This document shows positions 1 to 36,730 of a stretch of 36,730 nt of DNA, in pieces. The notes below the pieces were generated by a model that was not told where the DNA came from, did no database searches, and was given only the letters and a program-made list of their open reading frames with translations. This DNA is from a virus. How positions within the stretch are numbered: the first letter of the stretch is position 1; every line of letters begins with the position of its first letter. The position numbers and the translations under genes were made by a program. The stretch lies in the IMG/VR virus record IMGVR_UViG_3300017949_000025, positions 1 to 36,730 of that record; one strand, written 5' to 3'.

Positions 1-659
1 AATCCATGTGCTGCGTCTGCACATTCGATAACCGCACTAAGTTGCGGATATCCCACTCCAGTCTGTATCCTAGTAGTGCATACGCTACCAGGACCAATAC
101 CAACTTTAACAATATCAGCGCCATTTAAGATTAACTCCTGTGTTTGATCTGCAGTAACTACATTACCTGCAATAATTACAAGAAAAGGATAATGTTCTCT
201 AAGAAACTTAATAAACTGCACAAAACGCTCACTATATCCGTTTGCCACATCCACACAAAGATATTTCAGATTTCTTTGAGTTTTGTTATAAACTTGAGCA
301 AGCTTTTCTTTGTCAGCTTTTGTAATGCCAATACTCATGGCAACAAATTCTGTTCGTAAGTCAACTCTTGGATTAAAAAAATCTATAAGTTCTTCGGCGC
401 TATATGTCTTAACAAGACAAGTAAACATATTATAATGCTCACTTAATTCATCAGCCATTTCCATAGTACCAACACCGTCCATATTAGCTGCCATGATAGG
501 AACACCATCATAATCATATGAACTTTCTCTAGCCCCACCCAAATTAGCAAAAGTAAACTTTCTATTTAAATCTACTTCTTTACGTGATCCGAGTGTGCTT
601 CTTTTAGGTCTAATTAAAACATCACTATAATCAAGTTTTAATTCATTATCCAAAATCAT
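1..659 (-). CDS. guaC: GMP reductase, 3'-truncated by window edge
   Basis: Reading the minus strand from the ATG at 657-659 gives 219 open residues to the window edge, so the C-terminal third is missing (E. coli GuaC is 347 aa). GMP reductase converts GMP to IMP with NADPH and release of ammonia, feeding purine salvage. Seen: the N-terminal [14 protein letters not shown] block typical of GMP reductase rather than IMP dehydrogenase, AANMDGVGT (57-65), [15 protein letters not shown] (135-149), AGNVV, and the catalytic loop [11 protein letters not shown] with Cys194, followed by [20 protein letters not shown]. One base separates its ATG from the gp44 stop, and a GGAG lies about 10 nt upstream inside gp44, so it looks co-transcribed and coupled with the replisome genes. 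Family call is from recalled motifs; completeness beyond the edge is unknown. Confidence 0.93.
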
Positions 660-660
660 T

Positions 661-1599
661 CTATGTAAACTCCACGTTAGCCATTATTTCAGTCATACAG
701 GCTACTACGTTTAATTCGTGATCTGCAACAAAAGCATTTTTATATTGATAATCAGCTAAGATAAGAACAAGTGCTGGTATAGATTGTGGCTTTATATGAT
801 CTGTCATTCTATCATATATACCACGGAAGATTGATGATGCATCTGTATCAATATTATTTACAACCCATGATCGCATTTTCTTAAAGTCTTTATTCTTAAG
901 AAAATCCATAAGACTCTTATAAGATTGATCGCCAATATTGATAAGAATACCAGAATCAATTTTTCCACCAATGGAATATCTTTGGACTTCATTTAGAATA
1001 CGTCTCCAATCTGGACCATATTTCATAATGAGCTCAGCTAAAATTTTATTTTCAAATTCTACATTTTCTTTCTTTAAAATGGTTTGAAGTCGAGATAGCA
1101 TTTGAGCAGCCAAAGGGGCCATATCTTTTTTAGATGTATTAAACTCATAAACAGAACATCTCGAATGAAGTGGTTCAATAATTCTATTCTTAAAATTACA
1201 AGTAAGAATAAATCTACAATTATTTGAAAATTCTTCTATGAATCCCCGCAAAGCAGGTTGGGTGCTCTGGGGGTTCAAATAATCAGCCTCATCGAGAATG
1301 ACTACTTTATACCCGCCTTGCAGGGAAACAGAAGAAGCAAATTGTTTTATCTTAGTTCTAAGAGTATCAATATTGCCTTCTTCTGAACCGTTAACTAAAA
1401 TGTAATCAAGTTCTAATTCATTACATAATGCTTTAGCTACAGTTGTTTTACCAAGACCGGCAGTCCCAGAAAAAAGCATATTAGGCAATTCACCGGACTT
1501 GATAATATTTTGAAAAATAGTTTTTAGATTAGGTGTTAGGATAGTATCTTCAATAGTTGCTGGGCGATATTTTTCTACCCACAAAAAATCACTGTTCAT
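661..1599 (-). CDS. 44: Sliding clamp loader large subunit gp44 (AAA+ ATPase)
   Basis: 312 aa, close to the T4 gp44 length (319). ATPase that opens the gp45 clamp and loads it on primer-template DNA in the phage replisome. Visible AAA+ features: N-terminal WVEKYRPATIED (box II-like), Walker A GTAGLGKT (45-52), Walker B with DEAD (103-106), sensor 1 LTCNF (132-136) and the SRC motif (146-148) that supplies the arginine finger in clamp loaders. The start at 1599 has an AAGGAT ribosome-binding site about 8 nt upstream. It lies downstream of gp45 and a 66-aa protein. The small loader subunit gp62, which follows gp44 in T4, is not next to it; guaC is there instead. Confidence 0.96.
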   Translation of the reverse strand: MNSDFLWVEKYRPATIEDTILTPNLKTIFQNIIKSGELPNMLFSGTAGLGKTTVAKALCNELELDYILVNGSEEGNIDTLRTKIKQFASSVSLQGGYKVVILDEADYLNPQSTQPALRGFIEEFSNNCRFILTCNFKNRIIEPLHSRCSVYEFNTSKKDMAPLAAQMLSRLQTILKKENVEFENKILAELIMKYGPDWRRILNEVQRYSIGGKIDSGILINIGDQSYKSLMDFLKNKDFKKMRSWVVNNIDTDASSIFRGIYDRMTDHIKPQSIPALVLILADYQYKNAFVADHELNVVACMTEIMANVEFT

Positions 1600-1621
1600 A
1601 ATATAATAATATCCTTAAATA

Positions 1622-1822
1622 TTAATCTTCGGCTTGTTCTTGTTTCCAATTTTCTACAACTTGCACACCTTGTGTACACTGGTCACGTAGGTTACCAATA
1701 GTAGACAATTCTTCTCCACGAAAACCGCCACGTTGTGTAATAGTATCAATAATAGCAATTGAACTACGGGCAATTTGATTCAAAAGTTCCATTGCTCGTT
1801 TTTGATCTTCTTTATCAGACAT
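1622..1822 (-). CDS. Small protein between clamp and clamp loader genes, unknown
   Basis: 66 aa, charged, predicted mostly helical, with no motif I recognise (it ends in an acidic tail EQEQAED-like stretch, KQEQAED). It sits 3 nt after the gp45 stop and 22 nt before the gp44 start on the minus strand, so it is part of the clamp operon. T4 has no gene between 45 and 44. Its position suggests a replisome accessory role, but nothing in the sequence shows one. It is far too short to be an ordinary gp62 (187 aa in T4). Confidence 0.75.
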   Translation of the reverse strand: MSDKEDQKRAMELLNQIARSSIAIIDTITQRGGFRGEELSTIGNLRDQCTQGVQVVENWKQEQAED

Positions 1823-1825
1823 TTA

Positions 1826-2500
1826 TTATTCTCCGTATGTTGATGTCTTTTCAAGGGCAATCCAGTACATAAGATCACCAGTACTTTTAGTAAATTTAGA
1901 AATTAGTTTTGAAGAAATTTCTACTTCATAATCTCCTTGATCAATTTTTAAATTAGAAATATTAAAAATAAAATTGTATTTATCAGTGTTAGAACTACCT
2001 TCCACATCAATAGAAAAACTATTTGCAGTAGCATTTTCACCTGATGTAACAACTAAACTTACACTTGATCCACTAGGTCTCACATGTAATTCACCATGAC
2101 CAAGAGCAGATGCTGCTCTTTTTACTTTATTTAAAGTATCTCCGTCAAGAGTAAACCTTATATCTGTATCTGGCATTTTTACTTCTTTTGAAGGAGAAGT
2201 TAATATTTCAGTATCAGAATAAAAATATTTTATCTTTGATCTTCCAGTAGAATCTCCAATAATAACATAATCTTGTTCAAAATTAAGCCGTGGCGAATCT
2301 ACCAAACCAAGGACACCCAAAAATTCATTTAGATCATAAATACCAAATGTTCTTGGAAAGGTTTCCTTAATTTCAGCCTTAGAAAGAATATTTTTTGCTT
2401 CAGAGATAGTTTGAAGTGTATTGCCTTCATTAATAACTAAATTTGAATTTATTGAAGCATAATTCTTTAACACCGAAAGTGTTGATTCACTAAGTTCCAT
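1826..2500 (-). CDS. 45: DNA polymerase sliding clamp gp45
   Basis: 224 aa from the chosen start (T4 gp45 is 228 aa). Trimeric processivity clamp for the phage polymerase; in T4 it also activates late transcription together with gp55 and gp33. The N-terminus MELSESTLSVLKNYASINSN aligns by eye with T4 gp45 MKLSKDTTALLKNFATINSG, and IYDLNEFLGVLGLV and the FIFNISNLKI..GDYEVEI block near the end also match. An ATG 21 nt further upstream (2521) is possible, but a GGAGAA ribosome-binding site lies 8 nt before the ATG at 2498-2500 and homology starts there. It has its own sigma70-type promoter in the gap after pckA, so it can be expressed apart from the gp46-pckA transcript. Confidence 0.95.
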   Translation of the reverse strand: MELSESTLSVLKNYASINSNLVINEGNTLQTISEAKNILSKAEIKETFPRTFGIYDLNEFLGVLGLVDSPRLNFEQDYVIIGDSTGRSKIKYFYSDTEILTSPSKEVKMPDTDIRFTLDGDTLNKVKRAASALGHGELHVRPSGSSVSLVVTSGENATANSFSIDVEGSSNTDKYNFIFNISNLKIDQGDYEVEISSKLISKFTKSTGDLMYWIALEKTSTYGE

Positions 2501-2533
2501 TATAATTTTTCTCCATTTCATAAAACATAGCTA

Positions 2534-2562
2534 ATTATATCATATTTTTCTAATATAGTAAA
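2534..2562 (-). promoter_or_regulatory. Sigma70-type promoter for gp45
   Basis: Minus strand TTTACT (2557-2562), a 17-nt spacer and a perfect TATAAT (2534-2539). It lies in the 65-nt gap between the pckA stop and the gp45 start. It shares hexamers and exact spacing with five other promoters in this window, which is the main support. Confidence 0.75.
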
Positions 2563-2565
2563 CAA

Positions 2566-3765
2566 TTATTTTCCATATCTATCAATTAATTTTTCTAACA
2601 TATTAGGTATATCATTATTAATACTATAACCTATATCTATTGCAGTCTTTACTGTTTTACGAGTAAAATCTAAAGCATATCTATTACCATTAGTATCCAT
2701 ACCAGTGTTGATTAAATAAACATTACATTCGTGTTTCCGAACCTTTTTCATTAATAAATCACTATACTCTTTTACTGCTCTCGGCATAAATGGTGATCCA
2801 TAGCATGGGCTAAATAATGGTTTTATTTCTTCAGATCCTGCTTCAGTACCTGGCATTTGACTGGTATAACCCGTTTCAAAGAAACGCTTTACTGCCTTAT
2901 CATCAATCTTAGATACTGGTGGAAAGGTACCAGTTGCATCCATAGTTAAGAAAAATATATTATCTGGGTGACCAAAATCTTCATTACTATAATATGCATT
3001 TTCAACAGAAGTTATAGGATAACTTAATCTAGCATTTGATACACCAGGATTTTCTATTACTAAACATTCTTTTTTTCTAGCATCTTCAACAGCATAAAAA
3101 ATAGTATGATGAGTTTCTGGAGTCAGACCTTCACTTTTAGCATAGCAGCCCGTTTCTACCATATGAATGCCAGTATCATCCCAGTAAACTTCATCATCAC
3201 TAATTAGTTTATATTCTGGATCACTACTTAATGTGGTTTTACCAGTACCACTTAATCCAAACATAAGATTAGTTGTATCATTATATGTAAATGCACTACA
3301 ATGCATAGGTAGAATATCTTTTTCTGGTAATTCAAAACTAATAATACCAAAGATACCTTTTTTAATTTCTCCTAAAAATGTAGTACCACAAATTAACATA
3401 ACATGTTCATCTAAATTAACATAGATATATGGTTTATCAACTACCATTTCCGTATTATGAATAATTGTCCAATCGGCAGTGTATTGTAAAGGATTATCTA
3501 CTACTGGAAACATATTACGAACAAACTGTGCGTGTCTATCATCATTAGTTTCTACACGAAAACATAAACCGGCAGTATAAAATACAAGATTGTGAGAATA
3601 GTCCATAAGATCCATTCTCATACGCATTACTTCATAATCTTCTAAATTTCCAATTTTATTATATTTGGGTCTAGTTAAATCAAGATGTTTTGTTTTTTCT
3701 CCTAAAAAATATTTATTTTCTGGGCTTCTACCTGTAGGTTTGGTTGTTATTTCAATATTTGGCAT
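2566..3765 (-). CDS. pckA: ATP-type phosphoenolpyruvate carboxykinase (phage-encoded, compact)
   Basis: 399 aa; bacterial ATP-type PEPCKs are about 540 aa. The family converts oxaloacetate plus ATP to PEP, CO2 and ADP. The family's signature blocks are present in order: substrate-binding TGRSPENKY with Arg13 (E. coli Arg65), GEIKKGIF with Lys135/Lys136 (Lys212/213), MHCSA with His155 (His232), kinase-1 P-loop GLSGTGKTTLS (170-180), kinase-2 ISDDEVYWDD (188-197), ETGCYAKSEGL, RLSYPI with Arg246 (Arg333), FLTMDATGTFPPVSKI, GYTSQMPGTEAG, and the nucleotide-binding end NRYALDFTR (Arg362, Thr368). The residue matching Tyr207 is Phe130. The missing length is about 50 aa at the N-terminus plus shorter loops. 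Its ATG overlaps the gp46 stop (TAATG), so it is translationally coupled to a core recombination gene. Activity is inferred, not shown. Confidence 0.95.
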   Translation of the reverse strand: MPNIEITTKPTGRSPENKYFLGEKTKHLDLTRPKYNKIGNLEDYEVMRMRMDLMDYSHNLVFYTAGLCFRVETNDDRHAQFVRNMFPVVDNPLQYTADWTIIHNTEMVVDKPYIYVNLDEHVMLICGTTFLGEIKKGIFGIISFELPEKDILPMHCSAFTYNDTTNLMFGLSGTGKTTLSSDPEYKLISDDEVYWDDTGIHMVETGCYAKSEGLTPETHHTIFYAVEDARKKECLVIENPGVSNARLSYPITSVENAYYSNEDFGHPDNIFFLTMDATGTFPPVSKIDDKAVKRFFETGYTSQMPGTEAGSEEIKPLFSPCYGSPFMPRAVKEYSDLLMKKVRKHECNVYLINTGMDTNGNRYALDFTRKTVKTAIDIGYSINNDIPNMLEKLIDRYGK

Positions 3766-5483
3766 TATGCCACCATCTTACTGAAGTTTTTCTCTTTTCT
3801 AAACTCCAGCTTTTCTTCAAATTTTCCATCAAGTATTTCTCCTTTATGAGATATAACAAAAACATTTGTATCATCATCAAGAGTATGTAGGATTTTCATA
3901 AGATTATCTACACCATCATGATCTAAAGATGAATCAAAAGTTTCATCTAATATAAGTAAATTAGTGGCTACAGAATTTTTCATTTTGGCTATCATGCGCC
4001 AAGTAAATAATAATGCAAGATCTATTCTTTGTTTTTCTCCTTCAGAAAAAGAATCATATGAAAAAGCATCTCTATGACGGGATCTAATAGTTTCTTGGAA
4101 ACTTTCATCTAAATTAAAATGAACAAAGAAATCAAGAACTTGAAGATATTGATTCACGAGTTTATTGATAACAGGTATGTATTGTTTAATGACTTTAGTT
4201 TTAATACCCGTATCTTTAAGCATTTCTGCCATAACATTATTATAAGAATATTCTTCATTAAGTTCTAATTTAAATTCCATTAAATTATTTCTTTCTTCAA
4301 TCATATTATTAAGTTCTTCGTTGGCTTCACCTATATCGCCTTCTCTGGAACTTAATCTTTCAATATCCTTATTTAAACTTTGTATTTGAGAAAGTAAAGA
4401 TTCTATGGTTTGATTATTACCATTTATCTTAGATTGAAAATCACGAATTTTTTCTGTTTGTATATTCCAATATTCCAATCTTTCTGTTAATTCTTTATTT
4501 TTTTCTTCAAGTAAATCCATCTGTTTTTTGATATCAAGTGCATTATGTTTACACTCTTCAATCTTTTTTGATTTAAGTTCTGGATCTATGACTTGCGAAC
4601 ACGTCGGGCAGTTATCATTCTTTTCATAAAATTTCGATTCTTTAACAATTGACTTAATGGTTGATGTCGCAGTAGCCTTATCGTGCAGAATGGACTGTTT
4701 CTCATCATTGGCTTCTTTAAGTGCATCTCTTGTGTTTTCGGCAGAGTCTTGAATAAAACTCGAAAATTCGGCATTTGAATGGTGTAATCCTTCGATGTTC
4801 TTTTGTACTTCGGATATTTTTTCTTTTTTATCATTAATCTCATCCTCATTTATTTGAGTTATATCTCTGATATATTTTCTCTGAGATTCTAGTTTGTTAT
4901 TTAATATATCTAATTGATATGAATTATCTTTTAACTTTTCTTTTAAAATACTATTTTTTTCTTTTATGAGAATGTTCATCTTTGAAAAAACATTAATGTC
5001 CAGAAGATCCTCAATTACATCTCTCCTATGTTGTGCAGGGAGTTGCATGAAAGGAATAAAGGAAGAGGAACCAAGCACAACAATTTGATGAAAGCTTTTA
5101 TGATTAAGCTTAATAATGTTTTGTTCAAGGATCTTCTGGTACTCCTTGGCATGAGAAGATTGATTAATCATCTCACCATTTTTCCATATTTCAAATATTT
5201 GCGGTTTAATACCACGAACAACTTTAAAAATAGACTTTCCTATAATAAATTCTACTTCTACAATACTATCTTTATTATTAATTGTATTAACCAATTGTGG
5301 TTTATTAATATTACGATGAGGCTTGCCAAACAAAGCAAAAGAAAGAGCATCAAGAATTGTTGACTTTCCGGCACCATTCTGCCCTACTATAAGAGTGGAT
5401 TTTGATTTATTAAGACTAATATTTGTCCAATTATTACCTGTCGATAAAAAGTTTTTATATCGAATAGATTTAAAAATAATCAT
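3765..5483 (-). CDS. 46: Recombination endonuclease subunit gp46 (Rad50/SbcC-like)
   Basis: 572 aa (T4 gp46 is 560 aa). SMC-like ATPase that works with gp47 to resect DNA ends for recombination-dependent replication and host DNA degradation. Visible: Walker A GQNGAGKST (34-42), a long charged coiled coil interrupted by the zinc-hook CPTC (292-295), ABC signature FSEGEKQR (479-486) and Walker B LLILDETFD (509-517) with the following D-loop SSLD. The start codon overlaps the stop of a 37-aa micro-ORF, and its own stop overlaps the pckA start, both as TAATG. Confidence 0.97.
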   Translation of the reverse strand: MIIFKSIRYKNFLSTGNNWTNISLNKSKSTLIVGQNGAGKSTILDALSFALFGKPHRNINKPQLVNTINNKDSIVEVEFIIGKSIFKVVRGIKPQIFEIWKNGEMINQSSHAKEYQKILEQNIIKLNHKSFHQIVVLGSSSFIPFMQLPAQHRRDVIEDLLDINVFSKMNILIKEKNSILKEKLKDNSYQLDILNNKLESQRKYIRDITQINEDEINDKKEKISEVQKNIEGLHHSNAEFSSFIQDSAENTRDALKEANDEKQSILHDKATATSTIKSIVKESKFYEKNDNCPTCSQVIDPELKSKKIEECKHNALDIKKQMDLLEEKNKELTERLEYWNIQTEKIRDFQSKINGNNQTIESLLSQIQSLNKDIERLSSREGDIGEANEELNNMIEERNNLMEFKLELNEEYSYNNVMAEMLKDTGIKTKVIKQYIPVINKLVNQYLQVLDFFVHFNLDESFQETIRSRHRDAFSYDSFSEGEKQRIDLALLFTWRMIAKMKNSVATNLLILDETFDSSLDHDGVDNLMKILHTLDDDTNVFVISHKGEILDGKFEEKLEFRKEKNFSKMVA

Positions 5484-5596
5484 TATCTCTGCCTTATTTC
5501 TTTTTTAGATTTTTGTCTATCTTTTTTCTTGGCAGCTTTCTTAAAAGCTTTTTCCCATTTCTTTGATAAACAGCTTATCTTTTCACGTTTTGGCAT
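5483..5596 (-). CDS. 37-aa lysine-rich micro-ORF between gp47 and gp46
   Basis: Minus-strand ORF of 37 codons plus stop, beginning MPKREKISCL and very rich in Lys and Arg (about 17 of 37 residues), with one Trp and one Cys. Its ATG overlaps the gp47 stop by one base (TAATG) and its TAA overlaps the gp46 ATG in the same way. It fills the gap between the two genes exactly, which argues for a real translated gene. A basic peptide coupled to a nuclease complex could bind nucleic acid or mainly serve translational coupling; neither is shown. Confidence 0.7.
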   Translation of the reverse strand: MPKREKISCLSKKWEKAFKKAAKKKDRQKSKKEIRQR

Positions 5597-6657
5597 TAAA
5601 CTATTTCCATAGACTGTGCTTCTGTTAAAAGTTTTCTCATATTTACTTTTATTTTATCTTTATCAAGATCAGTTTCAACTGCATCAACATAACTATCTAA
5701 TAGCATTTCGGTGTCCTCTAAAGAGATATTTTCATCTTCAACATTTTCTCCGATAAACTCATTAAAGTTTTCTGCAATTTTTAATTCATGAATCTTTCTA
5801 TTTTGTATTCTATCAATAAAACGGTCAAATGTAAAGAGGTCAGATTTATTAATTACAACTATTTTTACAAATTTATAATCTAAATGATCTACATTATATT
5901 CTGAATAATTCCTTTTTGAATCATCATATATTATTTTTTCAAATAAAGTATATGGATTTCTAATAGCTTCCATTTCTCTTGTTTCGGTATCTATTACATG
6001 AAAATATTTAGGATCATGAGCATCTGACCAGAAAAATTCCATTTGTGTTCCTAAATAAATTACATTATCTTTATGTGATTTAGTATGGAAATGACCAGAT
6101 AAAACTTTTTCAAATCTTGAAAAAACAGAGTGATCCATACCATGTTTATTTACAACTCCTCTCATAAGATCAAATCCTGTTAATTCAAGATGCCCGCCCA
6201 GCCAATCAGCTTTACAGTTTTTAATAAATTCCATAGATTTATCATAATTCTCTTGGGTAATCCAGGGTAACATTGCAATTTTAAGTGAGCCGTATTCAAG
6301 AACACGTGGGTCCATAATAATATTAATTTCGTTCATAAAATGGCCGAGTAGTTCTTTTAGGCTATTTAAATCGTTTGTATTTTTATAATAGGTATCATGA
6401 TTACCAGGTATAATATCCATAGTCATACCATAATCACGTAGATGTGATAAAAAATGTTTCCTATTATGATTTAACGCCCTAAAATTAACAAATTTACGAT
6501 GATCATAATAATCACCAAGATGAATAATTTGCTTAATATCATTTTCTTTACAATATGGGAAAAAGATGTTTTCATAAAAATCTGCTGCATTATTTAAAAA
6601 CACATCAGAACTATTCCTGATACCGCAATGAGTATCATTTAATACTGCTATTTTCAT
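5596..6657 (-). CDS. 47: Recombination endonuclease subunit gp47 (Mre11/SbcD-like)
   Basis: 353 aa (T4 gp47 is 339 aa). Metallophosphoesterase nuclease partner of gp46. Phosphoesterase motifs appear in order: NDTHCG (7-12, with D8 and H10), HLGDYYDHRK (metal-bridging Asp), PGNHDTYY, GGHLELTGF and LSGHFHTKS, together forming the two-metal site. It starts 7 nt after the gp55 stop and ends in a TAATG junction with the micro-ORF that precedes gp46, so the two nuclease subunits are expressed together. Confidence 0.96.
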   Translation of the reverse strand: MKIAVLNDTHCGIRNSSDVFLNNAADFYENIFFPYCKENDIKQIIHLGDYYDHRKFVNFRALNHNRKHFLSHLRDYGMTMDIIPGNHDTYYKNTNDLNSLKELLGHFMNEINIIMDPRVLEYGSLKIAMLPWITQENYDKSMEFIKNCKADWLGGHLELTGFDLMRGVVNKHGMDHSVFSRFEKVLSGHFHTKSHKDNVIYLGTQMEFFWSDAHDPKYFHVIDTETREMEAIRNPYTLFEKIIYDDSKRNYSEYNVDHLDYKFVKIVVINKSDLFTFDRFIDRIQNRKIHELKIAENFNEFIGENVEDENISLEDTEMLLDSYVDAVETDLDKDKIKVNMRKLLTEAQSMEIV

Positions 6658-6664
6658 TTATATA

Positions 6665-7261
6665 TTATTCCAAAAAATCCGATAAATCAGAGTCTACATT
6701 AATTGCTCTTTTCTTTTTATTTTTTATTTTCTTTGAAAAGGTTTTAATTTCTGTATCATAAGCTTTTACTTTATCAATTCTATCTTTTAATGTATCTATA
6801 AAGTGATTAGCCACTTGAGATGATGGGTCTGTTGTACCAAGTTCTGTTACTAGGAAAGCATCAATTCCTGATTGTGCTAAATATTTTTCTTTAATATCTT
6901 GTTGTTTCTTTTCTTTTGTAATTCTTCGTAAAAAAGCATACCATATAATTTGAGTGAAATAAGCAAAAGCATTTGGTTTACCTGATCTTGTTGTTGCATT
7001 TATATCATAATTTTCTATTGCTTTTAAACAGTTTTCAACTGCATCCATTACCATTTCTTCACGATATGTATATCTAATAAAATTGGATTTATGGGATAAA
7101 TTTTCAGCAATTTGTAAAAAGCTTTTAGCTATATAATCTGGGACAACAGGCAAAGTTTCATTGCTTTCCTTTGCCACAGTAACTTTTTTAACATAATCAA
7201 CAATAGCCAGAGAAAATTCTGAATTATTAATATAGTGTACGTTTTTTGTTTTCTTTACCAT
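6665..7261 (-). CDS. 55: Late-transcription sigma factor gp55
   Basis: 198 aa (T4 gp55 is 185 aa). Directs host RNA polymerase to late promoters with a TATAAATA box and couples late transcription to the gp45 clamp in T4. The central stretch NAFAYFTQIIWYAFLRRI (with KPNAF before it and KEKK after it) matches the conserved region-2-like core of gp55. A perfect TTTACA-17-TATAAT promoter lies just upstream, so it can be made early by the host polymerase. Several late boxes that it could recognise lie in this window. Confidence 0.93.
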   Translation of the reverse strand: MVKKTKNVHYINNSEFSLAIVDYVKKVTVAKESNETLPVVPDYIAKSFLQIAENLSHKSNFIRYTYREEMVMDAVENCLKAIENYDINATTRSGKPNAFAYFTQIIWYAFLRRITKEKKQQDIKEKYLAQSGIDAFLVTELGTTDPSSQVANHFIDTLKDRIDKVKAYDTEIKTFSKKIKNKKKRAINVDSDLSDFLE

Positions 7262-7284
7262 AAATATAAACCTTTTACCTATAT

Positions 7285-7313
7285 ATTATAAACTAATACA
7301 AGATGGCTGTAAA
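7285..7313 (-). promoter_or_regulatory. Sigma70-type promoter for gp55
   Basis: Minus strand TTTACA (7308-7313), a 17-nt spacer and TATAAT (7285-7290), about 25 nt before the gp55 ATG. The -35 hexamer is part of one arm of an 11-bp inverted repeat whose other arm carries the -35 of a diverging promoter. Confidence 0.8.
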
Positions 7314-7355
7314 CAACTAATTTATTTAAAATTGCGATATTTTTTTGTTTACAGC
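7306..7355. repeat. Perfect 11-bp inverted repeat holding two -35 boxes
   Basis: GCTGTAAACAA at 7306-7316 is exactly inverted as TTGTTTACAGC at 7345-7355, with a 28-nt AT-rich spacer. Each arm contains a TTTACA box facing outward. The repeat could be the by-product of two diverging promoters with the same upstream sequence, or an operator that controls both. Confidence 0.85.
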
Positions 7356-7376
7356 TACCCGAATCTAGTATATAAT
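7348..7376 (+). promoter_or_regulatory. Plus-strand sigma70-type promoter with no gene behind it
   Basis: TTTACA (7348-7353), a 17-nt spacer and TATAAT (7371-7376) on the plus strand. It points into the 3' end of the minus-strand 140-aa gene and then uvsW. Downstream is GAGGATAGGG (7393-7402) and an ATG at 7410-7412 followed at once by TAA. There is no plus-strand gene to express, so it would make antisense RNA or is a relic. Confidence 0.7.
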
Positions 7377-7406
7377 AAAAGAGTACTTAGTTGAGGATAG
7401 GGAATA

Positions 7407-7829
7407 CTAATGTAATTTAGTTTTATCCACAAAATTGAATTTTAATACATTATCAGATTCTGAATCGTGTTTTACTGTAATCTGATCTTTTACTTCTTTA
7501 GTTGAAGCTTGGATTATATTATCTTGTTTTTCATTTCGTGCTTCATTAATTTTTTCTATAGCATTTTCATATTGTTCTAAAATTTCTTTGGATGGAATTG
7601 TAGCGGCAAGTAAATGATATAAATTAATTGTTACGAAATGATCAGGTTCTTCTACATATGTCATCCAAGGTTTAAACATGTAATAACTTCTTTCTACATC
7701 TAAATCAATTCTTGCTATTCTAAAAGCACAGCGAACAACAATATCTTCTTCGAGTTCTTCCATTATTTCGCAAATAATTTCCGAACCATCTGAAAGTTTT
7801 ATTTGTTTAACGTTGTTTATGTCAATCAT
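7407..7829 (-). CDS. 140-aa protein next to UvsW, possible Sm-like fold
   Basis: I do not recognise a named family with certainty. The N-terminal half (LSDGSEIICEIMEELEEDIVVRCAFRI) has the look of an Sm/LSm-type small beta barrel: a K-L-x-D-G-x-x-I strand followed by acidic turn and V-x-x-P/A-like strand. The C-terminal 50 residues are charged and probably disordered. It starts by a 4-nt ATGA overlap with the uvsW stop and so is coupled to that helicase gene. Its 3' end overlaps the leader of an outward plus-strand promoter. The fold suggestion is inference from pattern only. Confidence 0.75.
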   Translation of the reverse strand: MIDINNVKQIKLSDGSEIICEIMEELEEDIVVRCAFRIARIDLDVERSYYMFKPWMTYVEEPDHFVTINLYHLLAATIPSKEILEQYENAIEKINEARNEKQDNIIQASTKEVKDQITVKHDSESDNVLKFNFVDKTKLH

Positions 7830-9334
7830 ATTGGAACCTTATAGAATTTAAAATTAAATTTTTCTTTTTTATAAATTTTTAATCTTTCTTCGCTATGCAA
7901 AAGTGCATAATTTTTTCTCGATTTATATTTAAAATCGTCAGCTATATCATAGAGTCTAGTATTTGATCCATCTTCCGATTTCCGAAGTCCCCTACCAATA
8001 GACTGTAGGACCTTGATTTGTGACTTTGAAGGACTTGCAAAAATAATATTGTGCAAATTCCGTATGTTAATGCCAGTACTAAAAGTACCAAGACTAGCAA
8101 CAATGATAGCATCTTTTTGTCCTTCTGTTATTTTTCTAATAGCTTCTCTATCAGAAGTTTCAGTAGCACCACTTACAAAAAATACTTTTCTACCTTCTTT
8201 AGCTTTAGTATTTATTAAATCAAAAAGAGGTTTTCCATGTTTTTCAACAAACTGAAATAAAACTAATGTATTACCTTTTTGATCTAAAGCAAGATTCCTT
8301 ATAAACTTATTTCTTTGTTCATATTTAACAATATAGTCTATTTCATCTTGATATTGTAATCCTACTATTTGTTTTTTAATTTCTTCGCTATACTGAAGTT
8401 GTATCATAAAAATTTCTAAATCTGCAAGTGTCTGATTATCTTGTAGAGTCTTGGTTGTAGTAACTTTCATTACCTTGCCAAAAAGACCTTCTAATACAAG
8501 TTGATGAGTTTGTGTTCCATCTAATGTGCCTGTAGTACCAAATCTATATTCAGCAAGTCTACATTTATTCATTATATTTGTAAGAGATTTTGATTTAAAT
8601 CCATGACATTCATCTCCTAAAACCATACCAAACTGATCAAACCAGGCAGCTGGCATTTTATATATTGATTGCCATGTACTTATACAAATAGCACTTTCAA
8701 AATCTTTATCTTTACCAGAGTATATTTTATGCATACCTTCTGGTTTTTGTCCATAATCTATAAAATCACCATACATTTGTTCTACTAAAGATGTTGTCGG
8801 AACAATGATTAATACTCTTCCCGCTCTTGGATATTTCCAACCATCTGTTAGCATTTGTAACCAATATTTAGATAAACAATATAAAATTAAAGATTTTCCA
8901 GATCCTGTAGGAGATAAAAGTATTGATCTTTTTCTTTTTAATCCTTCGCATATTGCATTAAATTGGTAATCTCTAATAGAAATAGATTCACCTTTACTTT
9001 TTAGATTAAGATTTTTTATAAAATTCATTATATCATTTGGATTTATTTCATTATATGATTCAGGTAATCCAAATTGGCTTTCTTCATATTCTAATTGATA
9101 ATTTCTTTTTTCACAAAAATCTTTTACATAAGATATAAGACCACAAGAAAGTTCACAATTATTTACATTAAATAATCTTATTTTGCCGTCCCATACCTTA
9201 TTTTTATATAAAGGCATAAATTTATAACCAGGAACAAAGAAAGAAAAATAATCAGATAATTCTTGAGCAATACCCCAATCACATCCAATAATCATATTTG
9301 CATGATCTTTCTTTTGTATTTTAACTATATCCAC
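7826..9334 (-). CDS. uvsW: RNA-DNA/DNA helicase UvsW
   Basis: 502 aa, the same size class as T4 UvsW (503 aa). Superfamily 2 helicase that unwinds branched DNA and R-loops and, in T4, shifts replication from origin-dependent to recombination-dependent mode. Motifs in order: Q-region RDYQFNAI, motif I LSPTGSGKSLI, motif Ia LIIVPTTSLVEQM, motif II DECHGFKS, motif III GTTGTLDG, motif V GTFSTGINI and motif VI QSIGRGLRKS. It starts one base into the uvsY stop region, placing it directly behind the recombination mediator. Confidence 0.95.
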   Translation of the reverse strand: MDIVKIQKKDHANMIIGCDWGIAQELSDYFSFFVPGYKFMPLYKNKVWDGKIRLFNVNNCELSCGLISYVKDFCEKRNYQLEYEESQFGLPESYNEINPNDIMNFIKNLNLKSKGESISIRDYQFNAICEGLKRKRSILLSPTGSGKSLILYCLSKYWLQMLTDGWKYPRAGRVLIIVPTTSLVEQMYGDFIDYGQKPEGMHKIYSGKDKDFESAICISTWQSIYKMPAAWFDQFGMVLGDECHGFKSKSLTNIMNKCRLAEYRFGTTGTLDGTQTHQLVLEGLFGKVMKVTTTKTLQDNQTLADLEIFMIQLQYSEEIKKQIVGLQYQDEIDYIVKYEQRNKFIRNLALDQKGNTLVLFQFVEKHGKPLFDLINTKAKEGRKVFFVSGATETSDREAIRKITEGQKDAIIVASLGTFSTGINIRNLHNIIFASPSKSQIKVLQSIGRGLRKSEDGSNTRLYDIADDFKYKSRKNYALLHSEERLKIYKKEKFNFKFYKVPI

Positions 9335-9795
9335 TAAAAACCACCAGCCTCAAATTGTTTCCATTTTATAATATTACTTATTGTCTGGTGTTTCCAATTA
9401 ATATTAGAAACAATTTCTGTTAAAGTTTCAACTAAAGTTTTATAATAAGTAATCTTTTCTTCACTTGCTTGTATATCTATATCTGAATCATAAATGTGAT
9501 TCATATCACCTTTCATAACTTTAACACCATTATATGGATCATAATCCCAACCTCTTTCATCCATTTCTTCTTGTGACATTTTATTTGTATAATAAAGCCA
9601 TTTATCTTTAAGTAGAATTTTTTGATTTAGTTCAGTTTTTTTCAATTGTAATTTTGCTATTGAAAGATACTGTAAATATTTTGAATGAAGTTTTGCTATT
9701 TGTATAGATGATCTATCTAAGTGGTGTTCATCTATTTCACTATCTTTTGACCATTCATTAAGTATGTTTTCAAGATTCAACACATATGTCTCCAT
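9334..9795 (-). CDS. uvsY: Recombination mediator UvsY
   Basis: 153 aa (T4 UvsY is 137 aa). Loads the UvsX recombinase on gp32-coated single-stranded DNA. The pattern LNEWSKDSEIDEHHLDRSS, then LHSKYLQYL, then LKDKWLYYTNKMSQEEMDERGWDYDP is typical of UvsY in marine T4-like phages, and the protein is helical throughout. A GGAG ribosome-binding site precedes the ATG. It is directly upstream of uvsW, the normal T4-group pairing. UvsX itself is not in this window. Confidence 0.9.
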   Translation of the reverse strand: METYVLNLENILNEWSKDSEIDEHHLDRSSIQIAKLHSKYLQYLSIAKLQLKKTELNQKILLKDKWLYYTNKMSQEEMDERGWDYDPYNGVKVMKGDMNHIYDSDIDIQASEEKITYYKTLVETLTEIVSNINWKHQTISNIIKWKQFEAGGF

Positions 9796-9816
9796 AATAA
9801 ATTTTATTAATAGTAT

Positions 9817-10314
9817 CTATACTAATTCAAAATATGATACTTTGAAGTTTACTGGAAATGTAACCACTGGTGTTTCAGTAGCGGCTGCTTCCAATAAAAG
9901 AGTTCCTATATTTGTTACTACACAATCTATATATCTAATTTTTTTAATTACATTATTATGACTGCTTAATATAGAAAGTGTTATATCTACCACATTTTGA
10001 TCTTCAGCTAAAATTTTATCTCGACTTCTTGTAGGAGTCACAACAAGACTTTCTAACCAATTATAAACTTCTGTATAACTTGTCATATTTTCATCTACAA
10101 GAACATCAAATGCTAAATCATCAACACCAAGAGTATCTCCGGGTATAGAAATACTTTGCAAACGGCTATAAGGTACTATAGGAGCCGTAACATTTACCCC
10201 AGGATGTACAACTCTTTGTGCAAAAAATTCCAAATTACCATAATTTTTTCTGTCAATAACAACTTTAAAGTTGCTAGGTTGTAGAAAATTAAAATTTTCA
10301 GTAAGATCAGCCAT
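9817..10314 (-). CDS. Tail-tube-fold structural protein (gp19-like paralogue)
   Basis: 165 aa, about the size of T4 gp19 (163 aa). The layout NFKVVIDRKNYGNLEFFAQ, then RLQSISIPGDTLGVDDLAFDVLVDE, then YNWLESLV and a beta-rich end VTFPVNFKVSYFELV resembles the tail-tube fold (compare GDRVFEPWTVTVINDTDF in the true gp19 at 23617-24162). It is most likely a second tube-fold protein, such as a tube terminator, initiator or other virion protein placed between gp23 and uvsY in marine T4-like phages. The exact T4 counterpart (gp3, gp54 or another) cannot be fixed by eye. A late-type promoter box lies 25 nt upstream. Confidence 0.75.
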   Translation of the reverse strand: MADLTENFNFLQPSNFKVVIDRKNYGNLEFFAQRVVHPGVNVTAPIVPYSRLQSISIPGDTLGVDDLAFDVLVDENMTSYTEVYNWLESLVVTPTRSRDKILAEDQNVVDITLSILSSHNNVIKKIRYIDCVVTNIGTLLLEAAATETPVVTFPVNFKVSYFELV

Positions 10315-10338
10315 ATCAATCTCCGTTGAAGTTATATC

Positions 10339-10346
10339 TATTTATA
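10339..10346 (-). promoter_or_regulatory. Late promoter box TATAAATA
   Basis: Perfect TATAAATA on the minus strand, 25 nt before the ATG of the tail-tube-like gene, in the gap between diverging genes. It matches the T4 late consensus recognised by gp55. Confidence 0.75.
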
Positions 10347-10360
10347 TTAATAAAAAGTGT

Positions 10361-10378
10361 ATTTTAGGGGTTTACAAA
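10361..10378 (+). repeat. 18-nt promoter-region repeat, copy 1
   Basis: ATTTTAGGGGTTTACAAA; an identical copy lies on the minus strand at 35627-35644. Both copies span the -35 box of a promoter and a GGGG element just upstream of it. Confidence 0.85.
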
Positions 10379-10399
10379 TACCAATTTTTAGTATATCTT
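10371..10399 (+). promoter_or_regulatory. Sigma70-type promoter for the plus-strand gene
   Basis: TTTACA (10371-10376), 17-nt spacer, TATCTT (10394-10399). It sits 28 nt before the ATG of the only plus-strand gene, and a CGGAGA ribosome-binding site lies between. Confidence 0.72.
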
Positions 10400-10427
10400 G
10401 TAAGAGTAAATAGAATCGGAGAAACTA

Positions 10428-10766
10428 ATGACACAGTTTGATAAATCAAAGTTTACATATTACGGTGGGTATCTTGAATACACAGGTACATATGAAGGTC
10501 AACCTACCTGGGATCAAGTTGTTCCTAACTGCCACCCATCACGTGTAGGTATGCCAAAAGAACTATTTATTGCTCGGTTCAAATATAAAGGGCCAATTAC
10601 AAAAGCAAAATTTGTAAAAGAACTTTGTAAATCATTTACTGTTGAAGAATATGTTGAAGCACGTAAACAAGACGGTATCAATGGCTCACCTCTTAAAATT
10701 TTAGAAAATAAAAATCCTAAGTGGGCAGAAAAGATTATGTCAGACTGGTTAAAGAAGATATCATAA
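10428..10766 (+). CDS. Plus-strand 112-aa protein of unknown function (moron-like)
   Basis: 112 aa, soluble, aromatic-rich N-terminus (TYYGGYLEYTGTYEGQPTW) and a basic, helical C-terminus (PKWAEKIMSDWLKKIS). No family recognised. It is the only gene on the plus strand, placed between the major capsid gene and the tail-tube-like gene, with its own sigma70-type promoter, ribosome-binding site and factor-independent terminator. That is the layout of an independently expressed cassette (moron), probably early and perhaps acting on the host; the role is inference. An opposing reading frame at 10514-10900 overlaps the terminators and the end of gp23 and is a shadow. Confidence 0.85.
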   Translation: MTQFDKSKFTYYGGYLEYTGTYEGQPTWDQVVPNCHPSRVGMPKELFIARFKYKGPITKAKFVKELCKSFTVEEYVEARKQDGINGSPLKILENKNPKWAEKIMSDWLKKIS

Positions 10767-10788
10767 AAAAAGCCCCACGAATGGAGCT
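10764..10788 (-). terminator. Factor-independent terminator after gp23
   Basis: On the minus strand a 7-bp stem AGCTCCA/TGGGGCT (one G-U pair, 10771-10788) closes a TTCG tetraloop and is followed by seven T (10764-10770). It would end the gp67-gp23 transcript. It overlaps the last codons and stop of the plus-strand gene. Confidence 0.85.
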
Positions 10789-10793
10789 TAGTT

Positions 10794-10819
10794 GGGAGGG
10801 TTAAACCCCTCCCTTTTTT
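10794..10819 (+). terminator. Factor-independent terminator of the plus-strand gene
   Basis: Stem GGGAGGG (10794-10800) and CCCTCCC (10807-10813), 6-nt loop, then six T (10814-10819). It ends 10 nt before the gp23 stop, so converging transcripts are each stopped. Confidence 0.9.
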
Positions 10820-10829
10820 ATTAATAATC

Positions 10830-12158
10830 TTATGCGTTAAGGATGTTATCCACGCGGAAGATGCGGTAGTACTGGTTAGACTTCGCTGCAGCAAGACCAT
10901 TTGAAGGTGTTAAACCAACAAATGGGTTTGATACCATGCCGTAACGAGTTTTAAACCCGATTTTTGGCTGGAAGTCATTTTCACCCACTGCACGTACCAT
11001 TGTAAGCGGTACATATGGGCAATAGAATACACCGGCATCATAAGCATTAGTACCTTTATAACCTACGGTTACATAGTCGGTTGTTGCATATGGGTCGATA
11101 TATACACGAGTACGTCCGTTAAGAACACCTGCAAATGTGTTTCCTGTGTCATCTACGTTCAGGTTTGTTGACATTGCCGGAGCATAGTCAAGCATACCTG
11201 TTGCTGACAAGCAAGAAGCTACGTCTGAAGATGTAATGATGAAGTTACCACGGCCTCTCCGAGTTTCTTTAGCAATAGTATTTGCTTCACGCTCGATTTG
11301 TACCATAAGACCTTTGAACTTCTCTACTGACCAACGACCGTCTGCATCATTTGCAAGATCGAATACGCCGTTAAGTGCAGTTTGTGATGTAGAAGCACCA
11401 GTTTTAGCTTGTGAGTTGATTGTGCGAATTACTTCACGGTTAATTTCCGCAAGAATTTCAGTTGACAGAATATTTGCCAGCTCTGATTCTGCATCAAGAC
11501 CATGAATCGCTTTCAAGTCTTGTGCAAGCTCAAGGCTGTACTCTGCTTTCAACGCACGTGTTTTCGCTGAAACAGTTGCTTTTTCAATGGTGAAACCCAT
11601 TTCGTTGAAGTTAGGATTAGTTGTTCCAAGTCCTTCGCCGTCTGCTGTTGGCATACCACCGCCAAAGCCATTGGTTACACGGTCGTTATCTAGTGTACTA
11701 TCTGCACCAGCATCTGTTACACCAGAAAGACCTGATGGTCCAGCTGAACCTTGAGTTGCTGAAGAATCACCACTGAAAGTAGTATCTGCTTCATTAAAGA
11801 GTGCTTCAGTTGAACTTGTTGAACCAGCACCATAGCGTGACTTCATTGCGAAGATCAGACCAGTTGGGCCCGTCATTGGCTGAACACCACATACATCATA
11901 TGCCATCATATTTGGCATTGCACGACGTACAAGAGAAATAAGGATTGGATCCCAGTTACCTACTGAACCAGTATTGTTTCCTGGTGATTCTGCCAAGAAA
12001 CCAGCTTCAGCTTGACGTTGCTCAGCAAGAGCTTTTTCTTGGTTTTCAAGAACAACAGCTGTTACTGATCTTCTGTAAGAATCATCAATTCTACCTGCTG
12101 ATTCTTCATTGAGCACTGGTGCCCATTTCTCCGTGAGATTTTTATATGTATTAGACAT
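10830..12158 (-). CDS. 23: Major capsid protein gp23
   Basis: 442 aa (T4 gp23 is 521 aa; shorter forms are usual in marine relatives). Forms the head hexamers. Typical blocks: WDPILISLVRRAMPNMMAYDVCGVQPMTGP, GLIFAMKSRYG, MGFTIEKATVSAKTRALKAEYSLELAQDLKAIHGLDAESELANILSTEI (split here by block) and the end PFVGL..YRIFRVDNI. The N-terminal stretch EAGFLAE|SPGN offers an L-x-E site after Glu57 that fits the consensus cut by the gp21 prohead protease, so the mature protein would start at Ser58. Base composition is clearly richer in GC than in neighbouring replication genes, as expected for a highly expressed gene. Confidence 0.97.
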   Translation of the reverse strand: MSNTYKNLTEKWAPVLNEESAGRIDDSYRRSVTAVVLENQEKALAEQRQAEAGFLAESPGNNTGSVGNWDPILISLVRRAMPNMMAYDVCGVQPMTGPTGLIFAMKSRYGAGSTSSTEALFNEADTTFSGDSSATQGSAGPSGLSGVTDAGADSTLDNDRVTNGFGGGMPTADGEGLGTTNPNFNEMGFTIEKATVSAKTRALKAEYSLELAQDLKAIHGLDAESELANILSTEILAEINREVIRTINSQAKTGASTSQTALNGVFDLANDADGRWSVEKFKGLMVQIEREANTIAKETRRGRGNFIITSSDVASCLSATGMLDYAPAMSTNLNVDDTGNTFAGVLNGRTRVYIDPYATTDYVTVGYKGTNAYDAGVFYCPYVPLTMVRAVGENDFQPKIGFKTRYGMVSNPFVGLTPSNGLAAAKSNQYYRIFRVDNILNA

Positions 12159-12177
12159 TTTCTTTTGTCCCCTTAAA

Positions 12178-13260
12178 TTATTGTGTTCTCAAAGCTGATA
12201 AGTATCTACTCATGTTACTTGAAATTTCAGTTTCATCTATTTCTTCTTCTTCAACAGTTTCATTAACCATTTCTACTGGTGTATCTACAGGCTTTGTAGA
12301 TTTTTGACCAAAGTATGATTCTTTAAGTGTTGCAATTTTTGAAATAAAATCTTCTTCGTTATCAAAGTCAACGCTTTCAGCTAGATTTCTAAGCTTTTCA
12401 ACTTGTGTTTCTGCTAAATCTTTTGAAGCTTCGCGGATGCAAATTTCTTTCTTCATTGATTTTACAGATTCTGACATTGAAATGTTTTTCTCGGTCTGTG
12501 AATTCAATTGCTTTTCAAGTTCTTCAACTTGTTCTACAAGATCATCCACTAGATCGATTTTGGATTCTGGAACTTCAATATAAGATTCAGTAAACAGTTC
12601 TTTCAGATTGTTCATGAATGTTTCTGCAATTTCAGTTCTCAAGCCTTTTTCTACAGCCAGCTTGTTTTCTTCCATCCAAGTTTCAACAACGTAGTTTAGA
12701 TAGCTGTCGATTTTTTCAACAAGCTCTCCACGTGTTTCGTTGAGACCTTCTTCGATTTCAACTGCCATTTGTTCTTCAAGTGCAGCAACTCTTTCCGCCA
12801 TTTGAGCATCCATCTCTGCTTGTTTAACAGAAACATACTCTTGTACTTTAGAATTAACAGCAGCTTCAAAAATAGTAGCAGCTTTATGTTTAAAGCCTTC
12901 AGCCAATCCTTCTTCGTTTGCAATCAACGCTTCCAGATCCTGTGAGTGGTCTGAAGTAATGATCTCATCTTCGAGTTCAATTTCTTCACCCATCATGCTT
13001 TTATAAGATGCTTGCAGATCTTCTTTCTTCATCTTATTCATTTTATTATACATGGCGTTAACCATGCCGGCTTTTGTTTTTGGCATTGGCTCTGAGTTTG
13101 ACTTGTCGCCTTTCCGTTTTGGAGCAGCTTTAGTCGCATCACCTGCAGCATCTACTGATGCAACAGATTGAGCTTCTGCATTCTTAGGATCATGAGCCTC
13201 ATCCACAACTTCCGCTGCTTCATCGAGTTCAATATCCTGGTCTTTTACTTGATCAGTCAT
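12178..13260 (-). CDS. 22: Prohead core scaffolding protein gp22
   Basis: 360 aa (T4 gp22 is 269 aa). Internal scaffold around which the gp23 shell assembles and which gp21 later degrades. Acidic N- and C-terminal tails flank KTKAGMVNAMYNKMNKMKKEDLQASY (residues about 61-86) and a long central coiled coil rich in Glu, Leu and Ala. Position immediately before gp23 and after gp21 matches T4. It ends 19 nt before gp23. No promoter was seen between the two genes. Confidence 0.93.
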   Translation of the reverse strand: MTDQVKDQDIELDEAAEVVDEAHDPKNAEAQSVASVDAAGDATKAAPKRKGDKSNSEPMPKTKAGMVNAMYNKMNKMKKEDLQASYKSMMGEEIELEDEIITSDHSQDLEALIANEEGLAEGFKHKAATIFEAAVNSKVQEYVSVKQAEMDAQMAERVAALEEQMAVEIEEGLNETRGELVEKIDSYLNYVVETWMEENKLAVEKGLRTEIAETFMNNLKELFTESYIEVPESKIDLVDDLVEQVEELEKQLNSQTEKNISMSESVKSMKKEICIREASKDLAETQVEKLRNLAESVDFDNEEDFISKIATLKESYFGQKSTKPVDTPVEMVNETVEEEEIDETEISSNMSRYLSALRTQ

Positions 13261-13274
13261 GTTTGACTCCTCTT

Positions 13275-13970
13275 TTATTTGAGCAACGAGAGGAAATTCT
13301 TAAACTCACGTTCCTGTACTAAATGCAAGTCAGCACGCGGAGCTTTTCTAATTTCAGTCTCAATTTCTTCAATATCCTGAGTTTCTTCTTCAATTTCTTC
13401 AACATCCTCTTCAATAAGGTGCTGAGGTTGAATCACACCATTGTTCCAAACCCACTCTACGCCTTCCATTATCCCATTAACGAATGCTTGCGGAGCAGAT
13501 GGATCTTGTACAATGTCGACAGTTGCTAAATGAAAATCTTCTTTAACATACATTGTCCCATTACGATTCTCAAGACTTCCCATACCACGAGTTGAAACGC
13601 CTAGTTGAACACCACCATCGAGGAGACCTTTTACAATGTTTCCCATTGGAGTATCTAATATAAGCGCCTTTCCCATCACATTATTACCGTCCCAATTAAG
13701 TTCGGTGATGCGATGTGAAACCTTATCTAAGTTAACAGTTGGACCATCTGGATGATTCAGTTCTCCAACTGCTCTCTTAGTTGCAACCTGTTCAGTTGCA
13801 AATTTATGTACAGCAGACTCCAAAATTTCTCTTGGATATATTCTGCCGTTTCTATTCTTACTTTCAGCTTGTGCGAAGATACCTTCAATCACATAGTTTT
13901 TCTTTCCTGATTCTGTATCCTCAGTAATATAAGATAATTGATGATCGTTATATTCCGCAATAAGCTTCAT
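13275..13970 (-). CDS. 21: Prohead core protease gp21
   Basis: 231 aa from the chosen start (T4 gp21 is 212 aa). Serine protease that cleaves the capsid and scaffold during maturation. Visible: NGRIYPREILE, GELNHPDGPTV with likely catalytic His73, VQLGVSTRGMGS with likely catalytic Ser126, and VDIVQDPSAP with the Asp. A longer reading (to 14036) adds a basic 22-residue stretch that overlaps the preceding gene and lacks homology; the ATG at 13968-13970 has AAAGGAT 6 nt upstream and begins at the family's normal N-terminus. The C-terminus carries an unusual glutamate-rich tail. Confidence 0.94.
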   Translation of the reverse strand: MKLIAEYNDHQLSYITEDTESGKKNYVIEGIFAQAESKNRNGRIYPREILESAVHKFATEQVATKRAVGELNHPDGPTVNLDKVSHRITELNWDGNNVMGKALILDTPMGNIVKGLLDGGVQLGVSTRGMGSLENRNGTMYVKEDFHLATVDIVQDPSAPQAFVNGIMEGVEWVWNNGVIQPQHLIEEDVEEIEEETQDIEEIETEIRKAPRADLHLVQEREFKNFLSLLK

Positions 13971-13974
13971 AGTT

Positions 13975-14169
13975 CTATCCTTTATATTGCTTGACGAATT
14001 CCTTCGCCATTTTTTCAGCTTCTTTTTCCGAAGCATAAGTATCGAGATGATCTCCGTCTACCATAGCCTTAAATTTATTTCCAGCCTTAACAATCTCTAT
14101 AGAGATTCCTTTAACTTTCATTTTTTTAGATTCTTCTAAATTGGCTTTTAATTGTTTAAACGACTTCAT
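13975..14169 (-). CDS. Small basic prohead-core-region protein (gp68 position)
   Basis: 64 aa, Lys-rich, starting MKSFKQLKANLEESKK and then a beta-alpha pattern (GISIEIVKAGNKFKAMVDGDHLDTYAS..EAEKMAKEFVKQY). T4 has prohead core gene 68 (141 aa) at this place between 67 and 21, so it may be a short functional counterpart; sequence similarity is not clear by eye. It overlaps the end of gp67 by 14 nt, and its last codons (AAAGGA) supply the gp21 ribosome-binding site. Confidence 0.72.
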   Translation of the reverse strand: MKSFKQLKANLEESKKMKVKGISIEIVKAGNKFKAMVDGDHLDTYASEKEAEKMAKEFVKQYKG

Positions 14170-14464
14170 CTTCTTCTACTTCGTTATCTATTTCCATATC
14201 TACTTCTGTATCAATTTCTTCAGGTGCATTATTATAAATTCTATCTGCTATTTCTATTCTTTTATTATCAATTGCATCTGTCATTTTACTAGAAACTAGA
14301 TCATTAAAAATATTTGAAGAACTAATAAAATCCTTATCTTCAATAGCTGATATCATTGCTTCTATAGGATCTATTTCAGATTCTTCTTCTGTATTAATAT
14401 CTTCTTCTGCTGTTGTATCAATGGTTTCAATTTCATCATCTTCTGTATTTAATTCATCATTCAT
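14156..14464 (-). CDS. 67: Prohead core protein gp67
   Basis: 102 aa, strongly acidic at both ends. The centre PIEAMISAIEDKDFISSSNIFNDLVSSKMTDAIDNKRIEIADRIY (given here as separate blocks: EAMISAIEDKDF, NIFNDLVSSKM, DNKRIEIADRIY) parallels T4 gp67 EAIKSNDL, KLFAEAM, EEKIAIARNFL, and both proteins end in an acidic run. gp67 is a minor core component that is processed to internal peptides in T4. It is followed by the gp68-position gene and gp21 as in T4, and is preceded by a late promoter box instead of gp20. Confidence 0.85.
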   Translation of the reverse strand: MNDELNTEDDEIETIDTTAEEDINTEEESEIDPIEAMISAIEDKDFISSSNIFNDLVSSKMTDAIDNKRIEIADRIYNNAPEEIDTEVDMEIDNEVEEDEVV

Positions 14465-14486
14465 AATTATTTCTCCATATTTTAGA

Positions 14487-14494
14487 TTATTTAT
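14487..14494 (-). promoter_or_regulatory. Late promoter box TATAAATA
   Basis: Perfect TATAAATA on the minus strand in the gap between the glycine-rich adhesin gene and gp67, 23 nt before the gp67 ATG. It gives the head genes gp67 to gp23 their own late start after the fibre insertion. Confidence 0.78.
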
Positions 14495-14518
14495 ATAAAT
14501 TAGGTTTTTGACTTTTAT

Positions 14519-15748
14519 TTAGTAATCACCTGCTACAGCAAAAGCTGAAGGATATCTTCTTTGTGTAGTACCATCTGATTGATAACCCCAAACAATTCTT
14601 ATAGCACCATCTCCACCCTCTTGGCCAAGTCCTAACGTATCATCTTCAAGACCACCGCCGCCTGCACCAGGTGATGCTGCTTTTCCTGAATTGTTAGTAA
14701 TTGAACGACCTGTTGCAACGGTAATAGATCCGAGACCAGAAGCTGGTACTAAAACATTACCTGGAAATCCAGCTGAATATGTAGATCCATGTCTACTAGA
14801 TGAAACTCTTGGATCAGTACTTCCGGTTGTTGATCCACTATTACCTTGTCCAAATATACCAACAGCACCACCACTTGAAACAACCCTTACATAACCACTA
14901 TTACTCTGTTCTCCTCCAGCACCAGCGCCACCTACACCATCTGTTTGAGTAGTACTAGTTGCAAAACCTGCTTGTCCGTCACCTCCCGTGCCCGAACCTG
15001 CTCCACCATAACCACCAGCACCACCACCTCCGCCGCCGCCAGAGTTAGAAACACCATCACCTCCGTCACCCCCAACACCACCACCACCTTGTTGTGTTCC
15101 GGTATATGAACCTCCAGAACCTCCGGTATAACTAATAACATTATTTGATCCATAATTTGTTATTCCGCCATCACCACCATATGCTCTTAAAAAGTATGTT
15201 GTGCCTTGTCTTATATAAGTATCTCCTCCATTACCTCCATTAGATATACCTGGCGAAGTAGAACCTCCATAGCCGCCTACGCCTACATTACAATAAAAAA
15301 CTGAACCAGGCGAGACTGTCCAATGTCCCCATACAGCACCTCCACCGCCGCCTCCAGAAGATGTTGGACCAGAAACACCATCATTACCTCCGCCGCCGCC
15401 ACCTGCTCCTACACAAAATGCAGATATTTCTGTTACTCCTGAAGGAACGGTAAAAGTAAACTCTGTTCCCAGAGTGATATTTGTATTATTTCTATCATAA
15501 ATAGCAGATTGTACTAGTAGATCATAACCTTGATTTCTAAAATCACTAAAACTAATTGTACCAGATGTAGGAATACCGGATGTAACTACAGTATTAGTAT
15601 CAACGTTTCCTGCTGTGACAGCAGTTTGAACATTTGTTCCATTTCTATAGTATTCAGATAAACTCATTGTAGGCGGAGACTGATCTTCAAAAACAGCTTC
15701 TATGTCATTATTAAATGATAGTGTTCCTGTACTTGGCACAAATGGCAT
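14519..15748 (-). CDS. Glycine-rich fibre-tip or adhesin-like structural protein
   Basis: 409 aa. The N-terminal part (FVPSTGTLSFNNDIEAVF..MSLSEYYR, then SGTISFSDFRNQG) is of the kind found in phage structural proteins. From about residue 110 to the end it consists of dense Gly-rich runs (GAGGGGGG, SGGGGGGA, GGGGGGGAGG, GAGGGG) separated by short hydrophobic and aromatic segments. Such polyglycine-sandwich proteins (as in gp38-type adhesins) form host-recognition tips; this is a structural analogy. Its ATG overlaps the stop of the 2088-aa fibre gene (TAATG), so the two are made together. Confidence 0.8.
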   Translation of the reverse strand: MPFVPSTGTLSFNNDIEAVFEDQSPPTMSLSEYYRNGTNVQTAVTAGNVDTNTVVTSGIPTSGTISFSDFRNQGYDLLVQSAIYDRNNTNITLGTEFTFTVPSGVTEISAFCVGAGGGGGGNDGVSGPTSSGGGGGGAVWGHWTVSPGSVFYCNVGVGGYGGSTSPGISNGGNGGDTYIRQGTTYFLRAYGGDGGITNYGSNNVISYTGGSGGSYTGTQQGGGGVGGDGGDGVSNSGGGGGGGAGGYGGAGSGTGGDGQAGFATSTTQTDGVGGAGAGGEQSNSGYVRVVSSGGAVGIFGQGNSGSTTGSTDPRVSSSRHGSTYSAGFPGNVLVPASGLGSITVATGRSITNNSGKAASPGAGGGGLEDDTLGLGQEGGDGAIRIVWGYQSDGTTQRRYPSAFAVAGDY

Positions 15749-18700
15749 TATATTTTCCTTTCAAGTTTTTCAACTTTTTCAGAAAGTTCTTTTATAGCTT
15801 CAATAAGAACACCTACTAAATTACCATAAGCAACAGATTTAGTACCCATTTCGTCTTCTGCCGTATTTACAACTTCAGGTATTATTTTTTCTATCTCTTG
15901 AGCAATAACGCCTATTCCACTCTTTTTATTTTTAGTAAATGAAACACCTCTTAATTTATTAACAAGATATAATGCATTATCTATGGTTTTAACATCGGTC
16001 TTCAATCTTTCATCTGAAAATGCTGATATATCATCAGCTGCAACAACAGCACCTGCTGCACTTACCGTAAATGTATTAGCAAGGGTTCCGTTTAAATTTA
16101 AGCCACCATCATTTGTAATTTCTAACTTAGTATTTCCACCAGAGTTTGATAATGTAACTGAAGAACTTGCTGTTTGAGCTTGTATATTATCGGTTTTAAC
16201 AGTAGTGTCAATTGATAACTCTGTATTATCAATAACCAAACCCATGTTTGCTTTAATATCTAAACTAAATTCGTTGCTTACAGATAGATCCAATCCATCA
16301 CCTGCGGTGTAAGTATTTCCTGCATCACCCGGAATGAAGCTAGAAGATGAACTTTGATAAATCAAAACTTGACCATCAGTTATGCTTGATGTGCTAACAT
16401 CTGTAAGATCATTCATAGCTAACGAAGCTGCAACATCACCTGGTACAAAGTTCGATCCATCCCAAACTAGTGCTTGACCATTTGTTGGTGCTGTTGTAGT
16501 TGTATCTACATCACTTAAATCATCAATACTGGATGGTATATCAAGTAAATCGCTTAGAGCTGCATTTCTCCAAGCATTTTGACCTCCACCAACAGGATAA
16601 TTTGGTCCAACCCAAGCTAAAACTTCTTCAAAAGCCACACCACCTACATCCAGATCTGTAATATCGTGACCGTTGAAAGCTAGTTTACGCGTTGTAAAGT
16701 TTGTCCCGTCCCATGCAGGAACATGTCCTACGTGATTAAGATTTCCAAGAGTTACATCATGGCCAGTATTACTATTTGATGTGTTAGTCGAATTACCATC
16801 AGTTAAGTCATTAAATGCTATATTTGCAAAATCACTACTATCAACTCTTATTATAATTTTATCTGTTCCACCAGTACCAACTGAAATTTTTACCGCACCC
16901 TGCCCTTCAATTATAACATCTTCTGCAGAACCACTTTGTCCATTAGCTTGAGTATCTAATCTAATAACCGGATCATTATTAGCATCAGTTGCACTCATTA
17001 AATATTGACCTGCTACTGTAGCATTACTTGTAGATTGTATATGACCAAATTTATCAACTGTAATATTTTGTATAACTGTTTGACCACTATTATTTGTTGC
17101 AACCGTAGTGCCAGAACCTGTAGCACCATGATTAACTTGTATGGTTTCTGATGTTGAACTATTTGTAGTAAATGAAGTTGTAGAACCAAAAGAAATACCA
17201 CTATCTCCATTAGTTTCAAAAGATATTGTTTCATTATTAATTTGTTCAATCTGGACTATTGCACCAATAACCAGTTCACCATTCGATTCTTCTACTAAAA
17301 TTCCGTCCTTAGATTTAATTTTTAGTGTTGTATTTTCTCCACTATCGGGTCCTTCGTGTATTAAGTTAAAATCGACTATATTAGTAGGATTTAAAATCGG
17401 TGTTGCAAAATTAGTTACGTAGGTAGTATTGGGGTGGTGCATACTAGCTGCACTTATAGTTATTTGTCCATCATCAGTCCCTTGTGGACCTCTAGAGGTA
17501 ATACTCATACCACCATCACCTACAAATCTTATAAATTGTGATGAAGTGTTTCCATCGGCATCAGTTTCTGTAAAAATAATTTTTTCATAACTATCAGCTT
17601 GAAGTGTAGAAGTAATTTGTAAAGCAGCTGCACTAAAATCAAGAGTAGTTGTACCGGCTCCATTACTATCTACATCAACTTCTAAACCATTTGCTCCAGT
17701 AACTAATAAATTAGTTGTAGTAACTCCGGCAACAGGACTTGAATCAATTAAAGTTATAAATTTTTGATTCCCGTTTTCTGTGGCTGTTATTCTGCTTACT
17801 GCTTGAAGATCAATTCCAGATATTGTAATACTATTACCATTAGTTTGTGATATTGAAATACCTTCAGTTCCTATAAATGCTACTTGATCATCTGTTGCAT
17901 TATTATTAATATCCGTTTCTCTTAAAATTAATTCTGCACCATTAGATAAGTTATCACTTAAAATATTATAATTTTTTACTAAATCTGAAGCATCGACTGT
18001 AATATAATTTGAGTCTCCACTTACATTAATTCCGTTTGTGCCTCTAATATTTACTATTTCACTTCTTTGAATTCCGTTTGAGTCAATGTTTAATTTAACT
18101 TGACCTAATGCACCACCGCCTGCAGAAGTTAAAGAATACTTACTCTGTAATCCAAATACTGTTTCTTGAGTAAGTGTTGATGTTATTGCAATAGTATTAG
18201 CTCCGTCGTCGTAGACAACCGATATATCGTCATCTCCAGACATAATACTACCAACTGCATCTTGTGCTCTTTCATCAGTAAAATAAAGATTAGTAGAACC
18301 TTCGGGCAAACCGTCAGTATTAGTAATGCCGTCAAATTTAAGGGTTTTATTTGCTTGATCTACTGTGATATTACCTATACCACCGCCGTTAGCATCATAT
18401 GAAGTATTAGCATTATTATTTTCATATTTTAATGCAAGAAAAACTCTTGCCGAATCAAAATAAAGATTTAATCCTGAAGGTCCTTCTGGTACATCATCTG
18501 TTGTTAGCCCAGTCTGTCTACCTGTTGATCCGCCTATTTCTGTTGGTCCTGTTCCAGCATTAGCAAAATTAAATATAACGGAACCGTCTTCCATAACAGC
18601 AAATATTGCATCATTAACAGTAGTTGCTTCTATTAGTGGTTCTTTATTTGAAAAGATACCAAAAAAATTATCCGTTTCATTATCATTTTTATCTATAAAA

Positions 18701-21700
18701 TTAAAGATGCTTTGACGTGAAGCTGTAGCTATACTATTATCGCCTTTACCTAAAGAATAGCCTAGATCGAATAATTCAAATGCTAATGAATCTTTATAAA
18801 TTCTAAAGTCTTGTACATCAAGATCACCTCCTAATTGCGGTGTTTGATCATATACTATATGTAAATTTCCTCTATGAAAATTAATAAATCCGTTCTGTAA
18901 AACACCATCTATATCCGGAACTTCAAATGCTATCTTATCATTTAAATCATCTCCAACTCTGATAACTAATGTTCTTTGAGAATCTTCTTCTGAAGTAAGA
19001 TATATTCTAGCACTATCTTCATTAATACCGGTAGAAGTAAAAGAAGTTTCCTCAAAAGCCATGCCCTTACGTCTACCTTCTGTAAGCATAAGAGTTTGAT
19101 TAATTTTTGTATTATGGTTTTCATCTATCCATGCTTCTTTTTTTCCATTCCAAGCCGATAAAGAATTTGGCTGTTCTGGACCATAAGTATGGAAAGTTCC
19201 TCTTGTAATATGAAAACTTAAATCTGCATGTGGTGATAGTGATGAATCTCCAGAAGTTGTTTCATGTGATCTAGGAGTTTCGCTTCCAGTTTTTTGAAAT
19301 ACTGCTGCATAGGGATTTCTAATTGGAAATTTTGGTGCATTATAAAGTTTCATTAAACCTTGACTTAATGCTGCAGTTTTTAATTTATCATTTACATTAG
19401 AAATCCAAGCGTCATAAGAAGTTATTGCTCCAATTTGACCATTAGACATATTGTTTATAGCATCTGCTAGTAATGTGGAATTAGCAGAATCACCATGAGT
19501 ATCATAAGTATTAGAAGAAATTTTAGTACCATCATTTCCAAATATAGTGAGATTCAAACCTCTACCATGGCCATGGTAACCATTTAAAAAAATTGGATTT
19601 TCATCAAATTCAAAATAATCAGGTTCATTATTAATATAAAGATATGCTGGTGAATTATTATTTAAACCTGTGCCTCTTAGTTCAATATATTTACCTAAAA
19701 AGTCTCTATTTAAATCTACTTCCTGTATAAGTTTATATGTATTATCTGGATCTTTCCAAAATAGTGTCTTAGTTCTTTCATTATAAAAGAATCTTCCTGT
19801 TTTCATAATATCGCTAACACCAACACTACTATCCAAAGCATAATAGCCCGCATTTTCAACTAAAACTGGTACTGTAGGATAATTTCCTTCTGTTAAATTT
19901 CTTTCGGAAATATAAGTATAAACTATATCATTTTTTAAATCAAATATATACTTTTCAGGATCTTCTGTTTCAAATGCTATATCTGATATAATAACACCAC
20001 TCTGCCCTTTAACACCAAAACCATAAGAAGTTTCTGCATTTAAAAATGGTGCAAGAAAAGTTTTGCCGTTAGCAATTGCTTTTTCAATATCTAATTCAAT
20101 TCCAGTTCTAAATTCAAAATTTTCAATATTAGTATCACCAAACTGATTTGTTACAACACTTATTACATTTCCAACCTTTTCTGCAAAAACAGTTGTCTGA
20201 CCAGAAGAAACCCAATCGCTTGTACTTTCACCTTCAAAATTTGGTGTAACAGGTGCCGGTGCAGATCCTCTTGATACCCAATCAAAATCAAAATAGTATG
20301 CATCTTTTTGACCAAAATTATAAACTAAACCCCATGAAGGAGGTTCTGTAATTATTTGTCCAGTTTCTAAATAATCTCCATAAGTTTGTAAAGTTCCTTT
20401 AGGTCTTCTGAACGCACTAATTGTATATTCTTTTCCCCGTATTTTTAATTGAGCAACTACTAAAAATATAGGAAAATCAGTAGGTGTGGTTGAATTAAAC
20501 GTTGCTTTTACTCTATAAGTATCATATCTTTTAGGAGATATAATTCCAGAAAAAGCCGTTGTAGCAAAATCGCCATATATTGAATTTGTTGTTTCATCAT
20601 ATCTTAAAACTTGAGCATCAGAATCTAAAAGTTGAGCATCAGAATCAGTAAGTGGAAATGTAACTCCTTGATCATAAAGATGCGAAAATCTACTAAACCG
20701 ATCATAATATATGTACTTAGCATTAGAATCCATAGACTCTAATTCTGTATCAGGAATATAATCTTTTTCCTCTGCCAAAGTTTGTTCATCTATTATAAAT
20801 CTTCCGGTTTTTAATGCATAATCTAAATAATAAGATTCTGCTGATTCTGCAAAAGATAAAAACTGACCGTCTCTCCCAGTTGATATAATAGATAAAAGAG
20901 GATTATTTTCAATAATTTGTTCTGAATCTACTATCTCAAATAAACCAGGTTCTATTTTCCATAATTTTAAATTACTATCATAATATATTCTTGCATTACT
21001 ATCATTAGACCATTTTAATCCATCACTGTCTAAAATATACTGATTTACATTTATAGCTTTTGCTGTAACAGTACCATCTTCATCAATTAAAAATATTGCA
21101 TTATTTCTATTAATTGAATCACTATATGCATTTAAATTATTATATAAAGCCCAATAATTACTATCTTCACTATTATTCACATCTAAAAAATTATGAATAG
21201 ATTGAACTGAAGTTAGAGCTATACTATTATTTCTATCTGTTGGTTCATCATAGTCTAAATCTAATACATTACCACTATTTTCTGATCCTATACCTATTAT
21301 TTTATTAGAATCTATATTAAGATTAGATAAAATAGATATATCACTATTAATATTTGCAGATAACAAATCTGTTAATATTTTATTAGTTGTAACATTAGTA
21401 AAATAAGCAGAATCGCCTTCTAAGAGATTTACATATGCTAAGTGTCTAATATGTGCAGAGTCAACCCTCATCCCATTAATATAGGCAGAGTCTATAGTAA
21501 GACTTCTTGTTGGTTCTCCGAAATCTGATTCAAATAAAGTTTCTGGTAATACATCCAAAAATTCCACAGGAGGATTACCATTTGCATATATGGTAAAAAA
21601 TAAATCGGAACGATTAGTTTCTATCCAATTTCCTCTTTTTAAATTTTCTTCTGATGTTGCAACAACTGTAGATAAAACAAAGTCATGAGGTCTTAAACCA

Positions 21701-22014
21701 TCAAGTTGTAACATAGTATTTAAATCTATGTATAATCTAATTTTCTGATTTGATGTAAATATTCTTTTTTCTGGAGGATTTAATCCAGTTTGAATTGCAG
21801 ATGAATTTGGATAAAAACTATATCCAGGTAATTCATTAAGTTCAAAAAACCAACCACGAATATATTCTGGATTTGGTGATTGTTCTAAATCTACAGAAAG
21901 ATCAATCCAGACTGTATCAAAATCAATCGTTCTTGTTATAATACTTGGCGAACTAGACGGATCTAGTGTTCCACTTTGCCCTTTATTTGTTGTATAGGTT
22001 ATTAAATCATACAT
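15748..22014 (-). CDS. Giant tail fibre with C-terminal S74 intramolecular chaperone
   Basis: 2088 aa. The N-terminus has beta-rich virion-attachment-like sequence followed by many Asp-Ser rich segments (DSAYIN, VDSAHIR, GDSAYF, LLDSDAQLL type). The middle has repeated fibre-shaft blocks (DGITNTDGLPEGSTNLYFTDERAQDAV-like, with YFTDERAQ visible, and LSDVDTTTTAPTNGQALVWDG-type repeats). The last 89 residues are a peptidase S74 chaperone: SDERLKTDVKTIDNAL, GVIAQEIEKIIPEV and a final coiled coil. Ser2000 and Lys2005 form the expected catalytic pair (five residues apart), so self-cleavage before Ser2000 should release the chaperone after trimerisation. Located between portal gp20 and gp67, an unusual place for a receptor-binding gene. 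Confidence 0.92.
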   Translation of the reverse strand: MYDLITYTTNKGQSGTLDPSSSPSIITRTIDFDTVWIDLSVDLEQSPNPEYIRGWFFELNELPGYSFYPNSSAIQTGLNPPEKRIFTSNQKIRLYIDLNTMLQLDGLRPHDFVLSTVVATSEENLKRGNWIETNRSDLFFTIYANGNPPVEFLDVLPETLFESDFGEPTRSLTIDSAYINGMRVDSAHIRHLAYVNLLEGDSAYFTNVTTNKILTDLLSANINSDISILSNLNIDSNKIIGIGSENSGNVLDLDYDEPTDRNNSIALTSVQSIHNFLDVNNSEDSNYWALYNNLNAYSDSINRNNAIFLIDEDGTVTAKAINVNQYILDSDGLKWSNDSNARIYYDSNLKLWKIEPGLFEIVDSEQIIENNPLLSIISTGRDGQFLSFAESAESYYLDYALKTGRFIIDEQTLAEEKDYIPDTELESMDSNAKYIYYDRFSRFSHLYDQGVTFPLTDSDAQLLDSDAQVLRYDETTNSIYGDFATTAFSGIISPKRYDTYRVKATFNSTTPTDFPIFLVVAQLKIRGKEYTISAFRRPKGTLQTYGDYLETGQIITEPPSWGLVYNFGQKDAYYFDFDWVSRGSAPAPVTPNFEGESTSDWVSSGQTTVFAEKVGNVISVVTNQFGDTNIENFEFRTGIELDIEKAIANGKTFLAPFLNAETSYGFGVKGQSGVIISDIAFETEDPEKYIFDLKNDIVYTYISERNLTEGNYPTVPVLVENAGYYALDSSVGVSDIMKTGRFFYNERTKTLFWKDPDNTYKLIQEVDLNRDFLGKYIELRGTGLNNNSPAYLYINNEPDYFEFDENPIFLNGYHGHGRGLNLTIFGNDGTKISSNTYDTHGDSANSTLLADAINNMSNGQIGAITSYDAWISNVNDKLKTAALSQGLMKLYNAPKFPIRNPYAAVFQKTGSETPRSHETTSGDSSLSPHADLSFHITRGTFHTYGPEQPNSLSAWNGKKEAWIDENHNTKINQTLMLTEGRRKGMAFEETSFTSTGINEDSARIYLTSEEDSQRTLVIRVGDDLNDKIAFEVPDIDGVLQNGFINFHRGNLHIVYDQTPQLGGDLDVQDFRIYKDSLAFELFDLGYSLGKGDNSIATASRQSIFNFIDKNDNETDNFFGIFSNKEPLIEATTVNDAIFAVMEDGSVIFNFANAGTGPTEIGGSTGRQTGLTTDDVPEGPSGLNLYFDSARVFLALKYENNNANTSYDANGGGIGNITVDQANKTLKFDGITNTDGLPEGSTNLYFTDERAQDAVGSIMSGDDDISVVYDDGANTIAITSTLTQETVFGLQSKYSLTSAGGGALGQVKLNIDSNGIQRSEIVNIRGTNGINVSGDSNYITVDASDLVKNYNILSDNLSNGAELILRETDINNNATDDQVAFIGTEGISISQTNGNSITISGIDLQAVSRITATENGNQKFITLIDSSPVAGVTTTNLLVTGANGLEVDVDSNGAGTTTLDFSAAALQITSTLQADSYEKIIFTETDADGNTSSQFIRFVGDGGMSITSRGPQGTDDGQITISAASMHHPNTTYVTNFATPILNPTNIVDFNLIHEGPDSGENTTLKIKSKDGILVEESNGELVIGAIVQIEQINNETISFETNGDSGISFGSTTSFTTNSSTSETIQVNHGATGSGTTVATNNSGQTVIQNITVDKFGHIQSTSNATVAGQYLMSATDANNDPVIRLDTQANGQSGSAEDVIIEGQGAVKISVGTGGTDKIIIRVDSSDFANIAFNDLTDGNSTNTSNSNTGHDVTLGNLNHVGHVPAWDGTNFTTRKLAFNGHDITDLDVGGVAFEEVLAWVGPNYPVGGGQNAWRNAALSDLLDIPSSIDDLSDVDTTTTAPTNGQALVWDGSNFVPGDVAASLAMNDLTDVSTSSITDGQVLIYQSSSSSFIPGDAGNTYTAGDGLDLSVSNEFSLDIKANMGLVIDNTELSIDTTVKTDNIQAQTASSSVTLSNSGGNTKLEITNDGGLNLNGTLANTFTVSAAGAVVAADDISAFSDERLKTDVKTIDNALYLVNKLRGVSFTKNKKSGIGVIAQEIEKIIPEVVNTAEDEMGTKSVAYGNLVGVLIEAIKELSEKVEKLERKI

Positions 22015-22031
22015 TATCTAAAAACTTTGAG

Positions 22032-23549
22032 CTATGTGTTATCAGATTCAATATTATCTATCTCATCTGCTTTTTCTTGATTTTCATCATCTACGTCTTG
22101 TTCCATTTCTTTCATTTCTTCTTCGGTAAACTTTAGAACATTTCTCATAACCCAATCTTTAGTATAATATTCTCCAACATACTGTTGCATCATATCAAGA
22201 GTTTGAATTCGATCTTTTAATATTTCACTTTCTTTAGATTCTGCAAAATAATTATCTCTTGCATAATCAATTTTAAAATGTATTTTGTGATTATCCCAAT
22301 CAGAGTCGGTAATGATCTTTTTTAAAATAAGCTGTTTTTTTAAGATTCCTAAGAATAAGTGACTAAATTTTTTACGAAGTCTATCAATAAATTTTTGAAA
22401 TTTAACTTCGTCTCTTGATATTTCTGTTGAACGTCCGAGAGAAAATTGTGCTTCCTGTTCTAATCTATTAATAGGAACGTTTAATGCACGATAAACACGT
22501 TTTTGGAAATAAACTATGTCATCTATCTGACCAAGATTTTCTCCTCCTGGTAAAGTAGAGATTTCAGTACCTCTACCACCTTCTCTACGAGGTAACCAAA
22601 AATCTTCCAACATAGACATATGTTTACGGTCATCTCTTAGTTCTCCATTTTGAGCGTCATATACTAATTTATTACGATATTTGGTCATAATATTTTTCAT
22701 GTATTCTTCAGCTTTACCTTTTGGTAAGTTACCTACATCAATATAAAAAATTCTACGTTCTGGTGCTCTAGCAAGTCTATAAATGACAAGCGAGTCTTCC
22801 ATCATTCTTAACTGATTAATTGGTTTAATACATTTATGTAAATGAGATACTACTTTTTTACGAGTTTCATCTAATAGTCCTGATGTTACATAACTGATAG
22901 AATCAAGAGTAAACTTTACTGCTTGTCTTTCTTGACCTGGTCTTTCTTGATAAACATAATACTCTTTTACACTTTCTATAATATCCGCATTTGTAAGAGG
23001 GTCTTTTTTCTTTTTTACCTCTTTCATTTTACGAATTTTTAAAGCGTCTATAAATCTAATGTCCTGTATTCCAGCTTTTTCATTTTTTTCATCAACTACT
23101 AAATGATGATATAATCTACCATCAATATACCATCTTCTAAATATATCGTGTCCGTTTTCTGAAAAATTTAACATACCAAGAATATTTTCAAATTCTTCTT
23201 GTATTTGTTTTTTAACATTTTCTGGAAATTCAACATCTTCAAGTGTAAGACTAATAGGTTCTATATCTTCATCACCAACAATCGCTTCATTAACAATATC
23301 TTCAATAGCATTATCTACTTCTGGATGTACTGCAACACCACGATATTTTCTTATCATCTGATAATTATCTTTTGCAGAACTTCCGTCTATATCTAAATAT
23401 TGACCAAAATGACTACCGGAAGCAGTAATATAACCAGCACCATCATCATCGGTTTGAGGAACAACCGATTTAATTTTCTGCTGTGCTTTTTCAGATGAGT
23501 TAGCCCTTTTGATTTCAAATCCAAAAAGCTTAATTGAATTATCTGCCAT
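22032..23549 (-). CDS. 20: Portal vertex protein gp20
   Basis: 505 aa (T4 gp20 is 524 aa). Dodecameric portal through which DNA is packaged and to which the neck binds. Typical features: YRGVAVHPEVDNAIEDIVNEAI, FRRWYIDGRLYHHLVVDEK, the RLARAPERRIFYIDVGNLPK block, NGELRDDRKHMSMLEDFWLPRREGGRGTEI (visible as RDDRKHMSMLEDFWLPRR) and LPGGENLGQ. The C-terminus is acidic. A hairpin and an AATAAATA box lie upstream. In T4 gp67 follows; here the fibre genes intervene. Confidence 0.97.
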   Translation of the reverse strand: MADNSIKLFGFEIKRANSSEKAQQKIKSVVPQTDDDGAGYITASGSHFGQYLDIDGSSAKDNYQMIRKYRGVAVHPEVDNAIEDIVNEAIVGDEDIEPISLTLEDVEFPENVKKQIQEEFENILGMLNFSENGHDIFRRWYIDGRLYHHLVVDEKNEKAGIQDIRFIDALKIRKMKEVKKKKDPLTNADIIESVKEYYVYQERPGQERQAVKFTLDSISYVTSGLLDETRKKVVSHLHKCIKPINQLRMMEDSLVIYRLARAPERRIFYIDVGNLPKGKAEEYMKNIMTKYRNKLVYDAQNGELRDDRKHMSMLEDFWLPRREGGRGTEISTLPGGENLGQIDDIVYFQKRVYRALNVPINRLEQEAQFSLGRSTEISRDEVKFQKFIDRLRKKFSHLFLGILKKQLILKKIITDSDWDNHKIHFKIDYARDNYFAESKESEILKDRIQTLDMMQQYVGEYYTKDWVMRNVLKFTEEEMKEMEQDVDDENQEKADEIDNIESDNT

Positions 23550-23571
23550 AACTATCCTTTAACTATATAAA

Positions 23572-23596
23572 GGTTAGGGGAATTTTTCCCCTAACC
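23572..23596 (-). terminator. Strong hairpin between gp19 and gp20
   Basis: Perfect 11-bp stem (GGTTAGGGGAA and TTCCCCTAACC) with a 3-nt loop. On the minus strand it is followed by TTTATATAG, a weak T-rich tract, so it may terminate part of the gp18-gp19 transcript. It also lies right after the candidate late box at 23603-23610, so it could instead form a protective hairpin at the 5' end of the gp20 message. Confidence 0.7.
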
Positions 23597-23602
23597 AAAT
23601 TA

Positions 23603-23610
23603 TATTTATT
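23603..23610 (-). promoter_or_regulatory. Candidate late promoter box AATAAATA
   Basis: AATAAATA on the minus strand, 54 nt before the gp20 ATG, one base different from TATAAATA. Cyanophage late boxes are usually described as NATAAATA, which it fits. Confidence 0.55.
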
Positions 23611-23616
23611 CAACTT

Positions 23617-24162
23617 TTAAGTAGTTACTGTAGACCCATCAGGAGTAATACTCTCCCAATATTGAAGTTGGAACTCCACACCAAATTCTTCAATAGTATC
23701 TACATTTTCATAAGATAGATCAATTGAAGAAATTGCCGTTGGGAAAATACCTCTAAATCTGTATTCATATAGAACAGAAGCATCTTTATCCAACTGCTGT
23801 ACTGCAGCATCAACTTGATAATCTGCTGGATTAGTAAGACCAGTATTTGCTTGATGTGCATTTATACCATTCATCCACTGTTCCATTGACTGTCTAATTT
23901 TAAAATCAGTGTCGTTAATAACAGTAACTGTCCATGGCTCAAATACTCTATCTCCAGCTATCTGCAATTGACGCCCTCTATATGGTACTGGAATTGTTCC
24001 CATAGTTGAAGCCGGCATCTGAGCAGCTTTAATTAAGAATGATGCAAGTTCAACGTCCCCGGTAACATAAGCCGGGAAAGTTAATATTACTTGAAAGAGA
24101 TTTGGGCGTGCGCCTCCACCTCTAAGTTTTGATTTAAAATCATTTACGCCTAAAATTGCCAT
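23617..24162 (-). CDS. 19: Tail tube protein gp19
   Basis: 181 aa (T4 gp19 is 163 aa). Forms the inner tube of the contractile tail. RPNLFQVILTFP, IPVPYRGRQLQIAGDRVFEPWTVTVINDTDFKIRQ (visible as IAGDRVFEPWTVTVINDTDF) and FRGIFPTAISSIDLSYEN..FGVEFQLQYWE align with T4 gp19 RPNLFQVEI, INVAGDRTFDDWTVTVMND and LWPTNVGELQLDW..FEVTLALDYWE. It follows gp18 by 15 nt, as in T4. Confidence 0.96.
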   Translation of the reverse strand: MAILGVNDFKSKLRGGGARPNLFQVILTFPAYVTGDVELASFLIKAAQMPASTMGTIPVPYRGRQLQIAGDRVFEPWTVTVINDTDFKIRQSMEQWMNGINAHQANTGLTNPADYQVDAAVQQLDKDASVLYEYRFRGIFPTAISSIDLSYENVDTIEEFGVEFQLQYWESITPDGSTVTT

Positions 24163-24177
24163 TTTTATATACCCCTA

Positions 24178-26232
24178 TTATACTGCGCCGACGACTTCTT
24201 CAAAAGAAACGCCAGATCTTACCGCTACAAAATTAAGAGTAATGAAGTTGATCGATCTTGCGGGTTTAATGAAGATATTTGCTATGAACTGATTTGTGTC
24301 AACTATTTCTGGTGTATTATTAGTTTCATCACACACAAGTTTAAAATCAGTAATACCTCTTCTGCCCTGAATATTTCTAAGAACTGGTTCTACAATATTT
24401 ACAAACTCAGCTCTTGTAAATTCATCATTGAATTCAAAGAGAATATTTTGAGCGGCCGAAGATATTGCTCTTTCGAGAGTAAGGAACAATCTACGAACAT
24501 TAATTCTATCAAATGCAGAAGGTCTTGATAGATGAGTTTTATCACCATATAAAGTAATTCCTTGCCCTGGAATATTTGCAATTGGATTAAATCCAGCTTT
24601 ATATAGTTCATCTCTATCAGATTTATCTGGGTTATATGCCAGAGATGTTACACCAAAGTATCTTCCTCTTCTTGTTCCAGCGGGTGAAAACCAAGGTGCT
24701 GTATCATTATCTGAAGCTGCCATAATACCAGCAGTTGAAGCTGCAGCAGGTATGAAGATATATCTATCATTAAATTTATCATATACCTTAAGATAATTTG
24801 AATCTGCAAATAGATATGAACTACGAGTAAATACATTACTAGATTGTGCAGCAATAATATCTGTTCTAGGATTAGCACTTCCTATTATTGCAGCTCTGTT
24901 TGGAGACGTAACAACTACACAGTCTTTTCTATCGTTTTCTGCAATAGATACCATATTGTTTACTACAGTTTGTTGTTCTGATGCACTACCCATACCTGGA
25001 GCAATTAAGAAATCTACAGATATATTATTTGGATCATTTACTGTTGCAAATGCTGTTGCATATTCAGCAGAACTTATACTTCCCGAATTTGAACCATTTA
25101 CAAGACTTGTAGAATGTGTTAAAACTCCGGGCCCTGCATAATTTTTACCATTAGTTGTTGCAGTACCTGCATTTGAACCAAATGCTGCTGGCATTTTAGC
25201 AATCCAAATATAACTTGAACTTTTAGCAACAACATCAGGTGCATAATTTACCGTACCCTGTTCTGTTTTTGCATTTGATGCAAGAGATAAGAATGGGAAA
25301 ATTTCAAGTACTCTATTGGGAACGCCAGTAAATTCACCATCTTCATCAATTACAACAACATGAACTTCATCATTTGAAGCACCTCTATCGGCTGCAAATT
25401 GTGATGTTCCTGGAGCTCCAGTAAAATATGAACTTAAATTAATTGTTTGACCAGCGCTTGCAGTATAAGTCCAGTTAGTGAAATCTGAATCATTAGCACC
25501 ACAATAGCAAACTTTTAATGAGTTTCCTAGTTCACCAGGCCATTTAGCAATGGTAAGATGATTGTTGTTTGCATGACCTGATTTGTCTGCATCCCAACCA
25601 TCACGATTTTCTACAACAGGTAATGTTTCTGGTGTGTTTGTGGCATCATATGCATTAATTGCAACCGTTTCTCTTCCGCCTCCAGTAATTGTAAATACTG
25701 GTGGAGTATCGTATCTATAGGTAATATTACCTTGACCGTCTGAATCATTAAGTACAGTAATTGAATCAATTTCATCATTTACTGCGTCATAAACTACAGT
25801 AAATACTGGAGTTTCGCCAGAATCTGGTGCTGAAATTGTAACTGTTGGTTCAGAAGTATAACCGCCATTTGGTGCTACAGAAACTGCAGTAATAATACCA
25901 TTTGCGGTTGTTGCAGTAAGTACTGCTGGAATTTGTGCTCCGCCAGTAGCTGTAGATTTTGTGATTGCTCTAATGACATAAAGATCATCTGAATATTGTA
26001 AGTAACTCGATGCACTAAGGAAATCTACTGCTCTATCTTCGTCTTGATCAGGATTTCCAAATTTACTTGCAAGAGTTGCTTCGTTGTTAACGAGTACCGG
26101 CTGATTTACAGGACCCCAGCGAAAATCTCCTACTAATACCCCGGTTGATGTAGGTACGTTTGGGACTCCGTTAGTTAGGTCAACTTCACGAGTAATAATT
26201 GCCGGAGACTCTGATGCTGTATATAAAGCCAT
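24178..26232 (-). CDS. 18: Contractile tail sheath protein gp18
   Basis: 684 aa (T4 gp18 is 659 aa). The N-terminus ASESPAIITREVDLTNGVPN..GVLVGDFRWGPVNQPVLVN and the C-terminal sheath domain (NPIANIPGQGITLYGDKTHL, RINVRRLFLTLERAISSAAQ, FEFNDEFTRAEFVNIVEPVL and AVRSGVSFEEVVGA) are standard for T4-type sheaths. The variable middle includes repeated Gly/Thr/Ser-rich surface segments. It is preceded by a perfect late promoter box and heads the gp18-gp19 unit. Confidence 0.97.
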   Translation of the reverse strand: MALYTASESPAIITREVDLTNGVPNVPTSTGVLVGDFRWGPVNQPVLVNNEATLASKFGNPDQDEDRAVDFLSASSYLQYSDDLYVIRAITKSTATGGAQIPAVLTATTANGIITAVSVAPNGGYTSEPTVTISAPDSGETPVFTVVYDAVNDEIDSITVLNDSDGQGNITYRYDTPPVFTITGGGRETVAINAYDATNTPETLPVVENRDGWDADKSGHANNNHLTIAKWPGELGNSLKVCYCGANDSDFTNWTYTASAGQTINLSSYFTGAPGTSQFAADRGASNDEVHVVVIDEDGEFTGVPNRVLEIFPFLSLASNAKTEQGTVNYAPDVVAKSSSYIWIAKMPAAFGSNAGTATTNGKNYAGPGVLTHSTSLVNGSNSGSISSAEYATAFATVNDPNNISVDFLIAPGMGSASEQQTVVNNMVSIAENDRKDCVVVTSPNRAAIIGSANPRTDIIAAQSSNVFTRSSYLFADSNYLKVYDKFNDRYIFIPAAASTAGIMAASDNDTAPWFSPAGTRRGRYFGVTSLAYNPDKSDRDELYKAGFNPIANIPGQGITLYGDKTHLSRPSAFDRINVRRLFLTLERAISSAAQNILFEFNDEFTRAEFVNIVEPVLRNIQGRRGITDFKLVCDETNNTPEIVDTNQFIANIFIKPARSINFITLNFVAVRSGVSFEEVVGAV

Positions 26233-26300
26233 GTCTCTTTCCTTTTTCCATTTTGGTAAATTATAAGCTATTCCATAATACGTTTTTTTTCAATTAATAG

Positions 26301-26308
26301 TATTTATA
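26301..26308 (-). promoter_or_regulatory. Late promoter box TATAAATA for gp18
   Basis: Perfect TATAAATA on the minus strand in the 87-nt gap between gp17 and gp18, 69 nt before the gp18 ATG. Confidence 0.8.
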
Positions 26309-26319
26309 TAAAAATGAGT

Positions 26320-27912
26320 TTAGAAGTTTTCATGACTATACTCAACAGCCCATCCTTCTCTTTCTGGATCATATTGTGGTTGCTGATCTAATCCATCATC
26401 TATAAATCCAAATGGTAATATATCATCTTCAATTTCTTTCATTCTTTCTTCAAACATCATTTGTTTAATGTTAATATCTGTTATTTCATTAAAAAATATT
26501 GTTCCGCTAAAATAACTAAACATAATAAAATTCATTACTAAATCATCGTGATTACCTTGAGATGCTTCATATGACTGACCTTTTGCAACAAATGTAGATA
26601 TTTCAAGTATAGTATTTTCATCGACTATTTCTATTTTTTGGTTTTCCAACAAATCTTTAAAAGAAGAACAACCAATACGTTTAACTTTTCTAGTCATAAG
26701 TAATCCAAGAGAATTAGCTTTTACGGTTGACTCAACAAACATATTTTCATATTCTAATTCGTGGTATAGACCATTACAGACAACTTGTCCTGCATCATTT
26801 GATTCAATTACCACCATAGCTTCATTATAAGAGGTTGCAAATTTATAAATAATATTTGGGTAGAGTAATGGAGAAATAGTATTGTTGCGATAGACTGCAA
26901 CCTGTTTAAATGGATTAGCCGTCACATCGAGTAAATTAAAAGTCGAATAATCTTGACCTCTACCCTTTGCAACATCTACAGTCATAATGTATTGATGACC
27001 TTTTACAGGTTTTTCATATATTTTAACACCTTCCTTTGTTATTTGGATAGGATCTTTTCTTCTTAAAGATAATAAAGTTTCAGCACCAATAAGAGTATCT
27101 CCTGTGCCGAAGAATGTATTTCCAAATTCTTGATCAAACTGTAACTGAGAGGTATTAGCAATAGTTTGCTTTGCCCATTCTTTATCTCTTCCAGGAACAT
27201 CCCACCAATCTACTCTAAATGATTTATATTCATTAACTCCTTGAGTAGCACCTTCCCATATCTTATGAAATACATTACCAATACCATTAGCAGTGGAGGT
27301 AATAATTACTTTTGTATCTTTACCAGATGAAACAACAGGATATGTTGAAGTATAAAATTCATTTGCTCGTTCCACAAAAGCAAATTCATCAAGATATAAA
27401 AGATTAACAGACATACCACGAATAGAAGAACCAGATGTAGCAGCTGCAACTATTCTTGAATTATTACTAAATTCTATAGATCCTTTATTAAGTGCTTTAC
27501 ATCCAGGTTGTAAAAAGAACGGTAAGTTTTCAAGCATAAGAGTAATTCTACTAAGCATTTCTCTTGCAGTAGCACCTTTATTTGCCATAATTGCAATAGT
27601 TTTTTCGGGATGAAATAATGCAAACCAAAGCAAATAAGCAACAGAAGAAATAGATTTACCCGATTGCCGACAAGCAAGAACTATTGAAAATCTATTATCA
27701 TTAAAATGTTTAAACATTTTCTCTTGATATGGATATAAAATAAAAGGCACTAATCCTTTATCAAGCGATATAATTTTACAGTAATTTTTTGCAAAGTATG
27801 AAGAATCTTGAGAACACTTTACATACTCATTTATCTGTTCTTGAGTCCACTGCTGAACAATACCATCACGTTTTACGTTTGGGTTACCGAGGTAACTTTC
27901 ACTCTGATTCAT
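26320..27912 (-). CDS. 17: Terminase large subunit gp17
   Basis: 530 aa (T4 gp17 is 610 aa). DNA-packaging ATPase and headful nuclease that docks on the portal. ATPase part: Walker A CRQSGKS (81-87), Walker B LLYLDE (171-176) and coupling motif TSTANG (205-210). RNase H-like nuclease part: VDVAKGRGQDYS with Asp313, VVIESNDAG with Glu370, and NHDDLVM with Asp456/Asp457. It overlaps the end of gp16 by 14 nt, the usual terminase pairing. Confidence 0.97.
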   Translation of the reverse strand: MNQSESYLGNPNVKRDGIVQQWTQEQINEYVKCSQDSSYFAKNYCKIISLDKGLVPFILYPYQEKMFKHFNDNRFSIVLACRQSGKSISSVAYLLWFALFHPEKTIAIMANKGATAREMLSRITLMLENLPFFLQPGCKALNKGSIEFSNNSRIVAAATSGSSIRGMSVNLLYLDEFAFVERANEFYTSTYPVVSSGKDTKVIITSTANGIGNVFHKIWEGATQGVNEYKSFRVDWWDVPGRDKEWAKQTIANTSQLQFDQEFGNTFFGTGDTLIGAETLLSLRRKDPIQITKEGVKIYEKPVKGHQYIMTVDVAKGRGQDYSTFNLLDVTANPFKQVAVYRNNTISPLLYPNIIYKFATSYNEAMVVIESNDAGQVVCNGLYHELEYENMFVESTVKANSLGLLMTRKVKRIGCSSFKDLLENQKIEIVDENTILEISTFVAKGQSYEASQGNHDDLVMNFIMFSYFSGTIFFNEITDINIKQMMFEERMKEIEDDILPFGFIDDGLDQQPQYDPEREGWAVEYSHENF

Positions 27913-28267
27913 CTCTTAATCTGTCCGTAATATCAATTACATTATCTTGTTTTTTATTCATATCTTGAAGCATACGTTGCAGTTCTACGGTAGAACCAAC
28001 AAAAAGATTATTATTGGTTGTTCCTTCAACCTGTTTAGGTTCGTCTTTTTTTAAATAATCTTTCTTTTTCTTATGAAGATCCATAAGTCTATCATTTACG
28101 TCTGATATATTTTTAATCATCCCAGATACAACTTCAAATGCTCTGGGATGTTCCAGTTGCTTAGCGACTTCCATCATCTCTTCAAGAGCACCCTGACCTT
28201 TTTCTATTAGATCATAATAAGTTCTTCTTGAATATTCGAAGTCATCATCTACTCTATCTTCACTCAC
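27899..28267 (-). CDS. 16: Terminase small subunit gp16
   Basis: 122 aa (T4 gp16 is 164 aa). DNA-recognition and regulatory subunit of the packaging motor. RRTYYDLIEKGQGALEEMMEVAKQLEHPRAFEVVSGMIKNISDVNDRLMDLHKKKKDY (seen as LIEKGQGALEEMMEVA and HPRAFEVVSGMIKN) is the central helical hairpin pattern typical of gp16 in marine T4-like phages. It overlaps gp17 and follows a fibre-like gene by one base. Confidence 0.9.
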   Translation of the reverse strand: MSEDRVDDDFEYSRRTYYDLIEKGQGALEEMMEVAKQLEHPRAFEVVSGMIKNISDVNDRLMDLHKKKKDYLKKDEPKQVEGTTNNNLFVGSTVELQRMLQDMNKKQDNVIDITDRLRDESE

Positions 28268-28268
28268 G

Positions 28269-29348
28269 TTATGCTCCTAATGAACCTTCTCCAATAATCC
28301 AAGCTTCACCATCCCAGATGCAGCCATAGCATGCAGTATTTGTTTTATCTTGATCCCATAACATATTAGGAATAGTACTTAGTACTCCACCACCATTTCT
28401 CCATTTTGCATTAAGCACATTCACTCTAACTATGTTTGTTCCGCCTTGTGTTTTATGCCAGAATTTTAATTCTTGTCCTACATACTCTCCATTTGGAAGG
28501 TCATATGTAGCTCCTGTAGTAACAAAATGGTTTGTTTTACTTATATCAACTGGTCCGCCTGCTTCTTCGGTATGAGATGCTTCTTTTACTACATTATTAT
28601 TAAATTTAAGATTTTTACTAGTTCCTATAGTTTCAAATCCTATACTAGTCTGACCAGAGTCGAAATATAAACTATTATCACTTAAATATAAGTGTCTTAC
28701 CTTATATTCTGCGCTGCCGATATCATAAGTAGAATTTGTATCAGGAATAAGATGAAAGTTCCAACCTCCATTCAAATAAGAAGCAACACCCGCAGAATCC
28801 AATCCGCTACCACCACCCGACTGTGCTACCCAATCATAATCAGTACCAGTCCAACTTAAAATTTCATTTGCGCTTGCGGTGCTTGTGTTTAGATGAGTGT
28901 CAACATCTGAATTTGTATAAGTTACTGCTGTCTGTTGTCTAGCTTGAATATATGCTGAATCTACAATATTAATAACTACAGCAGAATCAATTCCTCCACC
29001 AGTTCCTGATGTCTGATTAATCCAATCAAAGTCTGCACCTGTCCAACTAAGAATTTGATTAGGAGCAGCATTACCAAGATTTAAGTGAGTATTAACATCT
29101 GCATTATCATAAGTATTTTGTCTTGTTTGTATATAATTAGAATCAATAAGTGATGTAATCCTTGATGTAATATCAACAGAATCCAAATATGTAATCTGTC
29201 TATTTCTAATATAATCTTGATCTACTATTCCTGTAATAGTAGATGAATCTGCTTTTGAATTAACTCGAGTATCAAGATCCGTAAAGTTTCCGTCAAGCTC
29301 CGAGTGTGTTAGAGCAGAGTTTTTACTGTTTCTAAGAACAATTGGCAT
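28269..29348 (-). CDS. Fibre-like virion protein with internal repeats
   Basis: 359 aa. The N-terminus MPIVLRNSKNSALTHSELDGNFTDLDTR contains the ALTHSELDGNF element that recurs at the start of phage fibre and structural proteins. Two copies of a roughly 85-residue repeat follow: each has DS-x-Y-I-Q-x-R-Q, then D-V-x-T-H-L-N, then ILSWTG-x-D-x-DW, and a Gly-rich end with DSA. The C-terminal part is beta-rich, with GQELKFWHKTQGGTNIVRV. It sits between gp15 and gp16, where T4 has no gene. Probably a minor fibre or whisker-like component; no chaperone is obvious beside it. Confidence 0.8.
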   Translation of the reverse strand: MPIVLRNSKNSALTHSELDGNFTDLDTRVNSKADSSTITGIVDQDYIRNRQITYLDSVDITSRITSLIDSNYIQTRQNTYDNADVNTHLNLGNAAPNQILSWTGADFDWINQTSGTGGGIDSAVVINIVDSAYIQARQQTAVTYTNSDVDTHLNTSTASANEILSWTGTDYDWVAQSGGGSGLDSAGVASYLNGGWNFHLIPDTNSTYDIGSAEYKVRHLYLSDNSLYFDSGQTSIGFETIGTSKNLKFNNNVVKEASHTEEAGGPVDISKTNHFVTTGATYDLPNGEYVGQELKFWHKTQGGTNIVRVNVLNAKWRNGGGVLSTIPNMLWDQDKTNTACYGCIWDGEAWIIGEGSLGA

Positions 29349-29363
29349 TTCTATCTCCTGTTT

Positions 29364-30215
29364 TTATGCACCCGAAGAGTCTACATAACCTGATAATACA
29401 TAATCATCTTCGACATATAGTGATGATAATATAACTTCTGGTTCATTATCATATACGTCTAATGTTGTGTCAAATCCATAATCACTATCTGGATTAACTT
29501 CAATAGGATTCGGTGTGGTAATAATTCTTTCTAATTTTGGATCATCGGTAACACTGAAATCTACAGCTTGATGTATGGTAGTATCCACACGACGAACAAT
29601 TGATTGAGGATCAATTGGACCGTAAAAGTTAACAGACATTCCAAAATCTAATGTATAAATAATTGTTCTTCTATTTTCAAGCGTTCCTTCAAAATCATCA
29701 CTAAAATTTACACCCTGTATTGTAACAGGAACATCTTCAACTATATCAGAATGAGCATCATTAAAAGGTTTAATACTAATAGTATATTGAGGATTAAAGT
29801 AAGGAAGAATCTGCTCAACTATTTGTAAGGCATCGTCTTGATTTTTAGAAAAAATATTTAATTGAAAAGTAATCTGATATGGACTTGGAGAAAAAAACTT
29901 ATCCCTTGTTGTATTAGTAATACCTCTATGATAATTTTTTAATTTAGGAAGTTTTCTTTCTGGGTCATATCCAATACTTGTAATTTCAAATGACATTCTA
30001 GGAAGTTTAAGAGCAATCTGAGAATTATTTCTTAAATCTGGATTTGTTCTAATTCTTTCTAAATATTTTTCTCTTGGTGCATATGCTAAAGGCACTTTAA
30101 TTTGACTAATTGATTTTCCAGTTTTATCTTTACGAATAACATAAATGTTATTAAAAAGGGTTCCAAATAAAGCTACTGACTTTCTTATTCTCTGATGGTA
30201 AAAATATGTAAACAT
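29364..30215 (-). CDS. 15: Tail sheath stabilizer and completion protein gp15
   Basis: 283 aa (T4 gp15 is 272 aa). Terminator ring at the head-proximal end of the sheath. FTYFYHQRIRKSVALFGTLFNNIYVIR (start), VPLAYAPREKYLERI, LPRMSFEITSIGYDPERKLPK and the RRTIIYTLDFGMSVNFYGPI end block are the conserved gp15 features. Its ATG overlaps the gp14 stop (TAATG). Confidence 0.94.
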   Translation of the reverse strand: MFTYFYHQRIRKSVALFGTLFNNIYVIRKDKTGKSISQIKVPLAYAPREKYLERIRTNPDLRNNSQIALKLPRMSFEITSIGYDPERKLPKLKNYHRGITNTTRDKFFSPSPYQITFQLNIFSKNQDDALQIVEQILPYFNPQYTISIKPFNDAHSDIVEDVPVTIQGVNFSDDFEGTLENRRTIIYTLDFGMSVNFYGPIDPQSIVRRVDTTIHQAVDFSVTDDPKLERIITTPNPIEVNPDSDYGFDTTLDVYDNEPEVILSSLYVEDDYVLSGYVDSSGA

Positions 30216-31177
30216 TATAAATCCTCTGGATCACCAAATGGGTTAGTTTCAGAAAAGTCTAGGAAATCTAATGCAAATGAATTTTCGGTTGTATCAAATA
30301 CATCATTTTGTGCAAAACTACTATCACCGTAAATATTTTCATTTATACTAATAAGTGTTCTTTCAACTTGTATTGAAGAATCACCAACAAATGCAAGAGC
30401 ACCTGATATATTTCTTTCTCTTGTATTAGTTATAGTTCCAGGAACAAACATTCCGTAGCTACCATCACTTGTGCTTATATGAGAAACTACAACATAATTT
30501 AATTGTTGATTATATTCAAGAACTTCAGCTGTGAGAACTTTACCATTTGATAGAGTTTGTTGAACAAATTCACCTTCCATAAAGTCATATGAGTAACGAG
30601 AATTAATACTATCAACACCTTGATTCATAAGCAGTTTAAGATTATAGCCTAATTTTTCTATATTATCAATTACATCAACGTTTGTATCAAGTCTTTCATC
30701 ACTGTATGTAAATAGCTCGCATCTTAATTTAAATGTAGGAAGATTGCTTAGTTGGTAAAAAGGCTGTTCGTGTTCAACATGCATAATTTCAAATAGTTTA
30801 TTTGTAAGAGTAAGATAAATTAGATCACCTTCTCTAGGTCTAATACTTTCTATTTTATTGTTCATTTGGCCAACTACATTAGTCCATCTCTTTCTGGAAA
30901 CTATAAATGTAGCAGCATCTCTTATTTCAACACCAAATTTGGTAAATAGATCACCTTCTCCGTCAAATCCTTCTGTATTTTCTATATACATTTCTATTTT
31001 ATAAGCTGAAGAAAATTTAGATGGGACATCTTCACCAAATATATCATTTTCGTTTACTATCTCACGAGGCAAATAATATACATCTTGACCGTATATTTTT
31101 AGACTCTCTATGATTATATCTTCATAGAGATTTTGTTCATTTTTGGCTTTCTGATTAAAATAATGATTAAGAGCCAT
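30215..31177 (-). CDS. 14: Neck protein gp14
   Basis: 320 aa (T4 gp14 is 256 aa). Closes the head after packaging and forms the neck with gp13. The N-terminus NHYFNQKAKNEQNLYEDIIIESLKIYGQDVYYLPR and the region DIFGEDVPSKFSSAYKIEMYIENTEGF, then GVEIRDAATFIVSRKRW and RPREGDLIYL, are typical of gp14 in marine relatives. The extra length is in the C-terminal third. It follows gp13 by 3 nt. Confidence 0.93.
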   Translation of the reverse strand: MALNHYFNQKAKNEQNLYEDIIIESLKIYGQDVYYLPREIVNENDIFGEDVPSKFSSAYKIEMYIENTEGFDGEGDLFTKFGVEIRDAATFIVSRKRWTNVVGQMNNKIESIRPREGDLIYLTLTNKLFEIMHVEHEQPFYQLSNLPTFKLRCELFTYSDERLDTNVDVIDNIEKLGYNLKLLMNQGVDSINSRYSYDFMEGEFVQQTLSNGKVLTAEVLEYNQQLNYVVVSHISTSDGSYGMFVPGTITNTRERNISGALAFVGDSSIQVERTLISINENIYGDSSFAQNDVFDTTENSFALDFLDFSETNPFGDPEDL

Positions 31178-31180
31178 CTA

Positions 31181-31936
31181 TTATCCTACAAAAAAGTCTG
31201 CTGGCATTTCATGCTCTAGGCGTATATTCTCTTCAAGTTTTTCAATGTCTTGCATTGCATCTTCATAAATCTGCCGCCCGTTTAACATCACACCACCGGG
31301 TAGTTGCATTCCTTCAAACTTTAAAAGATTAGCACCCCATTGTCTCTTGATAAGTGCGGTACTATACGCTTTGATAAACTTATCATTGTAAACATTGGTA
31401 TGTGTATCTGGATCAATTATCTGATATACTTCAGCCACAATATAGTCTCCAGCTTTTATATCTTTATCATTAAAATCTCCAAAAATATAAAGTCTGTTCT
31501 GATGTCTGGAAAATTGTACTTGAGGCAAACCATTTAACTTCATATCAATCAAAGTTAAATATTGCTGTAGTTGAGTATAATACGCAAGATCACCAGCAAA
31601 GTTTTGAAGATCAGTAATATCATTAAGCATCATTTGATACTTAACACTGAACATATCAATGCTGTTATTACTAGAACTTGAAACGGGAAAAAGTTTAGAA
31701 ACAATGTCTATATTATTAGGCATTGTAATGTACTCGTTTTCTACATCTGTTTCTGTTATAAGATGTTTGAAATAAGTACGCAGTGTAGCATCAGAATGAA
31801 ACTCTTGAAAAAATTCAAGGGCTTCATCTATTCTATCTTCAACTTGATCTGGATCAACGTTTATCTCTATAACTGGAGCGCCAAGCCTTCTTAAACAATA
31901 TTCGGATAATTCATCTCTTGATGTAACTGCAGCCAT
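31181..31936 (-). CDS. 13: Neck protein gp13
   Basis: 251 aa (T4 gp13 is 309 aa). Neck component that joins portal and tail. Start TSRDELSEYCLRRLGAPVIEINVDPDQVEDRIDEALEFFQEFH (seen as EYCLRRLGAPVIEINV and QVEDRIDEALEFFQEFH) and end GANLLKFEGMQLPGGVMLNGRQIYEDA are highly characteristic of T4-group gp13. First gene of the gp13-14-15 unit, behind a late box. Confidence 0.94.
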   Translation of the reverse strand: MAAVTSRDELSEYCLRRLGAPVIEINVDPDQVEDRIDEALEFFQEFHSDATLRTYFKHLITETDVENEYITMPNNIDIVSKLFPVSSSSNNSIDMFSVKYQMMLNDITDLQNFAGDLAYYTQLQQYLTLIDMKLNGLPQVQFSRHQNRLYIFGDFNDKDIKAGDYIVAEVYQIIDPDTHTNVYNDKFIKAYSTALIKRQWGANLLKFEGMQLPGGVMLNGRQIYEDAMQDIEKLEENIRLEHEMPADFFVG

Positions 31937-31967
31937 TATAACTTTCCTATTAAATAGTATTTGCTAC

Positions 31968-31975
31968 TATTTATA
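31968..31975 (-). promoter_or_regulatory. Late promoter box TATAAATA for gp13
   Basis: Perfect TATAAATA on the minus strand, 32 nt before the gp13 ATG, in the 65-nt gap that separates the neck genes from the upstream fibre cluster. Confidence 0.8.
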
Positions 31976-32001
31976 TAAAAAAATAATTAAGCTTTGGTTA
32001 T

Positions 32002-32298
32002 TTATGCAGAGTCTTCGCTTATTTCAACAGGAGGAACCATTTTTTCAACTGGAAGATTCTCCCACAAAGCGACCTGCGTATAATGATCAGCATTATTTGC
32101 GGGAGCTCCTGTTGAAGCAATCCAAGCATTTGATTCATCGAAATGTAAAAGCCAAATTCTACTATTAAAATCTTGAGCGGCTTTCATTCTAATTCTGCTG
32201 TGTGTATCTGTTGAAATGTTAAACATATAGATATCACAAGCTTCATCTATGAGGTGTTTCATTTGTACTTTTAAAGTAGCAAGTAATTCTTCAGACAT
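32002..32298 (-). CDS. 98-aa protein after fibre genes, unknown
   Basis: 98 aa, no family recognised. Helical N-terminus (LLATLKVQMKHLIDEACDIYMF) and a Trp-containing C-terminal part (WLLHFDESNAWIAS, HYTQVALWENLPVEKMVPP). It is the last gene of the fibre cluster, 5 nt after the 147-aa repeat protein, with an AAGGAT ribosome-binding site. A small gene at the end of a fibre set is often an assembly chaperone, but nothing here proves that. Confidence 0.72.
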   Translation of the reverse strand: MSEELLATLKVQMKHLIDEACDIYMFNISTDTHSRIRMKAAQDFNSRIWLLHFDESNAWIASTGAPANNADHYTQVALWENLPVEKMVPPVEISEDSA

Positions 32299-32303
32299 TT
32301 GTT

Positions 32304-32747
32304 TTATATCCTTATTGTCATTTCGTATTTAATTATTTTTGGATCCACACCAGAAGTGCCGAATCCAGTAATTGGATTATTTGCTTTTATTTCTGCTTGT
32401 GTAATAATAGCAGTAGGCGTATGAGATGATACAGATTGAATTTCAAATATATCTGTGTTGTTAAATCCAGTTTTTGGATTGGATGAAGATATGTTTGCGT
32501 ATTCTAAAACTCCTGTAGACGAGGTTGATGTTATAGATTGTGCTTCTAATATTTCCGTATTGTTAAATCCAGTTTTTGGATTGGATGAAGATATGTTTGA
32601 AAATTCTAAAGATCCTGTGGATGATGTAGAAGAAAGAGATATAGCCGAAACTAAATCGGTATTAGCTTCAACAATATCTCCAGCTGAATCAAAATAAAAA
32701 TCCCCAGTACCTATTGAATCAGGTGTTGGATTATTTGCTAAAGTCAT
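32304..32747 (-). CDS. 147-aa repeat-containing structural protein
   Basis: 147 aa, Ser/Thr/Asn-rich. It has two near-identical 34-residue repeats (core TSSTGVLEYANISSSNPKTG and SSTGSLEFSNISSSNPKTG, each followed by FNNT and Q-S) and a degenerate third that ends in NPITGFGTSG. The DNA is nearly identical too. Beta-repeat composition suggests a small fibre or tip subunit. Its ATG overlaps the stop of the 456-aa gene (ATGA). Confidence 0.75.
   Translation of the reverse strand: MTLANNPTPDSIGTGDFYFDSAGDIVEANTDLVSAISLSSTSSTGSLEFSNISSSNPKTGFNNTEILEAQSITSTSSTGVLEYANISSSNPKTGFNNTDIFEIQSVSSHTPTAIITQAEIKANNPITGFGTSGVDPKIIKYEMTIRI
32458..32497. repeat. 40-bp direct repeat, copy 1
   Basis: Identical to 32560-32599 over 40 bp, offset 102 bp (34 codons), inside the 147-aa gene. 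In-frame tandem duplication. Confidence 0.9.
32560..32599. repeat. 40-bp direct repeat, copy 2
   Basis: Second copy of the repeat at 32458-32497; the surrounding 102-bp units differ at a few positions. Confidence 0.9.
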
Positions 32748-34114
32748 TTCTTAACCCATATGCACGCGCTTGCTCTAGTACCGTTAAATATTGGAATTGC
32801 CCAACATGAAGTAGGTGTACCAGAAGCACTATAGTAACCATCGGCGTCTAAAGGTATAGTTCCGGTATCTAAAAACTGATAGCCCCCTGATTCAGTAGGC
32901 GGTTGACCTGCAGACATTCTAAAACCTAAAAGCTTTCCATGTATAGCAAATCCTCTTCTTTGTGAACTAGAACTGTAGCTATCATATGAATGAGCGCTGG
33001 AAGAGGTAAGATGATTATAATTAACAGTTCCAGAAGAAATCACAGGTTCATATAGAGCTATTGATGACGGGCTAGAAGGATTGGGCAAAAATTGTGCTAT
33101 CTCTTCCACTGGAGTAGTAGTGTATCTCCAATATCCAGAAGTAAACATATCCGTTTGAGGAACGCTTTGGGATTGGGAACCATCAATTACCGTTGCTAAG
33201 TTAGATATGTGCGCCGGGGCCACATGTCCTATCCATCCTAACCATCCCAGATGTGCTCGGGTATAATCAAGTATACCATCAGCATCAGTGGCTGAAGTCG
33301 AAGCTAATGGAGCATTCCAATTCGCCTGACCGGCGCGCAAAATAGTATATGTAGAACCAGCTGCTTGTGGATATTCTGTTAAAGCAAACTGAGACCCAAA
33401 ACCTCCACCGGTACCGGCTAGTTTTGGATTTACATATCCAACATAGCCAGAGGCTGATCCACCGTAAGACCCATTTGCCCATATACCATTATAATAGCCA
33501 AATGTTCCAGTACGAGTCACAAAATCATTTCCGTCTATAGCAACGCCATTGTGTATGTAACCAGTAGAAGCATCACAGGCTTCTCCAAATATTTTCTCAT
33601 ACTCTCCAAAATATAAACATGAACCCTGAGTGGCTTCAGTGAATCCAGTTCCCGTAAACTTAAAAACAATAGAATGATCTTCGACAAATATCCAAATGGA
33701 TCCTCCTGATAAAAATGATAAAGTAATAGCTTTGCCTTCATTGTCATTAAACGATGTTCTGTTATATGCTATGTTTACCCAACTGTTATAAGACGCATTA
33801 TTTGAGTGATCAGCAGCATATGCTATCTTAAGAGTATGAGCCGATCCCGTTGAACTCAACCTAAGTATCATGTACTTATAGTGGCCAGAACTCGCGTTAT
33901 CGTAAGTTTCTTTTCTCATAATGATTTTTGCATCAGCAGCTGTACCCAGCACTGCATTTGCTCCAGCATTATCCCATTTAGTCCATCCTAGATTAACAAG
34001 TGCATCTTTGATACCAAGTAGAATTGTCTGAGCATCGTCTGCTACCGTACTTCCAGAATAAACTACATACCTAGCGTTTGTACTAAGTGAGTTATCTGTA
34101 ACTGTAACTGCCAT
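32744..34114 (-). CDS. 456-aa putative fibre or adhesin structural protein
   Basis: 456 aa, rich in Ser, Gly, Thr, Tyr and Asn, no signal peptide or membrane segment. The N-terminal part (ARYVVYSGSTVADDAQTILLGIKDALVNLGWTKWD, seen as TILLGIKDALVNLGWT) looks like a globular attachment domain; the rest is beta-rich with many aromatic residues (YFGEYEKIFGEACDAS, YNGIWANGSYGG). It sits between a DS-x-Y-V repeat fibre gene and a small repeat gene, so it is probably part of a second host-recognition apparatus. No family recognised with certainty. Confidence 0.78.
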   Translation of the reverse strand: MAVTVTDNSLSTNARYVVYSGSTVADDAQTILLGIKDALVNLGWTKWDNAGANAVLGTAADAKIIMRKETYDNASSGHYKYMILRLSSTGSAHTLKIAYAADHSNNASYNSWVNIAYNRTSFNDNEGKAITLSFLSGGSIWIFVEDHSIVFKFTGTGFTEATQGSCLYFGEYEKIFGEACDASTGYIHNGVAIDGNDFVTRTGTFGYYNGIWANGSYGGSASGYVGYVNPKLAGTGGGFGSQFALTEYPQAAGSTYTILRAGQANWNAPLASTSATDADGILDYTRAHLGWLGWIGHVAPAHISNLATVIDGSQSQSVPQTDMFTSGYWRYTTTPVEEIAQFLPNPSSPSSIALYEPVISSGTVNYNHLTSSSAHSYDSYSSSSQRRGFAIHGKLLGFRMSAGQPPTESGGYQFLDTGTIPLDADGYYSASGTPTSCWAIPIFNGTRASACIWVKK

Positions 34115-34116
34115 TT

Positions 34117-34797
34117 TTATGTTTCCTTATAGTTTATTTTTACGACCAGATCCTTTGCGCTTCCGGAAGTTATATCAACTGATATATTATCGGTGTTTGT
34201 AAAGGTTATGTTTGAATTAAAGTTTGCGTTTATTTCAGTTTGACCTGAAGGTATTGTAAATGTTTGAACCGCAGAATCATTTTTTTCAACATCAAATATC
34301 ACAGCGGATCCAACCTCGGCATCTATTGAAGCCGCAAGATTAACGAGCGTAATATTGTTGTTAGGTGTTATCGTTTGAGTGCCTTCTTTTGGTCCAGTGA
34401 AATTTCCAGCATTTACTAAGTAATAAGAAAACACTGTTTGTCTATTTATATCCAGCCACTGAGTCCCGTTCCATATGTATAAAGTATCCGTTTCTTCATC
34501 ATATCCTTGATCTGAAAGTGTATTTCCAGTTGAAGGAAAGGCAGCAAGATTAGCGTATGTAGTTATAGAACTTCCACCACCGGCTGGAGCTCGAGCCGTA
34601 ACATAAGCCGAATCTATTAACAACAAGACGTCAGTATCAGTATAACCCGCCGGGGCCCTACTTGAAACATATGAAGAATCTATTAAAGATAAAACATTAT
34701 TATCTCCATATGACAAGGAAGGAGCCGAATCTATAACTGTAGATAAGACCCCTGTTTTACTAAAAGCTCGTGCTATAAGGACTGACTTTGATGGCAT
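34117..34797 (-). CDS. 226-aa fibre-like protein with DS-x-YV repeats
   Basis: 226 aa. The N-terminal third holds two repeats, LSLIDSSYVSSRAPAGYTD and LLLIDSAYVTARAPAGGG, the same motif family as in the 359-aa and 2088-aa fibre proteins. The middle has the element YDEETDTLYIWNGTQWLDIN, common in phage fibre and virion proteins, and the C-terminus is a beta-rich domain (FNSNITFTNTDNISVDI). First structural gene of the 34.8-32.0 kb cluster. An AGGGAATAGGA stretch precedes the ATG. Confidence 0.78.
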   Translation of the reverse strand: MPSKSVLIARAFSKTGVLSTVIDSAPSLSYGDNNVLSLIDSSYVSSRAPAGYTDTDVLLLIDSAYVTARAPAGGGSSITTYANLAAFPSTGNTLSDQGYDEETDTLYIWNGTQWLDINRQTVFSYYLVNAGNFTGPKEGTQTITPNNNITLVNLAASIDAEVGSAVIFDVEKNDSAVQTFTIPSGQTEINANFNSNITFTNTDNISVDITSGSAKDLVVKINYKET

Positions 34798-34799
34798 TC

Positions 34800-35012
34800 C
34801 TATTCCCTTTTAATTTCTTTCAGCATGACATTACATATTTCTATTGCTCTATCATAGCCATTTCTAAATCTGTTTTTGCGATTACCATATCGTTTAAACC
34901 ACTCTAAGCTATTTATAACTCCATGACGCTTATCCTCAGCAACATCAAAATTTCTTGCCAAGTCTTCATACTCGGATCTTAAAACTAATAGTTCAGACAG
35001 TGACATATTCAT
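34800..35012 (-). CDS. 70-aa helical protein, unknown
   Basis: 70 aa, charged and helical (SLSELLVLRSEYEDLARNFDVAEDK, then GNRKNRFRNGYDRAIEICNVMLKEIKRE). No family recognised. It overlaps the end of the HAD hydrolase gene by 20 nt, with GGAGAG 8 nt before the first ATG (35010-35012); an in-frame ATG 6 nt further is also usable. Expressed with the HAD gene. Confidence 0.72.
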   Translation of the reverse strand: MNMSLSELLVLRSEYEDLARNFDVAEDKRHGVINSLEWFKRYGNRKNRFRNGYDRAIEICNVMLKEIKRE

Positions 35013-35580
35013 ATAAATCTCTCCAGTTTTTCATTAAAGGGAATTGTTTATTATTCATATTATGACCATGTTCAATAAGAATGCTTTCTAATCCGAGCCG
35101 ATCTCCAAGTTCGGCATTTTCTGTTTTATCTTCAAGCCAAATATATCCAGTATCTCTATATGGTTCCAAAACATCATCTTTATCAGCACCAGTATCTGCA
35201 AAAGAAAAACTACTAAATGCTGTTTCACCAAATAGTTTTTTAGTATTTTCAATCCGAAGAGCTTGAGCTGATGGATCAAGAGATAATGATGTAATCATAT
35301 GAAAAGTAAATCCATGTTTACGATGAAGTAAATCTACATAATACATTGCATCACGTAGGGGAGGTAGAAAACCAATAGCTGCGGATTCATTAAAAGTTTG
35401 AACAACTAATTTTTTAGTTTGATTATCTAAATCATAACGCTCGCCCATATCATAAGCATTTTCTTTACCTGGAGCGACTGAATAACCTTTATGTTTCATC
35501 CAAAGATTAAAAGCAAATTCCCAGTTCATGAGAACTCCATCGCAATCTGTTAAGATTATCTTATTCATATTGTTAATCAT
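34993..35580 (-). CDS. HAD-superfamily phosphatase (5'-nucleotidase-like)
   Basis: 195 aa. Haloacid-dehalogenase fold hydrolase. Motif I TDCDGVLMNW gives nucleophile Asp12 and acid/base Asp14; motif II is ITSLS (96-100); the motif IV region is WLEDKTENAELG with Asp151. The size and the DCDGVL..W motif resemble the small 5'(3')-deoxyribonucleotidase-like HAD proteins often found in phages; substrate cannot be told from sequence. It has its own sigma70-type promoter upstream (35606-35634) and AAGGAA before the ATG, so it is probably made early, yet structural genes follow in the same direction. Confidence 0.82.
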   Translation of the reverse strand: MINNMNKIILTDCDGVLMNWEFAFNLWMKHKGYSVAPGKENAYDMGERYDLDNQTKKLVVQTFNESAAIGFLPPLRDAMYYVDLLHRKHGFTFHMITSLSLDPSAQALRIENTKKLFGETAFSSFSFADTGADKDDVLEPYRDTGYIWLEDKTENAELGDRLGLESILIEHGHNMNNKQFPLMKNWRDLYEYVTV

Positions 35581-35605
35581 ACTTTATTCCTTTCTTTATA
35601 TTTTG

Positions 35606-35634
35606 AACATATCACATTTTTAATGGTTTGTAAA
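35606..35634 (-). promoter_or_regulatory. Sigma70-type promoter for the HAD hydrolase gene
   Basis: Minus strand TTTACA (35629-35634), 17-nt spacer, TATGTT (35606-35611), 26 nt before the ATG. The -35 lies inside an 18-nt block repeated exactly at the plus-strand gene's promoter. Confidence 0.75.
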
Positions 35635-35644
35635 CCCCTAAAAT
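35627..35644 (-). repeat. 18-nt promoter-region repeat, copy 2
   Basis: Minus strand ATTTTAGGGGTTTACAAA, identical to plus strand 10361-10378. Confidence 0.85.
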
Positions 35645-35682
35645 GTATACCTATACTCATTATCTTTCCATATACAAAAGTA

Positions 35683-36324
35683 TTAGGCTGCTCGAGCAGC
35701 CCTTGCATTTTCTAATCTTTCATATGTTTTGAGCCACTGTTCAGGAGATTTAATATGATTACTAATAGTAACTTTTAGTTTCAGAGCTTTGAATTGTTTC
35801 TTTAATTCATCAGCAGGCTTTCTACCTATAAAACGAGACACTAATTTAAGAAGGCAAATGCGAAATCCTACATCGTGATGCATATACCCAGCCACATGTG
35901 CAAGTTCGTGTAATAAGGTATATGAATTCATTCCATTTTTAGGACAAAGCTGTATCTTATTTACAAAGGCACGTCCTGCTGTTTTACCACGAAACCCGTT
36001 TGTTTCTAATATTGGTATTCTACGTCCCAATCCGCCGCAAAGTTGAAGCCAAGTTTTTGAATTTATGACTCGTTTCATAAATTTTTCGGCTTCTTTTAAA
36101 TCATCAAAGTCTATAATATCGTTCTTACACTTTGCTTCAAAAGCCCATTCGGCTTTATATGTTTTTGTTTTTTGAGAATCTGTACCAAGAGTAATTCTTT
36201 TAGTATGAATAATGGATTTTTTATTTCTCTCATATTTAAGATAGGCGCTTATAACTTCATGATTCCATCCTTTTTGTTTTAGATGATTGTAAAGCGCTTT
36301 CTGATGTGAGTTAATAATCTGCAT
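35683..36324 (-). CDS. Zincin-type metalloprotease-like protein (HExxH)
   Basis: 213 aa from the chosen start. A gluzincin/SprT-like zinc site is visible: LLHELAHVAGYMHHDVGF with HELAH at 139-143 and further His149/His150 that could complete zinc binding. The N-terminal half is basic and helical; a Cys-Gly rich link (LCGGLGRRIPILE) precedes the metal site. An ATG 15 nt upstream (36339) is in frame, but AAAGGAT lies 6 nt before the ATG at 36322-36324. It has its own sigma70-type promoter, so it is probably early. Possible roles are cutting a host protein or a DNA-protein crosslink as SprT-family proteins do; this is inference. Confidence 0.8.
   Translation of the reverse strand: MQIINSHQKALYNHLKQKGWNHEVISAYLKYERNKKSIIHTKRITLGTDSQKTKTYKAEWAFEAKCKNDIIDFDDLKEAEKFMKRVINSKTWLQLCGGLGRRIPILETNGFRGKTAGRAFVNKIQLCPKNGMNSYTLLHELAHVAGYMHHDVGFRICLLKLVSRFIGRKPADELKKQFKALKLKVTISNHIKSPEQWLKTYERLENARAARAA
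35686..35701 (-). terminator. Palindromic terminator candidate at metalloprotease stop
   Basis: Perfect 16-bp palindrome GGCTGCTCGAGCAGCC (6-bp GC stem with TCGA loop) covering the last codons of the metalloprotease gene, ending at its TAA. The following minus-strand sequence TAATACTTTTG is only weakly T-rich. It would separate this gene from the HAD promoter just downstream. Confidence 0.55.
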
Positions 36325-36352
36325 TATAGATCCTTTCATTGCCTACACTTAT

Positions 36353-36381
36353 AACATACTACATTTTGTATGAAATGTAAA
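36353..36381 (-). promoter_or_regulatory. Sigma70-type promoter for the metalloprotease gene
   Basis: Minus strand TTTACA (36376-36381), 17-nt spacer, TATGTT (36353-36358), 28 nt before the chosen ATG, in a 93-nt gap. Confidence 0.75.
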
Positions 36382-36417
36382 CAAAAAAGAATCTAATAAA
36401 ATAAATAACTTATAATT

Positions 36418-36678
36418 TTATGAATTGTATATATCTGTTAAATGTGTTTCAAAGGCTTCTACTTTTGATAACCGATTCGGCCAGAGAATATATTCTTTTT
36501 CCGGATTTGCTTTAAGATTATTTAAAAGCGGGATAATAGCGTTATACAACTTATCAAGTTTGTCTTGCGTAGTAGAAGCTTTTTCCTCTACATCTTTAGC
36601 AGTTGCACCAAGAGCTTGTACAGCTTCTAGTTCAGATTCATCTACTGCTGTAAAACCAAAATCAAAAATATCACTCAT
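36418..36678 (-). CDS. 86-aa protein starting MSDIFDFGF, unknown
   Basis: 86 aa from the ATG at 36676-36678. The start MSDIFDFGFTAVDESELEAV is followed by a helical region (EEKASTTQDKLDKLYNAIIPLLNNLK) and a short end with PEKEYILWPNR. It looks like a small conserved protein of marine T4-like phages that I cannot name. Another ATG 6 nt upstream (36684) is possible; AAGGAA is better spaced for the inner ATG. Its start overlaps the stop of the preceding gene (ATGAGTGA). Confidence 0.75.
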   Translation of the reverse strand: MSDIFDFGFTAVDESELEAVQALGATAKDVEEKASTTQDKLDKLYNAIIPLLNNLKANPEKEYILWPNRLSKVEAFETHLTDIYNS

Positions 36679-36730
36679 CTGCATTTTCCTTTAACATTCT
36701 TCCCATATATTCATGATATCTTTCTTGAAC
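36671..36730 (-). CDS. C-terminal end of an upstream gene (window edge)
   Basis: Twenty codons including the TGA stop at 36671-36673 are open to the window edge; the visible end reads VQERYHEYMGRMLKENADE. The overlap with the next start (ATGAGTGA) is the usual tight junction here. Too little is visible to name the protein. Confidence 0.6.
   Translation of the reverse strand, partial: VQERYHEYMGRMLKENADE

Follow-up and report, generated by a model that had tools for sequence, protein, structure and literature searches.

The stretch of DNA analysed here (36,730 nucleotides of IMG/VR record IMGVR_UViG_3300017949_000025, referred to as the window) belongs to a marine T4-type phage and raises the question of whether a phage gene resembling cellular ATP-type PEP carboxykinase (PEPCK) encodes a working enzyme and, if so, in which direction the reaction would be used in an infected cell. 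Among phages, those of cyanobacteria offer the best-known cases of control over host carbon. The first-pass annotation had proposed a compact ATP-type PEPCK of 399 residues between gp46 and gp45, had considered both PEP formation and the reverse reaction, and had taken the loss of about 140 residues as a sign of long residence in the phage.

The PEPCK open reading frame starts with ATG on the minus strand and covers exactly 2566-3765, and the corresponding frame of the plus strand is interrupted by numerous stops. In the profile search that the annotation had proposed, the product matched the Pfam family PEPCK_ATP (PF01293) with 309.6 bits against a gathering cut-off of 26.5 (E 4.7e-92), spanning profile positions 34-437 of 465. 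The top match in the PDB sequence search was the T. thermophilus PEPCK (1j3b, E 1e-58). The score for the NCBIfam pckA equivalog TIGR00224 was 261.6 bits, below the cut-off of 590.05, a shortfall that is partly due to the length of the protein, and PHROGs were uninformative because they hold no family for such a protein. The AF2 model had a pLDDT of 85.6 and a pTM of 0.87; residues 301-321, which we take to be a mobile lid loop, were the sole segment with a pLDDT below 50. The best Foldseek match of this model was 6at3, the Y207F mutant of E. coli PEPCK (E 6.9e-34), and rows 1-35 among the 50 matches listed were ATP-type PEPCKs, while VIA superimposed 380 residues on T. thermophilus 2pc9 (Z 36.7, rmsd 2.5). 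All 50 matches listed by both programs were PEPCKs, and HPr kinase, which had been given as an example of a different kinase fold, was absent among them. The Pfam score, the fold match and the retention of ten residues described below thus bear out the identification of an ATP-type PEPCK at this position.

The adjacent genes, identified with Pfam and PHROGs, were T4-type on both sides (Table 1) and included, upstream of PEPCK, a UvsW-type helicase (PHROGs). The compact reading frame and its two neighbours were therefore as the annotation had described them. The TAA stop of gp46 and the ATG of PEPCK share one base (TAATG). The start of gp45 is probably the ATG at 2500, which has GGAG upstream, rather than 2521.

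Table 1. Genes around the short PEPCK in the window and sites within the 399-residue protein.
Feature	Position	Strand	Basis or remark
gp44 clamp loader	661..1599	-	Pfam, PHROGs; downstream of PEPCK
66-aa ORF	1622..1822	-	No Pfam or PHROG match; kept between gp45 and gp44 in window-type relatives
gp45 sliding clamp	1826..2521	-	Pfam, PHROGs; downstream border of insertion slot
Short ATP-type PEP carboxykinase	2566..3765	-	399 aa; Pfam, PDB sequence search, structure model, residue alignment
gp46 (SbcC-like recombination endonuclease subunit)	3765..5483	-	PHROGs; upstream of PEPCK
gp47 (SbcD-like)	5596..6657	-	PHROGs
gp55 late sigma factor	6665..7261	-	PHROGs
P-loop GLSGTGKTT	residues 170-178		Short PEPCK
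Metal/catalytic residues	K135, K136, H155, D190, D191; also R13, R246, R362, T368		399-aa protein
Swaps of the short family	F130, H219		Y207F and E297H in E. coli numbering

Residue conservation was followed in an alignment of 44 short representatives and 55 longer forms, which left out L102 (a 1,011-aa frame, also left out of the tree), several long cellular loci and loci with fewer than about 330 aligned residues. R65, K212, K213, H232, S250, K254, T255, D268, D269 and R333 (E. coli Pck numbering), which we take to be the catalytic, metal and phosphate residues of ATP-type PEPCKs, were conserved in all 44 short representatives, and R449 and T455 in 43, the exception being truncated by a contig end. 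Two positions had changed throughout: Tyr207 was replaced by Phe and Glu297 by His in 44 of 44, as against Tyr207 in 54 of 55 longer forms (one X) and Glu297 in 55 of 55. The proposal that the active-site residues had been kept thus held for the ten that were checked and failed at these two. Altogether, 13 columns were diagnostic, at thresholds of at least 95% of the 44 short rows and at least 90% of the 55 longer rows. Tyr207 is presumably a CO2-site residue that assists CO2 binding, and Glu297 is taken to lie on the nucleotide side of the active site; since they make contact with the CO2 site and the nucleotide, the kinetics or specificity of the short enzyme may differ, and a shift in its CO2 or nucleotide handling is likely. 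The oxaloacetate pocket was judged from residue conservation and the fold match.

The protein has 399 residues compared with 540 in E. coli, and the loss of about 140 residues was confirmed; in the alignment with E. coli, the short form lacks about 52 residues before R65 (R13 in the short form), about 54 after R456 (R369) and about 35 internally. On sequence grounds, the ORF is an ATP-type PEPCK homologue, and it is called a variant rather than a standard member of the family because Tyr207 and Glu297 are missing in 44 of 44 representatives.

A first scan of IMG/VR returned 53 related loci with 63-100% identity, a number that excludes chance, and a second scan with the alignment as query returned 125 relatives, the best 80 of which all had at least 63% identity. 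Uncut ORFs of 393-411 residues, counted from the start of the match, were present in 48 of the 53 first-scan loci; in L046 the frame was broken at 345 residues and four other copies were truncated by contig ends. In the 16 pairs chosen, pN/pS was 0.09-0.25 for 11 phage pairs and 0.06-0.10 for 3 cellular pairs, with silent sites almost saturated where the pairs were more distant, and these ratios indicate that the short family is under purifying selection. A search of 50,697 phage records gave seven matches at E ≤ 1e-5 with 29.4-36.3% identity. H1 (L057; UPMK_1, MG543995), with annotated PEPCK and O-succinylbenzoate synthase genes, looked like chromosomal DNA of S. aureus, H2 was LR756504, and H3-H7 were taken, on organism names alone, as Salmonella or E. 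coli DNA. Cellular contamination of viral metagenomes is reportedly treated in one study, a caution for findings of this kind.

The gp46/gp45 slot was occupied in 21 of the 53 first-scan loci, 20 with gp46 directly before PEPCK and one with gp46 off the contig; both genes were undetected in the DNA around the other 32. When 80 of 347 gp46 relatives were classified, 17 had PEPCK beside gp46, 58 had an empty slot, defined as a gp46-gp45 gap of less than 200 bp without PEPCK, and 5 were not classed. C48C1, the nearest named phage by both gp23 and gp46, has a gap of 54 bp with no PEPCK there. Five phages with an empty slot (L309, L312, L363, L364 and L369) had PEPCK elsewhere on the contig, and the gene has therefore settled at more than one place in related phages. 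As criteria for a viral AMG, the flanking of PEPCK by viral genes and the emptiness of the slot in related phages with the same flanking genes were both observed. A location inside the replication and recombination operon, which the annotation had emphasized, is thus a property of the window's lineage that cannot be extended to the 32 loci lacking detectable gp46 and gp45 or to the 58 of 80 gp46 relatives with an empty slot.

The genome of the window's phage continues in G246, an 82-kb contig that contains the whole window (99.95-99.96% identity over 36,299 bases and 99.77% over 431). Approximately 8.5 kb past the right end of the window, it carries a GAPDH gene (9260-10234) followed directly by a class I FBA-like gene (10231-11043). 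The GAPDH passed the GAPDH-I cut-off of NCBIfam (380.1 bits, cut-off 367.2); the FBA-like protein scored 23.9 against 22.2 in Pfam and 249.2 against a cut-off of 392 for the NCBIfam aldolase, and confidence in its assignment is moderate. The position of GAPDH beside an FBA-like gene suggests gluconeogenic support of infection. The same block encodes a UDP-sulfoquinovose-synthase-like epimerase (363.1 bits, below the cut-off of 575), a sulfotransferase and an APS-kinase-like protein. Outside the window, these epimerase, sulfotransferase and APS-kinase-like genes of the window's phage lie with a cytidylyltransferase gene at 3286-8422 of L141, a block that could possibly serve sulfated or sulfosugar glycans.

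The GAPDH and FBA-like genes were unevenly distributed. In 44 chosen records (the window, C48C1, LR756504 and 41 viral loci, the 53 having been reduced by 12 contigs that were short or duplicates), many of them fragments and several near-identical, an FBA-like gene was present in 24, GAPDH in 10 and a DAHP/KDO8P-type synthase in 3; no KDO8P/DAHP synthase was found in the window's species. The 177.5-kb record of a near relative of the window's phage (G254) has an FBA-like gene and no GAPDH, and a 62.7-kb contig with the same PEPCK (G280) has neither, although both records may be fragments. Visual inspection of neighbouring ORFs covered 11 loci together with 7 from the second viral scan, and chosen ORFs were tested with Pfam, NCBIfam or PHROGs. 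Overall, the neighbours of PEPCK included a class I FBA-like protein, GAPDH, KDO8P synthase, a KdsB-like cytidylyltransferase, a PMM-like protein and PRPP synthetase (Pfam/NCBIfam). In L030, a KDO8P synthase gene (5232-6026; NF003543, 313.2 bits, cut-off 242) overlaps the beginning of PEPCK. The locus, which continues with a KdsB-like gene, places a maker of PEP next to a user of PEP.

The short form was also found in cellular genomes. Two motifs were used to scan one genome per species and matched 28 stretches, seven of which encode a relative of the short PEPCK. Two were from a Neomarinimicrobiota MAG and a Flavobacteriales MAG, each with a full-length PEPCK elsewhere, and were read as misbinned phage contigs from their place in the tree (both) and their neighbours (Neomarinimicrobiota). 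The Neomarinimicrobiota copy is on L060, a 335-kb contig that is phage-like by its small ORFs and is perhaps a misbinned jumbo phage. The other five were from the uncultured Alphaproteobacteria AG-414-O15, AG-911-F16, AG-910-B21 and AG-404-G18, the AG-named assemblies presumably being single-cell genomes, and the MAG AH-287-M23. The short form was the only PF01293 match in these five assemblies, a status that is not absolute because the assemblies are probably incomplete. The genus of one of them, G003, is represented by 12 genomes, of which five had the short form only and four the full-length form only, with no PEPCK found in three. All 101 sampled genomes of the order had PEPCK, of the full-length type except in G003 (the copy in G025 is split in two), and G003 alone of 149 sampled genomes of its family matched the phage-type profile at 1e-100. 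The description of the enzyme as phage-encoded therefore applies to the window and to many viral loci, with the qualification that the short form is also chromosomal in one marine alphaproteobacterial genus.

The cellular genes had a constant setting. The short-form gene adjoins hprK and rapZ in four of the five cellular loci, those that span this flank, and in all five, genes for a DUF429-type protein and an acyl-CoA dehydrogenase follow it (identified with Pfam in G003). In the sisters G108, G110 and G112, which have full-length pckA, hprK adjoins the dehydrogenase gene with no intervening ORF of at least 60 residues except an overlapping frame in G108; the comparison leaves out G109, where no PEPCK was detected and the position of hprK was not resolved. 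The cellular short PEPCK is therefore an insertion relative to the sisters, whose native pckA lies on another contig than hprK. No deletion scar of the native pckA was found in the short-form genomes: the ORF downstream of the native gene, with molybdopterin-cofactor-binding domains, gave weak partial matches in four of these genomes and no match in the fifth.

In the phylogeny, which had also been proposed as a check, the short family formed its own clade apart from the longer forms, and the branch joining it to all of them measured about 2.9 substitutions per site in the first tree and 3.8 in the careful tree, from which L040 and most longer forms were omitted (14 longer forms kept). The diversity of the viral clade and the length of this branch support the long residence in phages that had been proposed. 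The cellular short copies formed one clade within an 8-row clade that includes five viral copies (support 100/100). Constraining the viral copies apart from the cellular ones gave a tree that was 8.07 log units worse and was not rejected (p-AU 0.0898), so that the direction of transfer rests on distribution and synteny; on this basis, transfer of the short PEPCK from phage to cell is favoured, although it is not proven by the tree. A search for the donor of the short family in 398 and 296 genomes at a strict limit of 1e-85 found none, returning only G003 and G002, and because of this limit the searches speak only against close relatives in that sample. A tentative scenario, about which our doubts slightly outweigh our confidence, is that a phage-evolved short PEPCK re-entered a marine alphaproteobacterial genus beside hprK, replaced the native full-length pckA and now controls entry into gluconeogenesis, that phages carry a portable gluconeogenic kit, some with GAPDH and FBA, and that Y207F/E297H tune the enzyme for one-way PEP production.

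Taken together, the evidence makes it probable that the short PEPCK is a working, reduced ATP-type enzyme of a virus-associated family that makes PEP for gluconeogenesis in the infected cell. This reading is based on 1) homology, 2) the predicted fold, 3) the catalytic residues, 4) purifying selection and 5) the presence of GAPDH and FBA-like genes elsewhere in this genome. Catalytic competence is supported, by inference, by the five cellular assemblies in which the short form is the sole PEPCK detected. The phage enzyme would convert oxaloacetate and ATP to PEP, CO2 and ADP and, in a host living on TCA-cycle substrates such as amino acids and organic acids, would open a one-way entry into gluconeogenesis. 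With the phage GAPDH and the class I FBA-like protein, carbon would be drawn to triose and hexose phosphates, the enolase, PGM, PGK and FBPase steps being supplied by the host, and the sinks would be PRPP and nucleotides as well as nucleotide sugars for the glycan-type genes of the phage. The PEP-forming direction of flux and the benefit to the phage are inferred. Against this reading stand Y207F and E297H in 44 of 44 representatives, the loss of about 54 C-terminal residues, the NCBIfam pckA score below its cut-off, the moderate FBA assignment, the inconstancy of the GAPDH/FBA module and the lack of a KDO8P/DAHP synthase in the window's species.

PEPCK is reversible and runs in the carboxylating direction in some rumen bacteria, and the phage enzyme might accordingly operate mainly in reverse, converting PEP, CO2 and ADP to oxaloacetate and ATP, thereby refilling the TCA cycle (aspartate, pyrimidines) and yielding ATP. 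PRPP synthetase lies near PEPCK in L026 and the large subunit of ribonucleotide reductase in L043, so that nucleotide synthesis is a plausible sink. However, the GAPDH and FBA-like genes and the PEP-consuming KDO8P synthase of L030 suit PEP production better, and the presumed CO2-site tyrosine is gone in 44 of 44 representatives, from which weaker CO2 binding would be expected; a mainly reverse role is consequently unlikely. Slightly less likely still is a changed job, in which Y207F, E297H and the 11 other diagnostic changes would have adapted the protein to another nucleotide, oxo-acid or phosphotransfer. The 13 diagnostic columns and the joining branch of 2.9-3.8 substitutions per site fit such a change, but all ten catalytic and metal residues that were checked persist, and five cellular assemblies, one of them from an order with PEPCK in 101 of 101 sampled genomes, have the short form and no other detected PEPCK. 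That the gene is a recent host pick-up with no function under selection, or belongs to host DNA misplaced in a viral bin, is very improbable: some matches in the phage collection, such as UPMK_1, do resemble host DNA, but the window copy sits between T4-type flanks in a gp46/gp45 slot shared by 21 of 53 loci, the family is under purifying selection and 48 of 53 loci have uncut frames of 393-411 residues, and host contamination of the window was rejected.

If the gluconeogenic role of the short PEPCK is correct, a family spread over several phage contexts, some with GAPDH and FBA-like genes, would demonstrate that phages infecting heterotrophs are able to drive gluconeogenesis starting from the TCA cycle. 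Many marine phages share the short form, and, beyond what the annotation had claimed, a copy seems to serve some marine bacteria as their sole enzyme of this type. The genus with nine PEPCK-positive genomes, five short and four full-length, offers a natural experiment: can a viral enzyme take the place of a housekeeping enzyme in central metabolism? The two active-site swaps, in turn, pose a directly testable question about how a minimal PEPCK handles CO2 and chooses its nucleotide.

Virus-encoded PEPCK as such is not new. In the parts of the sources consulted, pckA was among the viral AMGs listed for trench-sediment viromes and was read as gluconeogenic (PMC12448302), and PEPCK was noted in giant viruses (PMC9270025, PMC8407384). 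These enzymes are virus-encoded and share the gluconeogenic reading proposed here; the short family, a T4-type context, the company of phage GAPDH/FBA and cellular replacement are not described in those parts (PMC12448302, PMC9270025, PMC8407384). The annotation knew of no standard T4-group gene of this kind; no description of the short family was found in the open-access literature searched, and PEPCK in viruses in general had been listed before (PMC12448302, PMC9270025). Excerpts of other reports state that lambda cI represses host pckA (PMC6359870, PMC12724203, PMC11959909), and the word 'carboxykinase' is absent from the main text, as far as available, of a 2013 ocean-virome paper (PMC4053976).

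Two other classes of phage or viral-contig enzyme were distinguished. LR756504, a 636-kb uncultured phage, and its relatives likewise encode an ATP-type PEPCK, but that of LR756504, unlike the short form, has 524 residues, keeps Tyr207 and Glu297 and falls among the cellular long forms in the tree. The full-length gene lies at 4854-6428 of L058, and the record carries no annotation. A second viral class of about 490 residues (18 representatives in one clade, among them L261, L274 and L268) also has the catalytic residues of an ATP-type PEPCK on viral contigs; unlike the short form, it keeps Tyr207 and Glu297 and forms a separate clade. Several loci of this class (L249-L294; for example L293, 2998-4470, and L278, 2959-4440) have a DNA-methyltransferase-like neighbour and L278 a thymidylate-synthase-like one, both noted by eye.

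The short form has in common with the cellular ATP-type PEPCKs (PF01293; E. coli Pck, T. thermophilus 1j3b) the fold, the P-loop, the metal ligands and the arginines presumed to form the oxaloacetate site, and differs from them in being about 140 residues shorter, in its 34% identity to the E. coli enzyme, in Y207F and E297H, and in forming its own clade. The carbon-metabolism AMGs of cyanophages include talC, cp12, gnd and zwf. There, as proposed here, T4-type marine phages redirect central carbon, but the cyanophage genes act on the pentose phosphate/Calvin route, whereas the short PEPCK would provide an entry from the TCA cycle.
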